From positions 62,001-126,000 of the forward strand of contig JAIQFT010000009.1 of assembly GCA_020073185.1 (NCBI GenBank): DNA of 64,000 nt, given 5' to 3'. Made by a program: the position numbers and the translations under genes. A model generated the notes under the pieces. It saw only the letters and a list, made by a program, of their open reading frames with translations, had not been told where the DNA came from and made no database searches. Shown piece by piece: positions 1 through 64,000 of the stretch (positions are counted from its first letter, which is position 1; each line of letters starts with the position of its first letter). This stretch comes from Terriglobia bacterium. Lineage in GTDB: Bacteria; Acidobacteriota; Terriglobia; Terriglobales; Acidobacteriaceae.

Positions 1-1878
1 ACTCGCCGCAATCGTGGGTGCAGCCGTATTGCTGGGCGGTGCCGCAGCAGGATTGGCTCGCTTGAACTCGCTGTCCATGGGCGTGCCCTGGGGAGGGGCG
101 AACGCCCGCCAGACCTGCCATCCGCCTATCACCAGCACCGCCACCAGGATGACGCCGCCGGTAGTTCTCAGCCTCCAGGGCGACGGCCGTTGCGCCGCCA
201 AGCTGGACAACACCGCTTCGCGTGTCGAAGCAGCCGTGGGCAGTTCGTCGCCACCATCCTCATCCTGATCTCGCACCGGCGCCGGCTTGGGCCGGGCGGA
301 AGCCTGCACGGCCGCAGCCGCCGCAGCAGCCATCGCGCGCGGCTTGACAAAATCAGGCTTGTTGACCGGCGGCGGAGGCGCCACTGCCTCCAGCGGCGCA
401 ACCGGAGTACTCGCTACCACTGGAACACTGACCACCGCCGGCACACTTGCTTCTCTCGGCGCGACTCTTTCCACCGGTGGCGGCGCGACTGTTTTTTCCA
501 CCGCCACTAAGCTGCGCTTCGCTGGCGGTTCCTGCTCTGCCTTGACCTCGGACTTGACGACCGGAGCAGGCACGGGCGGCGGCGGCACAGGCCGCTCGAT
601 CGGTGCAACGCTTGCGGTGGATACGACAACCGGCGTCGGTTCAGCTGCTGGCTGCGGCTTTGGCGCAGGCGGCGGCACAGGCCGCTCGACCGGTGCAACG
701 CTTGCGGTGGATACGACAACCGGCGTCGGTTCAGCCGCTGGCTGCGGCTTTGGCGCAGGCGGCGGCACAGGCCGCTCGACCGGTGCAACGCTTGCGGTGG
801 ATACGACAACCGGCGTCGGTTCAACTGCTGGCTGCGGCTTTGGCGCAGGCGGCGGCGCAGGCCGCTCCTCAACGTCCAGCTTGAGGATTTCTTCGATCAT
901 AGCCGGCATGGTTTCTTCCGCCTGCGGATCTGCCAGGAACGGTTCCATTAGCGCCGCTGCCATCACCGTGTGCGGACGCGAGACAGAGGACGGCGCCGGC
1001 CCCGGTTGGCTGACGGTGATCCCCGCTACCAGTTCGGATACGCGTCGCAGGAGCAGCACGTCACTGCTTTCGAAGGCGTGGGCTCGGGAGGAAAACACTT
1101 CCAACACGCCCGCCGGACATCCCTGCACGCGCACCGGAACAATCACGATGGAACGCAGTTCCAGGCGGCGGCAAACCAGGCGGTCGGCACGAGGATCGGT
1201 TTCCGTGTCTTCGCAGCGCACAATCTCGCCGGTGCGCACGCATTCGCCCGAAAGTCCTAAGTTGGGATCGACCCGTGCCCCGATACCGGGCGCATTCCCG
1301 CTGCTGGCGCGGCACACGATCTCTCCGCCCTCTTCCAGGGCAATCGCACCGCCGGTGGCGCGAGTCATGCTGCGCACTCGTTCCACGATGTACGTCAGCG
1401 CCGCGTCACCGGTGAGCTTATCGCTGGTCAGCTCGCGGCGCAGGGCGGCGATTTCGTCGCGCGTATGCGCTGGTGGCCAGGACGGAAGCGCCACATTCGG
1501 GCCGGGCGCGATCAGCGGACGCCGGTCGCGCGCCAGCCACTGCGCCAGGTGAAGCCGGCTCCTCTCGGCAATTTCCTCAAACCGGATTCCCAACCGCCCC
1601 GAGCTGTCCGTCCACGCAATCCGGCCCACGCCGACTATCCGTCCGCCGGTTTCCGGAAGATCAAAATGGAGAGGGGTGGTGGTGCCGCTGGGCACGCTGC
1701 CCAGCGCTTGCACGCCCATGCCAGTCTCGCTCAGATCGAGGAGCAGCGCTCCGGTCTGGAACGCCAAGTCGACGGTGATCAGCTGCGAATCCACCACGCT
1801 GCGCCGCAGCGAAGTACGCCGGTCATTCGCGCCTTCGTCCTTAGGCGGTTCGGTCTCTCCCGTCAGTATCGTGCCCAT
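1..1878 (-). CDS. PilZ-GAF domain protein with 30-residue repeats and C-terminal membrane segment (3' end off window)
   Basis: The frame is open from an ATG at 1878 (an in-frame stop lies three codons upstream) to the left edge, 626 codons without a stop. Residues about 18-118 look like a PilZ domain, which binds cyclic di-GMP, with an RxxxR stretch (RRTSLRR) and DLSETG. Residues about 150-300 look like a GAF sensor domain. Then comes a proline/alanine-rich linker with three nearly identical 30-residue units (about residues 340-432). A hydrophobic segment lies near residues 573-588 (GGVILVAVLVIGGW), followed by a short Pro/Ala tail running off the edge. It sits 32 bp downstream of a small coiled-coil gene, so the two probably form an operon. 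A cytoplasmic c-di-GMP and small-ligand sensor tethered by a late membrane helix is inferred. A long open frame on the opposite strand (287-1552) is the GC-rich shadow of this gene. Confidence 0.8.
   Translation of the reverse strand, partial: MGTILTGETEPPKDEGANDRRTSLRRSVVDSQLITVDLAFQTGALLLDLSETGMGVQALGSVPSGTTTPLHFDLPETGGRIVGVGRIAWTDSSGRLGIRFEEIAERSRLHLAQWLARDRRPLIAPGPNVALPSWPPAHTRDEIAALRRELTSDKLTGDAALTYIVERVRSMTRATGGAIALEEGGEIVCRASSGNAPGIGARVDPNLGLSGECVRTGEIVRCEDTETDPRADRLVCRRLELRSIVIVPVRVQGCPAGVLEVFSSRAHAFESSDVLLLRRVSELVAGITVSQPGPAPSSVSRPHTVMAAALMEPFLADPQAEETMPAMIEEILKLDVEERPAPPPAPKPQPAVEPTPVVVSTASVAPVERPVPPPAPKPQPAAEPTPVVVSTASVAPVERPVPPPAPKPQPAAEPTPVVVSTASVAPIERPVPPPPVPAPVVKSEVKAEQEPPAKRSLVAVEKTVAPPPVERVAPREASVPAVVSVPVVASTPVAPLEAVAPPPPVNKPDFVKPRAMAAAAAAAVQASARPKPAPVRDQDEDGGDELPTAASTREAVLSSLAAQRPSPWRLRTTGGVILVAVLVIGGWQVWRAFAPPQGTPMDSEFKRANPAAAPPSNTAAPTIAAS
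581..850 (-). repeat. Three tandem 90-bp in-frame repeats
   Basis: Three consecutive 90-bp units begin at 581, 671 and 761 and differ by only a few bases. They encode 30-residue Pro/Ala/Val-rich units inside the linker of the PilZ-GAF gene, each containing VVVSTASVAPVERPVPPP or close to it. A partial fourth unit begins at 851. The near identity at DNA level suggests recent expansion or homogenisation and a copy number that could vary between strains. Confidence 0.9.
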
Positions 1879-1910
1879 CTGTTCTTACCCGAGCCAATCT
1901 GGCCGCGCGA

Positions 1911-2156
1911 TTACGGGAACTGCCGAATGCCGGACGGCGGAGCCATTGGCTCCGCCGGTTTCACCGTAGCGACGACGGCCGCCGCCGCGGAAATCCGTGG
2001 TGTCGTCACCATGCTGGGCACGGACCTTGAAGCGCTCGTTTCCGCATCGTTGTCATCGGCCAGCAAACGCGCGGCCACGCGCAACGCCTCAATTTCCTTC
2101 TGCAACTGCTGAATTTCGAGTTCTTTCTGCCGCAACACTTCGTAGAGATTCTTCAT
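1911..2156 (-). CDS. Small coiled-coil protein (81 aa)
   Basis: This 81-residue protein begins MKNLYEVLRQKELEIQQL. The first 45 residues are a strong heptad-like, Glu/Gln/Leu-rich coiled coil, and the rest is a low-complexity Ala/Val/Pro segment. The family is not recognised. It lies 32 bp upstream of the PilZ-GAF gene on the same strand, and the coiled coil may multimerise or recruit that protein (inference). No strong Shine-Dalgarno sequence stands directly before the ATG; an AGAGGA stands further upstream. Confidence 0.65.
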   Translation of the reverse strand: MKNLYEVLRQKELEIQQLQKEIEALRVAARLLADDNDAETSASRSVPSMVTTPRISAAAAVVATVKPAEPMAPPSGIRQFP

Positions 2157-2351
2157 GGGGAATCACACGACTTCCTCTTGGACTTGTCATCTGGGTGTTG
2201 CGTTACTTTAACTCGAATTCAGTGAAAAATTGAAGCAGATAAATTGTCGTGATTTTGGCGGCAGAGGGATAGATAACTGAAGTAAGCAAAAACTGGGGTT
2301 ACTAACATAACGCAGGCGGGGACGCCATAGCCGGCGCCGCACTTTCTAGTC

Positions 2352-3371
2352 TTACCCGCCGATATGCACCATCGTCCTTGAGGCCGGCACAAAGTCCGGC
2401 TCACCGATGCGGTGGCGCGCTTCCTTACGCTGGATGACTTTACGGAGGAATGCCGCCAAGTCGTCGTCCGAACCGCCCTGCCTCATGACCGACGCCAGAT
2501 CGTGGTCGAAAGCTGAAAACAGACAAGTGCGGATTTTCCCGTCCGAGGTGACGCGCACCCGGCTGCAGTGCCCGCAGAAGGGATGCGAAACCGGCGCGAT
2601 GATCCCGATCTCGCCCACGCCGTCGTCGAAGCGGTAACGCCGCGCTGTCTCGCTGCGCTCGTGGGGAATTTCCCGCAGCGGCCGAAACTCCGCCATGCGC
2701 TCCAGGATTTGCTCCAGCCGCACCACGATTTCCGGCGACCACACCCGATCTTCTTCCAGCGGCATGAACTCAATGAAGCGCACCACCACGCCTTCTTCGC
2801 GCGCGAACCTGCCGAAAGCGGGAATCTGATCGTCGTTAAAGCCGCGCAGCAGCACGCAGTTGACTTTCACCGGCGACAGTCCCACCCGCCGCGACTCCCG
2901 CACTCCCGCCAGCACCGCCTCGAAGCCGTTGGACACGCGGGTAATGCGCGCAAACCGCTCCGCATCGACCGCGTCCATGCTGACCGTGACCCGCCGCAGC
3001 CCTGCGTCTTTCAGCGGCTGCGCCAAGTCCGCCAGCAGGTGTCCGTTGGTCGTGATCGCGATGTCCAGCGCCTCGCCGTCAAGGGTACGCAGGCGCGCCA
3101 ACTCGCGGACAAATTCCACCACGCCATGCCGCAGCAGCGGTTCTCCGCCCGTGATTCGCACCTTCGTAATTCCCAGCGACGTGAGCACGCGCGCGATGCG
3201 CAAGTAATCGGAGAACGGCAACTCGGCGTAAAGCGCGCCCTGGTTCCCGGTGCGGCAGTACACGCACTTGTAATTGCAGCGGTCGGTGATGGCGATGCGC
3301 AGATCGGTAATGGCGCGCCCGTACTTGTCCGTCAGCCGCGTATCCCGTGCGAGTTCAGCGATCGCCGCCAT
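2352..3371 (-). CDS. moaA: GTP 3',8-cyclase MoaA (molybdenum cofactor biosynthesis)
   Basis: Radical SAM enzyme that starts molybdopterin synthesis by converting GTP to 3',8-cyclo-GTP. The N-terminal cluster motif is CNYKCVYC (CxxxCxxC), followed by TGGEPLLR. The C-terminal second 4Fe-4S motif is CGHCSRVRVTSDGKIRTC, and the protein ends in the Gly-Gly typical of MoaA (VHIGG). The frame is open to 3530, but starting at the ATG at 3371 gives 339 aa, matching the family, whereas the upstream extension (MQVETPAPP...) is atypical. Other moa genes are not nearby, so moaA is solitary here. MsrP, a molybdopterin enzyme, is encoded at 59803-60747 and would use the product. Confidence 0.95.
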   Translation of the reverse strand: MAAIAELARDTRLTDKYGRAITDLRIAITDRCNYKCVYCRTGNQGALYAELPFSDYLRIARVLTSLGITKVRITGGEPLLRHGVVEFVRELARLRTLDGEALDIAITTNGHLLADLAQPLKDAGLRRVTVSMDAVDAERFARITRVSNGFEAVLAGVRESRRVGLSPVKVNCVLLRGFNDDQIPAFGRFAREEGVVVRFIEFMPLEEDRVWSPEIVVRLEQILERMAEFRPLREIPHERSETARRYRFDDGVGEIGIIAPVSHPFCGHCSRVRVTSDGKIRTCLFSAFDHDLASVMRQGGSDDDLAAFLRKVIQRKEARHRIGEPDFVPASRTMVHIGG

Positions 3372-3673
3372 ACCATGCTCGCAAACTGAAAACTCAAAGT
3401 CTGGCTGAAACTGGGAGCTCAGGGCGGACTCACGTGACAGCCGGAGAACGCTGTCCACTGGAAGGCGTTTCCTTTCCAAGTGGCCCATCCTGCCGATGGG
3501 CACGGGAGGCGCCGGCGTTTCCACCTGCACCCTGATCCCGGTTCAACCACGCCGGGAGTCGCCGCCGGGACCATGGTATCCCTGAAGGTCCAGACGGTCG
3601 GAAACCACGCACCGTATTATAGATGCACTCGTCAAGCTCCGGGGTTCGCAAGCCCGGCGGAGGGTTGCCTCAA

Positions 3674-3700
3674 TAAAAAACCCGGGCCGACGTGCCCGGG
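3674..3700 (-). terminator. Rho-independent terminator of the FecR-like gene
   Basis: On the minus strand a 7-bp GC-only stem (CCCGGGC/GCCCGGG, 6-nt loop, 3681-3700) is followed by a run of T (3675-3680). It lies just downstream of the FecR-like gene and before moaA. Confidence 0.85.
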
Positions 3701-3727
3701 GCTTAGAGGCACGAACTCAGAAATCTC

Positions 3728-4393
3728 TTACGGCGGGCTAAGCGGCCTGTTGCTACTTTTTGTGGTCTCCCACGCTACGAACCCTATCAGCACCCCAAGT
3801 CCAACCCCTGCTCCGAGGGCAATTGCATTCCCTTTGTTGACCACCGCGCCGTGACTGACGCCGGCATCGGCCTGTGGCAGCGGCTCGGGATCCGCAATGG
3901 TGGTTGCATTTCCTTCCGCGATCAGCTTCTCGCTGCTGCCGTCGGTCAACTTCACCGACCCGCGCAGCGCCGCGATCATGACCTTGCCGCTACCGCGTAC
4001 CACCCGATAGCTGGAGCGCCCTTCCGACGCTGGTGTCACCACCAGCTTTTGGATCTGCGTCTTCATACTGTTTTCGGTGGTGACCATCGTGGAACCGGAA
4101 CTCAGCCTCACCGCGTCGCCCTGGTACACCAGCAACGACGACGGGCCCACCAGCACCGTGCTGCCCTGCGCGGTTAACGTCACCGCGCTGTCGGCAGGCG
4201 TTTGGATGGTGTCACCCGAGAAAACCGCAGAGGAATTCGCCGCGCCCACTCCGTTGAGCGTGACCGCGTTCGTGGCGTACAGCATCGCAGGGTGTGTTTC
4301 CGCCGACATTGTCGCCGCCGGAAGCAGCGCCGCGAGCATTAGTGCAAGAACTCTTCCCAGCAATCGATCAGTCATGAAAACCGACCTTGTCAT
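3728..4393 (-). CDS. Secreted FecR-like protein with C-terminal membrane segment
   Basis: This 221-aa protein has an N-terminal signal sequence (GRVLALMLAALLPAATMSA). The middle part resembles a FecR-type beta domain: TLNGVGAANSSAVFSGDTI and the DSAVTLTAQGSTVLVGPSS segment match the usual pattern of step-wise beta repeats. Near the C terminus is a Gly/Ala/Val-rich hydrophobic helix (AIALGAGVGLGVLIGFVAW). FecR domains often sense periplasmic or envelope states, but no partner sigma factor lies next to it, so its role is open. The start could also be the internal Met at residue 7. A terminator follows directly. Confidence 0.7.
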   Translation of the reverse strand: MTRSVFMTDRLLGRVLALMLAALLPAATMSAETHPAMLYATNAVTLNGVGAANSSAVFSGDTIQTPADSAVTLTAQGSTVLVGPSSLLVYQGDAVRLSSGSTMVTTENSMKTQIQKLVVTPASEGRSSYRVVRGSGKVMIAALRGSVKLTDGSSEKLIAEGNATTIADPEPLPQADAGVSHGAVVNKGNAIALGAGVGLGVLIGFVAWETTKSSNRPLSPP

Positions 4394-4834
4394 GTATTTA
4401 AGTGAGCGTAAATCGTACTTTGCTTTTGGAGTTGCGGCAACGGTTTTTCAATCCCAGGGCATCGGCGGTAACACCATCGGCCCGCGATCCACACATAACA
4501 CAACGCATGACGAAAGTCCCGCCTGGTTACCTTAGTAACTTACCTGGTTGATTCGGACCTAGTTTCCCCGCCGCTTGTCCTACCAGCGGTTTTCACCAGC
4601 AATAATCAACGTTTCCTCCACCTCGCTGGTACTTGCGGGTGTGAGCTTGTAGATGTCACTCCGGCGGCCCCCGGTTGCCTGCTTTCTTGATTTCTTGGCT
4701 CAGTCTCAATTTGGGACGGTGTCCCATTGTGGCCTGAACCAAATAAAACTGTGGATAAACTGTGGAAAACATCGCCCTGTCGGATTCGAACCGGTCGCCC
4801 AACAAAAACGCTACTGGATATCGCGGTAGGATAG
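4394..4834. other. Intergenic region between divergent FecR-like gene and queG
   Basis: No gene is supported in these 441 bases. They hold a pair of DnaA-box-like 9-mers (4750-4769), a short inverted repeat GTTAC-CTTA-GTAAC (4526-4539), and a stretch resembling a tRNA T-arm on the minus strand near 4775-4800, which I rejected as a tRNA. Promoters for both flanking genes are presumably here, but none stands out. Confidence 0.6.
4750..4769 (-). promoter_or_regulatory. Two adjacent DnaA-box-like sites
   Basis: TGTGGATAA (4750-4758) is the exact reverse complement of the consensus DnaA box TTATCCACA. TGTGGAAAA (4761-4769) is a one-mismatch version in the same orientation, 11 bp away, about one helical turn. 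No dnaA, dnaN or clearly AT-rich unwinding element is present, so an origin is not supported; a DnaA-responsive promoter or titration site is possible. Confidence 0.4.
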
Positions 4835-5950
4835 TTGGCGCAACTCGTGCCCTCCGCCACCGCCATCACCGACTTCATCAGCCGGGCCGCCGGCGCCGCC
4901 GGCTTCGACCTCAGCGGCATCGCCCCCGTGCGCCAATTTCCCGAACTCGAGTATTTTCCTGCCTGGATCGCCTCCGGCCACGCCGGCGAAATGAGCTATC
5001 TCGAATCCCGCGGCGAGTCGGGCGATCTGAAGCGGGCTGGGCTCGCCGAAGTCGCTCCCTGGGCGCGCTCAGTCATCGTTTGCGCGATCAATTACAACAC
5101 CCGTCAGCCGCGCTCGACCGACCCTCCATCCGCCATAGCCTGCCCCGAGCGCAGTCGGGGCTATCGACCATCGCCGAATTCCGGGTGGATTTCCCGCTAT
5201 GCCTGGTCCGTCCAGGACTACCACGCCGTTCTCCTGAGCCGCCTGCGTGTCGTCGAAGCAAGGCTGAAGCAAGAATCGCCCGGTTGCGAAACCCGCTGCT
5301 ACGTGGATACTGGCCCGCTGGTCGAGCGCGTCTGGGCCAAGTACGCCGGCATTGGCTGGCAAGGCAAGAATACCTGCCTCATCCATCAGCACTTTGGCTC
5401 GTGGATTTTTCTCGGCGTGATCCTCACTTCGCTCGAGCTTGAGCCCGATATTCCCGCGCCCGACCGCTGCGGCGCCTGCACGCGCTGCCTGGACGCCTGT
5501 CCGACCGACGCCTTTGTGTCGCCTTACCACCTCGACGCCACCCGCTGCATTTCCTATCTCACTATCGAAAAGCGCGGCAACATCCCGGAGAACCTGCGCG
5601 ACGGTATCGGCCGCCACGTCTTCGGCTGCGACATCTGCCAGGACGTCTGCCCGTGGAACCGCCGCGCACCCGTCACCGCCGCACTTGAGTTCGCCCCGCG
5701 CCCTGGTCTGGTGAATCCCGCGCTGGAATGGCTGGCGGCGATGAACGAAGACGAATTCCGTGCCACCTTCCGCGGCTCACCCATTAAGCGCGCCAAGTAC
5801 AATGGCCTGCGTCGTAACGTGGCCATCGCCATGGGCAACAGCGGCGACTCCAGCTTCCTGCCGACACTGGAAAAACTCGCCGCCGATCTCGACGCCACCG
5901 TCGCCTCCCACGCCCGCTGGGCCATAGACAAACTCCGCCAACGCAGGTGA
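4835..5950 (+). CDS. queG: Epoxyqueuosine reductase QueG
   Basis: Cobalamin-dependent iron-sulfur enzyme for the last step of queuosine synthesis in tRNA. The two ferredoxin-like cluster motifs are clear: CGACTRCLDACP near residue 210 and CDICQDVCPWN near residue 265. YVDTGPLVER near residue 155 carries the conserved Asp, and a HEAT-like C-terminal helix repeat follows (residues 320-371). At 371 aa it is slightly longer than usual, partly because of an in-frame palindromic insertion (around residues 98-110, ACPERSRGYRP). The chosen start is a TTG with GGTAGGA just upstream; a GTG at 4847 is an alternative. Confidence 0.95.
   Translation: MAQLVPSATAITDFISRAAGAAGFDLSGIAPVRQFPELEYFPAWIASGHAGEMSYLESRGESGDLKRAGLAEVAPWARSVIVCAINYNTRQPRSTDPPSAIACPERSRGYRPSPNSGWISRYAWSVQDYHAVLLSRLRVVEARLKQESPGCETRCYVDTGPLVERVWAKYAGIGWQGKNTCLIHQHFGSWIFLGVILTSLELEPDIPAPDRCGACTRCLDACPTDAFVSPYHLDATRCISYLTIEKRGNIPENLRDGIGRHVFGCDICQDVCPWNRRAPVTAALEFAPRPGLVNPALEWLAAMNEDEFRATFRGSPIKRAKYNGLRRNVAIAMGNSGDSSFLPTLEKLAADLDATVASHARWAIDKLRQRR
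5139..5166 (+). repeat. Short palindromic element inserted in frame in queG
   Basis: CCCCGA-GCGCAG-TCGGGG with partly matching ATAG/CTAT flanks forms a hairpin inside queG and encodes CPERSRG. Similar GAGCGCAGTCGAGG or GAGCGCAGCGAGG cores occur between genes at 56910-56935 and 57401-57434. It is likely a REP-like interspersed sequence tolerated in a surface loop (inference). Confidence 0.55.
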
Positions 5951-6031
5951 CCGGCGGCTTTCGATATTCACCCCGAGCGTTTCGATGCCAGCACGCCTAT
6001 CCGTAGCCCGTCAGCGCGACCCGCGCACCAT

Positions 6032-6047
6032 GTAAGTAATTACTTAC
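6032..6047. promoter_or_regulatory. Perfect 16-bp palindrome, candidate operator
   Basis: GTAAGTAATTACTTAC is a perfect 16-bp palindrome, AT-rich in a GC-rich region, 140 bp upstream of the glycine-zipper gene. Size and symmetry fit a dimeric repressor site (TetR/MarR-like), but no such regulator lies nearby. Confidence 0.5.
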
Positions 6048-6186
6048 TACGGCGCGAAATCTTCCCTGCTCTAAGGCTGGCAAGAACTTACAACTAACAG
6101 ATTTTCATATACTTGCATTTGGCACGCACACTGCTCTTCCGACGCGTTGTGCAGGTTGGGCCGCAAGGCTCAGCCGGGAGGAAGAG

Positions 6187-6641
6187 ATGAAATCCACCGT
6201 CGTCCGTTCGGCGATTGTTTCCGCGGTTATCACTGCGGTGCTGGTTTCCGCGCTGGGACTGTGGGCGGTTCCCAAGTTCGTAAGTCCGCACCCACCCCAG
6301 GTCGCCCAGGCCGATGACACCGTCATGCAACCCGCGGTTTACGACCGTCCTTCGCCGGCAAACTCCGACCGGCCAGTATCAACCACCCGAGCGCGCGCGC
6401 GCGCCACGCCACCTCAACCTACGCCAACTCAACCTATAACGACCGGGTTGTCCGCGACGCCTACGGCGAGCCGGTTCGTCATTACCGCTCCACCGAGAAG
6501 TCGGCGCTGATCGTTGCCGGCTCGGCCGGTACGGGCGCTGCCATTGGCGCGATCGCCGGCGGCGGTAAGGGCGCGGCCATCGGCGCCATCTCCGGCGGCG
6601 TAGCCGGCTTCATCTACGACCGCCTGACGGCGAACAAATAG
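6187..6641 (+). pseudogene. Glycine-zipper envelope protein, frameshifted at a (GC)7 tract
   Basis: The start is well supported (GGGAGGAAGAG before the ATG at 6187). The N terminus is a membrane or signal segment (AIVSAVITAVLVSALGLWAV). As written, the frame goes off at a (GC)7 dinucleotide run (6391-6404) and ends at 6510 in low-complexity Thr/Pro sequence. Removing one GC unit restores a continuous 150-residue frame ending at TAG 6639-6641, whose C terminus is a glycine zipper (GTGAAIGAIAGGGKGAAIG, then GGVAGFIYDRL). Such domains are found in small membrane or outer-membrane proteins. The shift could be a sequencing error, real inactivation, or slip-strand phase variation. A hairpin terminator follows at 6679. 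Confidence 0.75.
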
Positions 6642-6678
6642 TCAGCGAATCTCACCGGCGGCAGACGATCGGACAAGC

Positions 6679-6720
6679 AGGCCCGACGCAGCATGTGACT
6701 CCGCGTTGGGCCTTTGCTCT
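6679..6720 (+). terminator. Hairpin terminator after the glycine-zipper gene
   Basis: AGGCCCGACGC (6679-6689) pairs with GCGTTGGGCCT (6703-6713) with one G-T wobble, and the T-rich TTGCTCTT follows. It lies 40 bp after the restored stop codon. Confidence 0.55.
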
Positions 6721-6820
6721 TCGCGCCTTTCGTAGACGCTGGTCCGCAGTTCCGACTTATTCGGAATTGGAAAGGGCCACCTGCATCCGCGCGTTCAAAC
6801 CGGCTAAGTTGTGTCGCGAG

Positions 6821-8596
6821 TCATGAAACTACCGAATCTCCCAGCAGCAGGCCTCTTTTGGGAAGATCAAGATCGTAACGTTCGCAGATCGCCTGCACCA
6901 TGGCATGGTTGATGTCACTCGCCCCTCCAGAACAATAGAGTTCTTCGAGTTGCCGCAGGCGCGAGGCGAGGTGGTGGTCGCCGAAAACGTTTTCGACCCA
7001 GCGCGAAAAGTCCCTGCGGCGCAGGTGTCCGTGGAGTTCGGTAGCGGGTGTTGCAGCAACGACATCGACAAATTCCCGCAGGCTGCGGGCCTGCTGGCCC
7101 GAAGAGCCTTTACTTGACACGAACACAAATGCCTGGCCTCTCAGTATGGGTACGTCGAGATATTTCTCCCGATGTCTGACGTGCGATGTCAGCCGCGGCG
7201 CAAGCCGGAACCGGCGGAGCCCGCTCTCCGCTCCCTCCCCGCCCGTCAGCACCGCGGCTTCCCCGAGGTGCAGTTGCCCAAGGGTGACGCCCCACTCCTC
7301 TTCACGATCCTTGACACGGCAGAGCGCGGCCAGGGTCTCCACCTCATTGGGGTCCGTCGCAAGCGTCACGATGATGGTCTCCGTGGCATCCAGCACGCGT
7401 TGATCCAGCCGCGCTACTTTATAGGTCACAAGGATATATCCGGCCAATTCGAGGTCAAGGAGATCCGCTGCCTCTGGACCCTGAAGGAAGTAATGCGCTT
7501 CGTCGACCACGATGCGATGAGGCAGGCCAGTGCGGCGGCGGACGAGCGCCAATGCGGGGAGAAGCGATTGCATGTACTCGGATTTTTCCGCGTGCGTGAG
7601 CCGCGAAAGATCGATCACCACGCTCATGTCCGGGTGCCGTAACGCGCGGAGCAGTTCGTGGGAACGCGGTGGCGGACTGTCGCCGCCCAGCACCGTCACA
7701 CCGGGGAGCACCTCAAGCCCCGTATAATCGCCCTCGGGGTCGATGACGCACACACAGTAGCGGTAAAAAGCGAGCTGCTCGCAGAGCAGACCGGTGACCC
7801 AGGACTTGCCCGATTTCGGGTCCCCGGCGATCAGTAGATTGCGCCCGCGGAAGGACAGTTCCATGGGCCAGCCTTCGCAATCATGTCCCAGCAACAGGCG
7901 GCGGCGGCCAACGCGTGAAGGCAACAGGCTGCGAGAATGAACCAAGCGCCGGATGTAGGACGCAACGTCGGGCGGCCCCGACCCGTTCACGACTTCATCG
8001 GCCGCCGCCTTGAGCGCCTGACTGCCCCATTCCACAGCCGCGCCGATCTCGCACATCTCGAGCATGCGGTGATCGTTTTCCGCATCGCCAATGGCAATCG
8101 CATTGTGGGACGAAAGTCGCAGGTCAAAGAGTGCCACCCGTAGTCCGGTGGCTTTGCTGACACCGTCGGGCAAGACCATCAGCCGGTCGCGATTGAACAC
8201 GGGGACCAGCGAGAGCCGCATCTCGCGGACGACCGACAATACGTCGTACGCCGCCGAAGCAGGAGCTTCCACGACGCACTCGCCCGCATTGATTGGAATT
8301 CCGCGCTGGCGGAGTGCGTCGAGGAAGGCAGCAGGCGGAGATGAGGCAAGGACGCTGGAGTAACCCGAGCCGGGAAATGCCAGGACAGCGCCGTTCTCGG
8401 CGACGATGACGTCGACGAAACCGAGATCGCCGGCCTCGCGCCGCAGGTCGTTCAAAATGCGTCCGGTCGCCAGGACTACGACAATGCCCGCCGCGCGCGC
8501 CTCGGCAATGGCCGAACGCACATCCGGGTCCAGCACCCCGTCGACGGCGATGGTGCCATCATAGTCCAAGACCAGCACGCCGAACTTCACACTCAC
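6821..8596 (-). CDS. Fusion of HAD-superfamily phosphatase and HerA/DUF87-like ATPase
   Basis: This 591-aa protein joins two enzyme modules. Residues 1-215 are a Cof-type HAD phosphatase: DYDGT near residue 11 (nucleophile Asp), ATGR near 43, the motif III Lys in VSKATGL, and GDAENDHRM as the metal site. From about residue 225 a P-loop ATPase follows, with Walker A GDPKSGKSW near 260 and Walker B RIVVDEAHYF near 362, resembling the DUF87/HerA-VirB4 type. The last 90 residues (HLRRRDFSRWVENVFGD) resemble a small domain seen in carbohydrate-metabolism proteins of the DUF5752 kind (weak memory-based match). HAD enzymes of this type often act on sugar phosphates. It is flanked by intergenic DNA and transcribed alone. 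The joint role is unknown. Confidence 0.8.
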   Translation of the reverse strand: MSVKFGVLVLDYDGTIAVDGVLDPDVRSAIAEARAAGIVVVLATGRILNDLRREAGDLGFVDVIVAENGAVLAFPGSGYSSVLASSPPAAFLDALRQRGIPINAGECVVEAPASAAYDVLSVVREMRLSLVPVFNRDRLMVLPDGVSKATGLRVALFDLRLSSHNAIAIGDAENDHRMLEMCEIGAAVEWGSQALKAAADEVVNGSGPPDVASYIRRLVHSRSLLPSRVGRRRLLLGHDCEGWPMELSFRGRNLLIAGDPKSGKSWVTGLLCEQLAFYRYCVCVIDPEGDYTGLEVLPGVTVLGGDSPPPRSHELLRALRHPDMSVVIDLSRLTHAEKSEYMQSLLPALALVRRRTGLPHRIVVDEAHYFLQGPEAADLLDLELAGYILVTYKVARLDQRVLDATETIIVTLATDPNEVETLAALCRVKDREEEWGVTLGQLHLGEAAVLTGGEGAESGLRRFRLAPRLTSHVRHREKYLDVPILRGQAFVFVSSKGSSGQQARSLREFVDVVAATPATELHGHLRRRDFSRWVENVFGDHHLASRLRQLEELYCSGGASDINHAMVQAICERYDLDLPKRGLLLGDSVVS

Positions 8597-8820
8597 GTTC
8601 TCCGCTTCCGGTCGACTTGATCAGCGATGTGTGCGACATAGTACGCTAGAAAAAGAGAGCGCAGCCAAAAAATAATCGGATGTTGTGATCGGATTGCTGT
8701 GCTGGAAACAGCCCTCTCCTTCGCCACCTGCACCAATTTCGGGCTGGCTTGTAACCGTACCCTCCAGAAACTACGCCGTGGCCAGCACAAAGGCGGGCCA
8801 TGGGGGAGTGAGAGGCAAGT

Positions 8821-9144
8821 ATGGCCAAGACAGAACGGAGTATGAATCTCAATCTCCCCGAAGGACGCGCACTAGTTGCGCTCTACGCCAGCATCTTCGC
8901 ACTAAATCAGGGGCATGAAGCGAATGCTGCGCTGAAACGAGCGCGAGGCCATGATGCGGCTGTTCCGAAAACCTCCACTGATCGGCAGCCGCAACTTACT
9001 GATTCGACGGCGCAACAAATAGTAACTCCTGTCTCACGTATGCCTGTCAATCCTCCTCTCCCAACTGTTTTTCCCATAGCGAGATACCCCTATATTTTTT
9101 ACGCGGCCCGAGACCCTATATACGTGAACTCTGGCCTCGGGTAA
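8821..9144 (+). CDS. Doubtful small hypothetical protein (107 aa)
   Basis: The frame starts at an ATG preceded by GAGAGGCAAGT, an acceptable ribosome site. The predicted product (MAKTERSMNLNLPEG...) shows no domain, signal or repeat that I recognise, and its last 20 codons run into repeat element A, which is shared with a clearly non-coding copy at 21480. It may be a real lineage-specific gene or chance. Confidence 0.25.
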   Translation: MAKTERSMNLNLPEGRALVALYASIFALNQGHEANAALKRARGHDAAVPKTSTDRQPQLTDSTAQQIVTPVSRMPVNPPLPTVFPIARYPYIFYAARDPIYVNSGLG

Positions 9145-9300
9145 CCGGGATCGCCTTCTTAGCCCTCCCCACGATCGAGGCTGGGGTTCCCGCTCTCCAG
9201 GATTTCGCGAGCGGCTGGGAATCGCCGAGGCCCGACTGACCTCTGGGTGTGCCTTGCGAAACTGTGGATCCAGTTTCGTGCTTATGCGCCCACGGAAGAA
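9083..9300 (+). repeat. Structured repeat element, copy A
   Basis: This copy aligns with 21480-21670 on the same strand: CTATATTT, then ACCCTATATAC (ACCCTACATAC in B), then a conserved GGCCTCGGGT...CCGGGAT, then GGGAATC and a shared tail ending TATGCGCCC. By eye about 70% of bases match over the best 43 bp. GGCCTCGG (9133-9140) pairs with CCGAGGCC (9225-9232). Copy B pairs GGCCTGGG with CCCAGGCC, so a compensatory change keeps the stem. This supports a folded RNA or a repeat under structural constraint. Its identity is unknown. Confidence 0.6.
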
Positions 9301-9650
9301 ACTCGAGTCGGCGAAGCGCTCTGTGCGCTTCCACGGTGACGCGACCCATCCGGTAGCGGAACTTGGAAAGAGCGGATTGTCGCCTCGGCGCGCGATTGTG
9401 TCACCACAAGAAAGCGCCGAGGCGGCGCTCGACCGAAGTCTGCTCGATCCCTATAGGCAGACACAAGCGCGACACGGAAGGAAACGTCGCGCGGCTGCGC
9501 ACGCATCTCATTGAAGATCGCCCTCTGCTATGACATTTCAGAACGGATGGTACCACCGGCCATCCTCCTTGAACGAGCGGGTGGCAGCGTGGTGGTTCAC
9601 CGTCAAACTGAAAAGGCTTCCCTTACTTAGGATACGGCTGAGAGCTGTCG

Positions 9651-12524
9651 TTAGGCGAACTTTCCGATGAGCACGAAGGGGGCCCAGTGATAGGGATGAG
9701 CATAGCTGGAGCGCAGGCTATGAATCGCGTGTTGCAGGGCAACGGCCTTGTTGGTTGTACAGGTCAGCTCTTCATAGAAGCACTTCATGAACATGGCGGT
9801 GCTCTCGTCGTTTACATCCCAGAGTGTAACCACCAGCGCCTGCGCCCCGGCATAGAGCAGGCCGCGCGCTAGTCCGAGCAGTTCGTCTCCACCTACCACT
9901 GCGTTCAGGCCGGTGCCGCAACCGCTAAGCGTTATCAATTCGGCAGACAGCCGTAGCTGGTACAGGTCTAACAGAGTGAGCTGCGAGTCGCCCAGCCGGA
10001 TGGATGAGAACATCGGGTTGTCGCGCCTAAACAGGCCGTGGGTTGCGATGTGGATGAAGCGGCTCACCGGCCCGTAAGCGCGCAACCGGTCCTCGCTGGC
10101 TTCTTCACCCAGGAACAGCGTGGCATTGGGCAGGACGGAAGCGACGAACTCCGCCTCCTGGCGGATGTGGGGCGCCCGGGGATCAGGAATACCAAACACC
10201 AACGAGCGCTCCGGCGCACGCGATCGCTTTGCCGCGCACAGGTGAAACACGCTGGCGCTGGGGGCATAGGAGATCGAGAACTCGTCGCAAAGCCATTTTC
10301 CCCCATCGAACAGCGCGTGAAAGGGAAGTTGGTGCAGAAAACCATGCGGGACGATTACCAGGTGTTCGGCGTCCAGGCGATCACGTATGGGCGCTATCAG
10401 CTCGCGGTAAAGTTCGCTGAGGTGAAAGGAGGCCGCAGCATGTAAAGCCGGACTGAGTGCATCGGCGAACACCCGCCCTAAGCGGAATTTCGAAAGCTGG
10501 AATTGCAGGAGCCGCAGGTGATCGCGGACCTTCTCGATCGGTCCCAGCGGCACCATTTCCACCGAGTGCTTTCTCACCAGCCAAACGTAGAACACGCCGC
10601 GGGCGTGGTAGTACTCCAGCAGAACTGAATTCTGCGGAAGCGAAGAGCAGATCGCATCCAGCCCGACGGTGCCCGCGCTTTGCAACTCGGCAAACTCGCG
10701 GTCGGAGTTCCGGATCTGGGCCAGGGCGCGGGTCAGCGCACCCTCCAAAACCCGGGTCCGGCGACTTAAGCGCCGGATGCGCGCGCGTGAGCCTTCCTCC
10801 GCACGCAGTTCCTCGAGGAGGATCTGGCGAGATGCCCAATGAAGTTTGTCGCGCACCTGGTTCACCTTGTCTCCCAGGGCAGCGCTGCGCCGCGTCCGTG
10901 GCTGCATCGCGTGGACCCGGGACGCGATCAGGTCAGCCAGGCTGCGCGACTTTGCCTGTTCCACGAAGGCGAAGGCGGAGACAGCGCCCTTCGGCCCCGG
11001 CCGGGTAAGCAGAGTGATCCAAGTCAGGCTCTCATAGACTTCAAGCTTGTCTTTGAGGAAGGCGATCTTCAATTCCTCGCCCAGCAAATGACTGCGCAAG
11101 TCCTCCAGCGTGGCATGAGATTGCCGGTATGACCGCGCCGCTCCTTGAAGGTCCTTCATCGCCTCCCTTACTTGCCCGAGCACGAAATAAGCCTGGTAGC
11201 CGACAGCCGGCGTCTCGGCATTCTTCAGGCGCCGCAGTGCGGAAAGGCAATGCTTCTTCGCCGCCCCAAATCTTTCCGCCTGGAGGTCAAGCTTGGCAAG
11301 GAGCAGTTCGCAGATCGCGGCCTTGGCCGGCAGGGAGGAGGTGGCGAAGAAGCGCAGGGCGGAACGGGCCAGTCGCCGCGATTCGTCGCGTTTCTCCTCC
11401 TGGTACAGAACCAGCGCCTTGTAAAGGTCAATCAAGGCCGGCCAGAGCAGGTTTTTTTCGCGCACGAAGAGCTTGCGCGCCTGGTCAAAGCGCTGCAGGG
11501 ATGGTTCCGGTTTTCCCAACTGGCTGGCGGCGATTCCCAGGAAGGTGAGCGCCTTGGCCGCTTCGTAATGCATGTGCAGCTCGAAGAATCCGGAGTAGGC
11601 AGCCTGCGCCAGTTCCGTGCCGCTTTCGCCCAGGTTCAACTCGAGAAACATCTCCGCCTGGTCCAGGTCGCAAAGCGCGCGGTGGTAGGGATCGGCGACC
11701 TCCTTGCACTTCTGGCGCGTGGTCTCATAGAGGGCAATGGCGGTGGTGTACTCGCCGCGCAGGAAATGCAGGTAGGCGATGTTGTAATCCGCCTCGGCTA
11801 CCAGCAACAACAGCCCGTGGCGCTGGCAATAGCGCCGTGCCTCGTGATAGATCTTCAGTGCCTCGGCAAACCGGTTGAGGCTGATGTAGCAGACCGCCAT
11901 GTTGCGGAGGACGATGGCTACGTCTTGGGTCTCGCCCGCTTTGCGGAAGTAGGCGTAAGCGCGCCGGTAAAGCCTCAGCGCTTCCTGAAAACGGTCCTGC
12001 CGATAGAGCACGTTGCCCAGATTGCTGTCGAGCCTGGCCAGGCGCAGGCGATCCCGGTGCCTCCGGAAGATCTTCCGCGCTCTGGCGGCCAGCGCGAATG
12101 CGCGCGAATATTGCCCCAGGTAGATCAGCGTCTGGAGCATTCCACCACTGGCGGTTCTGGCCGCGTCCAAATCCCGGCCGAGTTGCTGGAAAATTTGCAG
12201 TGCCTTCTCGTAACGCCGCAAGGACACCTTGTACTTGCCGCTCAGCAGCAGGATGTGCCCCACGGCGCGCGACGCCTGGGCCAGCGCGCCTTGGTCCCGC
12301 AACTGTTCGGCGACCGCCAATGCTGCGTCGGCAACGGGAGCAGCGCGCAAAAGCTCCACCCGCGAGAGCCGGACGACCTCGTCATACAAGCGGTCCACCA
12401 ATGCTGGCGAATACTGCGCGCGATATTTGCGAAGCAGTTGGCGGCGGGCAGACCGCGTTTCCGCCCGTGACAATTCCGCGATCCAGGCCAGCTCCTGGGG
12501 AAGTGCTGCACGCGCGCTGCTCAT
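9651..12524 (-). CDS. TPR-CHAT caspase-like protease
   Basis: This 957-aa protein has an N-terminal half of tetratricopeptide helix repeats (about residues 60-480, e.g. LARLDSNLGNVLYRQDRFQE), then a helical linker and a C-terminal CHAT peptidase domain. The catalytic dyad is visible as His in HIATHGLF (near residue 828) and Cys in LSGCGTGLN (near 870), followed by the family-typical GLLYAGAQALVVTLWDVND. CHAT proteases are clan CD caspase relatives, and TPR-linked ones act as activated effectors in several bacterial conflict and signalling systems. The start ATG (12524) overlaps the stop of the upstream sigma factor as ATGA, so translation is probably coupled. It is the last gene of a nine-gene block. 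The substrate is unknown. The frame is open up to 12569, but an upstream start would overlap the sigma gene more. Confidence 0.93.
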   Translation of the reverse strand: MSSARAALPQELAWIAELSRAETRSARRQLLRKYRAQYSPALVDRLYDEVVRLSRVELLRAAPVADAALAVAEQLRDQGALAQASRAVGHILLLSGKYKVSLRRYEKALQIFQQLGRDLDAARTASGGMLQTLIYLGQYSRAFALAARARKIFRRHRDRLRLARLDSNLGNVLYRQDRFQEALRLYRRAYAYFRKAGETQDVAIVLRNMAVCYISLNRFAEALKIYHEARRYCQRHGLLLLVAEADYNIAYLHFLRGEYTTAIALYETTRQKCKEVADPYHRALCDLDQAEMFLELNLGESGTELAQAAYSGFFELHMHYEAAKALTFLGIAASQLGKPEPSLQRFDQARKLFVREKNLLWPALIDLYKALVLYQEEKRDESRRLARSALRFFATSSLPAKAAICELLLAKLDLQAERFGAAKKHCLSALRRLKNAETPAVGYQAYFVLGQVREAMKDLQGAARSYRQSHATLEDLRSHLLGEELKIAFLKDKLEVYESLTWITLLTRPGPKGAVSAFAFVEQAKSRSLADLIASRVHAMQPRTRRSAALGDKVNQVRDKLHWASRQILLEELRAEEGSRARIRRLSRRTRVLEGALTRALAQIRNSDREFAELQSAGTVGLDAICSSLPQNSVLLEYYHARGVFYVWLVRKHSVEMVPLGPIEKVRDHLRLLQFQLSKFRLGRVFADALSPALHAAASFHLSELYRELIAPIRDRLDAEHLVIVPHGFLHQLPFHALFDGGKWLCDEFSISYAPSASVFHLCAAKRSRAPERSLVFGIPDPRAPHIRQEAEFVASVLPNATLFLGEEASEDRLRAYGPVSRFIHIATHGLFRRDNPMFSSIRLGDSQLTLLDLYQLRLSAELITLSGCGTGLNAVVGGDELLGLARGLLYAGAQALVVTLWDVNDESTAMFMKCFYEELTCTTNKAVALQHAIHSLRSSYAHPYHWAPFVLIGKFA

Positions 12525-13135
12525 CTCAGACCCTGCTCTTCGAGCTCTTTCTGCAAGCGCTTCAGACAACGGCCGCGGATAAAGCCGATGGATCCAGTCG
12601 CAAGGCCCAGGCGTCTTGCCACCTCGACGTAAGGCAACGGCGGCTGCTCATAAAAAAGCAGGCGGATCATCTCCGCGCAGCGGGCCGGCAAGCGGCGGAT
12701 GGCTTGGCGAACGGATTGCTCCCTTTCCAACTGTTCGAGCATCGCGACGGGCGCGAGGGTGGCTGCGTCAGGGGGCTCTTGTTCCAGCGAATCGACTTCG
12801 ACCTCAAGTCCACTGAGCCGCTGCTTTTTCCAGCGCAGGCTTTTGTGAATCGTAACGCTGATCAGCCAGGAGCGCAGAGCTTCCGCCTTGCGCAGGTTCA
12901 CCAATTCGGAGAACAGCTCCAGGCACACCGCTTGAAATACGTCGGCAGCATCGTCCGGGGTGAGACCATACTTGAGCGGTATCGAGTAGACCAGCCGCTT
13001 GTATTTCTGGATGAGGGCGGTCCAGGCCTGCTCGTTTCCGTTCAGGCACTCCCGCACCAGGCGAGCATCGCTCCAGGAGGGGAGCGGGCCCTCGGCAGGA
13101 AAGGGCTCGAGCGCCGGCGGAGGTTCCGCGGCCAT
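12521..13135 (-). CDS. ECF-type RNA polymerase sigma factor
   Basis: This 204-aa protein has a sigma-70 region 2 (residues about 25-95, LVRECLNGNEQAWTALIQKY and DDAADVFQAVCLELF) and region 4 (residues about 140-200, AIRRLPARCAEMIRLLFYE and a helix-turn-helix around YVEVARRLGLATGSI). It starts 6 bp after the peptide-binding protein gene and overlaps the CHAT gene. The zinc-finger protein at 20272-20919 in the same block is a candidate cognate regulator, but the two are separated by six genes, which is unusual for a sigma/anti-sigma pair. Confidence 0.92.
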   Translation of the reverse strand: MAAEPPPALEPFPAEGPLPSWSDARLVRECLNGNEQAWTALIQKYKRLVYSIPLKYGLTPDDAADVFQAVCLELFSELVNLRKAEALRSWLISVTIHKSLRWKKQRLSGLEVEVDSLEQEPPDAATLAPVAMLEQLEREQSVRQAIRRLPARCAEMIRLLFYEQPPLPYVEVARRLGLATGSIGFIRGRCLKRLQKELEEQGLR

Positions 13136-13141
13136 GATCGC

Positions 13142-14875
13142 CTACTGCTGGCGCCAGAACAGCTCTTCCACGTTGGAGAGCGTGTAATGGTCCAAGATAG
13201 AAGGGCGGAAGTTCCCCAGACTGTTTTTTGCTCCGAGCAGGATGTTGGGACTGACCAGGCAAATCATGGGCAGCTGTTCGGAAATGATCCTCTGTACACG
13301 GTCGAAGGCGAGCTTCCGCCGCTTGTAGTCCAAGGTAACGAGCTGCTCCTGCATGAGCCGGTCGATCTCGGCTTCCCACGGCGTCGCCGGTCTAATTTCT
13401 CCAAGGTGCCAGATGTGAGTGCCGCCGCTCGACATCCAGACATTCATGTCCGAAGTCGGGTCCACGTCACCGCTCTGGATGGCCATGATGGCGGCATCGT
13501 AGTCGTGCGTCTGCATCATGCGATCCACGTAGGCGCGGAATTCCAGCGGGACCACCTGCACCCGCATGCCCAGCTTCCTCAAGTCCTCCTGCACCAGGGT
13601 CGCCATCTGGCGCCGCTGATTATTGCTGGCGCTGGTGATAATGGTGAATTCCACGGGCTGCCCGGAGGCATCGACCAGCGTGTCGCCCTTCCACGAGAAA
13701 CCGGCCGCCTTTAGCAGATCGCGCGCGCCCGCGATGGACGGCGGGGACCTGGGCAGCGCGGTATTCAACCAGAGCTTGTTGCCGGGCGTTACCGGCCCCC
13801 ACAGGGGAGTCGCCCGGCCCTGGAAGACCAGCCGCACGATGTCTTCGCGGTCGAGAGCTGCCGAGACGGCCTGGCGAAATTTCAGGTCGCGAAACCATGC
13901 TTGGCTGCGCTCGACCTCGGGCAACCTGCCGGCGGTGTCGTCATTGAGGTTGAAGTAAAGGAAGTTGTATTCCAGGCCGGCGCCGAGATCGTGGAGCGTG
14001 TAGCCTCGAGTTTGCTGCTCCCGAGCGAGCACGGAATAATTCTCTGCGCTCAGGCGGCTGATGACGTCGGTCTCGCCCGCCTGGAAGCGAAGCACTTGCG
14101 CGTCGTCGCTGGGCACGAAGAGAAATGTCAGCTCATCAAGATACGGCAGGCGCTGACCCTTCTGGTCAACTTTCCAGTAATACGGATTGCGCTCCAGGGT
14201 GATGCGCTCAGCGGGAACGTACTGCTTCAGCCGGAACGGGCCCAACCCGGCCATCTGCTCGGGAGGTGTGTTCAGTCCCCAACTCTGTGAAATCTTGCCC
14301 TCCTTGTAGGCGGGCTCCAGCAGATGTCGCGGCAGGATGGCCACGCTGTCGAAGAGCCGCTCGGCGGCGGCGTAGGGCTTGGAGAATTCCAAGCGCACGG
14401 TGTGCGCGTCCAGCTTGGTGACGGCAATGGGTTTGTCTCCGACGACGAGCAGGTCACGCTGAGGTGAATGCACCTTCTCGTCGAGGTACACTTGGAAAGT
14501 GAAGACGACATCGTCGGCGTCGCAAGGTTTCCCGTCGGAGAATTTCAACCCGCGTCGCAAGGACAGGGTGTAGCTCCGGCCGTCACGGGTGGCTGTCCAG
14601 GACTTCACCAAGGCGGCCTCGGTCTGGAAGCTCTGGCGATTAATGTGGATCAAGTCGGCGGACAGGCGGCGGATCACATCGCGCGAAGCACTATCCACGG
14701 CGGTGACCGGGTTCAGTGTCTTGGGCTCGGCACGCTGGCTCACCACCAGGCGTCCACCACGGCGGCCGACTTCCGCATTCGTTCGGAGCAGTTCCTCGTC
14801 CTCGGGAAGAGCCCAAGCGGTACACGCCGCCACGATCAGTAAGATTAGAGCCAACTTCTCGATCGCCAATTTCAA
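13142..14875 (-). CDS. Peptide ABC transporter substrate-binding protein (family 5)
   Basis: Periplasmic binding protein of the OppA/DppA family, 577 aa, with a signal sequence (LALILLIVAACTAWA). Typical family 5 segments are visible: PKTLNPVTAVDSASRDV near the N terminus, LRRGLKFSDGKPCDADDVVFT, GLGPFRLKQYVPAERITLERNPYYW, and FRQAVSAALDREDIVRLVF. It should capture peptides for the adjacent permeases. The start is a TTG (14875), 22 bp after the OppC-like stop. The gene ends 6 bp before the sigma factor, so importer and regulator share a transcript. Confidence 0.92.
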   Translation of the reverse strand: MKLAIEKLALILLIVAACTAWALPEDEELLRTNAEVGRRGGRLVVSQRAEPKTLNPVTAVDSASRDVIRRLSADLIHINRQSFQTEAALVKSWTATRDGRSYTLSLRRGLKFSDGKPCDADDVVFTFQVYLDEKVHSPQRDLLVVGDKPIAVTKLDAHTVRLEFSKPYAAAERLFDSVAILPRHLLEPAYKEGKISQSWGLNTPPEQMAGLGPFRLKQYVPAERITLERNPYYWKVDQKGQRLPYLDELTFLFVPSDDAQVLRFQAGETDVISRLSAENYSVLAREQQTRGYTLHDLGAGLEYNFLYFNLNDDTAGRLPEVERSQAWFRDLKFRQAVSAALDREDIVRLVFQGRATPLWGPVTPGNKLWLNTALPRSPPSIAGARDLLKAAGFSWKGDTLVDASGQPVEFTIITSASNNQRRQMATLVQEDLRKLGMRVQVVPLEFRAYVDRMMQTHDYDAAIMAIQSGDVDPTSDMNVWMSSGGTHIWHLGEIRPATPWEAEIDRLMQEQLVTLDYKRRKLAFDRVQRIISEQLPMICLVSPNILLGAKNSLGNFRPSILDHYTLSNVEELFWRQQ

Positions 14876-14897
14876 CCTAAACCGCCCTGGACCTGGA

Positions 14898-15929
14898 TTA
14901 AGAGACTACGGATTTTACCCGCTGGTGCAAGAGGTTCGCTAGGACATAGTAGGCGAGGAAGACAGGCACAAGAGCGAATCCCGGAATCAACATCCACCAA
15001 TAGGAGGTCAGCACGTGGTACTGCTGCAACTCGGCGAGCATATTTCCCCAACTGGGAACGGGATCGGCCACGCCGAGGCCCAGGAAGGAGAGAGTCACTT
15101 CCGCAAGAATGTATTGCGGCACCAGCAGGGCAGCCTGGGTCAATAACACTCCCCAGGCCGGCGGCAACGCGTGCCGGCGCAGCAGATAGGAGTTCGACGC
15201 GCCGAAACCTCGCGCCGCCAGCACGAACGCGCGCTCTTTCGCACTCAGCACCACTCCCCGCACCAGCCGCGCCGGACGCGCCCAGCCCACGAACCCGATC
15301 ACTCCCACCAAAAGAAAAAATGTCCCGGCAGGATCCAACCGTAGCGGCAGGAATGCCCGCAGCGCAAGCAACAGGTAGATCCAGGGAAGTGCAAGGAACA
15401 CTTCCGACACGCGCATGATGATGTCGTCCAACCAGCCTCCGTAGAAGCCGGAGCATGCTCCCAGGAGGAGGCCAATGCCCAACGAGAGCCCGGCTGCCAA
15501 CAATCCTGAAAACAGTGAGATCCGGCCCCCATAAAGCAAGCGCGAGAAAACGTCGCGGCCGAAACCGTCACTTCCCATCAGAAAAATGCGGCCGGGCTCT
15601 TCCACTCCGAGCCAACGCAGCCGCGAGGTCCACCGCCCCAACACCTTATAAGGCTCACTCGCGACGAAGAAGCGCATGGGGAAGAGGTGAGTTCGATCTT
15701 CCTGGTATTCGGTGAAGCTGCCCTCGCGCAGCTTGATTCCGTAAACAAAAGGCCGGAGGTGGAAGTGTCCGGTGTTGTCCACCAAATGCAGACGCGCCGG
15801 TGGCGCAAAGGCCATGCTACGGTCCTGGGTGGCGAAATCGTACGGCGCCAGGAAATCGGCGAAGACCGCGGCGGCATGCAAGACGACCAATACCGCCATG
15901 ATCGCCCAAATCCTGCGGTCGTGGCTCAT
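14898..15929 (-). CDS. Peptide ABC transporter permease, OppC type
   Basis: Inner-membrane permease of 343 aa. It has an N-terminal membrane helix (IWAIMAVLVVLHAAAVFADF), a periplasmic loop and five further helices. The binding-protein-dependent transport signature is near AKERAFVLAARGFGASNSYLLRRHALPP. The ATG at 15929 overlaps the OppB stop (ATGA); the frame is open upstream to 16091 but would then overlap OppB by 165 bp. It pairs with OppB to form the channel of the importer. Confidence 0.92.
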   Translation of the reverse strand: MSHDRRIWAIMAVLVVLHAAAVFADFLAPYDFATQDRSMAFAPPARLHLVDNTGHFHLRPFVYGIKLREGSFTEYQEDRTHLFPMRFFVASEPYKVLGRWTSRLRWLGVEEPGRIFLMGSDGFGRDVFSRLLYGGRISLFSGLLAAGLSLGIGLLLGACSGFYGGWLDDIIMRVSEVFLALPWIYLLLALRAFLPLRLDPAGTFFLLVGVIGFVGWARPARLVRGVVLSAKERAFVLAARGFGASNSYLLRRHALPPAWGVLLTQAALLVPQYILAEVTLSFLGLGVADPVPSWGNMLAELQQYHVLTSYWWMLIPGFALVPVFLAYYVLANLLHQRVKSVVS

Positions 15930-16894
15930 GGCTTCCCCGTCCGTATGCGCGGGTCGGCGGCGTAGAGCAACAAGTCCGCAACCAAGCTGCCCGCCACCAA
16001 GAAGAGAGTCGAAAGCACAACGGCTCCGATCACCAGGTACAAATCGCGCGCGAAGATGGCTTCCAGCAGCATCGGTCCCAGCCCCGGCCAACTCATGATG
16101 ACTTCAACCAGCAGGGATGCGCTGAGCAGCGTAGCCAGCGAGAACCCGAACAGTGTGATCAGCGGGTTCGCGGCCGCGGGCAGGGCGTAGCGGAACAGCA
16201 CCCAGTTCTCCGGCAGGCCGTGTCCACGCGCGGCGCGGATGAATGGCGCATCCAACACCTCGATCATCGCAGCACGCACGTGCCTCAACAGCGCGGGCAC
16301 CGTTCCCAGCATGATCACCAGGACCGGCAGCAGCATGTGCGTCCCCAAGTCTTGTATTTTCTTGAGGGGAGTCAGTTCGGCGCTATTCACCGAGAACATG
16401 CCGCCGACCGGCAGAATCCGGGTTCGCACCGCCAGCATCAGGAATGCCAGCGCGAGTAGCAGATCCGGGGTCGCGAGCAAGGCAGAAGTCCCGACCCCGA
16501 AAGCACGTCTGGCCCAGCCGCGCCGATGGCTGGCTGCCCAGATGCCGAGCGGGATCGCCAGCACCCACGACAGGAGGACCGCCGTCCCGGTCAGCAGCAG
16601 GGTGTTACGCGCGCGCACGCCTAGCAGCTTGCGCGCCGGTGCGTTGTAGGCGAACGAATATCCGAAGTCCCCGCGCGCCACCGACTGGAGCCAGCGCGCA
16701 TAGCGGATGGGCAAAGGGCGATCCAAGCCGTATTGGGCGCGTTGTGCCGCGATGGTATCGGCCGAGACTTGCGGCATCATGCGCATCTCGGCGAAGTAAT
16801 CGCCGGGTGCCATCTCGGAAAAAAGAAACGAAAGCACGGAGACGCCCGCCAGCACGAGGACGGCATGCAGCAATCTGCGCAGCAGGTAGCGCAT
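15926..16894 (-). CDS. Peptide ABC transporter permease, OppB type
   Basis: Inner-membrane permease of 322 aa starting MRYLLRRLLHAVLVLAGVSV, typical of OppB/DppB. EMAPGDYFAEMR follows the first helix, and the cytoplasmic coupling loop is seen as MIEVLDAPFIRAARGHGL. The chosen ATG (16894) lies 2 bp after the stop of the upstream ATPase gene; an in-frame Met 11 codons upstream would overlap it. Confidence 0.92.
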   Translation of the reverse strand: MRYLLRRLLHAVLVLAGVSVLSFLFSEMAPGDYFAEMRMMPQVSADTIAAQRAQYGLDRPLPIRYARWLQSVARGDFGYSFAYNAPARKLLGVRARNTLLLTGTAVLLSWVLAIPLGIWAASHRRGWARRAFGVGTSALLATPDLLLALAFLMLAVRTRILPVGGMFSVNSAELTPLKKIQDLGTHMLLPVLVIMLGTVPALLRHVRAAMIEVLDAPFIRAARGHGLPENWVLFRYALPAAANPLITLFGFSLATLLSASLLVEVIMSWPGLGPMLLEAIFARDLYLVIGAVVLSTLFLVAGSLVADLLLYAADPRIRTGKP

Positions 16895-16896
16895 GG

Positions 16897-17742
16897 TCAC
16901 TGGCTCCTGGCGGCGGGGTGAAGGCACGCAATCTCCGGGATGGCCGCGATCAACTCCCGCGTGACCGGCTGCTGCGGAGAGCGGAACAGCTCCGCCGTGG
17001 GGGCACGTTCCACCACACGCCCGCCGTGCATGACGGCAACTTCATCGGCCACCTGCTTCACGAGGCCGAGGTCGTGGGAAATGTAGAGATAGGTCAGGTC
17101 GTGCCGCTTGCGCAGCTCGAGCAGAGTATTCACCATCTGCGCTTGGAGAGAAAGATCGAGGCCGGACAGCGCCTCATCCAGGATCAATAGTTCAGGCTCC
17201 TGCACCAAGGCGCGAGCGATGGCCAGTCGCTGTCGCTGACCTCCGCTGAACTGGTGGGGGTAGCGTTGGGCGCAGTCTGGCAGCATCCCCACCTGCACCA
17301 TGGTGTCAAGCGCTTTTTCGGCTCTTGCCCGCGCGCTGCCGTAATGCTGGATCCGGAGCGGTTCCTCGACCAGTTCAAGCGCCGAAAAGCGCGGGTTAAG
17401 CGCAGAGGCGGTATCTTGAAAGATGAGCTGTAACTTCGGGCGGATGTGGCGCAGTTCGCTCTCGCACAGCCCTGCCACGTCCTTGCCCTGAAACCAAATG
17501 CTGCCACCCGAAGGCCGCTCCAAGCATGCGATGCAGCGCGCCAGCGTGGACTTCCCCGATCCCGACCCACCGACCAGCGCCAGGAACAAACCCCGGGCAG
17601 CCGCCAGGTCTACTCCGTCCAGGGCGGTCACCGAGTGTTGGCGCAGAGATAGCGGATGACGTTGCGCATAAGTTTTGCGCAGCCGTTCCACGCGCAACAG
17701 AGGTTGCACACCCACGCTACCCTGGCTGCCATTAGCCGCCAT
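16897..17742 (-). CDS. Peptide ABC transporter ATP-binding protein, OppF type
   Basis: ABC ATPase of 281 aa. Walker A is GGSGSGKST (around residue 60), the Q-loop lies in LIFQDT, the signature is FSGGQRQRLAIARAL, Walker B is LLILDEALSGLD and the switch His is in ISHDLG. The start ATG overlaps the last codons of the OppD-type gene by 11 bases. It works with the OppD-type protein to power peptide import. Confidence 0.92.
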   Translation of the reverse strand: MAANGSQGSVGVQPLLRVERLRKTYAQRHPLSLRQHSVTALDGVDLAAARGLFLALVGGSGSGKSTLARCIACLERPSGGSIWFQGKDVAGLCESELRHIRPKLQLIFQDTASALNPRFSALELVEEPLRIQHYGSARARAEKALDTMVQVGMLPDCAQRYPHQFSGGQRQRLAIARALVQEPELLILDEALSGLDLSLQAQMVNTLLELRKRHDLTYLYISHDLGLVKQVADEVAVMHGGRVVERAPTAELFRSPQQPVTRELIAAIPEIACLHPAARSQ

Positions 17743-18700
17743 ACTTGAAGCAGCGCACGCGGCGCTCTCCTTCCGCGACTTCTTCCGGCGCTCGTGCCGC
17801 ACAAGCCTCGAGCCGCTCCGAGCAACGCGGCTCGAAACTGCAACCGGAAGGGAGAAGCGACAAACTGGGCGGCTGTCCAGGGATGGCTGGAAGCACGCCG
17901 GCGCTGTTCTCGCCCTGCCGGCCGGCCATCAACGACAGCAGCGCTTTCGTATAAGGATGGCGCGGATGGCAATAGACTTCCGGCAAAATGCCTTGTTCCA
18001 CGATTTTGCCGGCATAGATCACCAGCACGCGGTCGCAGAGCGTAGCCAGCACTGCCGGGTCGTGGCTGATGAGCAACAACGAAACCCCCATCTCCTGGCG
18101 TAGCCGTTGGAGCAGCCCGAGGATTTCCGCCTGCGTAGTCGAATCCAATGAGCTGGTCGGTTCGTCTGCCGTGACCAGCGCCGGACGGCAAACCAGCGCC
18201 TGCGCGATCACAACTCGCTGGAGCTGACCGCCACTGAGCTGATGCGGGTAAGCCCGGAAGTAACGCTCTCCCTCCAAGCCGACGCATGCGAGCATGTCTT
18301 GCGCGCGCTGGATGGCACGGGCTCGATCAAGGGCCATGTGCGCGCGCACGACATCGGCGACTTGCTGCCCGACGCGCAGCACCGGATTGAGTGCCAGCGC
18401 GGGTTCTTGGTAGATAAGCTCCAGGTCCGTCCCGCGGATGCAGCGAAGCTCCTTCTCGTTGAGCCCGACCAGCTCCCGGCCTCGAAGGCGCACCGAACCC
18501 CGGCTGACGGATGCTTCGGACGGTAAGAGCCCCATGATGGTGGCGGCGAGAGTGCTCTTTCCGCAGCCGGATTCGCCCAACACGCCGACGGATTCACCCT
18601 CCCTGATCACGAAGTCCACGCCTTGCAGCGCGCATACTGGTCCGGCGCTGGATAAGTTGTAGTGGACGTGCAGGTCCCGTACCTGGAGGAGAGCTTCCAT
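17732..18700 (-). CDS. Peptide ABC transporter ATP-binding protein, OppD type
   Basis: ABC ATPase of 322 aa starting MEALLQVRDLHVHYN. Walker A is GESGCGKST, the signature LSGGQLQRVVIAQAL, Walker B VTADEPTSSLD, and the C-terminal oligopeptide-transporter extension holds a Cys-rich CSFEPRCSERLEAC motif typical of OppD/DppD. The frame is open to 18829, but the extension has no ABC character and lies in the gap after the protease gene. The gap of 132 bp to the S8 protease gene is the largest inside the block. Confidence 0.92.
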   Translation of the reverse strand: MEALLQVRDLHVHYNLSSAGPVCALQGVDFVIREGESVGVLGESGCGKSTLAATIMGLLPSEASVSRGSVRLRGRELVGLNEKELRCIRGTDLELIYQEPALALNPVLRVGQQVADVVRAHMALDRARAIQRAQDMLACVGLEGERYFRAYPHQLSGGQLQRVVIAQALVCRPALVTADEPTSSLDSTTQAEILGLLQRLRQEMGVSLLLISHDPAVLATLCDRVLVIYAGKIVEQGILPEVYCHPRHPYTKALLSLMAGRQGENSAGVLPAIPGQPPSLSLLPSGCSFEPRCSERLEACAARAPEEVAEGERRVRCFKYGG

Positions 18701-18832
18701 CCCTTTTCGCAAGGAGTCGAGTCGCCCTATGTTGAAGCGTGCCGCGGGGCGAGCGCAAGGGGGAAATGAAGGCGGCAGACCGCTGCGGAAAGGTGCGCCT
18801 TCAGTGAGACCTTGACCCCGGTTACACAACTA

Positions 18833-20209
18833 TCAGTTGGATATGGTTATGGTGGGGAGTTCCGCCTTGATGTATTCCACCGAATCGCATAAATCCAGGG
18901 CGCCGTACCCAGAGTCGAGGTTAAATTTATTATTGTTGGAAAAAGCTTCCAGGGCTTCGGACATCGGCATCTTCGACCAGAACTGCTTCAACAAGGCCAT
19001 ACCGCCGGCAACGAAGGGAGCACTAAAGGACGTACCCCAGGCAGCAGCGTAGTTGTTGCCTGGATAGGTGGTGATGACACCTTCGCCGGGAGCTCCCAGG
19101 TCAACGATGTGGGCGCCAAAATTGGAGAACTTGCTGAGTCTGCCGATGTTATCGGTGGACGCCACTCCAATGACGTTCTTCATCCCCGCAGGGTAGACGA
19201 TTGTCGAAGTCCCCGAGTTTCCCACCGAGGCCACGACAACCACGTTATGCAGGCGCGCATAGTTGAGAGCGCGCATGAACTCGGCAGAATTGGAGAGGAT
19301 GCTGAAGCTCAGATTGATGACCTTCGCTCCGTGATCCACAGCGAAATAAATAGCCCGAATGATGTCGAACAGGCTGGCCGTGCCGTCGCCCTGAAATACC
19401 TTCAAGGGCATGATGCGGGCATTGGGAGCGGCCAGGTGCACGATACCCGCAACCATGGTGCCGTGACCGAACGCCGGCGGAAGTGTCAGCGGATCAAGGA
19501 TGGCGGCCGTGGACTGGTCCAGAATGGCGGCGGTGGACTGGTTCACTACCGCGACTCCGTTTTGGTTCAGCATGGCCTGTCCCGCTGAAGTGAGGACGGC
19601 AGCGGTGGCTGGCGGCAAATCATTCATCTCCGACGGGATGCCGGCCACGTTGCGCGTGAAGTCATATCCCGCCACCAGCGCCGACTGCAGGACGGGGTGA
19701 TTGGGGTCCACTCCGGTGTCGATGATGGCGACGATTCCCGTCCCGGTGGCGCCGTAGTTTGATTGCGCGCAGTTCAAACGGATGAGCGCAGTGGCGGGCT
19801 GATTAACGTAACCCTTAGCCGCGGTGGAACCATAATAGGAGACGAGGGTGGGGTCGAAAAGTTTATCCAGGATGGCGGCGGTGGACTGGTCAAGCCGGGC
19901 AGCGCTAGCGTTAGAGACCTCCGCGACCAGCGCCGTGAAATCCTGCTCCGCTCGCTGCACTCGCGGATCGGACTGCAAGTCGGAAAAAACTTGCTGCGAC
20001 TGGGCTGGGTCGAAAGGTGCCATCAGGGCAACGCCCTGCGTGGGAACAGAGGCGACATCGCTCAGCCCATGGTCGGAGGCTACCTGTTGGTCGTTTCCCG
20101 GCGCTCGCACAATGAACCGGCTGCCCGACGGCGCAGACTGGCCGTAGCCCGCCACCGACAAGCCGGTAAGCAATAAAAAAACCAAGAGACGATTGATAAC
20201 AGCTTTCAT
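18833..20209 (-). CDS. Secreted subtilisin-like serine protease (S8) with QSTAAILD repeats
   Basis: This 458-aa protein has a signal peptide (RLLVFLLLTGLSVAGYGQ), an inhibitor-I9-like propeptide (residues about 30-100), and a subtilase domain. The triad is Asp in IIDTGVDPNHP (near 161), His in GHGTMVAGI (near 246) and Ser in GTSFSAPFVAGG (near 391). The motif QSTAAILD occurs three times: once at the propeptide/catalytic border and twice in tandem just before the His motif. GAGAGGTTAGG gives a good ribosome site. The enzyme should act outside the inner membrane, and its position directly before a peptide importer suggests that it makes peptides for uptake (inference). Confidence 0.93.
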   Translation of the reverse strand: MKAVINRLLVFLLLTGLSVAGYGQSAPSGSRFIVRAPGNDQQVASDHGLSDVASVPTQGVALMAPFDPAQSQQVFSDLQSDPRVQRAEQDFTALVAEVSNASAARLDQSTAAILDKLFDPTLVSYYGSTAAKGYVNQPATALIRLNCAQSNYGATGTGIVAIIDTGVDPNHPVLQSALVAGYDFTRNVAGIPSEMNDLPPATAAVLTSAGQAMLNQNGVAVVNQSTAAILDQSTAAILDPLTLPPAFGHGTMVAGIVHLAAPNARIMPLKVFQGDGTASLFDIIRAIYFAVDHGAKVINLSFSILSNSAEFMRALNYARLHNVVVVASVGNSGTSTIVYPAGMKNVIGVASTDNIGRLSKFSNFGAHIVDLGAPGEGVITTYPGNNYAAAWGTSFSAPFVAGGMALLKQFWSKMPMSEALEAFSNNNKFNLDSGYGALDLCDSVEYIKAELPTITISN

Positions 20210-20271
20210 CCTAACCTCTCTGTAGTACCTGGAGCAGGAAGGTCCCGCCCTGAAACCAAGCCCGGAGCTGC

Positions 20272-20919
20272 TTACCTGACATCAACCCCAAGCCGAACCT
20301 CAAGGCCTTTACCGCGTTGTTCTACCGGAACATACAACCAGAGGTGCCGGGCGGGCTCATATTCCATCTGGAACTCGCCAAAGCGATTGCTGAGCGTGCG
20401 CGCAATCACCGCCTTGCCCGACATCAATAGGACCGGCACGTCACCCAGGTCGGTCGTCGGTTGCTCACGGTCGGCAATCTGCCCCACCAAGTTGATGCGC
20501 GCGCAACCGCGCTCGTGCTCCAGCCGCACATCCACGGAATAACGCCCGGCCTCGTAGAGTGCCTGGCGGCTGAGGCGATGTTGCATGCGCACACCTGCCG
20601 GCAGAGGATCACGAAAGCTGTCGTACACCAGCTTGGCGACTATGCGCGGCAGGATATGTACCTTTTCCGGTCGTTGCAGCGCAAAGAATGATCGGGCCGT
20701 TTGGACGACGGAGTCCGGCACATCCCACCGCGAATCGGAAGCCCCCACCTCAGCTGCAGCACCGAGAAGCCGGGCAGTCCGGCCGCACCGGGCGCACGCT
20801 GTCTTGAGGTGCGCTTGCATCGCTTCGCGTTCCCGCCCAACTAACACGCCACGCACAAAATCGATCCACTTGGTTGCGTCGTAATGATTCACTATCATTT
20901 CCTCTGCGGACTGGTTCAT
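20272..20919 (-). CDS. Zinc-finger (anti-sigma-like) protein with C-terminal beta domain
   Basis: This 215-aa protein has an N-terminal stretch AHLKTACARCGRTARL giving a His-x(4)-Cys-x2-Cys pattern, as in ZAS/zf-HC2 anti-sigma domains. The C-terminal 90 residues (EHERGCARINLVGQIADRE onward) look like a carboxypeptidase-regulatory or Ig-like beta domain. No membrane segment is seen, so it would be cytoplasmic. It is the first gene of the block ending with the sigma factor and CHAT protease, and the natural candidate to control the sigma factor (inference). Its promoter region carries a palindrome. Confidence 0.7.
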   Translation of the reverse strand: MNQSAEEMIVNHYDATKWIDFVRGVLVGREREAMQAHLKTACARCGRTARLLGAAAEVGASDSRWDVPDSVVQTARSFFALQRPEKVHILPRIVAKLVYDSFRDPLPAGVRMQHRLSRQALYEAGRYSVDVRLEHERGCARINLVGQIADREQPTTDLGDVPVLLMSGKAVIARTLSNRFGEFQMEYEPARHLWLYVPVEQRGKGLEVRLGVDVR

Positions 20920-20925
20920 TACCAG

Positions 20926-21004
20926 CCTAATTTGGAGTTATCCCAACCTAAGTTAGGGTTCCGAGGCGCAGAGGAAAATATATGCCCGCGCACTTTCTTG
21001 TCCA
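20926..21004 (-). promoter_or_regulatory. Candidate promoter and operator of the nine-gene block
   Basis: On the minus strand TGGACA (20999-21004) and TATATT (20977-20982) are separated by 16 bp, close to the housekeeping consensus. Between this and the start codon is a palindrome CCTAA-N-TTAGG (20947-20957), with a degenerate second copy CCTAATTTGG (20926-20935) 21 bp away. The two could form an operator for an unknown regulator. Confidence 0.45.
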
Positions 21005-21479
21005 TTTGGCGCCCAGTTTCTCAACCTCGTTGTTCAAGACACGATGCCAGCCGCACAATACTCGCTGTCGAGAAGCTATCTCACGAAACATTCGGCAATT
21101 CTTGATGTCGCAAATTCAATGACTTGGAAGAGGGCATCAACTCAGTTACCCCGTCCGTGGAATAGCTACTAGGTTTTCTGCTCACCGGGAGTGGAACCTA
21201 ATAAATGCCGACTGCTTCGCTGCGCCTGATCCGGGAGCCGGCGTGCCTGGCCGCTATATGGCTCTAAGAATCGCGGAAGGATTGCGAACTGACTCGTATT
21301 CGAAGAGACCCTTGAACCACGAGCGACCCTTACCCACGCTCAATAGCAGAGGATATTTCTTACTCCCTCTCAGCTCGGTGTGTCAACTCTGTTGAAGACT
21401 TTCTACAGCTGTTGGGCCGAGTTCTTGACATGGATGTACCTGCCAAGTGTTTCGGCAATATTTTTTTTTCGTATCCGAG
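21005..21479. other. Intergenic region, no gene seen
   Basis: Non-coding stretch between the zinc-finger gene promoter and repeat element B. Only short frames with no ribosome site are present, and I recognise no RNA gene. Confidence 0.5.
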
Positions 21480-21670
21480 GCGCTCCTATATTTCCGGCGC
21501 GCTCCGGTACCCTACATACACAAACCTGGGCCTGGGGTTGCCAGGATTGCTCTCTTCCCCTCGCTGCCCAAGCCGCCCGCTCGCGATCTTGGAGAGTGGG
21601 AATCCCAGGCCGTTTTCCTGCGAGAGTCCGCATTACGTTTCCTGTCTTGCGCCTGAGAAGATAGGTGATG
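21480..21670 (+). repeat. Structured repeat element, copy B
   Basis: Second copy of the element at 9083-9300, same orientation. GGCCTGGG (21529-21536) pairs with CCCAGGCC (21604-21611). The conserved blocks are CTATATTT, ACCCTACATAC, CAGGATTGC, GTGGGAATC and GTTTCCTGTCTTGCGCC. It ends just upstream of a PilZ gene, so it could be a 5' leader there; copy A has no convincing gene downstream. Short frames across it are not genes. Confidence 0.6.
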
Positions 21671-21692
21671 CCGGATCAACGGGAGAGAAGAA

Positions 21693-22169
21693 ATGGCAAT
21701 GATGCAGAATTCTTGGCTGAACAAGACATATCGGGAGACACTCCCAGCCGACTCTGTCCATGAACGACGAGGCCAGCAACGGATGCCATGTGCGACTCCG
21801 GCGATCGTGACTTCGGGGCAGCACACTCTTGCAGCCTCCATGAAGAACATTGGCACCCGAGGACTTTTCTTCATCACTGACGCTTTTTTTGGAGCAGGCT
21901 GCGACATCGCCATTCTCCTCGTGCTGCCGGAAGGACTGGGATTGCCTTTAACGGGCATGGTTTGCTGTCATGGGCGTGTCGTTCGCGTCAGTTCATGTTT
22001 TGGCCAATACGGCATTGCTGCGGAGATCGAGCGGATGACCCCTGGGGACATTCTCCTCATGGCTCGACAAGTGGCCCCTTCCCACCGTACCCGGCGAGGT
22101 CGCCGCGTGGCCCGAAACACTCGGCTCGATTTGCCTGACTTCGAGGTCGCGTATCGAGTGCATGCTTGA
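21693..22169 (+). CDS. PilZ domain protein
   Basis: This 158-aa protein starts after GGGAGAGAAGAA, a good ribosome site. A single PilZ domain covers about residues 27-120: ERRGQQRMP gives the RxxxR c-di-GMP motif, SMKNIGTRGLF stands in place of the (D/N)xSxxG motif (second motif degenerate), and the domain closes with QYGIAAEIE. The C-terminal tail is basic. It stands next to the exopolysaccharide locus, so c-di-GMP control of surface polysaccharide is plausible (inference). Repeat element B lies directly upstream. Confidence 0.85.
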   Translation: MAMMQNSWLNKTYRETLPADSVHERRGQQRMPCATPAIVTSGQHTLAASMKNIGTRGLFFITDAFFGAGCDIAILLVLPEGLGLPLTGMVCCHGRVVRVSSCFGQYGIAAEIERMTPGDILLMARQVAPSHRTRRGRRVARNTRLDLPDFEVAYRVHA

Positions 22170-22454
22170 GCGACGAATGCGAAAGCCACTCCCGAATTAG
22201 CACTGAGATTCGCTCTCCCCTGATGAAATGGGGCGTGTTGGCTGGTCATTGGCGTACCTGCCTTATCAAGCATGGCTTGTTTTCCCGAACCGACCGGGTG
22301 GTCCTTGGTCGGCACGCGCTTCCGCGTGTATTCCCGAAAGGCCGCCACCGCTTCCTCCAGCGCCGACCTCCGCCGGCTGCTTGACGCCGTCGCCATGGAG
22401 AGAGAAGTCGCTACGGTTCGCTAGTACTGCGCTCGACTTGTCCACCGAGGACGA

Positions 22455-24014
22455 TCACCTTGTGGCTTGGGGCGCCCTCACGGCTCCGAGCATGCGTCGC
22501 GGCGTAGCGGGAACCCGCATCGGACGGCGGAGAAAGCGGCCGAAAGATGGGACTCGCCGGCGCACTTGCACAATCGGCAGCATCACCGCAATGGTGACCA
22601 AGGCTTGCTGCAACAATCCCCCGAGGTATTGCGCCATTTGCGCTTCGATACCCACCAGTGACGGCACCAGTGCCAGGCCGATGCCTTTCATGAGGACGCC
22701 GGAGTTGCGCGCCAGGCAGACCGTTGCGATCCCGTCCAGAACGACGCCGATCAGCATCATGATGCCGACCGTTCCGAACCACCCGTAGGCAATGTAACTT
22801 TCCGCCGCCACGCCGACGGAAATGGAGACGCCGTCGAGGTTGCGCTCGCTGGTCAATCCGTACGTCACCTGGTAAAAGCGATTGGCCTCGTTCACCGACG
22901 GCTTGTCGGGCCACAAGGCGCGGGGTATTACGGTGACGGCCATGTACCTGTACATGAAGCTGCCCTGGTAGGGAATAACGCTGGGCGTAACCTCCATCAC
23001 GTTGGCTGTCTGCTGCATGAGCGAGAAACGGGCGACGGAGGAATAGAGCGTGTCACGAAAGGCGGCCGGATTCGAATCTGAAAGTGTGGCTTCCCAATGG
23101 TGCAGCGCGCTGGTAACCCAGTCGGTGGCACGGTGGGCCTGGGTAGTTTCTCTCTCTGCGCCCCAATACTGGCTGCGGAACTGCTCTTTCGCCGGTTGCA
23201 AGAAGATGGCAAAAGCAAAGGCTAAGGCGAGCGCGGATTTGGGGACCTTGAAGCGCGTATCTACCAGAACTGAGCCGGCGATGACCATGACGCCGGCGCC
23301 GGTGCCGATCCAGCCGGAGGCCACTCCCATGCCGATGGTCAAGGCAATGAAAATGATCAATGCAACGCGCTCGAAGGGCGGGACCGGCCGCAGCAGACGA
23401 CGGCGCAGCAGAATGGCGAACGCGGCCTGCGGCACCGTGCTGCGCAGAATCACCATTACCTGGCGTAAACCCGAGCCGAAAACGTACGTCATCGAAGAAT
23501 TGCTCAGCAGCGGCCCCAGCAGCATCACGATGGCGACGTATTTCGGGGAGATTCTGGCGTCGCGCAGGTCCAGCATAGGGGCGTGGCGCAGACGGCGGAA
23601 AATTCCCAGATGCATGCCCACCAGCAAAGACACCACCGCCACCAGGGCTAGAGTAAGCGAACGAGTCACACCGCCTTCGGTCAGCGGGCGCGTGTTGCGA
23701 AACGTCCACGCATCTTGCAAATTCCAGAAGACGGGCATCCCGTAGGCCAGCCAGTACATGGTGGCTATCGCGGTAAACAGCGGGAAGTCCTTTTCCCCGT
23801 CCGGCTTTTGTTTCCAGTAGACCCAGTAACCCCAAGCGAGTTGCAGCAGCAGGTGGGAAAGGAGAATCTGCGGGAGAGTGGCACGCCCGGTGCCGGTCGC
23901 CCAGATGATGAGGGTGGCGATGATCGGCGGCGTTACATAGCGGGATGCCTGGAAAATGCCGCGTTCGAGGGTGCCCTTGGCCTGTTCCGCCGGTCGTGTG
24001 CGCTGGGGATGCAT
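22455..24014 (-). CDS. Wzy-like oligosaccharide repeat-unit polymerase, copy 1
   Basis: Polytopic membrane protein of 519 aa with about ten to twelve hydrophobic helices. The segment VIPRALWPDKPSVNEANRFY followed by SISVGVAAESYIAYGWFG matches the pattern of O-antigen/oligosaccharide repeat-unit polymerases, where a large loop with IPR..WPDKP precedes a helix containing E-x-Y. It should join polysaccharide repeat units in the periplasm. A highly similar paralog lies 400 bp upstream on the same strand (24413-25969), so this is a tandem duplication. The C-terminal 35 residues are basic and differ most between the copies. Confidence 0.7.
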   Translation of the reverse strand: MHPQRTRPAEQAKGTLERGIFQASRYVTPPIIATLIIWATGTGRATLPQILLSHLLLQLAWGYWVYWKQKPDGEKDFPLFTAIATMYWLAYGMPVFWNLQDAWTFRNTRPLTEGGVTRSLTLALVAVVSLLVGMHLGIFRRLRHAPMLDLRDARISPKYVAIVMLLGPLLSNSSMTYVFGSGLRQVMVILRSTVPQAAFAILLRRRLLRPVPPFERVALIIFIALTIGMGVASGWIGTGAGVMVIAGSVLVDTRFKVPKSALALAFAFAIFLQPAKEQFRSQYWGAERETTQAHRATDWVTSALHHWEATLSDSNPAAFRDTLYSSVARFSLMQQTANVMEVTPSVIPYQGSFMYRYMAVTVIPRALWPDKPSVNEANRFYQVTYGLTSERNLDGVSISVGVAAESYIAYGWFGTVGIMMLIGVVLDGIATVCLARNSGVLMKGIGLALVPSLVGIEAQMAQYLGGLLQQALVTIAVMLPIVQVRRRVPSFGRFLRRPMRVPATPRRMLGAVRAPQATR

Positions 24015-24412
24015 CCTTTGCTATCTGTAAATTCCAATCGTCCGCGGAGTCGGTCCCAATGCATCGCACTCGCCAGTGCGGTACGCTCTCGTCTGCTTAT
24101 GTATAGGCTAATCGTACCACGCAACCGGGGCATACCCAGTCCCCAAGAGGGTACGACCGCGAGTAATGTGTTTCGCGGCGGCTAGACTAGCCTTTTTCAA
24201 ATCCCGAGACACGAAGAATGACGAGTGAATCGGCCGACGCAATCTCGCGCACGCCGGTCAGGTTGCGCACATCGTCGTCGTAGAAGCGATGGCGGCCCAG
24301 GTAATCTGGGGAATTCGCGGCCAAGCGGCAATCGCGGAGCGCGATGATGCCGCCGCGCCCGACCCCCGGGGCAACCACGGTCGCGCGCGCTGCTGCCAGC
24401 CGCCCCAACAAT
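24015..24412. other. Spacer between the two Wzy-like genes
   Basis: About 400 bp. The half nearer copy 1 has no gene and must hold its promoter. The other part is the fragment annotated at 24187-24411. Confidence 0.5.
24187..24411 (-). pseudogene. Probable 3' remnant of an unidentified gene
   Basis: A 74-codon frame with a TTG as the only possible start. The product ends DVRNLTGVREIASADSLVIL and reads like the C-terminal part of a larger protein rather than random sequence. It begins where the second Wzy-like gene ends, so it may be the tail of a gene displaced by the duplication. I cannot name the family. Confidence 0.35.
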
Positions 24413-25969
24413 TCAACGCACTATTGGAGATCGAACCAAGTTTTGGCGCATCATGCGCAGAGCTGTACTAGTCCGTAAAACGCGGTTTTGAACGGCGGGG
24501 AGTATTCGTCGTTGGCGAATACAAGCGATCGGCAGCATGACGACAATCGTCACCAGGATCTGCTGTGCCAAGCCGCCGAGATATTGCGCCATTTGCCCTT
24601 CGATACCCGCCAGTGACGGCACCAGTGCCAGGCCGATTCCCTTCATGAGGACACCAGCGTTGCGCGCCAGGCAGACGCTTGCCAGCCCTTCCAGAATGAT
24701 CCCGACCAGCGTCATGATGCAAATTGTGCCTACCCAACCATAGGCAATATAGCTTTCCGCTGCCATACCCACCGATATGGAAACGCCTCCAAGATTGCGC
24801 ACCGCGGTCAATCCGTAGGTCACCTGGTAAAGGCGATTGGCCTCGTTCACCGTCGGCTTGTCGGGCCATAGGGCACGCGGTATCAGGGTGACGGCCATGT
24901 ACCTGTACATGAAGCTGCCCTGGTAGGGAATGACGATGGGTGTAAGCTCCATCACGTAGGCGGTCTGCTGCAGGAGTGAGAACCGGTCGACGGAGGAATA
25001 GAGCGTGTCATGAAAGGTCGTGGAACTCGAATCTGAAAGAGTCGCTCCCCACCATTGCAGGGCGGTGGTAACCCAGTCGGCGGCGCGGTGGGTCTGCGAT
25101 GTTTGCCCCTCCACTCCCCAATACTGGGTGCGGAACTCGCCTTTCACCGGCTGCAAGAAGATGGCGAAAGCGAAGGCGAAGGCAAGCGCGGCTTTGGGGA
25201 TCTTGAAGCGCGTATCCACCAGAACCGAACCGGCGATTACCATAACGGCAGCGCCGGTGCCGATCCAGCCGGAGGCCAGCCCCAAGCCGATGGTCATGCC
25301 GCCGAAAACGATCAACGCGGCGCCTTCGAATGTGGGCACGGGGCGCATCAAACGACGGCGCAGCAGAATAGCGAAGGCAGCCAGCGGCACGGTGCTGCGC
25401 AGAATGATCATCAACTGCCGGAACCCCAACCCAAAAATATAGGTCATGGAGGAATTGCCCAGCAGGGGCCCCACCAGCATTACCACCGCCAGGTATTTGG
25501 GAGAGAAGGCCGCGTCACGCAGGTCCAGGGTGCGAGCACGCCGCAGGCGGCGGAAAATCCCCAGATGCATGCCCACAAACAAAGACACCACCGCCACCAG
25601 GGCCAGAGCAAGCGCACGAGCCACGCCAGCTTCGGTCAGCGGGCGGGAGTTGCGAAACGTCCAAGCATCTTTCAAATTCCAGAAGACGGGCAGCCCATAC
25701 GCCAGCCAGTACATGGTGGCGATCACGGTAAAGAGCGGGAAGTCCTTTTCTCCATCCGGTTTTTGCTTCCAGTGGACCCAGTAACCCCAAGCGAGCTGCA
25801 GCAGCAGGTAGGAGAGAACGGTCTGTAGGAGAGTGGCGCGTCCGGTGCCGGTCGCCCAGATGACAAGGGTGACGATGCCAGGCAGCGTTACGAAGCGATG
25901 GACTTGAGCGATGCCGCGTTCAAAGATGCTCTTGGCCCGCTGCGCCGGTCGTGTGCTTTGAAGCTGCAT
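24413..25969 (-). CDS. Wzy-like oligosaccharide repeat-unit polymerase, copy 2
   Basis: Paralog (518 aa) of the gene at 22455-24014, alignable end to end with only scattered replacements. It has the same helices and the same VIPYQGSFMYRYMAV, LIPRALWPDKP and SISVGMAAESYIAYGW segments. Divergence is greatest at the N terminus and the last 40 residues. Two polymerases could make two linkage types or one may be redundant; both frames are intact, so both are probably functional. Confidence 0.7.
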   Translation of the reverse strand: MQLQSTRPAQRAKSIFERGIAQVHRFVTLPGIVTLVIWATGTGRATLLQTVLSYLLLQLAWGYWVHWKQKPDGEKDFPLFTVIATMYWLAYGLPVFWNLKDAWTFRNSRPLTEAGVARALALALVAVVSLFVGMHLGIFRRLRRARTLDLRDAAFSPKYLAVVMLVGPLLGNSSMTYIFGLGFRQLMIILRSTVPLAAFAILLRRRLMRPVPTFEGAALIVFGGMTIGLGLASGWIGTGAAVMVIAGSVLVDTRFKIPKAALAFAFAFAIFLQPVKGEFRTQYWGVEGQTSQTHRAADWVTTALQWWGATLSDSSSTTFHDTLYSSVDRFSLLQQTAYVMELTPIVIPYQGSFMYRYMAVTLIPRALWPDKPTVNEANRLYQVTYGLTAVRNLGGVSISVGMAAESYIAYGWVGTICIMTLVGIILEGLASVCLARNAGVLMKGIGLALVPSLAGIEGQMAQYLGGLAQQILVTIVVMLPIACIRQRRILPAVQNRVLRTSTALRMMRQNLVRSPIVR

Positions 25970-26157
25970 GATTTAGGCACGTGGATTCAGTCGCGGTCGT
26001 GGCGATCTTTGTCCGTCGCGTCCGCCCGCGCGACACGCCCGAAGCTCATCAATGCGCTCATCGTACGGTGTAAACGGATTGGAGCCATATCCTAGCATAA
26101 CCCTACGCACCATCCGGAGAAACAATCCTGACAACCCAATGGATGCCGGTGCCATGT

Positions 26158-27390
26158 CTATTCGTTGGCGGCACATTCAGCACCCCTGCGGGCGAGCAGT
26201 TTCAACCAACGCCCCCGAAGTTTTGCCGCCGAGTACTCGCGGAGGTAAGTTTCCCGCGCATTTTTTCCGCAACGCTCGCGCAAATCCGGGTCGGCGAGGA
26301 ATCGTCCGATCGCATCCGCGAGCGCCTCGACGGTTTCCTCAGCGCACAGAATTCCCGTGACGCCATCCTTGATCATGTCTTGCAAACCACCGCTTCGGAA
26401 ACATACGGATGGCACACCGGAAGCCATCGCTTCCAGCGCGATGCGGGGAAACGATTCGTGGCATCGGCTTGGCGGTGTAGATTGCACATGCAAGTACGCG
26501 GATCCCAGCAGGTCGATGACGTTTTCAAGGTATCCCCAGAACTTCACGTCGGCCATCCCTTGCGCCGCGCTCAGCCGGCTCTCGAACTCCTCTTCGTACT
26601 CTTTTGCGCAGGTGCCCACGATGTGCAACGTGGTGTCGGGATAGCCGGCTGCGACTCGCGCGAATGCCTCAAGCAGGTAATCGATGCCCTTTTGCGATGA
26701 TACGCGTCCAGCAAACACCAAGTTGCGCTTGCGGGCGTCAGCGCCCGGCCAAGGCGCCGGAGCGGCAAGGTCCATGATGTACGGCAGTAGGTGGTTTCGC
26801 TTCTTGCGCAAGTACGGATGGTCCTGCAGGACGGCCTCCAGTCCGAAGCGGGAGTTGTGGACAAAATCGGTCACAAATGGCGCCCAGGCCCTCATCAGCA
26901 ATCGGTTGTTGTTGAGATCGTGAAAGTGGTGCACCACGCGCCGCCCGCGCGATCGGTAGTAAAACGCCAGCGGCATACCGTATGGGGATGCGAACAAGGA
27001 GCCGACATACAAGGCATCCCTTCCTGCGCCGCTCTTAAACAGCGCGATGCTCCCTCGTACCCATGCCCATATCATCCGCAGCAGGTGAGACAGCGAGCGT
27101 GGCTTCCCAAGCCTCGGCCACGGTTTGTGGTCAGGCCAAAAAACGTGCGGCAGTCCGCGGGCCTCGATCTGCCTCAACACAGGCAGGTTCTCACGGAGCG
27201 TGACATGCGTCATGACAAACAGCGCCTCGATCTCCGGCCTGAGCACGCTGAACAGTTCGATGACCGCGCGCTCCATCCCGTACAAGAATGGTGAGTTGAA
27301 AAGAACAGCCACACGACCCAGCGAGCGCCCGCCGTGCAGTGACGAGCCTGCCGTCCCTTCCGCACGGGGATCGTTCGCCGGCAGTTTCAT
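26158..27390 (-). CDS. Glycosyltransferase family 4 (GT-B fold)
   Basis: Retaining glycosyltransferase of 410 aa. The C-terminal nucleotide-sugar domain is clear: LVFAGRVSSQKGIDYLLEAF, then FWGYLENVIDLLGSAYLHVQ and HESFPRIALEAMASGVPSVC with the E-x7-E pattern, ending in a helical region. The start ATG at 27390 overlaps the stop of the upstream methyltransferase (ATGA). The frame is open to 27852, but that extension runs antiparallel to no known domain and overlaps the methyltransferase gene. It likely adds a sugar to the repeat unit. Confidence 0.88.
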   Translation of the reverse strand: MKLPANDPRAEGTAGSSLHGGRSLGRVAVLFNSPFLYGMERAVIELFSVLRPEIEALFVMTHVTLRENLPVLRQIEARGLPHVFWPDHKPWPRLGKPRSLSHLLRMIWAWVRGSIALFKSGAGRDALYVGSLFASPYGMPLAFYYRSRGRRVVHHFHDLNNNRLLMRAWAPFVTDFVHNSRFGLEAVLQDHPYLRKKRNHLLPYIMDLAAPAPWPGADARKRNLVFAGRVSSQKGIDYLLEAFARVAAGYPDTTLHIVGTCAKEYEEEFESRLSAAQGMADVKFWGYLENVIDLLGSAYLHVQSTPPSRCHESFPRIALEAMASGVPSVCFRSGGLQDMIKDGVTGILCAEETVEALADAIGRFLADPDLRERCGKNARETYLREYSAAKLRGRWLKLLARRGAECAANE

Positions 27391-28127
27391 TTCACCCGCT
27401 TCGAGCCTTGAAACGTAAAGTGCACTCCAAACGGTCGGAACACTCGTTTCCAGAATCCGCTGTTGAAATCCTCCGTGCACAGCTTGTGCGGGGCAGTGCG
27501 GGGGAGAAGAAGCCATTGGAAGTGGCTGCTCTCCATGTGCTCGACGGCCAACCCGCCGGCTTGCAACAGCGACTTGACACGCCAATAAAGAAAGAAATTT
27601 TCGTGCGGCTGGGCGCCCCAACCGGAATCGAACGGGGTTTTTGTTGCCCATGATTTCAGCCACGAAAGCATCATTCCGTTGAGATGATTCGGTGTCGTTA
27701 GAATGAACTGCCCTCGCGGCTTCAGCACCCGGGAAATCTCCGCGGCCATTGTTTCCGGATGCAAAACATGTTCCAGGCACTCGCAGGAGATCACGAAGTC
27801 GAAGGTTTCGGAAGAGAAACGTAGCGACTCGGCATCGCCAGTTTCGAAGCACAAGTTGGTTAACCGCTCATCACATCTCGTGCGAGCAATGTCAATGGCT
27901 TTTGGGGAAAAATCGACGCCGGTAATCCGCGCTGCGGGATACTTCCGCGCGAGGTAGATGCTGAAATCGCCTCTGCCGCACCCAACCTCGAGAACCTCTT
28001 TCCCGTCGATTGGCGGAAGCAGCTTGAGCACGGTCTTGTGCCAGGCGAATAATCGTTCCGAGCTATCCTGCTCCCAGGTGCTAACCCGTTCATGCCATGC
28101 ATCGTACTGCGAATTCGCCTGTGTCAT
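27387..28127 (-). CDS. Class I SAM-dependent methyltransferase
   Basis: This 246-aa protein has motif I VLEVGCGRGDFSIYLA, an acidic motif II region (ITGVDFSPKAIDIA), a motif around DAESLRFSSETFDFVISCE, and a post-motif LKPRGQFILTTPN. These are typical of Methyltransf_11/UbiE-like enzymes acting on small molecules or sugars. It is translationally coupled to the glycosyltransferase, so a sugar or lipid-linked glycan substrate is likely. Confidence 0.88.
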   Translation of the reverse strand: MTQANSQYDAWHERVSTWEQDSSERLFAWHKTVLKLLPPIDGKEVLEVGCGRGDFSIYLARKYPAARITGVDFSPKAIDIARTRCDERLTNLCFETGDAESLRFSSETFDFVISCECLEHVLHPETMAAEISRVLKPRGQFILTTPNHLNGMMLSWLKSWATKTPFDSGWGAQPHENFFLYWRVKSLLQAGGLAVEHMESSHFQWLLLPRTAPHKLCTEDFNSGFWKRVFRPFGVHFTFQGSKRVK

Positions 28128-28216
28128 AGTCCAGACCCTTCCGCTGGGTTTGCGCCTTGATCGTCCGCCGTCAGCTCGGCAACGCGGGTATTGATCTGTG
28201 CGAGCGCGAGGCGCAT

Positions 28217-29608
28217 TCAGGCTCCTGTCTCGGAGGTGGCGATGCCCTCCCAGAGCGCAATCAGGGCAGCGGCATTTTCCGCATCACGCCGGCTGCAGCC
28301 GATCGGAACATAGCGGACATGCTTGGCGCCGGAGAGCTGGCCCCTGAGGATGCGCCAGAAGTCCACCACGGTGATGCCATTGGGGCGTACGGGAAAATCG
28401 GCGGCGCTGAGCCGGTGGAATTCCGGATCGGGGGTGGTGATAAGTGCGACGTCGGCCTCGGCGAGACACGCGGCGACAGAGTCAAGAACCACAGCGGAAT
28501 AGAGGAGCGCGCTGCGCGCAGCCGCGCCTGCCAGCGGGTCATATGCGACCACGCGCGCGCCCGCTTTGGACAGCGCCTTGGCCAGAAAGACACCCTGGGA
28601 TTCCTCGATGACATGGGAGTTCGGCTTGTAGGCCAGGCCGAGTACGGCAACCGATTCGCCTCGTCCAATCAAGCCGCGAAGTTGGCGGACAATCTTATCG
28701 GCGAGGCCGCGATTGCTCTGCTCCGTGGTCTCGGCGAGTTCGGCTCGCGTGCCGACAGCGCGCGCGAAGAAGCCTAGAGCAACGTTGTCGCGAGGAAAAC
28801 ACGGCCCCCCGTAGCCGAGCGCTCCGGTCAGGTACTTGCGGCCGATGCGGCTGTCGGCGCCCAGAGCATCGGTGACAACATCAATATCGCCGCCCGGAAT
28901 ATGCTCGCAGATGTCGGCCAGCATGTTGGCGAAGGTGATCTTGGTGGTGACATAAGCATTGATCGCGATCTTGGTTAGCTCCGCGTTCTCCAAGCTCATG
29001 CGGCGGCAGGGCGGATCATCGTTCATGATGTCGGCATAGCAGGCCTGCAGCAGGCCGCCGGAACGCTGGTCGAATTCGCCGACGAGAGTGAAGTCGGGAT
29101 GGAGAAAATCGTGAATGACACTGCCCAGGGCGATGAATTCCGGGCTGTAGCACGCGCCAAAGTCGCGGCCGGCCTGCTTGCCAGATGCGCGCTCCAGGAT
29201 AGGCACCAGGCCATGCCGGGTCGAGCCTGGCAGAACCGTACTGGTAAGCACCACGAGATGATAAGAAGACTTTTCGCGGAGAGCGCGACCGATTTCACGG
29301 AACGCCCAGGAGGCGTACTGCAGCGAGAAAGCGCCGCGTTCGTCGCTGGGGGTGGGAACGATGACGAACGAGACATCGGAATTGAGGATGGCGTCGCGGT
29401 GGTCCAGGGTGGCGCGCAGCCGCGAACGGTTGGCTTCGACCAGTTGCTCGAGGCCGGTTTCCTGGATCGGAGCATGGCCGGAATTCAGCAGATCCACCGA
29501 CTGGTGGTTGACGTCAACGCCGATGACATCGAACCCTTTGCTCGCAATCGCGGCCGCCATGCTGGCACCCAGCTTGCCGAGACCGATGATCGAATAGGTC
29601 CGTTTCAT
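28217..29608 (-). CDS. UDP-glucose/GDP-mannose dehydrogenase family protein
   Basis: NAD-dependent four-electron dehydrogenase of 463 aa making a uronic acid nucleotide sugar. The Rossmann motif is IIGLGKLGASMA, the catalytic Cys is in GYGGPCFPRDN, the Thr/Glu site is VLTSTVLPGST with CYSPEFIALGS, and the second nucleotide domain begins VAVLGLAYKPNSHVIEES. Exact substrate (UDP-Glc, UDP-GlcNAc or GDP-Man) cannot be set from sequence. It supplies a precursor for the polysaccharide locus. Confidence 0.9.
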   Translation of the reverse strand: MKRTYSIIGLGKLGASMAAAIASKGFDVIGVDVNHQSVDLLNSGHAPIQETGLEQLVEANRSRLRATLDHRDAILNSDVSFVIVPTPSDERGAFSLQYASWAFREIGRALREKSSYHLVVLTSTVLPGSTRHGLVPILERASGKQAGRDFGACYSPEFIALGSVIHDFLHPDFTLVGEFDQRSGGLLQACYADIMNDDPPCRRMSLENAELTKIAINAYVTTKITFANMLADICEHIPGGDIDVVTDALGADSRIGRKYLTGALGYGGPCFPRDNVALGFFARAVGTRAELAETTEQSNRGLADKIVRQLRGLIGRGESVAVLGLAYKPNSHVIEESQGVFLAKALSKAGARVVAYDPLAGAAARSALLYSAVVLDSVAACLAEADVALITTPDPEFHRLSAADFPVRPNGITVVDFWRILRGQLSGAKHVRYVPIGCSRRDAENAAALIALWEGIATSETGA

Positions 29609-29642
29609 GGGGACGGATCATCCTGAGATGGATTGATTATTG

Positions 29643-29870
29643 TTACTCCAATGCCACCGGATGGGCGGTCACGCATAAGTGCCAGCCCAGACGACGATCG
29701 AGGCCGCGGTACATGCCGGCTGGCATCCACCGAAAGTACCATTCGCGAACGTACCGGTACTGCACGTAGTCCTCTACACGATAGGGGAAAATGTGTTCCA
29801 CGAAAATGTCGTCAATGGTGAACTGATTCCGGACTGCATCGACGCCAACACCGCGAAAAACCCTCGCCAT
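29643..29870 (-). pseudogene. C-terminal fragment of a SAM methyltransferase
   Basis: A 75-codon frame (ATG at 29870) whose product includes VEHIFPYRVEDYVQYRYVRE, then WYFRWMPAGMYRGLDRRLGW and HLCVTA. This matches the C terminus of certain class I methyltransferases, while the SAM-binding part is absent. Upstream lies the end of the fucosyltransferase-like gene. It is probably a remnant left by recombination. Confidence 0.5.
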
Positions 29871-29889
29871 TGGTTCGTGTCTCTCCGCG

Positions 29890-30801
29890 CTAACCGGCAT
29901 CCAGCAGGTTCCACTCTGCAGGGTAGTAGTCGCTATAGTCGCAATTCGAGCCGATTTGGTATTTAGTCGGCGCATACACCAGTTGATTGTCCTTTTTCCC
30001 CAGCCAGGCTGCCCACCAACTGAAGCTGCTGTTGGCGATGATGTGGTGCTTGCACGCGGCCATCAACCGCAGATCTTCGTGGTTTTTCTCATCGCCATTG
30101 TGGGAAACAAACACGGTCGGACCCGGCAGGGCGAGCACTTCCCGGGCCCACTCTGGTTCATCAGAAAAAACATAGAAGTGCGGCCGGGATACCTTGCCGG
30201 CGATAGCGCCGGCCGCCGCATGGTAGTAGGCGACCGGCAGAACGCCATACAGGCCTTCGCCGTGGTAGCGGTCACCGCGGCGGACATGCACCGCTACCGA
30301 ATTACTCGCGGAAATCGCGGCCAGCATGGCGGCATTCTGGCCATCGGCCGGTGACCTCAGACTAACTTCTTCGCGAAGGGTAGCGGCGATATGCGAAAAG
30401 TATTTTTGGCTTTGCCAGTTGCCCACCAGACAAACGGGTTCGGCGAGGGGCGATGTCAGCACAGGTGGGTAAAACTGCCAATAAGACGAGGGCGGCTCCT
30501 GAAGGTAACGTTTCCGGGAGAGAGGGCAGAAACGGTTCGCCAGTCGCGCTAGACGCCCGCGCGTCCCCGGCGTGCGGTAGATCAGAAAGCACTCCAGTAC
30601 ATCCGGAGTTGCGACCTCGCCCTTGACGGAGAACGAATGCAACCCAAAGAGCCTGATCCCCGCCTTGGGGTCACCCTTGACGTCGGTATAGCCGGAGACA
30701 TCGAAGTGCAACGGGCGTTTGTGGATTAAAGACAGGTGCCTGCCGAGCGCATACTGGAACAACTGGTTACCTAGCCCTCCCGCGAAGCGAACCACGATCA
30801 T
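29890..30801 (-). CDS. Alpha-1,2-fucosyltransferase-like glycosyltransferase (GT11)
   Basis: This 303-aa protein begins MIVVRFAGGLGNQLFQYALG, the GT11 N-terminal signature, and contains VAVHVRRGDRYHG (the HxRRGD donor site), FYVFSDEPEWAREVL and NSSFSWWAAWLG. GT11 members transfer fucose from GDP-fucose to galactose in surface glycans. The ATG at 30801 was chosen because homology starts there; the open frame upstream overlaps the next gene. Fucose synthesis genes are not in this window. Confidence 0.92.
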   Translation of the reverse strand: MIVVRFAGGLGNQLFQYALGRHLSLIHKRPLHFDVSGYTDVKGDPKAGIRLFGLHSFSVKGEVATPDVLECFLIYRTPGTRGRLARLANRFCPLSRKRYLQEPPSSYWQFYPPVLTSPLAEPVCLVGNWQSQKYFSHIAATLREEVSLRSPADGQNAAMLAAISASNSVAVHVRRGDRYHGEGLYGVLPVAYYHAAAGAIAGKVSRPHFYVFSDEPEWAREVLALPGPTVFVSHNGDEKNHEDLRLMAACKHHIIANSSFSWWAAWLGKKDNQLVYAPTKYQIGSNCDYSDYYPAEWNLLDAG

Positions 30802-30841
30802 GCTCTTGCGTTCTCCGAACGGCCCGGCCGGCATTGGGAAA

Positions 30842-32080
30842 TCACGGGCACTCCGGCCTGGCTGGGATGAGTCGCTGCAAATCAGCGACGAATTCCTGCT
30901 GCTGCACACGGATGTCGTGGTACGCACGAAATTTTTCGAGGCCGCGAGAGGCTAGCGATTCGCGCCGCTCCGGATTGTACATCAGCGTGCGAAGGGCATC
31001 GGCGAGCCGCTGCGGCGAAGGTTCCTCCACGAGTTCGGCGCAGGCGTGCTCGCGAATGTATCGGCTGACGGAGGCTTCCGGAGGAGCGCAGACCAGCGCA
31101 GGCCGGCCGGATGCGAGATAGTCGGCGAACTTGGAGGGGAAAGAGCGGACAGAGAAAAGCCGCGACTCGGGATCAAACCCCATCGGCAGGTACACCAGGT
31201 CGGAGTCGCGCAAGGCGGCGCGAACCTGCTCCTGCGTGCTCCAGCCATGCGCGCGGATGCGAGGGTCGGCCCAACCGCGGTCGCGCGCGGTCTGCTCGAA
31301 AGCGCCGTAGAGATTAAGCTGCCAGGAATGGCCGGCAAAATCGTGCAGCAACACGTTCACCAGCAAACCCATAGTCACCATCGGCCCGGCCGTGAGGGAT
31401 CCCGTGTAGGCGATGCGAAACGGATTTTCGCTGCGTGCGCGGGTGCTGACCTCGTCATGCGCCTCAGTGGCGGGCAATTGCACTTGCGAGGCGACGCCAA
31501 AATCCTGGGCGAGCCAGTCCTGCACGCCCGCGCTGACAGCGTACACCCGACTCGCTCGCTGCAACGTGCGCCGGAACAGCCGGGGCGCGGCTGCCCTCGG
31601 CACGAACATATGCCGGCCGATGCAGGACACCCAATCGTCGTGCACCACAGCAACGCAGGGTACGCCCACGTTGCGTGCCGCGCCGACCGCAGCCAGGAAA
31701 AACAAGTCCTGAGCGACCGTCAGCACCGCCTCGATTCGCTTTTCGCGGATGATTGTTTCCGCCGCGCGCTGGATATGAGGGACGGCCAGCAAATCAACCA
31801 GTTGCTTCACCCGTCCCAAGCCCCAACGGCCCGTACCGCTGGTCCGAAACAGCGTCACGTGCTGGCAGTCGAGCAGCGTGCCGGCGGCGCGACGCAGGAA
31901 GTCGGGCGCGCAGGCGACGGTGAGTCGGTCAGCCGGGTAATCCGCCAGCAACCGGCGCATCAGGATGGGCCCGCCGTTCAGGTTGCTGGGCGGAAGGTCG
32001 CACATATACAGCAGCCGTGGATATTGGGCCAACCCACGCGCCATGCCATCGGCGATCTCGGTCGCTGCTGTACCGGCCAT
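30842..32080 (-). CDS. Glycosyltransferase family 4
   Basis: GT-B glycosyltransferase of 412 aa. N-terminal acceptor domain LLYMCDLPPSNLNGGPILMR; donor domain with FRIAYTGSLTAGPMVTMGLL, DLVYLPMGFDPESRL and FPSKFADYLASGRPALVC. I chose ATG 32080 because CCGGAGCA stands directly before it and it avoids overlap with the FkbM gene; an ATG at 32200 would add 40 low-complexity residues and overlap by 44 bp. Confidence 0.85.
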   Translation of the reverse strand: MAGTAATEIADGMARGLAQYPRLLYMCDLPPSNLNGGPILMRRLLADYPADRLTVACAPDFLRRAAGTLLDCQHVTLFRTSGTGRWGLGRVKQLVDLLAVPHIQRAAETIIREKRIEAVLTVAQDLFFLAAVGAARNVGVPCVAVVHDDWVSCIGRHMFVPRAAAPRLFRRTLQRASRVYAVSAGVQDWLAQDFGVASQVQLPATEAHDEVSTRARSENPFRIAYTGSLTAGPMVTMGLLVNVLLHDFAGHSWQLNLYGAFEQTARDRGWADPRIRAHGWSTQEQVRAALRDSDLVYLPMGFDPESRLFSVRSFPSKFADYLASGRPALVCAPPEASVSRYIREHACAELVEEPSPQRLADALRTLMYNPERRESLASRGLEKFRAYHDIRVQQQEFVADLQRLIPARPECP

Positions 32081-32156
32081 TGCTCCGGCAGGCGCTGCGC
32101 CTGGCTCCCCGCCATCGCCGCGAACGCGGGAGATGCCAACGCGTGCGGGTCCAACG

Positions 32157-32978
32157 TTACGACCTGGCGTAAACGTCTCCGAAGATGACGGTGTCTTCAC
32201 GATAGCTTCTTAATAGCGGTACCAGTTCATCCTGCTGGACCCAGGGATCGAACAACAGCTCGAAAGACTCTCCCCGCGAGAGGTTAAACTCACGAAAGCC
32301 GAGGCCGCTCAGGCGCTCGGCGCATTCCGCCGCCGCCTCGCAGCGTTCAGGCGTGAATTCGAAGGAAAGGCAAGGCACAACTCGGCTCAGCCCCTTGAGC
32401 ACCTGTAATTCGTAGCCCTCAACGTCAATCTTGATGAACGCCGGCGACCCATAGGTACGGATCAGCTCATCAACCGTGATCAAGGTGCAGGGCTCCTGTT
32501 TTGTCCAGGCCGGCGTAAACCTTCCCGAATTGCTGACGGCGGTGATCCACTCGTCAGAAAGCGACGACAACACGTCGAGTTCGCAAGCGCGCATGATGGC
32601 CTGGCCACTCGCCGCTCCGCATGCGGCCTGTACCAGCGCAACTTCCGGATCGCGGCCATAGGCGCGGCGCAGAATGGCCATGCAGGATTCTTGCGGCTCC
32701 ACCGCGACCACCCTCGCGCTTAAGCGGCGGAACACCTTCGTCCGCATTCCGCGATTCGCCCCAATGTCGAAGCAGAGGTCGCCGGATCGGAGGAAGTGGG
32801 CGTAGAAACGGAGCGCGGGTTCGTCGTTTCGACTCCAACTGCACAAGTCCTTTACAGCTCGCCTGCGACGGTACCATGTTCGCAGAGGAGAACCGAGGGG
32901 AGTGTAGCCCAGGGCCGTCTTCAAGAAACCACGACCAGTCGAGACAGCGTTGGTCAACATTTGGAGTTCCGAGCGCAC
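32157..32978 (-). CDS. FkbM family methyltransferase
   Basis: This 273-aa protein has SAM motif LCFDIGANRGMRTKVF, VVAVEPQESCMAIL, and the FkbM signature FIKIDVEGYELQVLKGL. FkbM enzymes O-methylate sugars or macrolides. The frame starts at a GTG (32978); an ATG six codons later (32960) is equally possible. It ends before the glycosyltransferase gene in the same direction. Confidence 0.9.
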   Translation of the reverse strand: MRSELQMLTNAVSTGRGFLKTALGYTPLGSPLRTWYRRRRAVKDLCSWSRNDEPALRFYAHFLRSGDLCFDIGANRGMRTKVFRRLSARVVAVEPQESCMAILRRAYGRDPEVALVQAACGAASGQAIMRACELDVLSSLSDEWITAVSNSGRFTPAWTKQEPCTLITVDELIRTYGSPAFIKIDVEGYELQVLKGLSRVVPCLSFEFTPERCEAAAECAERLSGLGFREFNLSRGESFELLFDPWVQQDELVPLLRSYREDTVIFGDVYARS

Positions 32979-32983
32979 TTGTG

Positions 32984-34051
32984 TTACTCAACCAGAGAAG
33001 ACACCATGCTTGACTTCAACGGGGCCACGAACTGCTCGAGGATATCGTCCAGCGAAACCCGCACGCGCCACCTTGGGTAGTCGCCCTCGAAACGGCGCAG
33101 GTCGCTGATATAGCAGATGTGGTCGCCGACGCGGTTCTGCTCGACGTACTCGGTCTTGAGCTTCTTGCCGAACAGGTCGCTCATGCGGCGAATGGCTTCG
33201 ATCATCGAAACCGAGTTCTGCCGCCCGCCGCCCAGGTTGTACACCGCCGCGCAACGCGGAGCATCGTAGAAGGCGTAGAAGGCGTCGCACACATCCTGCG
33301 AATGGATGTTGTCGCGCACTTGCTTGCCCTTGTAGCCGAAGATGCGGTAAGGGCGGTCCTCGCGGAAGCAGCGCGCCAGGTACGCGAGAAAGCCATGCAA
33401 CTCCGCGCTGGCATGGTTGGGCCCGGTCAAACATCCGCCACGAAAACACACCGTCGGCATTTGGAAGTAGCGCCCGTATTCCTGCACTACCAGATCGGCC
33501 GCCGCCTTCGACGCGCCGAATAGGCTGTGGAGCGTGGCGTCAATACGGCAGGACTCGCTGATGCCGTTCCAGTCTTCCGCACGCGCGTACTCCCAGCGCG
33601 TTTCCAGTTCCTTGAGGGGCAGCTCGTTGGGGGCGTCGCCATACACCTTGTTCGTGCTCATGAAAACGAACGGCGACTCCTTGGCAAACTGGCGCGTGGC
33701 CTCCAGCAGGTTCAGCGTGCCGGTGGCGTTGATCTCGAAGTCGTCGAAGGGGCGATCTTTGGCAAGGTCGTGCGAAGGCTGCGCGGCGCAATGAATCAGC
33801 AGAGCGGGACGCAGGTCTTTGACGAGGCCAAGGATTTTCGCCCGGTCGCGGATATCGAGGTCGTGATGTTCGAAGTTACGGCAGCAATTGCGCAGCCGTT
33901 GCAGGTTCCAGGTGGTGTCGCCATCCGGCCCGAAGAACGACATGCGCATGTTGTTGTCAACGCCGTGGACACGCCATCCCAGGCGGTCAAAGTACGTGAC
34001 ACATTCCGAGCCAATCAGGCCCGAGGACCCCGTCACCAAAAGAGATTCCAT
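32984..34051 (-). CDS. NAD-dependent sugar epimerase/dehydratase (extended SDR, CDP-tyvelose epimerase-like)
   Basis: This 355-aa protein has the SDR glycine motif [34 protein letters not shown] and the variant active-site region with [20 protein letters not shown] in place of a plain Yxxx[21 protein letters not shown] resembles epimerases annotated near CDP-paratose 2-epimerase. The start ATG at 34051 aligns with the Rossmann strand; the upstream extension is not conserved-looking. It prepares a nucleotide sugar for the locus. Confidence 0.82.
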
Positions 34052-34336
34052 TCTTCTCCCATACCGAGATCGGAAATGTGCTGTCATTGTAGGCCTAAAA
34101 ATCCAATCCGGCGCCAAAAGCTTGCCAATTTCATTCCTTTCCAGCGTCGCCATCGCCCGCCTCAGCACGCCGGTTGACACGGCTGAACAGTCCGGAAGTC
34201 AATCGTCCTTTTTCGGATCCAGCATTCGAGTTGACGATTAATGATATTAATGGATAGCGCAGTTGAGCGTCACAATTATGGTACCTCCGCGCGCGGAATC
34301 GCTGCCCTCACGGCAACTTTTCAGCTAAGGTGGCGT

Positions 34337-35071
34337 ATGCATTTCACGGATCGCATCCGAAAGCTCATACCCCGCGCAGTGAAGCGGGCCGTCAAACCTC
34401 TGTTGCCGCAGATCCTGGCCTTACCAAAGGATCCGAATCAATACGTCGGCACGGACGAGGTAAGCGGGCAACTCCAACTTGAGCTCCTCAAGCGGGAGGG
34501 GTGCAGACCTGATTCGAAGGCGCTGGAGATCGGCTGTGGGAATCTGCATGCTGGAGTCATGCTGATCGAGCATTTGATGAAAGGACACTACGCCGGGGTG
34601 GATCCGAATACTTGGTTGCGACGACAGACCCTAAAAGACCGCCGCGTCCGGGAGCTTGTCAGGGAGAAACAGGCCAGATTCCTAAGCGTGGACAACTTTG
34701 ATGCGAGTAGCTTGGGGACGAAGTTCGATTTCATTTTGTCTCATTCCGTGTTGTCGCACGCCGCGCATTGGCAACTGGAACAGTACCTGCGAAACGCCTG
34801 CAAAGTTCTGGCACCCGGGGGCCGCATTCTCGCCTCCATTTACTTGGCCGAGGGTAATGCCTACGGCAGCAGCGGTACACCCGGCAAGCAAGATTCCATG
34901 GATGAGACCTGGCAGTACCCCGGCATATCTTGGTTCAAACTTGCCACGGTAGTAACCGCAGCCGGCCGATGCGGGTTGACGGTCGTTTACAAACCTGAAT
35001 ACACGGAATTCTACGTTAAGACACGTCCGAATGAGTGCCATGATTGGCTTGTGTTCTATTGGAAGGGATGA
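34337..35071 (+). CDS. Class I SAM-dependent methyltransferase
   Basis: This 244-aa protein starts MHFTDRIRKLIPRAV after AAGGTGGCGT, a good ribosome site. Motif I is ALEIGCGNLHAGVMLIEHL, then YAGVDPNTWL, FDFILSHSVLSHA and LAPGGRILASIYL. It is on the plus strand, opposite to the flanking genes. An upstream ATG (34241) has no ribosome site. Substrate unknown; a sugar or glycolipid is likely from context. Confidence 0.82.
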   Translation: MHFTDRIRKLIPRAVKRAVKPLLPQILALPKDPNQYVGTDEVSGQLQLELLKREGCRPDSKALEIGCGNLHAGVMLIEHLMKGHYAGVDPNTWLRRQTLKDRRVRELVREKQARFLSVDNFDASSLGTKFDFILSHSVLSHAAHWQLEQYLRNACKVLAPGGRILASIYLAEGNAYGSSGTPGKQDSMDETWQYPGISWFKLATVVTAAGRCGLTVVYKPEYTEFYVKTRPNECHDWLVFYWKG

Positions 35072-35104
35072 ATGCTGATTGCTCGAATGACCGGTGTTCA
35101 CTTG

Positions 35105-35122
35105 GCCAGGCCGAGGCCTGGC
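35105..35122 (+). terminator. GC-rich hairpin between two methyltransferase genes
   Basis: GCCAGGC-CGAG-GCCTGGC forms a perfect 7-bp stem 34 bp after the methyltransferase stop. There is no T-run, so it may be a weak terminator or an mRNA stabiliser. Confidence 0.35.
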
Positions 35123-35166
35123 ACTGGTTGTCGCGTCGGTTGCATTTCTACTGATTAGGACCCGCT

Positions 35167-36021
35167 ATGCACAAGCGTGCCATGCTACGTCTTCTGGACC
35201 GCCCCGGCGGCCGTTGGGCACTCCAGGCTTTCACCAACGCCCTGGTTAGACGCCAACTGCGCTCGAACGCCGCGTCCGTGTTCTGGGACGGCGAGATGTG
35301 GGTCCATCGCTATGATCGCGATTTCTTCCCTGACTGCAATTACTACGACTACTCCATCAATTCCGCCTCCGCTTGGCCCACACAAAAGCGTAAACGGGAG
35401 CAAAACTCCGAGTATTTCTGGTTTCATTCGTACCGGCCTGAGCCCGGGGACGTCATCGTTGACATCGGAGCGGGCCGAGGCGAAGACGCGTTCGCCTTTT
35501 CGCGCGCCGTTGGCCCGCACGGCCGCGTGCTCGCCGTGGAAGCCCACCCGGAAACCTTCCTGTATTTGCGGAAGACCTGTGAATACAACCGGCTCGAAAA
35601 CATCCGTGTTCTTAACCTAGCGATCTCAGACACGCGGGGTGAGGTTCTGATTTCCACGGGTTCCGACTACGTGGCGAATGCACTCACCGCAGAGCCATCC
35701 GCCGGCAGCTACCGAGTCCATGCCGAAACCCTAGACAATTTGTTCGACCGCGAAGGGATCGCCCGGGTGGACTTCCTTAAGATCAACATTGAAGGCGCCG
35801 AAACTGCGGCACTCCGGGGGCTCGTGCGCTGGTACTCACGCGTAGGTTCGGTTTGCATCGCCTGTCACGATTTCCTGGCTGACTCGGGCGGCGGCGATCA
35901 GCTTCGAACTCGCGCCAGCGTGATCGCCGCCCTGCAGCAGATGGGATTCAAAGTGGTTCTTCGCGACGATGCCCCCGAACCCTGGGTCCGCGGCCACGTT
36001 GACGGCTTCCGGACGAGGTGA
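35167..36021 (+). CDS. FkbM family methyltransferase
   Basis: This 284-aa protein has VIVDIGAGRGEDAFAFSRAV (motif I), VLAVEAHPETFLYLRKTC, and the FkbM signature FLKINIEGAETAALRGL. It is the second FkbM enzyme of the locus and not closely similar to the one at 32157-32978. The gene is co-directional with the preceding methyltransferase and converges on the glycosyltransferase gene at 36048. Confidence 0.9.
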   Translation: MHKRAMLRLLDRPGGRWALQAFTNALVRRQLRSNAASVFWDGEMWVHRYDRDFFPDCNYYDYSINSASAWPTQKRKREQNSEYFWFHSYRPEPGDVIVDIGAGRGEDAFAFSRAVGPHGRVLAVEAHPETFLYLRKTCEYNRLENIRVLNLAISDTRGEVLISTGSDYVANALTAEPSAGSYRVHAETLDNLFDREGIARVDFLKINIEGAETAALRGLVRWYSRVGSVCIACHDFLADSGGGDQLRTRASVIAALQQMGFKVVLRDDAPEPWVRGHVDGFRTR

Positions 36022-36047
36022 TTGGGCCGTCACGTCTCTGTCCAGTT

Positions 36048-37277
36048 TCAAACCAGGCACTCGGCTCGCCGTCGGATCCTTTCGCCGCCGTGCGCCTTGA
36101 CGAGCTGGTACATCTCGATTACTTTCGCTTGAATTGCGCCGCGCTCCAGGCGCTGGTCCGCCATCGTAGCGTTCAATTCGGCAGCTCGGTCTACCATGTT
36201 GTCGTCTTTCACGGCTCGCGTGATCGCCTCCGCGACGGCCGTCGCGTCTTCCGGCGGAACCAGCAGGCCGTTTTCTCCGTCAATCCATTCGCGCGTGGAG
36301 ATCGTGTCGGACTGAATCGGAAACGCGCCGGCGATCATCGCCTCCAGCATCGCGTTCGGCGTCCCGTCTGACGTAGCAAGCCCGATTGCTATACGCGCTG
36401 AGCCAAACAAACGCGCCATTTCGCGGTGTGTCAGAAGCGGAGGGAATCTGAATGGTAGTTTGGCTTCCCGCGCAAGCTGCTCCCCCGCGACGCGCACCTC
36501 CGGATACGCCGAGTAAACCACCACTTCGTAGCCCGGCAGCAGCGGCGCGCAACGGCGCAGCGCTTCGATCGCAACCAACCCTCGGGCACCTGGGTGGTCG
36601 TTTCGGACGGATCCCGGATGGCATTGATATCCCTTGACGACAATAACTCGTCGCGACCGCACAGGTCCGGGCTGTCTGACTGCACGCATCTCCTGCAAAT
36701 CAAAACCACCCCCGCCCGGAAAAACGCCAACCGTCTCACCAGAGAAACCGAACTCACGGGCGAGTTGCACGTCGCGCCGGCAGTCGGTCGTCATATAGTC
36801 GGAGTACCGCAGCACCTGCCTGATCCGTTCTTCATGTTCGGGCAGCCGGCCGAAGTGGTGTATGTCGACACCCCAACACGAATAAATCCACGGCGGAAAT
36901 TGCACCCCGATGCGTTTGCGCGCATTCAACACGTCGTATGCCCCCCCGTGCATGGCCAGCGAGTGCACAATGTCTGGCTTCAGCGACTGAACTAATCGCG
37001 CCAGGCGGGCTGCCGCCGAGTACCGGTCAAACTTTTCAAGCAACTGCATTGCGCGCGTTTCTCCGCGCGCAAACGGCCACGAAAACCCTATCTGCGGCAA
37101 CACTGATCGTGTGCGTGGTCCGGTGATGAGACGATGGACCGTGACTCCTCGCAGTTCAGGATGCGGCGTACTCTGCGACACTGCAAAAATATGAAGGTCC
37201 CAACCTAACCCGTCAAGTTGCGCAATCCAGCGCGCAGTATGCACACAATTGACCCAGGTAACGAAAAGTATTCGCAT
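36048..37277 (-). CDS. Glycosyltransferase family 4
   Basis: GT-B glycosyltransferase of 409 aa starting MRILFVTWVNCVHTARWIAQ. The donor domain shows VYSAYPEVRVAGEQLARE, MARLFGSARIAIGLATSDGT and NAMLEAMIAGAFPIQ (E-x7-E site), then EWIDGENGLLVPPEDATAVA. The reading frame continues without a stop into a copied 5' end of wzt (ATG 37448), so a longer fusion starting MANTAIHCEALGKRYRLGER is possible from the copied promoter. I prefer ATG 37277, where GT homology begins. Confidence 0.85.
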   Translation of the reverse strand: MRILFVTWVNCVHTARWIAQLDGLGWDLHIFAVSQSTPHPELRGVTVHRLITGPRTRSVLPQIGFSWPFARGETRAMQLLEKFDRYSAAARLARLVQSLKPDIVHSLAMHGGAYDVLNARKRIGVQFPPWIYSCWGVDIHHFGRLPEHEERIRQVLRYSDYMTTDCRRDVQLAREFGFSGETVGVFPGGGGFDLQEMRAVRQPGPVRSRRVIVVKGYQCHPGSVRNDHPGARGLVAIEALRRCAPLLPGYEVVVYSAYPEVRVAGEQLAREAKLPFRFPPLLTHREMARLFGSARIAIGLATSDGTPNAMLEAMIAGAFPIQSDTISTREWIDGENGLLVPPEDATAVAEAITRAVKDDNMVDRAAELNATMADQRLERGAIQAKVIEMYQLVKAHGGERIRRRAECLV

Positions 37278-37382
37278 CCTTAAGGTTCTCTCCTTCGAGG
37301 GTGGACGCGTCCGCGCTGGGAAAATCGGGCGATACAGTGATGAAACGAGGCGTGGACGCTTCGAGTGTTGCGACGTTTCCTC

Positions 37383-37507
37383 GATGGGACGCTCTCCCAG
37401 CCGGTAGCGTTTGCCGAGCGCTTCACAATGAATCGCGGTATTAGCCATGCGGGGCGTCAGCAGTGATCGCGATTATACGACGCATCGTCCGCAAGCCTTA
37501 AGCAGCG
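37383..37507 (-). repeat. Duplicated promoter and 5' end of wzt
   Basis: About 125 bp here match 39840-39964 with only a few differences, covering the TATAAT box (37472-37477), the start codon (37448) and the first 20 codons of wzt (MANTAIHCEALGKRYRLGER here, MATTAIHCEALGKRYRLGER in wzt). After that the sequence diverges into the glycosyltransferase gene. It brings a ready-made promoter to the glycosyltransferase. Confidence 0.85.
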
Positions 37508-37511
37508 GCTT

Positions 37512-38339
37512 TTATGTTGCTGCGCGCCCGCCTTCGTCAGCTTGCTTGATCCAGACCCCCCACCACGTGTCCTGAATGTGACAAATATTGAAACCGAGCC
37601 GTCTTAGCGTCATGCACGCCTTATAGCTACTCCACAAGTGCGCCGACAAGGAGGGGTGCGTATCGTGCAGCAGCACCATTCCGCCGGGCCGCACGTACGG
37701 AATGACCTTGTGGAAGTCATTGATCACATACTCGCAGTCATGGCAGGCGTCAACAATCGCCAAGTCCACGGTGGAATGGGGTAGATAAGGCGAAAGGTCG
37801 AGTTGCATCGTATTGGCCCAAACCTGCACCACCCGATCCGCGAACCCGTACTGGCGGTACACGCGGCCGATCTCATCCTTCGAAAGATCGTAAGTTGTCG
37901 ATTTGCCGCTGAGTTGCTCCGGCAGAGCATTTACCGTAACTACCCGCGCTTCCGGGCACGCACGGCAGATATTCGCCACCGTGTTGCCGTGGGCCGTGCC
38001 CAATTCCAGAACCAACTTCGGGCGACGCACCGCCACGATTCGCATCAGTGCTTCGAAATCGTCACAATCGCTTGTCGCCATGAATGGTGGCAGGCAAATG
38101 TCGTCCAGGATGGGCTGCATGTTCGATCTTTGCTTGCCGGCCAGAGACGACACTGAAACTGATAGCAGCGCGAACCTCAGCTTCATTACTCTGACGCCGG
38201 CGCGCACCCACCCGTCTTCCCGGTAACCCTGCAAGGCCGTAAGCCATGGCTGAACCAGCGCACCCACCCCCCACCACTGCCTGCTTGCTCCTGGCAGTGC
38301 TGACGCCTTCAGCGCATTCCCCTGCAGCTCCGATTTCAC
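37512..38339 (-). CDS. SAM-dependent methyltransferase (Methyltransf_24 / cephalosporin hydroxylase-like)
   Basis: This 275-aa protein has VLELGTAHGNTVANICRAC (motif I), VVTVNALPEQLSG, VDLAIVDACHDCEYVIND (metal-binding Asp and His region) and VRPGGMVLLHDTHPSLSAH. These features match the Methyltransf_24 group often found in glycan loci. The start is a GTG at 38339; an internal ATG at 38186 is possible. It lies between two pieces of duplicated wzt. Confidence 0.8.
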   Translation of the reverse strand: MKSELQGNALKASALPGASRQWWGVGALVQPWLTALQGYREDGWVRAGVRVMKLRFALLSVSVSSLAGKQRSNMQPILDDICLPPFMATSDCDDFEALMRIVAVRRPKLVLELGTAHGNTVANICRACPEARVVTVNALPEQLSGKSTTYDLSKDEIGRVYRQYGFADRVVQVWANTMQLDLSPYLPHSTVDLAIVDACHDCEYVINDFHKVIPYVRPGGMVLLHDTHPSLSAHLWSSYKACMTLRRLGFNICHIQDTWWGVWIKQADEGGRAAT

Positions 38340-38624
38340 GACCGCGGCCTTTCGTGATGCGGAGTGGAGCTGAGCGCCACCAACCCGAACCAGTAGTCCA
38401 GTTTGCGTCCGCCATACACCGGGATTTCCGCAACTTCAAAACGCAAGGATTGCGGCACCATCTCGGCTATCGCGCGGGCCGTGTCCTTGACGTAAACCTC
38501 CATCTGACAACTGCCCGCCAAAAGGGAAAGTTCTTGATCACAAAGCCAAGTACCATCGTCTGGCCTGCCGCCAGCGCTGGCACAGTGGCGAAATCGGTGA
38601 AATCCACTCCCGATTCGCACCTTA
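38336..38624 (-). pseudogene. Degenerate duplicate of the wzt C-terminal domain
   Basis: Directly after the wzt stop the sequence encodes, in one frame, ATVPALAAGQTMVLGFVIKN and then, after a one-base shift near 38540, LLAGSCQMEVYVKDTARA and VAEIPVYGGRKLDYWFGLVA. The intact wzt has PPLEAGQTVEMGFVIEDF, LLAGTYDMEVQFRDTAEQ and VAETPVYGVRKTDGWFGHVA at its end. So this is a broken second copy of the polysaccharide-binding end of Wzt. Confidence 0.8.
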
Positions 38625-39905
38625 GGTTCTCCCCTTCTTCCCGTCGCGTGGCACAGCCTGCATCAAAGTGGACTCCTTTTGTGACGAGAACGGATGCGCG
38701 TGCAGCGCTACGTGGCCAAACCAGCCGTCCGTCTTCCTCACGCCGTACACCGGCGTCTCTGCCACAGTGAACCGGAACATCGCCGGCACGAATTCGTATT
38801 TCTGTTCCGCGGTGTCGCGGAATTGCACCTCCATGTCGTAGGTTCCCGCAAGCAGCGGAAAATCTTCGATCACGAATCCCATTTCCACCGTTTGCCCCGC
38901 CTCCAGCGGCGGAAACGTCTCCATGTCCTTCGTCACCACGCCCGTAAGCCTGTGACTGTCCAGGGTCAGGAACGACACGTAGATGCCAGGATCCTTCATT
39001 GCCACTTTTGCCGTAAACCGTGCCCGCACTTCGACCGCGTCGTAGGTCTTGATCACCGGGCTGGTCAGCGACCGGATCTGCACGTCCTGCAGGATGCAGG
39101 TGGGGGTTTCCGACTCCACCGTTTGCGCACTCGCCAGGTCCACCGTCACCAAGTACTGATCTACGACCTCATTGATCTCTCCATCCGCAACCACCCGGCC
39201 CCCGTCCAGGATGATCCCGCGCTGGCATACCTGCCGCAGCGCCGCCATGTTGTGGCTGACAAACAGGATCGTCCGCCCGCTTCGTCCCACCGCCCGCACC
39301 CGCTCAAAGCACTTCTTCTGGAATGGCGCATCCCCCACCGCCAGCACTTCGTCCACCAGCAGGATTTCCGGCTCCAGGTGCGCCGCCACAGCAAACGCCA
39401 AGCGCACGTACATGCCGCTGGAGTAGCGCTTCACCGGCGTGTCCAGGAACTTCTCGATCTCCGCAAACGCAACGATCTCGTCGAACTTGCGCGTGATCTC
39501 CGCCTTCCTCATCCCCAGGATCGCGCCGTTCAGGAAAATGTTTTCCCGCCCCGTCAACTCCGGATGAAACCCGGTGCCTACCTCCAGCAACGACCCAATC
39601 CGCCCGCGCACCTCGGCAAAACCTTCGGTCGGCTCCGTGATCCGCGCCAGTACCTTCAGCAGGGTGCTCTTCCCCGCCCCATTGCGCCCGATAATCCCCA
39701 CCACCTCGCCTTCGCCGATCTCGAAGGAAGCGTTGCGCAGCGCCCAGATCGTCCCGTCCCCATTGCCTTCCGCCTTCGTTGTCGGGTCCCGGTGAAAGGG
39801 CGCGCTCAACCGCTTCATCAGCGCCTCTCGCAAGGAGTTAGTGGGACGCTCGCCCAGCCGGTAGCGTTTGCCGAGCGCTTCACAATGAATCGCGGTAGTA
39901 GCCAT
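38622..39905 (-). CDS. wzt: Polysaccharide/O-antigen ABC exporter ATP-binding protein (Wzt type)
   Basis: This 427-aa protein has an ABC ATPase domain (residues 1-250): Walker A GRNGAGKST, signature YSSGMYVRLAFAVAAHL, Walker B ILLVDEVLAVGD, switch HNMAA. The rest is a Wzt-like C-terminal beta-sandwich that in homologs recognises the modified glycan end (VSFLTLDSHRLTGVVTKDME, LLAGTYDMEVQF). It would energise export of a finished polysaccharide. The partner permease (Wzm) is not found in the window. A TATAAT box precedes the gene. Confidence 0.92.
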   Translation of the reverse strand: MATTAIHCEALGKRYRLGERPTNSLREALMKRLSAPFHRDPTTKAEGNGDGTIWALRNASFEIGEGEVVGIIGRNGAGKSTLLKVLARITEPTEGFAEVRGRIGSLLEVGTGFHPELTGRENIFLNGAILGMRKAEITRKFDEIVAFAEIEKFLDTPVKRYSSGMYVRLAFAVAAHLEPEILLVDEVLAVGDAPFQKKCFERVRAVGRSGRTILFVSHNMAALRQVCQRGIILDGGRVVADGEINEVVDQYLVTVDLASAQTVESETPTCILQDVQIRSLTSPVIKTYDAVEVRARFTAKVAMKDPGIYVSFLTLDSHRLTGVVTKDMETFPPLEAGQTVEMGFVIEDFPLLAGTYDMEVQFRDTAEQKYEFVPAMFRFTVAETPVYGVRKTDGWFGHVALHAHPFSSQKESTLMQAVPRDGKKGRT

Positions 39906-39928
39906 GCGAGGGTTCAGGAGTGATCGCG

Positions 39929-39934
39929 ATTATA
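39929..39934 (-). promoter_or_regulatory. -10 box of wzt (also copied at 37472-37477)
   Basis: Perfect TATAAT on the minus strand 24 bp upstream of the wzt ATG. No good -35 hexamer stands at 17 bp. The same box with flanks is copied upstream of the glycosyltransferase gene. Confidence 0.55.
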
Positions 39935-40039
39935 CAACGCGTCGTCCGCAAGCCGTGAGCAGCAGCCGATGCTGCAATTGATTCCCAGCAAGAATTCTCA
40001 ATCCATGTCAGCCTGTTCACGCGGATTAATCGAGCCGAG

Positions 40040-40780
40040 TTAACGTTCCTTCTTCAAATCCTGCTCGGCTTGCCGCACGTGCTCCAGCCTGCCGAGGTCG
40101 CGCCAATAGTATTCATCGGCGCGGAAGGCAAGAATCTTCTCTCCCTGCCCTGCCAGGCGCAGATAGGCGTCGACGATCGAGAAGATACCTTCTTCCCTCA
40201 CCTTGCCAAAAATGCGCGGGGAGATAACGTGGATGCCGGAAAATGCCAGCGCTCGTGGCCGCTCTGAAGGCCAGACCAACTCGGCTCTTCCATCTTGCCC
40301 CGCGCGCCGCCCGCAAAGCTGAAGCTGCTCGCCGAACAGCAGGTAGCGAGAGGTTTCCCGCTCTTTTACCGCCAGCGTCGCCAGGGCCTGATGGTCACGA
40401 TGAAACTGCACCATGCGGCGCAGGTCAATCGTGCTGATCACGTCCACATTGTGCAGGACGAACGGTTCGTCAAGCCGGTTGGCGTCGTCGAGAAAAAACC
40501 AGGCGGCTTTTTTCAGTCCACCGCCGGTGTCGAGCAACACCTCCTCGCGCGACACTTCGATCCTCATGCCGAAGTTGCCGTTCTTTTTCAGGTACTCGAC
40601 GATCCTCTCGGCGAAGTGATGCGCGTTGAGGATCACTTCGCAGAAGTCGAAGCTGCGCAGGCGGGTGAGCGTGATCTCCAGCAGCGTGCGGCCGGCAACT
40701 TCCACCAGCGCCTTCGGCCGGTCGTTGGTGAGCGGCCGCAAGCGCGTGCCCAGTCCGGCGGCCAGAACCATCGCTTTCAT
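40040..40780 (-). CDS. murU: N-acetylmuramate-1-phosphate uridylyltransferase (MurU-like nucleotidyltransferase)
   Basis: Nucleotidyltransferase of 246 aa beginning MKAMVLAAGLGTRLRPLTND (signature loop GxGTRLRPLT) with RPKALVEVAGR, LLDTGGGLKKA and VLHNVDVIS. In Pseudomonas, MurU makes UDP-MurNAc from MurNAc-1-phosphate in peptidoglycan recycling. Here it follows the AmgK-like kinase gene with a 4-base overlap, the same pairing as in known recycling operons. A different NDP-sugar pyrophosphorylase activity cannot be excluded. Confidence 0.85.
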   Translation of the reverse strand: MKAMVLAAGLGTRLRPLTNDRPKALVEVAGRTLLEITLTRLRSFDFCEVILNAHHFAERIVEYLKKNGNFGMRIEVSREEVLLDTGGGLKKAAWFFLDDANRLDEPFVLHNVDVISTIDLRRMVQFHRDHQALATLAVKERETSRYLLFGEQLQLCGRRAGQDGRAELVWPSERPRALAFSGIHVISPRIFGKVREEGIFSIVDAYLRLAGQGEKILAFRADEYYWRDLGRLEHVRQAEQDLKKER

Positions 40781-42207
40781 CGCTCCATGGGCTCCAACCC
40801 AAGGTGCCGCACCACCACCTCAATGCTGTCTCTGCCGCGCAAGTGCTTCGCTAGCGCTTCCGCGCAGTACACCGAGCGGTGCTGGCCGCCGGTGCAGCCG
40901 AACGCCACCATCAGGTTCTTGAATCCGCGGCGTTGGTACGAGCTCACGCTGGCATCCACCAGCGCTATGACGTTGGCGAGAAACCGGTGCACGCTCTCTT
41001 GCCGGTTGAGATATTCAATCACCGGCTCGTCTTTGCCGGTCAAAGCCTTGTAAGGCTCTTCGCGCCCGGGGTTCGGCAGGCTGCGGCTGTCAAAAACAAA
41101 TCCGCCGCCATGCCCGGTCTCGTCTTTCGGCGGTCCGCCGCGGTGGAACGAGAAACTGAAGATCCGCACCGTCAAGTTTTCCGCTTCCGACGCCACGCTC
41201 CGCAGTTTTTCCGAACCGAGCATGCTCTGGAACGCGGCCGTCAGGGTCGGCAACGCGATCGGCAACTCAACGTTGTGCAGCAGCCAGCGCACGTTTTTCA
41301 GCGCATACGGCACGCTTTGCAGGAAGTGCGGCTTGCGCTCATAAAACCCGCGAAATCCATACGCTCCCATGGCCTGCATGATGCGGACGTAGACGAAGGC
41401 ATAGTAGTGCTGCATAAACGCTGGGCGGTCGAGCGCGATGAACCCCGCCAGCCGGTCGAGATAATGATCGAGCAATTGCTGGCGCAATTCCGGCGGCAGA
41501 TCGGCCTTGGCATCGTACAAAAGCGACGCGATGTCGTATTGCAGCGCGCCCTTGCGTCCGCCCTGGTAATCCAGGAAGTAGGGGTTGCCGTCGCGCAACA
41601 TGACGTTGCGTGACTGGAAGTCGCGATACAGAAAATAATCGCGCTCGGCGCTCCACAGGAATTTCGTCAAGCGCCCGAAATCGTCTTCCAGCGCCTGCTC
41701 ATTGAAGGGAATCCCGGCGAGCCGGAGGAAATAGTATTTGAAATAATTCAGGTCCCAGGCGATGGACTGGCGATCGAAGCTCGCGCGCGGGTAGCACACC
41801 TTGTAATTCAGATCGCGCCCGGCCTCGACTTGGAACCGCGGCAACAGGGCGGCAACCTTGCGGTAAGCTTCCACCGCCTGGGGCGCGATCTCGTCGCCGG
41901 CCCGATTTTTCGAGATAAATTCGAACAGGGTGGTATCCCCCAGGTCTTCTTCCAGGTACGCGCCCTGACTTAGATCCTCCGCATAGATTTCCGGCACCGG
42001 CAAACCGTGCCGGCGAAAATGCCGGGAGAACTCCAGGAACGCGACGTTTTCTTCGCGCACCTCGTACAGAATTCCAACCGCGCTATGTTTGTCGCTGCTC
42101 AGCCGGATGACGTTGCGCCCCGAACCGCCGAGCTGCCCCTGCAGCGGCTGCACCCGCTCCACCGGCGAGTGGAAGAGTTGCTCGAAAAGTTTCTTGAGAA
42201 CTTCCAT
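40777..42207 (-). CDS. amgK: AmgK-like sugar kinase fused to RapZ C-terminal domain
   Basis: This 476-aa protein has two parts. Residues 1-330 are an aminoglycoside-phosphotransferase-fold kinase (FLYRDFQSRNVMLRDGNPYF with the catalytic Asp and DYQGGRKGALQYDIASLLYD as metal site) of the AmgK type, which phosphorylates MurNAc/GlcNAc at C1. Residues about 345-476 match the C-terminal domain of RapZ (SFSFHRGGPPKDETGHGGGF, FDSRSLPNPGREEPYKALTG, VAFGCTGGQHRSVY). In E. coli that domain binds the small RNAs GlmY/GlmZ and controls amino-sugar synthesis. The fusion suggests that cell-wall sugar salvage is linked to amino-sugar sensing (inference). Overlaps murU by ATGA. Confidence 0.9.
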   Translation of the reverse strand: MEVLKKLFEQLFHSPVERVQPLQGQLGGSGRNVIRLSSDKHSAVGILYEVREENVAFLEFSRHFRRHGLPVPEIYAEDLSQGAYLEEDLGDTTLFEFISKNRAGDEIAPQAVEAYRKVAALLPRFQVEAGRDLNYKVCYPRASFDRQSIAWDLNYFKYYFLRLAGIPFNEQALEDDFGRLTKFLWSAERDYFLYRDFQSRNVMLRDGNPYFLDYQGGRKGALQYDIASLLYDAKADLPPELRQQLLDHYLDRLAGFIALDRPAFMQHYYAFVYVRIMQAMGAYGFRGFYERKPHFLQSVPYALKNVRWLLHNVELPIALPTLTAAFQSMLGSEKLRSVASEAENLTVRIFSFSFHRGGPPKDETGHGGGFVFDSRSLPNPGREEPYKALTGKDEPVIEYLNRQESVHRFLANVIALVDASVSSYQRRGFKNLMVAFGCTGGQHRSVYCAEALAKHLRGRDSIEVVVRHLGLEPMER

Positions 42208-42337
42208 GCAGCTATTTTCAACGATTCAATTGCTCTGAGAGCCATCGCACGCCAGCGCAGGCGCCCTGTGCACAGCGGTTCGATCCTGCGATTATCTTGC
42301 GTTCACCCCGGCCGGCTCTTTCGCTCCGCACTCTCTC

Positions 42338-43552
42338 TCACGGTAGTACCTGGTAGTGAGTGGTCATCCCGGACGTCATGTGGTCCGACACATGGCAGTG
42401 AAACATCCAGATACCAGGGTTGTCCGGAACCATATCGGCGGTCACGAACGTAGCCGGCGATAACGGCAGAATATCCGTGCGCTGCCCGGCAACGGTCACC
42501 ACATTGCCGTGCCAATGCGGCGTGTGGAAGTTGAAGCCATCTCCCATGGACAGCAGGTACCAGCGCACATGCTCCCCTACCTTCATCGTCATCATAGGGC
42601 CGTTTCCGTACATGTAGCCGTTGATCGTGGCCTTGTGGTTCACGATGGCAAACCCCCGGCCCAGCACCAGGTGTGCATTGCCGTCGGGATCGGCGGGCAC
42701 TGCCTCCAGTTTGTCGATGGATTTCGGATCGCCCGCATAGGTGTCGATGTTGTGCCGGAGGTACGGGCTCTGATTCTCGTCAATGATCATGAACAGAGCC
42801 GCGAATTCGCGATCCACATCTTTGGGGCTGCCGTCGGGACGGGCCATGCCTCGGCGCGTAATCACCATCGGACCAATCAGGCCGGCATTCACATCCTTCG
42901 GTTCGTAATTGTGCGAGTGATACAGCCAGACGATGGAACTCGGGTCGTTCGGTCCCGGCCCCGCTCGCTCCGGCACTTCCCAGGTGTAGACGTGGGTCTG
43001 GTGAGGCGGCACCAGGCCGGTCTGCTCCATTGTCATGTCCGGATAGGGCGCACCTTCCGAGTCTTTCTTATACGACACGCCATGCGGATGCATACTGTAC
43101 GGCTGCGATGCGTTGTTGCGGAAAACGACCTTGATCGTGTCTCCAACCTCGGCACGGATCAGCGGACCCATCATGCCGAGGTGCTCCCACTCCGGAGGAC
43201 GCTTCTTCAGCGTGGCGAATGTCTCGTCCGTGTACTCTCGGTAGATCGCCTTGCGGTAGACCTTGCCGATCCGGTTCTTCGCCTGCTCCACAAAGATCTT
43301 GCCGTAGGCGTCGAATTTGCCCCCGCTGCTCATGTGATCTTGGTTGCTGGGGGTATAGTCCCATTCGACCTCGTCGGCCGCAATGTAGTAAGTCCGAACC
43401 TTGCCCGCTGGCACCGCCCGCTTCGCCCGGCTGCTTGCGGTCTTCGAAGCTCCCGCCAATTGTCCGCCGCTTGCGGATTGCGCACTGAGAGTAAGAGCTG
43501 CCGCCCAAACCAGCACGGCACACACAACGCCTACACGAACGTCCTTTGCCAT
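42338..43552 (-). CDS. Secreted multicopper oxidase
   Basis: This 404-aa protein has a signal peptide (VVCAVLVWAAALTLSAQS). Copper ligands are seen in SMHPHGV and WLYHSHNYEP (first half) and in FHTPHWHGN and MFHCHVSDHMTSGM (C terminus, with the type 1 Cys and Met). Two cupredoxin domains are present, as in small laccase or ceruloplasmin-like enzymes. Substrate may be cuprous ion, phenols or Mn; not decidable. It is transcribed divergently from the OsmC-like gene. Confidence 0.92.
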   Translation of the reverse strand: MAKDVRVGVVCAVLVWAAALTLSAQSASGGQLAGASKTASSRAKRAVPAGKVRTYYIAADEVEWDYTPSNQDHMSSGGKFDAYGKIFVEQAKNRIGKVYRKAIYREYTDETFATLKKRPPEWEHLGMMGPLIRAEVGDTIKVVFRNNASQPYSMHPHGVSYKKDSEGAPYPDMTMEQTGLVPPHQTHVYTWEVPERAGPGPNDPSSIVWLYHSHNYEPKDVNAGLIGPMVITRRGMARPDGSPKDVDREFAALFMIIDENQSPYLRHNIDTYAGDPKSIDKLEAVPADPDGNAHLVLGRGFAIVNHKATINGYMYGNGPMMTMKVGEHVRWYLLSMGDGFNFHTPHWHGNVVTVAGQRTDILPLSPATFVTADMVPDNPGIWMFHCHVSDHMTSGMTTHYQVLP

Positions 43553-43770
43553 TCGCCATCCTTTCTGGAAGCACTACGGTGGGGGAATTCTGCTCCCGCA
43601 AGACCGCCGTGCGCAAGGGGCCGACGATTTGTTCGCCAAACAAAAACGGCGCCTGCGCGTTGACCCGGCAGCGAGCCCCAGCACTGACCTGGAGCTGACC
43701 TGTATCTGTCCGGCGTGACTTTCCTGCATCCGGGGACGCCACAACGCCCTCCAATCTCGTGAGGTGGCAC

Positions 43771-44253
43771 ATGGCTGAGGTCGTATATGTCTCCAACGTC
43801 AAGATTGAGCGCAAGTCCGGACCATTGCGCGTCGCCGAGCTTCCCGGAGAGTCCCAGCCGGTAAGCTTCAGCGTGCACGGCGCCATCGCCAAGCATTACG
43901 GCATCGATATCGCACGTCTGAAGGAATCCCATGCCGCCACCATCGATTACGTGGTCGCGGCACTGGGCGGTTGAATGTTGGGCACCTTTGCCGGGGCGCT
44001 GGATGCGCGCCAGATTGATGCCAAGCATGGCCGCCTGGTAGCCGAAGTTCGGGGAGAGATCGAATCCGACGACGGCGTCCTCGTGATCCGCCGCGTGCAC
44101 GTGAAATTCTTGCTCAAAGCGCCCGACACCGTGCGCGAAACCGTGGACCGCGTGCATGGTATTTATAAGGACAAGTGCCCGGTCTATCGCACCTTGCGTC
44201 CGGCCATGGAAATCACTTCCGCTTGCGAACTCGTGCCGGAAACCGGGGCCTGA
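43771..44253 (+). CDS. OsmC family protein, predicted selenoprotein (in-frame UGA at 43972)
   Basis: GAGGTGGCAC stands before the ATG at 43771. The frame runs 67 codons to TGA (43972-43974) and continues without another stop to 44253. Joined, the 160-residue product is a complete OsmC-like domain: a first half ending IDYVVAALGG, then Sec, then MLGTFAGALDARQIDAKHGR and VIRRVHVKFLLKAPD, ending in KCPVYRTLRPAMEITS. In OsmC/Ohr relatives the redox-active Cys sits exactly at that place, at the start of the central helix. A hairpin suitable as bacterial SECIS starts 21 bases after the UGA. Read as two genes, neither half would fold. Sec in place of Cys would make a stronger peroxidase or thiol reductant. 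The alternative is a nonsense mutation. Confidence 0.8.
43995..44011 (+). promoter_or_regulatory. Candidate bacterial SECIS hairpin of the OsmC-like gene
   Basis: GGCGC (43995-43999) pairs with GCGCC (44007-44011) around the loop TGGATGC. The loop starts 26 bases after the UGA and has G as second base. Distance and loop fit the loose consensus for SelB-binding elements. Confidence 0.5.
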
Positions 44254-44342
44254 TCGCTTGTTGTGTGGACTTGTTCCGCCCGATGGTTCGGTCCACCGGC
44301 TGGGGACTCTGTACAGCAACAGCACCGCAGCGATCACCGCTC

Positions 44343-47063
44343 CTATGGCGACAAACGCTCACGTGCGCCTGTGTCGCCGCTCACCGCTTGCTGTGACGCG
44401 CTCGCGCTTAGCAGGTTCACGAACAGCCGCACCGCGCCCGGCACCCCCGCCGGCAGTTGGCGGAAGAACGCGTACCCCGTGTAGATATAGAATCCCTTCC
44501 CGTACGGCGCCACCAGCAGGCCACCCTCACGCGCCGGCTCCTCCGGGTCGTGCGACGACAGCAGCGGCTTGAAATGCGGGTCCCACGAGCCCATGAAGTA
44601 GAGTCCGCGCTCCTGCACCCATCCCTTGAAATCGCCCTCGCCGATCCGGTTCGGCGAGCGGAATATCGGGTTCGCCGCATCCAGAATCTGCACTGGCGCT
44701 TCCTCCACCGTGACCCGCTCGTAGCTGAGCGACGCCGGATACGGCGTGAAGTGTCCGGCGTTAAACACGCCCATCGAGGCGTTGTACTGCACCAGCAGGG
44801 TGCCGCCGTTGTTCACGTAATCGAGCAGCCGCCGGTTGTACGCCCGCACATCGGTGCGCACATCGTAGGTCCGGATGCCGAGCACGATGGTGTGAAACCG
44901 GCTCAGGTCGCCCGATGCGAGGTCCCCCGGCGTGATCATCTCCACCTGCACCCCCAGTTGCTGCAGCACGGTCGGGATGTCGTCGCCCGCGCCCATGATG
45001 TACCCGACGCGCAAATTCGCCGGCGCCATCACGTCCACCGCGCTCACCTTTTGCTCCGCCGGCCGGTAATAATAAAAATCGCCGATGTCGCGCCGCCCGA
45101 TGATCTCGTAGCCTTCCGCGTACTGCTTGCCGTCGTACTCGAGCACCGCCCGCAGCGGAAGAACTCCCTCCCGCATCTCCGCCGGCGTAACATGGAACGT
45201 GTAATGCTTGGATTCGCCGCCCGCGCTGAATTCGGCCGGCTGCGATTCCGGCGTGACTCGCCATCCCCTCGGCGCATGCAGGCGCACCGCTCCCTGCGTC
45301 ACGCCGTTCACGTTGTTACGAACTCCAACCGTGACCGCGATTGCGCCATCGCGATGCGTGGAAGTCACCTGTACCGGCGGATCCACTTCGATGGCAAGCG
45401 GCGGCCCGACCGCCAGCGGCCTTTCCGACTGCCCATAAGTCGGATCAATGAACTTCACCTTCGCCACCGAAGATATGCTGCCCGTGTTTTCGGCCAGCTT
45501 GAAGGACGCGTGCGCCTGGACCGGCCACGGCGGCAGTGGCAGCGTCGCGTACAGCGGATCGTCAATTGTGTACACCGCCTGTAGCGGGTCGTCGCGATGC
45601 CAGTACGGCCGTGTGTAACGCGCATCACCGGGAACTGTGACCTGGAATTGCGCCCACGCCTGCTCGTTGGACGCCAGCGTGCGCAGTTCCGACTTCACCT
45701 TCGTCGCTTGCCATCCCGCCGGAAGCTCCAGTTCAATGTCCTTCGCCGTGATCGTCTGCCGCCCGCGGTTGTAGAGCCGCGCCGTCACCGTGAATGTCTG
45801 GCCCGGTACCGCCATTTGAAACGTCTCTTCCTGACGAAAGAATCCGAAAAACGACTGTTGCCGTTCCGCGTCAACTGACGCATCCAACTCCATCCCGAGC
45901 GCCAGATTGGCTGCTTCCTCAAGCTGCCGCTGCTTGGTCCGCAGGTCCGTCAACACTTTAGCTTTGCCGGCCGGCGATAGTTGAGCAGCGTTCACTTGCT
46001 CGATCAGCACATTGATCTGCTTCAGCCCCGTGAGCAGTGGCGCAGCCGACGGCGACGGATCAGTCGGTTTGAACGCCGCCGCGGCATCGTCCACCGCCTT
46101 CGCGATTGCCGCCAGTGCAGGCCGCAGAAATGGCGCGTTCCCCTCTTCGCTGCCCAATCGTGCAGCAATCCCGGGTAAGGTTGTGTCAATCCCGTCGAAA
46201 AATCCGTTCTCCATCGCCGCACCCGCCGGCAGCACCGAGTCCACCAGCCTGTATGTGCGAAACAGGTTTCCCGGCGGGTTGTAGAAGCCGCCGACTCCCT
46301 GCGACATCTGGTGCTTCAGCCCCTCGGTGGCGAACTGCGCAAACGACGTTCCCAGGACCGGGTCATATGTGCCCACGTTCAGCCGCAGATTGGCGCCATC
46401 CTCACCGCGAATGTTGCCGATGTAGAGCTTCTTGGCCTGCCACGGAAACAGCCCTTCGCGAATCTGTTCGGGAAACCGCTTCGAATCGGCGGCGGCGCGA
46501 AATGCCTCTCGCGACAGAATGCCGGATGCCTGATGATTGCCATGCCCGTCCCGCCCGCTCCCGTCGAAGCGCGACACGATCACATCAGGCCGGAAGGTGC
46601 GGATCACGCGCACCATGTCGGCAAGCGCCGCGTCGTGTCCTCTCCACTTTTGAAACGTCTCGTCGGCGGTCTTGGAATATCCGAAATCGACCACGCGCGT
46701 AAAGCGCTGCTCCACTCCGTAAAAGCGGTCCGCTTCCAGCAACTCCAGCGTGCGCAGGATTCCAAGCTCATCCGACAGCGCCGCGCCGAACTTGTTCTGC
46801 CCGCCCTCGCCGCGGTTGAGCGTGAGCATCATCGTCTCCGCGCCCTGTCCGCGCGACTCGTAAGCGAGCATGCTGCCGTCGTCGTCGTCCGGGTGTGCGG
46901 TGGTGTGCAGTAAGCGCGCCGTGGTGCGCAGGCGGGAAAGCATCTCCACCAGCGCATTGGAACCACGGTCCGGGGCGGGAATTTCCTGCGCAATCCCCGC
47001 CCCACATGCCAGAACCACGGCGATGACAACGGTAGTCAGCCTCGACCGCAACCTGTGCGCCAT
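44343..47063 (-). CDS. Secreted PIG-L family deacetylase with C-terminal extension
   Basis: This 906-aa protein has a signal peptide (LTTVVIAVVLACGAG). The PIG-L zinc site is TTAHPDDDDGSML, with NRGEGGQNKFG and SGRDGHGNHQASG supplying the other ligands (residues about 55-230). Then follow beta-rich regions with an NPCBM/NEW3-like segment (ELPAGWQATKVKSELRTL) and a C-terminal class I glutamine-amidotransferase-like fold (VLGIRTYDVRTDVRAYNRRL, NNGGTLLVQYN). PIG-L enzymes de-N-acetylate sugars, and large secreted versions are common in Acidobacteriota. The ATG at 47063 has GAGGAGAGAGG before it. Confidence 0.9.
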   Translation of the reverse strand: MAHRLRSRLTTVVIAVVLACGAGIAQEIPAPDRGSNALVEMLSRLRTTARLLHTTAHPDDDDGSMLAYESRGQGAETMMLTLNRGEGGQNKFGAALSDELGILRTLELLEADRFYGVEQRFTRVVDFGYSKTADETFQKWRGHDAALADMVRVIRTFRPDVIVSRFDGSGRDGHGNHQASGILSREAFRAAADSKRFPEQIREGLFPWQAKKLYIGNIRGEDGANLRLNVGTYDPVLGTSFAQFATEGLKHQMSQGVGGFYNPPGNLFRTYRLVDSVLPAGAAMENGFFDGIDTTLPGIAARLGSEEGNAPFLRPALAAIAKAVDDAAAAFKPTDPSPSAAPLLTGLKQINVLIEQVNAAQLSPAGKAKVLTDLRTKQRQLEEAANLALGMELDASVDAERQQSFFGFFRQEETFQMAVPGQTFTVTARLYNRGRQTITAKDIELELPAGWQATKVKSELRTLASNEQAWAQFQVTVPGDARYTRPYWHRDDPLQAVYTIDDPLYATLPLPPWPVQAHASFKLAENTGSISSVAKVKFIDPTYGQSERPLAVGPPLAIEVDPPVQVTSTHRDGAIAVTVGVRNNVNGVTQGAVRLHAPRGWRVTPESQPAEFSAGGESKHYTFHVTPAEMREGVLPLRAVLEYDGKQYAEGYEIIGRRDIGDFYYYRPAEQKVSAVDVMAPANLRVGYIMGAGDDIPTVLQQLGVQVEMITPGDLASGDLSRFHTIVLGIRTYDVRTDVRAYNRRLLDYVNNGGTLLVQYNASMGVFNAGHFTPYPASLSYERVTVEEAPVQILDAANPIFRSPNRIGEGDFKGWVQERGLYFMGSWDPHFKPLLSSHDPEEPAREGGLLVAPYGKGFYIYTGYAFFRQLPAGVPGAVRLFVNLLSASASQQAVSGDTGARERLSP

Positions 47064-47128
47064 CCTCTCTCCTCGGAAACAGACGAGCATAAACGAAGAT
47101 GAGCCGGCGGCCGCGGGCGCTTCAGAAT

Positions 47129-47803
47129 TCAGGTCTTCATTTGTCCGGTATAGATGGCCATCCCGACCACGGCGTCCACGCCCATGGCATCGAGGGTCTC
47201 AACCTCTTCCAGCGACCGGACGCCGCCGGCCACGATCAGCCTGCGCGAGGTGGCGGCGCGTAGCTCGCGCACGGCCTCCAGCGGGATTCCCTGCATCAGC
47301 CCTTCGGTTTCGATATGCGTATAGAGGAACCCGCCGCAGTACCTTTCGACCTCACGGAGCATGGTGATCGGCGTCACCATCGCAAGTTCGCGCCAGCCGT
47401 GCACCGCGACCTTGCCGCCGCGCGCGTCGAGCGCGGCAACGATCTGCTCCGTACCGACCGCTTGCGCCAGTTCCTTGGCGAACGCCGTGTTCACCTGCGC
47501 TCCCCGCACCAGCGCTGAACCGACAATGATCTTTTGAGCTCCCGCGGCCAGCACTTCCTGCGCCGCTTGCACGCTGCGGATTCCCCCGCCAACCTGGCAG
47601 CGCAGTCGCGACGTGAACTGCTGCAGCAACTCACGGTTGCTGCCCTTCCCCATCGCCCCATCCAGGTCGATCAACTGCACCACCGAATATCCGGTAAAGC
47701 GCTCGATCCAGTAGTCAAAATCGGAAAACTCCAGCGCCTTGCGTTCCCCCTGCACCAACTGCACGATCTTCCCGCCCATCAGGTCAATCGACGGGATCAG
47801 CAC
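47129..47803 (-). CDS. hisA: HisA, ProFAR isomerase
   Basis: TIM-barrel isomerase of histidine synthesis, 224 aa, starting [20 protein letters not shown] from a GTG that overlaps the hisF stop (GTGCTGA). Catalytic Asp in PSIDL and in ALDAR, with phosphate loops VGGGIRS and VAGGVRS. It is slightly shorter than the usual 240 aa. Last gene of the operon. Confidence 0.95.
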
Positions 47804-48561
47804 GGGAACCTCACCGAAATGGAAGCCGCCTGCAATTCCCGCTTGAGCTGGCGGATATCGTGAACCCCGAAATGAAAGATGGATGCCGCGAGTGCGGCGT
47901 CGGCGCGCCCCTCGCGCAACACCTCGACGAAATGCCCGACGCACCCGGCGCCCCCGGAAGCAATTACCGGGATCGAGACCGCGCCCTCGATGGCCGCCGT
48001 CAGGGCGCAATCGAAGCCGGCGCGTGTACCGTCGCGGTCCATCGAGGTCAGCAGAATTTCGCCCGCGCCGCGCGCTTCCGCTTCGCGCGCCCATTCCACC
48101 GCCCGACGCTCCACCGGCGTCCGTCCGCCCGACACATATACCTGGTGATGGCCGTCACCATTCGACTTGGCATCAATTGCGACCACCACCGCCTGCGAGC
48201 CGAAGCGCTCCGCAATCTCCGTGATCAGCTCCGGCCGGCGCACGGCGGCGGAGTTAATCGCGATCTTGTCCGCCCCCGCCTCGAACACCGCGCGCGCTTC
48301 CTCGAGTGCTCCGATTCCTCCCCCGACCGTGAACGGGATGAACAGTTCGCGCGCTGTCCGTCGCACCGTCTCCAGCAGCGTGCTTCGGCGCTCGTGCGTG
48401 GCCGTGATGTCGAGCAGCACGATTTCATCCGCGCCCGCTGCGGCGTGAGCGGCCGCAAGTTCGGCCGGATCGCCGGCGTCCCGCAAATTCACAAACCGCG
48501 TGCCCTTCACCACCCGTCCGGCATCCACGTCGAGGCAGGCGATGATTCGCTTGGTCAGCAT
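47797..48561 (-). CDS. hisF: HisF, imidazole glycerol phosphate synthase cyclase subunit
   Basis: TIM-barrel cyclase of 254 aa starting [20 protein letters not shown]. Catalytic Asp residues in CLDVD and [10 protein letters not shown], with [11 protein letters not shown] and [11 protein letters not shown] phosphate loops. Works with HisH, which supplies ammonia. It overlaps hisH by ATGCTGA. Confidence 0.96.
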
Positions 48562-49145
48562 TGCAAAAAATTCCTCAGCAGCCGCAGTCCCGCTTCGCCT
48601 GATTTTTCCGGGTGAAATTGCACCCCGAACACATTGTCTCGTTCCACCACCGCCGCAAATTCCCCGCCGTACTCGGTGCAGCCCACGGTTCCCTCGGCTG
48701 CCGGCGCGCGATACGAGTGCGTGTAGTAGACGAAGAACTCCGGACTCATGCCGCGCAGCAGCCGAGAGTCCGCCGTCCGCCGCACCGTGTTCCACCCCAC
48801 GTGCGGCGCCTTCACCGCCGACGGGAACCGCGCGCACGCGCCGCCGAACGCTCCCAGCCCGATGACCCCTGCCGCTTCCTCGCTGCCCTCGAACAGCCAT
48901 TGCATTCCCACGCAGATCCCCAGGAACGGCACACCCCGCGCGATGGCCCGCGCGATGGCCTCGCGTACACCCGACTCGGCCAGCGCCCGCGTTGCCGAAA
49001 AATTCCCTACTCCAGGCAGCACTACCCGCGACGCTGCCCCGACGACGTCCGGATCGCTGGTGATCTCGGTCACACACCCGAGGTGCGTGAACGCCTTCTG
49101 CACCGAAGCGAGGTTGCCCGCCTTGTAGTCAACAATCGTGATCAC
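48555..49145 (-). CDS. hisH: HisH, glutamine amidotransferase subunit
   Basis: Class I amidotransferase of 196 aa starting [19 protein letters not shown] from a GTG overlapping the hisB stop (GTGA). Nucleophile Cys in [18 protein letters not shown], with His and Glu in [17 protein letters not shown]. It delivers ammonia to HisF. Confidence 0.96.
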
Positions 49146-49729
49146 AACAGCCCCTTGGTGCTGGGCAGCATGCGCCGCAGCCGCGGGTCTCGCGAGCACG
49201 CCACGCGCACCGCCCGCGCGAACGCCTTGAACAGCGCCTCGATCTTATGGTGGTTCGACCGTCCGTACATCACCTTCACGTGCACATTGGCGCGCGCGCC
49301 CCGCGCGAACCCTTCAAAGAAGTCGTGCACCAATTCCGATTGCAAGTCTCCCACCAGAGGAGTGCGCACCTTGGTTGCAATCACCGCCTGCGACCGCCCG
49401 CCGAAATCGACCGCCGCCAGCCCGAGCGTCTCGTCCATCGGCATTAGGAAGTACCCGGCGCGCAAAATTCCCCGTTTGTCTCCCAGCGCGTTATGGAACG
49501 CCTCGCCCAGCGCGATTCCAACGTCCTCCACCGTGTGATGCTGGTCCACATCCAGATCACCTTGTGCCGTGAGCTCCAGGTCGAATCCGCCGTGGCGCGC
49601 AAACAGCTCCAGCATGTGGTCGAAAAACCGGATTCCGCTGGATACGCGATACCGGCCGCTCCCTTCCAGCCGCAGATGCAAACGGATGTCGGTCTCGTTC
49701 GTCTTGCGGTGAAGATTTGCCGTTCTCAT
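49142..49729 (-). CDS. hisB: HisB, imidazoleglycerol-phosphate dehydratase
   Basis: Mono-functional dehydratase of 195 aa. Metal-binding motifs [34 protein letters not shown] and [19 protein letters not shown]. No phosphatase domain, so histidinol phosphatase must be encoded elsewhere. The start overlaps the hisC stop by ATGA. Confidence 0.96.
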
Positions 49730-50802
49730 GCCGGCACCTCGGCGGCGCGTTTGCCCTCGCGAGCGTATTCGCGCAACGCGGCGATCAGCGCGTCCATGTG
49801 GGTGTCGGCTCCCACGGTGATGCGCACGCATCCGGCGCACCCTGGGTCGTTGTTGCGGTCGCGCACCAGGATTTTCCGCTGCCGCATCGCCGTGACGAAC
49901 CTTGCGCGCGCGGTCCCGAACTGCGCGAGTACAAAATTTGCCTGGCTGGGCCAGCATTTGATCCCCAGCGCGCCCAGTTCGTCTTGCAGCCGCGCCCGCC
50001 CCCGCCGCACCGCCTCCGCATACGCGCTGACGTACTCGCGATCCGCAAGCGCCGCCGGCAAACATGCGAGCGCGACTCCATTCACGTTGTACGGGGACGC
50101 GATTCGCCGGACGAACTCCATCTGCTCGGCCGGCCCGGCGAGCACGCCCGCGCGCAGCCCCGCCATGCCGTACGCCTTCGAGAACGTGCGCGCGATGAAC
50201 AGGTTCTTGCGGCGGCTCACCTCGCCGATGAGGCTCCGTCCGTAAAATTCGAAGTACGCTTCGTCAATCAGCACCGCGGCCGCGCTCGCGCGTTCGGCGA
50301 TGGTAAGCAGGTCGTCGGCAGATGCCGCGGTCCCCGTGGGATTGTTCGGATTTGCGATCGCGATCAATCTCGTCCGGCCAGAAATCCGTTTCAGCGCCTC
50401 GCCCGTCGGGAAGCGAAAATCCTCACCAGCCGGCACGCTCACCACCTTCGCTCCCGCTGCCGACGCGTACACCCGGTACATCCCGAACGTCGGTACCACC
50501 ACGATCGCCTCGTCGCCCGGCTGCAGATACGTCTCGCACAACAGGTGGATCGCCTCATCCACTCCATTCGTGAGCGCAACTTCCGCTGCCGAAAGCCCGA
50601 GCCATCCGGCCACCACGCGCTCCACCGGCTCGCGCTCCGGATAACGCGTCAGTTCCTCGGCGCTGATCGAGCGCAGGCACTCGACCACTCGCGGCGAACA
50701 TCCGACGGTGTTCTCGTTAAAGTCCAGGCGCAGCCCGCTTCGTCCGCTCAGCGGCGGGTGGTATTGCTTTACGCCCGCTACGCTTTCTGACGGCCTAAGC
50801 AT
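49726..50802 (-). CDS. hisC: HisC, histidinol-phosphate aminotransferase
   Basis: PLP enzyme of 358 aa. [16 protein letters not shown] near the N terminus, [24 protein letters not shown], and the PLP lysine in [15 protein letters not shown]. The chosen ATG (50802) overlaps hisD by 8 bases. Confidence 0.96.
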
Positions 50803-52042
50803 GGGCGCACCTTGCGCGAACGGATTCCGCATGTGCCACCAGGCCTTCAGCACTCGCCAGCGTCTCGACCACGGCTGCTGCGCGCTCCAAGCCCGGCTGC
50901 GATACCTCCTGCACGCTGATAATCTTCACGAAGTCCATGACGCTCAGGCCGCCGCGAAACCGCGCCGAGCCGCCGGTCGGCAGCACGTGGTTCGGCCCGC
51001 ACGCGTAGTCGCCGAAGGCCTGCGGCGAATAGTCGCCGACAAAGATCGACCCCGCGTTCGTGATAGCCGACACATCCTCGCGTGACACCGTGATGTGCTC
51101 GGCGGCAATCTCGTTCGCGATCCCCAACGCCTCAGCCCTGGATTTCGCGACAAGGATCACGCCGTTTCTCCGGAGCGACTCCTCTGCCGTACCGTTTCCC
51201 CGCGCTGCGCGCCGCACCGCCTGCGCCACCGTGCGCGCGAGGCTCCCGCACGACGTGACAAAAACCGCGATCGCCTCGGCATCGTGTTCCGCCTGCGCGA
51301 CCAGGTCGGACGCGATAAATGCGGGGCTGCCGTGGTCGCTGACAATCACCACCTCCGTCGGTCCCGCCACCATGTCAATCGCGCAATCGAAGGCGACTTG
51401 TTTCTTCGCTTCGGTTACAAAACTGTTCCCCGGGCCCACAATCTTGCTGACCCGCGGCACGCTCTCCGTACCGTAGGCAAACGCCGCGATCGCCTGCGCG
51501 CCGCCGATACGAAGGAGTTTCTCGACTCCCAGCAGCGCCGCCGCCGCCAGCGTTTCGCGCGCCGGCCGGGGCGAGGCGACCGCGATGCGCGCCACTCCCG
51601 CCACCTGCGCCGGGATCGCCGTCATCAGCAGCGAAGACGGCAACGGATATCGCCCGCCCGGCACGTAGCACCCGACCGAATCCAGCGCCCGGATCACCTG
51701 CCCGACCGAGACTCCCGGCTGGATTTCGCGCGTGAACTTGCGCGGCATCTGCCACTCGCAGAACTGGCGGATGTTTCGTGCCGCCTTCTCCAGCGCAACG
51801 CGAAATTCCCGCGACACCGACGCGAGCGCTTCCTTCATTTCCGCGCCCGACACCTCGAGAGCCTGGCCCTTGGCCAAACCGTCCCATCGCTTGGAATGGG
51901 CCCGCAGCGCTGCGTCACCTCGCCGGCGGACATCGCTCACAATGCGTTGTGCCGTTTTCGCTGCCCTTAGATTCGGCTGCGTGGCGCGGCGCGCCAACCG
52001 CTCCACCTCCGCCCGCAGACTGCGCCCACGCACGATCCGCAT
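50795..52042 (-). CDS. hisD: HisD, histidinol dehydrogenase
   Basis: NAD- and zinc-dependent enzyme of 415 aa. GCYVPGGRYPLPSSLLMTAI, KIVGPGNSFVTEAKKQV, DMVAGPTEVVIV and the catalytic region DLVAQAEHDAEA are all present, with the C-terminal GPNHVLPTGGSARFRGGLSV. Start overlaps hisG stop as TGATG. Confidence 0.97.
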   Translation of the reverse strand: MRIVRGRSLRAEVERLARRATQPNLRAAKTAQRIVSDVRRRGDAALRAHSKRWDGLAKGQALEVSGAEMKEALASVSREFRVALEKAARNIRQFCEWQMPRKFTREIQPGVSVGQVIRALDSVGCYVPGGRYPLPSSLLMTAIPAQVAGVARIAVASPRPARETLAAAALLGVEKLLRIGGAQAIAAFAYGTESVPRVSKIVGPGNSFVTEAKKQVAFDCAIDMVAGPTEVVIVSDHGSPAFIASDLVAQAEHDAEAIAVFVTSCGSLARTVAQAVRRAARGNGTAEESLRRNGVILVAKSRAEALGIANEIAAEHITVSREDVSAITNAGSIFVGDYSPQAFGDYACGPNHVLPTGGSARFRGGLSVMDFVKIISVQEVSQPGLERAAAVVETLASAEGLVAHAESVRARCAHA

Positions 52043-52911
52043 CACACCACCACCTTGTTCAGCGGATACTCCACGATTCCCTGCGCATTGGCCGCCTTCA
52101 GCCGCGGGATCACGTCGCGCACCACGCTTTCCTCAATGACCGTGTTCAGCGCCACCCAGTCCTCATCGGCGAGCGCAGAAATTGTCGGCCGCTTCAAAGC
52201 AGGCAAGACGGCAAGCACGGCGGCAAGATCCGCCTTCTGCACGTTCAGCATGAGCCCGACCCGCCCCTGCGCCGAGATCGCTCCGCACAGCATGAGCGCG
52301 ATGTTCTGGATCTTCTGCCGCTTGGCGTTGTCCTGCCACGCTCGCGTATTGGCGATGAGCTGCGTGTTCGATTCCAGTACCGTGTCCAGAATCCGCAGCC
52401 GGTTCGCGCGCAGCGAGCTCCCCGTCTCGGTGACTTCGACAATCGCGTCCGCCAGCATCGGCGGCTTCACCTCGGTGGCGCCCCAGGAAAATTCCACTTT
52501 CACCGGAATGCCGCGCGCTTCGAAGTAGCGGCGCGTCACGTTCACCAGCTCCGTCGCCACGATGCAATCCGCCAGATCCTCGGCCCGTCGGAACGGCGAC
52601 TCTTCCGGCGCCGCCAGCACCCAGCGCACCTTCCCGCGGCTCTGCTTCGCATACACCAAGTCGGCCACCGTCACCACCTCCAGCCCGCTCTCGATCACCC
52701 AGTCGTGCCCCGTCAGGCCGGCATCCAGCGCGCCGTGCTCGACGTAGCGTGCCATTTCCTGCGCGCGGATCAACATGCATTCGATTTCGGGATCGTCGGT
52801 GCCCGCGAAATACGAGCGCCCGTTCGCATAGATCTTGAACCCCGCCCGGTCGAACAACTGGATCGTGGCCTCCTGCAGGCTTCCTTTCGGTATTCCCAGT
52901 CGGAGTTTCAT
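52042..52911 (-). CDS. hisG: HisG, ATP phosphoribosyltransferase (long form)
   Basis: First enzyme of histidine synthesis, 289 aa, long form with a C-terminal ACT-like regulatory domain (about residues 215-289), so it should be inhibited by histidine without His[19 protein letters not shown] at the start, [16 protein letters not shown] and the PRPP loop [14 protein letters not shown]. Coupled to hisI by ATGA. Confidence 0.96.
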
Positions 52912-53252
52912 CGCGCACCGCCATCGCTTGCCGGCGCCAGCCGCCTGGTGAAGCAGGAGCGCGTCCCCTCGTGGCAGACCTTGCCTTCGCCCTCCACCTG
53001 CACCCGCACCAGCAACGAGTCCTGGTCACAATCCGTGGTGAGCGCCGTCACCTTAAGGCGGTTGCCGGAGGTTTCCCCCTTCGTCCACAACTTCCCGCGG
53101 GTGCGGCTGAAGAAGGTCGCGTAACCGCAGTCGAGCGTGATTCGCAGCGCCTCCCGGTTCATAAACCCGAGCATCAGGACCTCCCCGGTCGCGTCGTCCT
53201 GCACGATCGCCGGCGCCAGGCCCTGCATCTTGTCGAAATCGATTTCCACCAT
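52908..53252 (-). CDS. hisI: HisI, phosphoribosyl-AMP cyclohydrolase
   Basis: Cyclohydrolase of 114 aa. Zinc/magnesium site residues in [14 protein letters not shown] and [12 protein letters not shown], plus [18 protein letters not shown]. It lacks a HisE pyrophosphohydrolase domain, and no hisE gene follows. First structural gene of the operon, with GGCGAGGAGAAC before the ATG, just behind the attenuator. Confidence 0.96.
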
Positions 53253-53263
53253 GTTCTCCTCGC

Positions 53264-53304
53264 CAAAATGAAAAGGCCCGCTGAGGTTGTCAGCGGGCTA
53301 GGTC
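53264..53304 (-). terminator. Attenuator terminator of the his operon
   Basis: On the minus strand GCCCGCTGA (53290-53298) pairs with TCAGCGGGC (53276-53284) around a 5-nt loop, followed by CTTTTCATTTT. An alternative antiterminator pairs 53332-53345 with 53288-53304 (TGTCAGCGG with CCGCTGACA, and AGGTC with GACCT). The two structures share 53290-53298, so they exclude each other, as in classical attenuation. Confidence 0.9.
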
Positions 53305-53322
53305 TTTAGAATTGCCGGTTGC

Positions 53323-53394
53323 TTAGCTGGAGACCTCCGCTGACACGTTTTCGCCGTGGCGATGATGGTGATGGCGATGGGTCAGCGAAGTCAT
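53323..53394 (-). CDS. hisL: Histidine operon leader peptide
   Basis: A 23-codon peptide starting MTSLTHRHHHHRHG, with six His codons in eight positions, then a short tail and TAA. Stalling at the His codons when charged tRNA-His is scarce would free the antiterminator strand at 53332-53345, which begins just after the His run. The ATG is only a few bases from the predicted transcription start, so the leader may be translated from an almost leaderless mRNA. Confidence 0.9.
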   Translation of the reverse strand: MTSLTHRHHHHRHGENVSAEVSS

Positions 53395-53404
53395 ATTCGT
53401 CACA

Positions 53405-53432
53405 ATCATACGTGACGTATCCCTGCTGTCAA
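53405..53432 (-). promoter_or_regulatory. hisL: Promoter of the his operon
   Basis: TTGACA (53427-53432) and TATGAT (53405-53410) on the minus strand with a 16-bp spacer, near-perfect housekeeping consensus. Expected start near 53398. Confidence 0.85.
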
Positions 53433-53485
53433 ATGAAAAAACACGGGCAGACAAGGTCGCGTCTTCGGCGTCAGAACCCCCCGGG

Positions 53486-54727
53486 TCAATGATGCACTGA
53501 CCACGTCGCGCCCCCGTCGGCGGTCGTCCAAGTTTCGCCTTCGGTAGTGGTCACCGCGCCGTGCTGCGCGTCGCTGAATTCCACGCGCGCGATGTCGGAC
53601 TCCAACGTCGCGTCGCCTGCCGTCACCACGATGCGGGTCCACATGCGCCCGTTGTCCGGCGAATGATAGAGCGCGCCGCCCGCGCCCCCAGCCCACAGAT
53701 CGTGGCCCACGGCGGCCAACGTCCGGAACGTAGGCGTTGATGCGCCGACACGCACGAATTGCCACGTTCGCCCGGCGTCGGTTGAGCGTTCCAGTGTGCC
53801 CTCGGCGGAAACGCGCCAGTGCATCTGTGCGCTCAACGCCGTTTTCATTATCGGACTGCCCGCCTCCTCCGATGCAGGCGCAGTAGCGCGGCGCGCGCCG
53901 GCCCGGCCATTCAGTACAAACTTATCCTTGCCCTCGGTCTTGACCTTCTGCGCAGCCACCGCATCCGTTTGTGCCATCACCTCCGCCGAATCACGCGCGC
54001 TGCCGGCTTGGGACGCAGGCGCAATCGCCTGCTGCTGCTTCGACTGTTCCATCGCCGCCACGCCCCCAATCGGCGCGTTTGCGCTTTCATTAATTGGCGC
54101 TCGTGGCGCAGGCGCCGCCATCCCGGGCGCCTGGTCGTGCGCCTGCGATTGCGCTGCCTCATTGCTCTGCACGACTCGGTTGCCATGAGCTGGAGCCGCG
54201 TTCGCCATCACGCCAGAGATCGCATCCTTCTTCTTGTCGGCTCTGATTTCTGCCCGACCCGAGAGGCGCGCAGTGCGGCTCTCCTTCTCCAGCACGCGAT
54301 CTTGCGCCGGCGCTGGGCCTTTCGCATCAGCCAACGTCTCTTCGGCCCGCTTCCGCTCCGCCGGCTTAGCAACCGACTCTTCACTCGCGACTTTCGTGAC
54401 CGACACCGTCCGCCGCGAATTCTGCACCATGACCGCCGCCGCGACCACCACCACCGCCGCCGCGACTCCCGCCCAGCGCAACATCGGCCAGCGCGCCCAC
54501 CGCGTGCCACCTGGAACCGCAGCGGGCGCAGCCGCCGGGACCTCCGGCGATGCCAGCGATACCGCCTCGCGACACGCGCTGCACGCACTCAAATGCGCCA
54601 GCACCTGCGCGCGCTCGCGTTGGGTCAGTGCGTCCTCGGCAAATGCGGCGAGCAAATTGGCATCCGGATGTTCTCCTGCCGCCGGCTGCTGCAGCCGCTG
54701 CCTCACGAATTTGGGTAACTCGCTCAT
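53486..54727 (-). CDS. Zinc-finger anti-sigma-like membrane protein with BNR/YCF48-like C terminus
   Basis: This 413-aa protein has an N-terminal zf-HC2 motif (HLSACSACREAV, near residue 45), one membrane helix (WAGVAAAVVVVAAAVMV, near 95), a long low-complexity Ala/Gln/Lys periplasmic linker and a C-terminal domain with bladed-repeat motifs (ERSTDAGRTWQFV, YHSPDNGRMWTRI, WTTADGGATWSVHH). The zinc finger probably holds the sigma factor encoded just upstream (overlap ATGA) at the membrane, with the outer part acting as sensor. The C-terminal repeats resemble YCF48-like propellers, but only three blades are visible. Confidence 0.85.
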   Translation of the reverse strand: MSELPKFVRQRLQQPAAGEHPDANLLAAFAEDALTQRERAQVLAHLSACSACREAVSLASPEVPAAAPAAVPGGTRWARWPMLRWAGVAAAVVVVAAAVMVQNSRRTVSVTKVASEESVAKPAERKRAEETLADAKGPAPAQDRVLEKESRTARLSGRAEIRADKKKDAISGVMANAAPAHGNRVVQSNEAAQSQAHDQAPGMAAPAPRAPINESANAPIGGVAAMEQSKQQQAIAPASQAGSARDSAEVMAQTDAVAAQKVKTEGKDKFVLNGRAGARRATAPASEEAGSPIMKTALSAQMHWRVSAEGTLERSTDAGRTWQFVRVGASTPTFRTLAAVGHDLWAGGAGGALYHSPDNGRMWTRIVVTAGDATLESDIARVEFSDAQHGAVTTTEGETWTTADGGATWSVHH

Positions 54728-55656
54728 CTCATCTGCTCATTCCCACCGACGCGCCCGCCTCCACCATAGAACGTCGCCTGCTGACTTTCTTGCGCCAGCC
54801 GTGCGCGCACGTCCACCTGGACATCGCGAACGTCCGCCTCCAGCGCCTCTTCCGCCTGGCGCTTGCTCATCCCGCGAGCCGTCAGTCCGTTGCGGACTCG
54901 CTTCCTAACCGCGGCCGTGAGCTTCTCCACTCTGCGGCTGATCGTGGATTCATGCACGCGCAGCGTCTTCGCGATCTCCGCCAGTGTCCTGCCATCGAGA
55001 AAGTATGCCGCCAGCACGAATCTCTCTTCCGCATTCAACTGCGCCAGCGCTTCGTCGGTCGCCGCTTCCAGGCGCGGATCAACCGCAACGGCAGCCGAAG
55101 GCGCCGCCGCTGCAAACTGCACGCCCTCTTCGTCCTTCTCCTCCAGGCTGACCAGGCGCCGCTGGCTGCGATAGCGGTTAACGAACTCTTGCGCCAGCAC
55201 CGTGCGCAGCCATCCTTCCAGCGATCCGCGCCCGGTGTACGACTCCAGCTTCGACACCCTGCGCCCCTCGCGCGTCGTCGTGCCGTACAAGTCAGCGTAC
55301 AGCGAATCCGCCAGCTCGCGCCCGGTGGCATCGTTTTTCGCGATCCGCAGTGCCGCCTCGTACAGCTTCTCGCGAAAGCGGATGAGGAAATCCTGCCACG
55401 CGCGCTCGTCGCCCGCGGCGCATGCGCGCGCCAGCGCTAACTCCTCCACCCGCAGGCTGACCATCAACTCGCGCGTTTCCTCCGCCGTGGCCTCAGCCGG
55501 TAGATACCTGGCGGCGATCCCTTCCAGCACGCGCGCGAAATCCAGCGCCGACATCCCGTAGCGCGCACCGCCGCTGCGTTCAAACAATTCCGCGATCAGC
55601 GGCTCCCTACCCGCCAGAAACGCGCCCGCCGCCTCGGATTGGCTACTCCCGCTCAT
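54724..55656 (-). CDS. RNA polymerase sigma factor (ECF/sigma-70 family)
   Basis: This 310-aa protein has region 2 around ELALARACAAGDERAWQDFL and GRELADSLYADLYG, and region 4 around LAQLNAEERFVLAAYFLDGR and LAEIAKTLRVHESTISRRVE (helix-turn-helix). It is longer than typical ECF factors because of an N-terminal helical region (residues 1-90) and a C-terminal tail. The start ATG 55656 was chosen because upstream codons lack homology and a ribosome site. It forms a cassette with the downstream zinc-finger protein. Confidence 0.88.
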   Translation of the reverse strand: MSGSSQSEAAGAFLAGREPLIAELFERSGGARYGMSALDFARVLEGIAARYLPAEATAEETRELMVSLRVEELALARACAAGDERAWQDFLIRFREKLYEAALRIAKNDATGRELADSLYADLYGTTTREGRRVSKLESYTGRGSLEGWLRTVLAQEFVNRYRSQRRLVSLEEKDEEGVQFAAAAPSAAVAVDPRLEAATDEALAQLNAEERFVLAAYFLDGRTLAEIAKTLRVHESTISRRVEKLTAAVRKRVRNGLTARGMSKRQAEEALEADVRDVQVDVRARLAQESQQATFYGGGGRVGGNEQMR

Positions 55657-55807
55657 AACGATGATGGCTGGATGGTACCAAAACATCTGCCGCTCGGCTC
55701 CACCGCGCCGCTGCAAATTTTCTTCGCAAGTGGCGCAACTCGCATCGTTCTTCCGCCAGCAGGACAGGCGAGGCACAGTGCCGCCAGTCCAGCCAAGGAG
55801 AACGGAC

Positions 55808-56866
55808 ATGCCCCGCAAACTTGCAGCATTTATTTTCGTCCTCGCCGTGTCGCTGGCCGCCCTCGCCGGCGAGGTAAGCTCCGGCTACAAAGTGCTCTCG
55901 CCTATCAGCCACGGTAATCTCACCATCTTTCCAGTCGTCGCTCCCAGTACGCACGACACCTCCGCGTTCATGACCCTCGACGAAGGTCTTCGCTCCGGCG
56001 ACGTCATCGTCAGCGAAGCCGGACGTATCCAGCCGCTCATCCGCCGCGGTGGCCGCCCGATTCCCGCCGGCGGAGGCGAGGTCAATCGCCTGGTGCTGAT
56101 CAACAATTCCAGCCGTCCTCTGCTCCTGCTCGCCGGAGAAATTGTCACCGGCGGCAAGCAGGATCGCGTCATCGGCAAGGACCGGCTCGTCCCCGCACAT
56201 AGCGATCCCGTCGATCTCAGCGTTTTCTGCGTCGAGCCCGGCCGCTGGACCGAGGTTAACGCGAACTTCAAGGGCATGACCTCACAGATGGCGCAGCCCA
56301 GCGTGCGTGCCAAGGCCATGGCCGATAAGGACCAGCAGAAAGTCTGGAACGAGGTGCGCAATTCCGCCGCTGTCGCCGGCCGCTCCGTTCCCGCCCCCGC
56401 CGCTGCGGAAATCGCCGGCACCACTTCCTACGCCCGCGTCATGGATAACTCCGAAGTCAAAAGGCAGGTGGACGAAATCGCCGCGCCCGTGCAGCGCGAT
56501 TATCAGGGCCTCATCCGCGATCTGCGCGCGCGCAACGCCGTGGGCGTCGTCGCCGCTGTCGCGGGTCGCCTCGTTTGGGTGGACATTTTCGCCAGCACTT
56601 CGCTGCTGGAAAAATACTGGCCGAAGTTGGTGCGCTCCTACGCCGCCGAAGCGATGCCGATTCGCGCGGTTGCACCCGTCCGGGTGGACGTTCGCACCGC
56701 GCAGCAGTTTCTCGACGACATGGACGGCCGCCGCCAGGTCTCCGAGGTCGAGCCGGGCGTCTTCCGCCAGACCGAAATTTCTGGCGATGGCTTCAAGGTC
56801 TTTGAACTGACCTCGCTGTTGCCCAAGACCGGCTTTGACCTGCACCTCGCCAAAGCCGCCGAGTAA
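55808..56866 (+). CDS. Secreted ARPP-1 (DUF6569) domain protein
   Basis: This 352-aa protein starts MPRKLAAFIFVLAVSLAALA, a signal peptide, after AAGGAG. The body resembles the ARPP-1 family: FMTLDEGLRSGDVIVSEAG, VNRLVLINNSSRPLLLLAGE, IVTGGKQDRVIGKDRLVPA and VFCVEPGRW. These proteins are of unknown function and in some genomes occur beside ADP-ribosylglycohydrolase or phosphatase genes. Here it stands alone, divergent from the sigma cassette. Confidence 0.82.
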   Translation: MPRKLAAFIFVLAVSLAALAGEVSSGYKVLSPISHGNLTIFPVVAPSTHDTSAFMTLDEGLRSGDVIVSEAGRIQPLIRRGGRPIPAGGGEVNRLVLINNSSRPLLLLAGEIVTGGKQDRVIGKDRLVPAHSDPVDLSVFCVEPGRWTEVNANFKGMTSQMAQPSVRAKAMADKDQQKVWNEVRNSAAVAGRSVPAPAAAEIAGTTSYARVMDNSEVKRQVDEIAAPVQRDYQGLIRDLRARNAVGVVAAVAGRLVWVDIFASTSLLEKYWPKLVRSYAAEAMPIRAVAPVRVDVRTAQQFLDDMDGRRQVSEVEPGVFRQTEISGDGFKVFELTSLLPKTGFDLHLAKAAE

Positions 56867-56897
56867 TGGTTGTTGGTAATTAACCTTGTTTCTGAAG

Positions 56898-56944
56898 GGC
56901 GCGGCGGAACCCATCCCGAGCGCGGTCGAGGGAGCCGCGCCTTT
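56898..56944 (+). terminator. Hairpin after the ARPP-1 gene, with REP-like loop
   Basis: GGCGCGGC (56898-56905) pairs with GCCGCGCC (56934-56941), followed by TTT. The loop contains CCCGAGCGCGGTCGAGGGA, a core like the palindromic repeats elsewhere in the window. Confidence 0.5.
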
Positions 56945-57021
56945 CCAAGCCGCACAGCCGAAAACCGCTTTTTTGCGACCTTTCTCCCGGCGCGCGCTCT
57001 AAATCGTGGAGGAGGAGAGCC

Positions 57022-57351
57022 ATGTCGGAACTCGCCAGCCTCACCTGCGTGCCCTGCCGCGGCGGCGTACCCGCGCTGAAGGGAAAAGATCTGGAAGAGA
57101 TGAAGCGCAAACTTCCCGGCTGGGAAGTCATCAACGAGCATCACCTGCACAAGGCCTTCACCTTCCCCGACTTCGTCAAGGCCCTCGCCTTCGTCAATCG
57201 CGTCGGCGATCTCGCCGAGCAGCAGGGGCATCATCCCGACATCTTCCTCACCTGGGGCAAGGTCGAGATCGCCATCTGGACGCACGCGATCGACGGCCTC
57301 ACCAAAAGCGACTTCATCCTCGCCGCCAAAATCGACCAGCTCTACAAATAG
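57022..57351 (+). CDS. phhB: 4a-hydroxytetrahydrobiopterin dehydratase
   Basis: Pterin carbinolamine dehydratase of 109 aa. The active-site motif is QQGHHPDIFLTWGKVEIAIW (PCD motif [E/Q]xxxHHP), with FPDFVKALAFVNRVGDLAE before it and DGLTKSDFILAAKIDQLY after. GGAGGAGGAG precedes the start. It regenerates tetrahydrobiopterin cofactor, usually beside an aromatic amino acid hydroxylase, which is not in this window. Confidence 0.95.
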   Translation: MSELASLTCVPCRGGVPALKGKDLEEMKRKLPGWEVINEHHLHKAFTFPDFVKALAFVNRVGDLAEQQGHHPDIFLTWGKVEIAIWTHAIDGLTKSDFILAAKIDQLYK

Positions 57352-57400
57352 AGTTTAAGGACTTGCGAAGACTCTAACGGAAGGTTCGAACGCAGCAGCT

Positions 57401-57434
57401 TGTCATGCCGAGCGCAGCGAGGAATCTGCTTTTG
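57401..57434 (+). repeat. Interspersed repeat of the TGTCATGCCGAGCGC type
   Basis: TGTCATGCCGAGCGCAGCGA and the following GGAATCTGCTTTT match a common short repeat seen between genes in this phylum. It lies between the convergent phhB and LON-domain genes. Confidence 0.6.
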
Positions 57435-57450
57435 CCAACGCCCGACCGCC

Positions 57451-58056
57451 TCACACGTGCCCATTCCCGCCCGACTTCTGCCGTGCCTTCACCGCCCGGC
57501 GCAAGCTGGGCAGAATGCCCTCGTAATACTTCAGCAACGCCTCCACCCGCTTAGGCTCCGACCGCATCGCCAGCAGCTTCTGCTTGAAATCCAGATCGAA
57601 CGGCATTGACCCCGCCACCATGAACGACAATTCCTTCTCCGCCAGCGGCGGCGCCTCCGCCGTTGCGCCCAGCAAGCGCAGCGCCTCCGTGTGGATGTCG
57701 ATCAGCCGGGCGCTCCGCTCTTTTTGCGGTGGCTCCGGCTCATCCACCAGGTACAAAACCTCCGCGCGATAGAAACTGCGCTCGGTGTTGATGTCCATCA
57801 CCTCGAAGCGCTCCCGCCCCTCGGTCACGATGTCCATGCGCCCATCTTCGTACTGCTTGGTCACCGCAACGATCTCGGCCGTGCAACCGACGCTCGCCAC
57901 GCCCTCCGCTGTCCCGCGCACCATCCCGAATTTTTCCTTCGTCTCCAGCAACTCCCCGATCATTTCCTTGTAGCGCGGCTCGAAGATGTGCAGCGGCAGC
58001 GCCGCTCCGGGAAACAGCACCACGTCGAGCGGGAACAAGGGCAGAAGGCGGCTCAC
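57451..58056 (-). CDS. LON substrate-binding domain protein
   Basis: This 201-aa protein is the stand-alone N-terminal domain of Lon: LPLFPLDVVLFPGAALPLHI, FEPRYKEMIGELLETKEKFG, then the helical bundle. There is no ATPase or protease part. The start is a GTG (58056); the frame is open further upstream, but the extension is not Lon-like. Such proteins may act as adaptors or chaperones; function unproven. Confidence 0.92.
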   Translation of the reverse strand: MSRLLPLFPLDVVLFPGAALPLHIFEPRYKEMIGELLETKEKFGMVRGTAEGVASVGCTAEIVAVTKQYEDGRMDIVTEGRERFEVMDINTERSFYRAEVLYLVDEPEPPQKERSARLIDIHTEALRLLGATAEAPPLAEKELSFMVAGSMPFDLDFKQKLLAMRSEPKRVEALLKYYEGILPSLRRAVKARQKSGGNGHV

Positions 58057-58225
58057 GCCGCCATTGTATCGAATCAGTGCGCGCGCAATGCCCGCCGCCG
58101 GCCAGACAAAAATGTGCGCTGACAGCAGAACGCGCCTGGTTCGGGCCCTTGGATGTTTGCGCGCTCCAATCCGCGCGCACGCCCCGCCCTGCACCTTGCG
58201 TTACCATGGATGCGGTGGGGGCTGC

Positions 58226-59641
58226 ATGGCTGCCGTCAACGTCCTTCTCATCTCGACCTACGAACTCGGGCGCCAGCCTTTCGGCCTCGCCTCTCCCGCC
58301 GCCTGGCTGCGCGCCGAAGGCGCCGAGGTCTCCTGCCTCGATCTCTCGCAGCAAGATCTAAGCGAAGCGCAAGTCCGCGCCGCCGACCTGATCGCCTTCT
58401 ATCTCCCCATGCACACCGCCACCCGCCTCGCGTTCGCTGTCATCCAGCGCGTCCGCGCGCTTAAGCCCAACGCTCAAGTCTGTGCTTACGGACTGTACGC
58501 GCCACTGAACGCCGATCTTTTGCGCCAAGCCGGCGTCGGCGCCATCTTCGGCGGCGAATTCGAGCCCGCCCTGACCGAAACCGTGCGCGCCCTCACCCAT
58601 GACGGCCGCAAACTCCCGCCGCAATCCCGACCCGACATCTCCCTCGACCGCCTGCAATTCCGCGTGCCCGACCGCACCGGCCTGCCCGGGCTCTGCCAGT
58701 ATGCGCGCCTCGTTCTTCCCGACGGCTCGCTCCGCACCGTCGGCTACACCGAGGCCAGCCGCGGCTGCAAGCACCTCTGCCGCCACTGCCCGATTGTGCC
58801 CGTGTACCAGGGGAGATTTCGTATCGTGCAACGAGATATTGTGCTCGAAGACATACGCCGCCAGGTCGCCGCCGGCGCCGAGCACATCACCTTCGGCGAC
58901 CCCGACTTCTTCAACGGCATCACCCACGCGCTCGAACTGGTGCGCGCCCTGCACCGCGAATTCCCGCGCCTCACCTACGACGTCACCATCAAAGTCGAGC
59001 ACCTGCTCAGGCACGTCGCCGATCTCCATTTCCTGCGCGACACCGGCTGCGCCTTTGTCACCTCCGCCGTCGAATCGCTCGACGACCGCGTGCTCGCCCT
59101 CCTCGACAAGGGCCATACTCGCGACGATTTCTTCCGCGTCGTCGAACTCTTCCGCCACACCGGCCTCACCCTTGCCCCGACCTTCGTCGCCTTCACCCCG
59201 TGGATCGCTCTAGAAGGCTACGCTGAATTTCTCGAGACGATCTCCGATCTGAATCTCATCGCGAACCTCTCCTCCGTGCAGCTCGCCATCCGTCTCCTGA
59301 TCCCCGCCGGCTCGCGCCTGCTCGAACTTTCCGAAGTGCAGAAGATCATCGGGCCCTTCGACCAGGCCGCGCTCAGCTACCGTTGGGGCCATCCCGATCC
59401 GCGTGTCGACGCCCTGCAGCGCGAGATTCAGAGCCGCGTCCAGACGCTCACCGCCGTCGGCCACGGTAGGCGCAGCATCTTCGAAAACGTCCGCCGCCTC
59501 ACGGCCGAGTTCACCGGCGCCGCCGAACCGTCCCGCCTGCCGCTAACGCCGGCAACGCCATCACGCGCCACTGTGCCCTACCTCACCGAGCCCTGGTACT
59601 GTTGAGCCGAGCCCACCACGGGGCAGTTGGCCCCGCTCTGA
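58226..59641 (+). CDS. CUAEP-tail radical SAM selenoprotein
   Basis: This 471-residue protein is read through UGA (59603-59605). Residues 1-140 look like a degenerate cobalamin-binding domain (NVLLISTYELGRQPFGLASP). The radical SAM cluster is SRGCKHLCRHCPI (CxxxCxxC, near residue 180), followed by a TIM-barrel with EHITFGDPDFFNGITHALEL and VTSAVESLDDRVLALLDKGH. Without read-through it ends TEPWYC; read-through gives WYC-Sec-AEP-TTGQLAPL before the next TGA (59639). A family with exactly such a CUAEP or CCAEP C-terminal tail is known in protein family resources. The function of the family is not established. A SECIS-like hairpin follows at once. The ATG at 58226 has only a weak GGTGGGGG ribosome site. 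Confidence 0.88.
59619..59635 (+). promoter_or_regulatory. Candidate bacterial SECIS hairpin of the CUAEP gene
   Basis: CGGGGC (59619-59624) pairs perfectly with GCCCCG (59630-59635) around the loop AGTTG, 19 bases after the UGA. The loop holds GU near its 5' end, as in known bacterial SECIS loops. Confidence 0.7.
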
Positions 59642-59648
59642 CCGGATG

Positions 59649-59696
59649 CCACCCTTATCTCGCCCGGTTCTCTAGGCGAGATAGGGTGGGGTTTTT
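59649..59696 (+). terminator. Strong rho-independent terminator
   Basis: CCACCCTTATCTCGCC (59649-59664) pairs with GGCGAGATAGGGTGG (59675-59689) with one bulge, followed by GGTTTTT. It lies just after the Sec-extended stop of the radical SAM gene. Confidence 0.92.
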
Positions 59697-59802
59697 CCAT
59701 CTATCTATAAGCCCCTTCCGTTCCACTGCCTGTAACTTTCCCGCCCCGCGCGTCATCTCATAGCGTGTAAGTGCTAGCATTGAGTCAAGGTGTGGGAAAT
59801 TC

Positions 59803-60747
59803 ATGCTGATCAAAAAGGCCACAGACATCCGCTCCTCCGAAATCACTGGTAAGAGTCTTTATCTTGACCGCCGCAAGTTCCTGGCGGGCGCAGCGACCCT
59901 CGCCGGCGCCGCTGCCATCGGTGCCGCCTTCCCGCTGCCTGCCGAAGGGGGCGAGAAACTTCCCGGCGTGGTGAAAGGCCAGTTCAATACCGACGAGAAG
60001 CAGACTCCCTACAAGGACATCACCAACTACAACAACTTCTACGAGTTTTCCACCGACAAGTACGAGCCCGCGGGACTGGCCAAGAACTTCCGCACGCGCC
60101 CCTGGACGGTGAAGGTCGAGGGCATGGTGCAGAAGCCCAGGACCTACGACATCGATTCCCTGCTCAAGCTGGCCACGCTGGAAGAGCGCGTCTATCGCCA
60201 TCGCTGCGTCGAAGGCTGGTCCATGGTAATTCCCTGGGTCGGCTATTCCTTCAGCAAACTCATCAGCCAGGTCGAACCGCTGGGCAAGGCCAAGTACGTC
60301 GAGTTCACCACGCTCGACGATCCCGCGCAAATGCCGGGTGTGCGCTACCGCGTGCTCGATTGGCCCTATACCGAAGGTCTGCGCATGGACGAAGCGAATA
60401 ATCCGCTGGCCCTGCTCACCTTCGGCCTTTACGGCGAGGTGCTGCCCAACCAGGACGGCGCGCCGGTGCGCATCGTGCTGCCGTGGAAGTACGGATTCAA
60501 GAGCTGCAAATCCATCGTTCGCATCCGCTTCATGGACAAGCAGCCGGCGACCGCATGGAACAAGGCCGCGCCCAACGAGTATGGCTTCTATTCCAACGTC
60601 AACCCCAACGTCGACCATCCGCGCTGGAGCCAGGCCAAGGAACGCCGCATCGGCGAATTCTTCAAGCGCTCCACGCTCATGTTCAACGGCTATCAGGACC
60701 GGGTGGCGTCGTTGTATTCGGGAATGGATTTGAAGAAGTACTACTGA
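59803..60747 (+). CDS. msrP: MsrP, molybdopterin-dependent methionine sulfoxide reductase catalytic subunit
   Basis: Periplasmic enzyme of 314 aa repairing oxidised methionine in envelope proteins. Tat signal [19 protein letters not shown]. The molybdenum ligand Cys is in [18 protein letters not shown], with [15 protein letters not shown] and ENF-like motifs as in YedY. It needs the cofactor made by MoaA and the Tat pathway. The heme partner msrQ follows 225 bp downstream. Confidence 0.95.
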
Positions 60748-60812
60748 TCGCGTCGGTAGAAACAAGAACCGCACGGGCTGGGTTGAAGGTTGAAGCAAGA
60801 ACCGCGCAGCGA

Positions 60813-60887
60813 TGTCATCCTGAGCGAGCCCCGCGCGATGAGCCTGACACTAACGAGGTCGCAGGGCGGCGCGAGTCGAAGGACCCC
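60813..60887 (+). repeat. Interspersed repeat between msrP and msrQ
   Basis: Begins TGTCATCCTGAGCGA and ends GCGAGTCGAAGGACCCC, the two halves of a common short repeat with an inserted centre. Non-coding spacer. Confidence 0.6.
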
Positions 60888-60972
60888 ATGGCAACAGGAG
60901 TCGAGCGACCTGTATTGCTCATCCAATACTCGAATCCTAGAACTTGGCACTGATGCTCGAGCCTGAATCCTG

Positions 60973-61608
60973 GTGAAAGTGAAAAGCCTCAAAGTCGTCG
61001 TTTCCTTCGCCGCCCTCATCCCGCTGGCGCGCCTGGGCTGGAAAGGCTACCAGCACATGCTGGGCGCCAATCCCATTGAAGTCATCACCCACTCCACCGG
61101 CGACTGGACCCTCATCTTTCTGATGCTGACGCTCAGCATCACGCCCCTGCGCAAGCTTACCCGCCAGCACTGGCTCATCCGCTTCCGCCGCATGACCGGC
61201 TTGTTCGCCTTCTTCTACGCCAGCCTGCACTTCACCACCTACATCTTTCTGGACAAGTTTTTCGATGTGAATGAGATGTTGAAGGACATCGCAAAGCGGA
61301 AATTCATCACCGTTGGCTTCACCGCGTTCGTGCTGTTGATCCCGCTGGCGCTGACTTCGACGCAGGGCATGATCCGCCGCCTGGGGAAGCGCTGGGTGAC
61401 GCTGCACCGCCTCATCTACATCAGCGCCATCGCCGGCGTCATCCACTACTGGTGGTTGGTCAAGGCCGACGTCCGCAAGCCCGAGTACTACGCGCTGGTG
61501 CTCACCATCCTGCTCGGCTATCGCCTCCTCGCCACTCAGCGCAAGAAGGCTGCGCCGCCTCTTCGCCCCACCGCTACCCGCCGCCCTGAAGTCGTGGCCG
61601 GAGACTAA
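60973..61608 (+). CDS. msrQ: MsrQ, heme-binding membrane subunit
   Basis: Membrane protein of 211 aa with about six helices (WTLIFLMLTLSITPLRKLTR, FRRMTGLFAFFYASLHFTTY, WVTLHRLIYISAIAGVIHYW) containing the conserved heme His residues. It passes electrons from quinones to MsrP. Start GTG at 60973. The spacer after msrP holds repeats, but no terminator is seen, so co-transcription is likely. Confidence 0.93.
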   Translation: MKVKSLKVVVSFAALIPLARLGWKGYQHMLGANPIEVITHSTGDWTLIFLMLTLSITPLRKLTRQHWLIRFRRMTGLFAFFYASLHFTTYIFLDKFFDVNEMLKDIAKRKFITVGFTAFVLLIPLALTSTQGMIRRLGKRWVTLHRLIYISAIAGVIHYWWLVKADVRKPEYYALVLTILLGYRLLATQRKKAAPPLRPTATRRPEVVAGD

Positions 61609-61618
61609 AGACATGTGG

Positions 61619-61638
61619 CGCGGGCGCCCTCGCCCGCG
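61619..61638. terminator. Perfect GC hairpin after msrQ
   Basis: CGCGGGCG (61619-61626) pairs with CGCCCGCG (61631-61638) around CCCT, 11 bp after the msrQ stop. No T-run follows. Confidence 0.45.
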
Positions 61639-61731
61639 ACGTTCCAAAACCCGAAGGTGCTGCTTCAAACGTAACTAGCGATTGCGCCTCTCTCTAGTCC
61701 ACACTGCCGCATATTCATTCATTAGCGTGAG

Positions 61732-63432
61732 GTGTCTTTGCGATTCCATCATGGCCTTTGCCTGCTGTCGCTGCTTTTTCCTTTTCTTATTTCTGGCCAG
61801 GAGAGCAAACCAAGCGACGCGGTAATGCAATCGCTGCGCCAGGAACTCGACCGCTCCTTCAGCGCTCTGAAGCGGGAGCCCACTCCTCCGTACTTCATTT
61901 CCTACCAGTTGGAGGACAACCAATCGTTCCATGTGACTTCTTCCTTCGGTGCGCTGACCGCCAGCCGCGAGAAGCGGACTCGGGTGCTGGACATCGATTT
62001 GCGCATTGATTTGCGCATTGGCGAATACAAACGTGACAGCAGTCACAGCCCCATGTTTACCGGCGGGCGCTACGGCCAGTTTCGTGGCCAGATCCCGATC
62101 GAGGACGCCGCCGACGCTTTGAAAGTCGCCCTGTGGCTGGAAACGGACCGCAACTATAACGATGCGGTACAGCGCTTCGAAGCCATGAAGACGAACCGCG
62201 AACTCAAGGTCGCCGAGGAAGACGACTCGCCCGACTTCTCTCCAGCGCCGGCGCAAAAATATTCTGAGGTTGCCGAGCCGTTGCGCTTCGACAGCGCCGC
62301 CTGGGAGGAAAAGGTTCGCCACTACGGTCGCCCCTTCCGCAAGAATGCCGATATCGTCGACGCCGACATTACTGCCAGCGCCGAGCTGTTGACCCGACGC
62401 TACGTCAATACCGATGGCGCCGAGATTCGCACTTCCACGCCTCTCTACAAGCTGGACATCTCCGCCTCCATACGCGCCGAAGACGGCGAAATTCTTCCGC
62501 TCCAGCAGATGTTCATGTCGTTCGCCCCAGAAGGTCTACCCAGCGACGACGTTGTGCTGGAAACCGTCTCAAAGATGATCGACACTCTGTTGGCGCTGCA
62601 AAAGGCGCCGCTAGCCGAGGCCTATACGGGTCCCGCGATTCTCTCCGGCCGCGCCAGTGCGGTATTTTTTCACGAGATCTTCGGCCATCGCATCGAGGGC
62701 GCGCGGCTTAAGAACGACGACGACGCGCAAACCTTCAAGAAGAAGATCAATCAGCAGGTGCTGCCCACATTTCTCTCCGTGTATTCCGATCCGACCCTCA
62801 GCCATACGGGCACCTTCGATCTGGTTGGGCACTACCCGTTCGACGACGAAGGCGTGAAGGCGCGTCGGGTGACCGTCGTCGACAAAGGCATATTCAAGTC
62901 GTTCCTAATGTCCCGTTCGCCCATGGCTGAGTTTACCGCCTCCAATGGTCATGGACGCCATCAACCGGGATACCCCGCGTCTGCGCGACAATCCAATCTC
63001 ATCGTCGAGGCCTCGCAAACCATTTCCCGTGCCGAGTTGAAGAAAAAGCTAATCGAGCGCATCAAGGCAGCCAAGAAGCCCTACGGAATGCTCCTGGAAG
63101 ACATCAAGGGCGGCGTCACCTTTACTTCACGCAGTATGCCGAATGCGTTCAGCGTCATGCCGACCCTGGTCTACCGCATCTACCCCGACGGCAGAGAACA
63201 ACTGGTTCGCGGTCTTGACCTGATTGGCACGCCTTTGATCGCGTTCAGCAAAATTGTCGCTGCCGATAACGAGCCCGGCGTATTTGACGGGATTTGCGGC
63301 GCCGAATCCGGCTGGGTGCCGGTGTCGGCGGTAGCTCCGGGGGTGCTCCTCGAGCAAATTGAGGTGCAGCGCAAAGAGAAATCTCAGGAACGCAAACCGA
63401 TTCTGCCGTCCCCAGTTGCGCTCGGGAACTAA
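61732..63432 (+). CDS. Secreted TldD-like metallopeptidase
   Basis: This 566-aa protein has an N-terminal signal sequence (LCLLSLLFPFLISGQ). The zinc motif HEIFGH (HExxxH, in AVFFHEIFGHRIEGARLKND, near residue 318) is typical of TldD, with FLMSRSPMAEFTASNGHGR and LLEDIKGGVTF in the C-terminal half. Known TldD/TldE pairs are cytoplasmic and mature peptides or remove protein tags, whereas this one is exported. The start is a GTG at 61732. It is followed 23 bp later by a similar gene, perhaps a TldD/TldE-like couple. Confidence 0.85.
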   Translation: MSLRFHHGLCLLSLLFPFLISGQESKPSDAVMQSLRQELDRSFSALKREPTPPYFISYQLEDNQSFHVTSSFGALTASREKRTRVLDIDLRIDLRIGEYKRDSSHSPMFTGGRYGQFRGQIPIEDAADALKVALWLETDRNYNDAVQRFEAMKTNRELKVAEEDDSPDFSPAPAQKYSEVAEPLRFDSAAWEEKVRHYGRPFRKNADIVDADITASAELLTRRYVNTDGAEIRTSTPLYKLDISASIRAEDGEILPLQQMFMSFAPEGLPSDDVVLETVSKMIDTLLALQKAPLAEAYTGPAILSGRASAVFFHEIFGHRIEGARLKNDDDAQTFKKKINQQVLPTFLSVYSDPTLSHTGTFDLVGHYPFDDEGVKARRVTVVDKGIFKSFLMSRSPMAEFTASNGHGRHQPGYPASARQSNLIVEASQTISRAELKKKLIERIKAAKKPYGMLLEDIKGGVTFTSRSMPNAFSVMPTLVYRIYPDGREQLVRGLDLIGTPLIAFSKIVAADNEPGVFDGICGAESGWVPVSAVAPGVLLEQIEVQRKEKSQERKPILPSPVALGN

Positions 63433-63455
63433 GCCGAGATCGTCGAGGAGAAATC

Positions 63456-64000
63456 TTGAAACATTCATTTTGCCGTCTGCTGATGCTTCTACTATGCGTG
63501 GGCTCTGTCGCCTGGGGACAGGACGATGTGGTGATCAAGGCCATGCGCGACGAAATGTCGCGTTCCATCTCGCAACTTCGACTCGCCGACTTGGATAAGC
63601 CTTACTTTATTGCCTACCGAGTCGACGACACCACCACAACCAAGATTTCGGCTGCCTTGGGCCAATTGACCGACAAGGATCTTTCCCATGCCCGTGCCCT
63701 CGACGTGGATGTACGCGTCGGCGACTTTGCCCTCGACAACACCAATTTTCTCGCCCTGTCATCGTCCGGGTTCGGAGGTGGGAATTGCGGCTGTCACACG
63801 TCGCTGCCCCTGGATGACGACTACGACCAGATTCGTCGCCAGATCTGGCTGGAAACTGACGGCCAGTACAAACAAGCCGCGGCCGAGCTGGCTTCCAAAC
63901 GCTCCGTTCTTAAACACCGCGAACCGGGTCAGGATCTGCCCGATTTTGCCCCGCAATCGCCCAACTCGGTAGCCGATAAACATGGTGACCTCAAGGTCGA
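63456..64000 (+). CDS. Second secreted TldD/TldE-like protein (3' end off window)
   Basis: The frame is open from a TTG at 63456, preceded by CGAGGAGAAATC, to the right edge (181 codons). A signal sequence (LLMLLLCVGSVAWGQ) is followed by LADLDKPYFIAYRVDDTTTT and ALDVDVRVGDFALDNTNF, clearly parallel to PPYFISYQLEDNQSFHV and RVLDIDLRIDLRIGEY in the previous gene. The metal-site region is beyond the window, so whether this is a TldD (HExxxH) or TldE type is unknown. Confidence 0.75.
   Translation, partial: MKHSFCRLLMLLLCVGSVAWGQDDVVIKAMRDEMSRSISQLRLADLDKPYFIAYRVDDTTTTKISAALGQLTDKDLSHARALDVDVRVGDFALDNTNFLALSSSGFGGGNCGCHTSLPLDDDYDQIRRQIWLETDGQYKQAAAELASKRSVLKHREPGQDLPDFAPQSPNSVADKHGDLKV

Follow-up and report, generated by a model that had tools for sequence, protein, structure and literature searches.

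Ohr and OsmC enzymes reduce organic hydroperoxides by means of a peroxidatic and a resolving cysteine and are recycled by lipoylated proteins, and the active site of Ohr is completed by an arginine and a glutamate (consulted portions of PMC5962072 and PMC8945050). Proteins of the YhfA type keep both cysteines, the arginine and the glutamate being absent (PMC8945050, same portion). OsmC-like selenoproteins have been predicted from metagenomes: the consulted parts of two reports give three sequences from the Sargasso Sea (PMC1088965) and list five from the GOS data (PMC2398784), with the motif UxxT in both sets. Reviews of 2022 and 2026, in the sections consulted, treat OsmC-like selenoproteins as one family with UxxT.

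Here, we describe a gene from a 64,000-nucleotide contig stretch of a soil Terriglobia bacterium (the window; all positions without a locus name refer to it). The gene very probably encodes a single OsmC-fold protein with selenocysteine (Sec) in its active site, a reading drawn from the sequence and its conservation. The initial annotation had mentioned that OsmC-like selenoproteins had been predicted in metagenomes; this is so, but the reported family is the UxxT one, from which that of the window differs. The NCBIfam model NF041052 (OsmC_like_Se) appears to describe the UxxT family because one of its members, L160 (1501–1944, forward strand, 178.7 bits), carries the motif U-L-L-T. Like this family, the window protein belongs to the OsmC superfamily and has a UGA at the first redox cysteine and a late cysteine, and the sequence that follows the UGA in L160 can be drawn as a hairpin, as it can in the window’s family. 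In contrast, the window protein scores 19.2 bits on NF041052 (cut-off 95), and its motif is GGUMLGTF (U-x-x-G-T) where L160 reads AFULLTQL. The best match of L160 among the rows of the window’s family has an E-value of 2e-4 (to L156), and its E-value is about 0.3 to the window’s close relatives. Members of NF041052 over the cut-off occur in 2 of 396 genomes of the phylum, and both of these members (L160 and L161) are without U/C-x-x-G-T; the genome that carries L160 (G732) also has a gene of the window’s type. The low score on NF041052 together with the U-x-x-G-T motif sets the window’s family apart from UxxT: it is a distinct subfamily of predicted OsmC selenoproteins that is widespread in Acidobacteriota. 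A literature search that covered portions of open-licence PMC papers found no description of it, and the term ‘osm’ is absent from the main text of the deep-Sep paper, which tested an acidobacterium (PMC12013277).

One OsmC gene with an in-frame UGA

The gene occupies positions 43771–44253 of the forward strand. It begins with an ATG that is preceded by GAGGTGG both in the window and in its relative L020, and ends with a TGA at 44251–44253; the only interruption between the two is another TGA, in the same frame, at 43972–43974. The list of open reading frames splits the gene at this codon, as ordinary gene finders do. From these two same-frame ‘genes’, parted by nothing but the TGA, the initial annotation had assembled one complete OsmC-like domain with the UGA at the redox cysteine and with a SECIS-like hairpin whose loop lay about 26 bases downstream, and the analysis bears out each element of that proposal. 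Read through the UGA, the gene yields 160 residues that match Pfam PF02566 (OsmC) with an E-value of 1.2e-12 and 48.5 bits (cut-off 27.5). The UGA, which would encode Sec68, occupies the site of the first OsmC redox cysteine: the alignment with cysteine-containing homologs that the initial annotation had suggested places it on the cysteine of the Cys-type relatives, and it also aligns with the cysteine of the solved chains 1ukk and 1ml8. The second OsmC-type cysteine, Cys136, is encoded by a TGC at 44176–44178 (forward strand) within the stretch KDKCPVYR and is the likely resolving residue. Three other OsmC paralogs of the same genome (L009–L011) give matches free of internal stops.

The gene is flanked by a divergent multicopper oxidase gene (42338–43552, reverse strand) and a convergent gene for a protein with NPCBM-associated and PIG-L domains (44343–47090, reverse strand), neither of which shows any sign of belonging to the system. 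Clustering of open reading frames of at least 110 amino acids around the window gene and 19 of the 23 loci of the contig scan described below revealed no operon partner; a single cluster was present at three or more loci (four loci, L039 among them), and we read it, from its first residues, as a TonB-receptor-like protein. Elsewhere in the window, a molybdenum cofactor riboswitch (RF01055, 53.6 bits, cut-off 36) at 3453–3615 of the reverse strand overlaps the start of an open reading frame at 2352–3530 of the same strand, whose CNYKCVYC stretch leads us to assume a radical SAM protein of the MoaA type.

The catalytic codon in related genes

In named genome contigs, a scan for the protein recovered 23 loci, of which 22 come from groups titled Acidobacteriota and one (L039) from a contig that is titled Acidimicrobiia and that we suspect to be mislabelled; beyond Acidobacteriota, homologs were sought in genomes by one single-protein scan, which picks up close relatives. 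Among 399 genomes of the class, 97 have a match at an E-value of up to 0.001. These comprise 73 with a TGA-bearing match to the family (G258, G391 and G381 being counted without a reading at the DNA level), six with the cysteine form only, and 18 with fragments or weak matches to other OsmC proteins. In the phylum as a whole, 40 of 396 genomes gave a match, so the majority of the sampled genomes are without such a gene. A search of plasmids returned no match to the window protein, and none of 30 pattern matches in viral contigs was confirmed.

The codon at the catalytic site was read in 132 related loci, after two of 134 had been dropped (L042, which reads N at the site, and the partial L126). 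It is TGA in 125 loci and TGC, for cysteine, in seven; no other codon occurs, and TAA or TAG is found in none. As a gene may be represented among the 132 loci by near-copies that stem from two collections, the counts below are given for distinct sequences (107 with UGA and seven with cysteine). In the smaller set that preceded the addition of the phylum rows, TGA was found in 99 of 111 loci and cysteine in 12, five of which were distant OsmC proteins. The cysteine forms of the window’s own family (L113–L119, from seven genomes) make up one clade (100/99) in a tree whose deep branching is open. Around the site, G71, T72 and L77 are present in all of 86 distinct UGA genes and in all seven cysteine genes, and Cys136 is retained in 85 of the former and in all of the latter.

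An OsmC gene that had died and acquired a nonsense mutation would likewise show an interrupted frame under translation table 11, and a few copies elsewhere are indeed broken. The identical gene sequences L040 (6001–6459) and L084 (1441–1899), which stem from two collections, keep the UGA and have a frame that breaks before the second cysteine, so that the C-terminal part is lost, perhaps in a decaying gene; the copy in G104 is in fragments. Such decay around the UGA, which the initial annotation had named as the sign that would count against its proposal if found in sister strains, is not what these strains display: the sister genomes keep the UGA, and the few broken copies are found elsewhere. 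The near-uniform TGA at one codon, never replaced by TAA or TAG, argues against a pseudogene, as does the purifying selection that acts on the coding part after the UGA in the four relatives measured (Ka/Ks of about 0.21, 0.15, 0.10 and 0.18, with Ks near saturation for some). We regard a pseudogene as the least credible of all readings of the locus, with next to no chance of being correct.

Alternatively, the UGA might be a true stop after which translation restarts at the ATG at 43975 and the two halves assemble. The TGAATG junction of the window would suit such a split gene, and an ATG follows the UGA in 59 of the 107 distinct UGA genes; the other 48, however, have a leucine codon there (CTG in 37, CTC in eight, CTA in two and CTT in one), and a methionine occupies the same place in six of the seven cysteine genes, which are not split. 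Moreover, the break would fall midway in a predicted helix (residues 58–79), and a split gene would predict neither the conservation of the hairpin nor the link to SelB that are described below. We therefore consider a split gene highly improbable and return to the reading of the UGA as a Sec codon.

The downstream hairpin and the Sec machinery

A hairpin of the bacterial SECIS type spans positions 43993–44011 of the forward strand. Its loop, UGGAU (44000–44004), tops an upper stem of four pairs, below which lies a G·G mismatch. Counted from the U of the UGA as position 1, pairs 22–28/34–40 enclose the five-base loop and the mismatch of the window is at 24/38. In the consulted portion of a 2026 review, the bacterial SECIS model consists of a loop of 3–9 nucleotides, an upper stem of 4–16 base pairs, a G within the first two nucleotides of the loop, a spacing of 16–37 nucleotides from the UGA, and a minimum free energy (MFE) of −7.5 or lower (PMC13188914). 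The hairpin of the window agrees with this model in its five-nucleotide loop with G in second position, its four-pair upper stem, a UGA-to-loop distance that measures 25 nucleotides, and an energy of −11.1 kcal/mol for 19 nucleotides or −12.6 kcal/mol for 21.

The first three loop bases are UGG in every one of the 107 distinct UGA genes. At codon +9, the third base of which supplies the loop G, all 107 have CTG, as do four of the seven cysteine genes, against a background in which CTG makes up 0.40 of leucine codons. At +8, alanine is encoded by GCG in 74 of 86 UGA genes and in two of seven cysteine genes; at +11 the two groups do not differ (70 of 86 and five of seven). When 113 codon columns are ranked by synonymous bias, +9, +11 and +8 take ranks 2, 3 and 5; the Fisher p-values for comparisons between UGA and cysteine genes or their genomes count related sequences as though they were independent, and their value is descriptive only. 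The strongest bias of all is found upstream of the UGA, at the serine codon −34 (AGC in 36 of 45, from the set of 86 distinct genes), and the glycine that directly precedes the UGA is encoded by GGT in 58 of 86.

The five inner pairs of the stem are complete in 89 of the 107 UGA genes and in none of the seven cysteine genes; among the 18 UGA genes in which the full five-pair stem is missing, some fold another hairpin, and the family f13 folds an alternative one. Paired changes are found in the stem as well: U-A replaces C-G at pair 26/36 in five rows, and at pair 27/35 A-U replaces G-C in 11 rows, 10 of which are distinct, both changes being spread over several families of the phylum. Over the seven pairs, the paired cells amount to 94% for group A, 78% for group B and 67% for the cysteine genes, compared to a maximum of 60%, 54% and 63%, respectively, when one strand is slid against the other, the two groups having been split by a rough pattern that misplaces some rows. 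The figure for the cysteine genes is thus close to the slid controls. Measures of stability are less telling. The 61-nucleotide region after the UGA has no extra stability relative to shuffles (z of 0.39), and relative to synonymous recodings the mean z is −0.73 for 83 UGA genes versus −0.20 for 12 cysteine genes, five of them distant OsmC proteins. As these MFE tests are weak, the case for the hairpin is built on synonymous conservation and covariation.

The genome from which the window derives (G000; 4.66 Mb, 100% complete) contains every component that the initial annotation had proposed to look for under the names selA, selB, selC and selD: a tRNA-Sec with the anticodon TCA, SelA (554.9 bits, cut-off 267.9), SelB (366 bits, cut-off 242.25) and SelD (365.2 bits, cut-off 125). 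The selD gene itself (L017, contig C65) reads AAG-UGA-ASK, which makes it the second UGA gene of this genome, and its in-frame TGA probably encodes Sec. In another genome (G185, contig C24, 146548–149819, reverse strand), the UGA-OsmC gene and selB are about 950 bases apart.

Across the class, SelB passes its family cut-off in 70 of the 73 genomes with a UGA-OsmC gene, in 212 of the 326 others and in none of the six that have the cysteine form only, where passes were judged by best E-values and the doubtful genomes and all six cysteine-only ones were confirmed individually. The three UGA genomes without SelB over the cut-off (G038, G015 and G190) are 82, 88 and 90% complete, and the SelB match of G190, with 228.5 bits over model positions 88–578, indicates a truncated SelB. 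Completeness is 94–97% in three of the cysteine-only genomes (G126, G102 and G261) and 89, 71 and 72% in G351, G348 and G333. The last of these has a 28.6-bit match to the final 61 positions of the SelB model and, where a contig ends, a piece that scores 95 bits; these could be parts of a split SelB. G098 carries a cysteine form, a UGA copy and SelB.

Considering (i) the complete Sec machinery, (ii) a hairpin in agreement with the SECIS model, (iii) the cysteine-only genomes without SelB over the cut-off, and (iv) the use of UGA as the gene’s own end codon, it is highly implausible that the UGA is suppressed and read as cysteine or tryptophan without Sec, even though relatives have a cysteine at the same position. 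In the mechanism that we favor, SelB with Sec-tRNA-Sec would dock on the hairpin 25 nucleotides after the UGA, and the ribosome would insert Sec at codon 68 and read on as far as the UGA at 44251.

Fold, redox chemistry and subfamily

A 27-member profile of the family finds 1ukk, 2onf and 1ml8 in the PDB. In 1ukk and 1ml8, the cysteine of the GC motif aligns with residue 68 of the family and the C-terminal cysteine with residue 136. An AlphaFold2 model built from 19 sequences has a mean pLDDT of 82, with values below 50 for residues 37–45 and 51–55. It places residue 68 within the helix 58–79 and residue 136 between the helices 119–135 and 137–142. Among the 50 matches that a Foldseek search of the PDB listed for this model, the titles are those of OsmC, Ohr, redox, or hypothetical and structural-genomics proteins, with TM scores of 0.42–0.55 over the whole monomer. 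The best 32 rows of a second structural comparison bear titles of similar kinds; they include 3cje (Z of 11.7, rmsd of 2.9, 126 aligned residues) and, second by Z, 1ml8 (Z of 10.7, rmsd of 1.9, 97 aligned residues), over a background of SAM synthetases at a Z of 8.0 and below.

The two redox residues (U68 and C136), the central helix and the CP motif of the Ohr/OsmC peroxidases are all present. The window’s family shares with the OsmC and Ohr hydroperoxide reductases (1ukk, 1n2f) the fold, the first redox position and the CP at the second cysteine, and differs from them in having Sec for cysteine and in that the glutamate at −10 and the catalytic arginine were not found at aligned positions; the similarity in sequence is weak (best E-value of 2.6e-5). 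Asp59, at −9 from residue 68, is invariant in 27 of 27 aligned rows and may take the role of the glutamate. With no aligned glutamate at −10 and no catalytic arginine identified, peroxidase activity is unsure.

Replacement of cysteine by Sec usually accompanies peroxide or disulfide chemistry. A selenol-based redox chemistry is likely for the window protein, and a peroxidase step, proposed from homology, has, in our estimate, a slightly better than even chance. Sec68, in the central helix, would be the attacking residue, which would probably reduce a hydroperoxide or a related oxidant and thereby become a selenenic acid; Cys136 would resolve the latter into a Se–S bond, and a dithiol reductant of the lipoyl or thioredoxin type would reset it.

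A selenoprotein without a peroxidase role, acting in redox or thiol transfer in the manner of YhfA, is a serious possibility to which we give somewhat less than an even chance. The GGC motif before the central helix and the second cysteine are shared with 1ml8, which we take to be YhfA of E. coli and which stands so high in the structural comparison; the apparent absence of the arginine–glutamate pair also makes the window’s family seem alike to the YhfA type. The presence of Sec, with the chemistry that commonly goes with it, and the invariant Asp59 in its putative glutamate role speak for peroxidase chemistry instead, and sequence similarity to the YhfA type is barely detectable (E-value of 0.0095).

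L181 (1001–1369, reverse strand) and L182 (987–1361, forward strand), with the motifs GT-U-TSIT and GA-U-TSMT, represent a third branch of OsmC proteins in which a TGA occupies this catalytic position. The branch is separate from the window’s, L181 being about 31% identical to the window protein over 101 residues, and its two members score 53–54 bits on NF041052, below the cut-off. Both of their genomes (G459 and G515) have SelB over its cut-off. After its UGA, L182 folds the hairpin UCGCGC-UGUAU-GCGCGA; L181 has the matching stretch GUCGCGC-UGUAC-GCGCGAC, yet its lowest-energy fold differs.

We tentatively propose, as a possibility that we would not put at even odds, that the window’s family is a separate subfamily in which, throughout Acidobacteriota, Sec is both ancestral and normal and the cysteine forms arose upon loss of SelB; that Sec was gained at least three times independently among OsmC proteins (in the window’s, the UxxT and the GAUTSMT families); and that the subfamily ranks with the most widespread hydroperoxidases of the Sec type in soil bacteria. 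No NCBIfam model scores the window protein over its own cut-off and gene finders split the gene at the UGA, so this conserved redox protein has probably been annotated as two fragments or missed. The family offers a natural comparison of Sec and cysteine within one small fold, in which the genomes seemingly without SelB serve as a control, and it makes the question of why OsmC proteins gain Sec testable.
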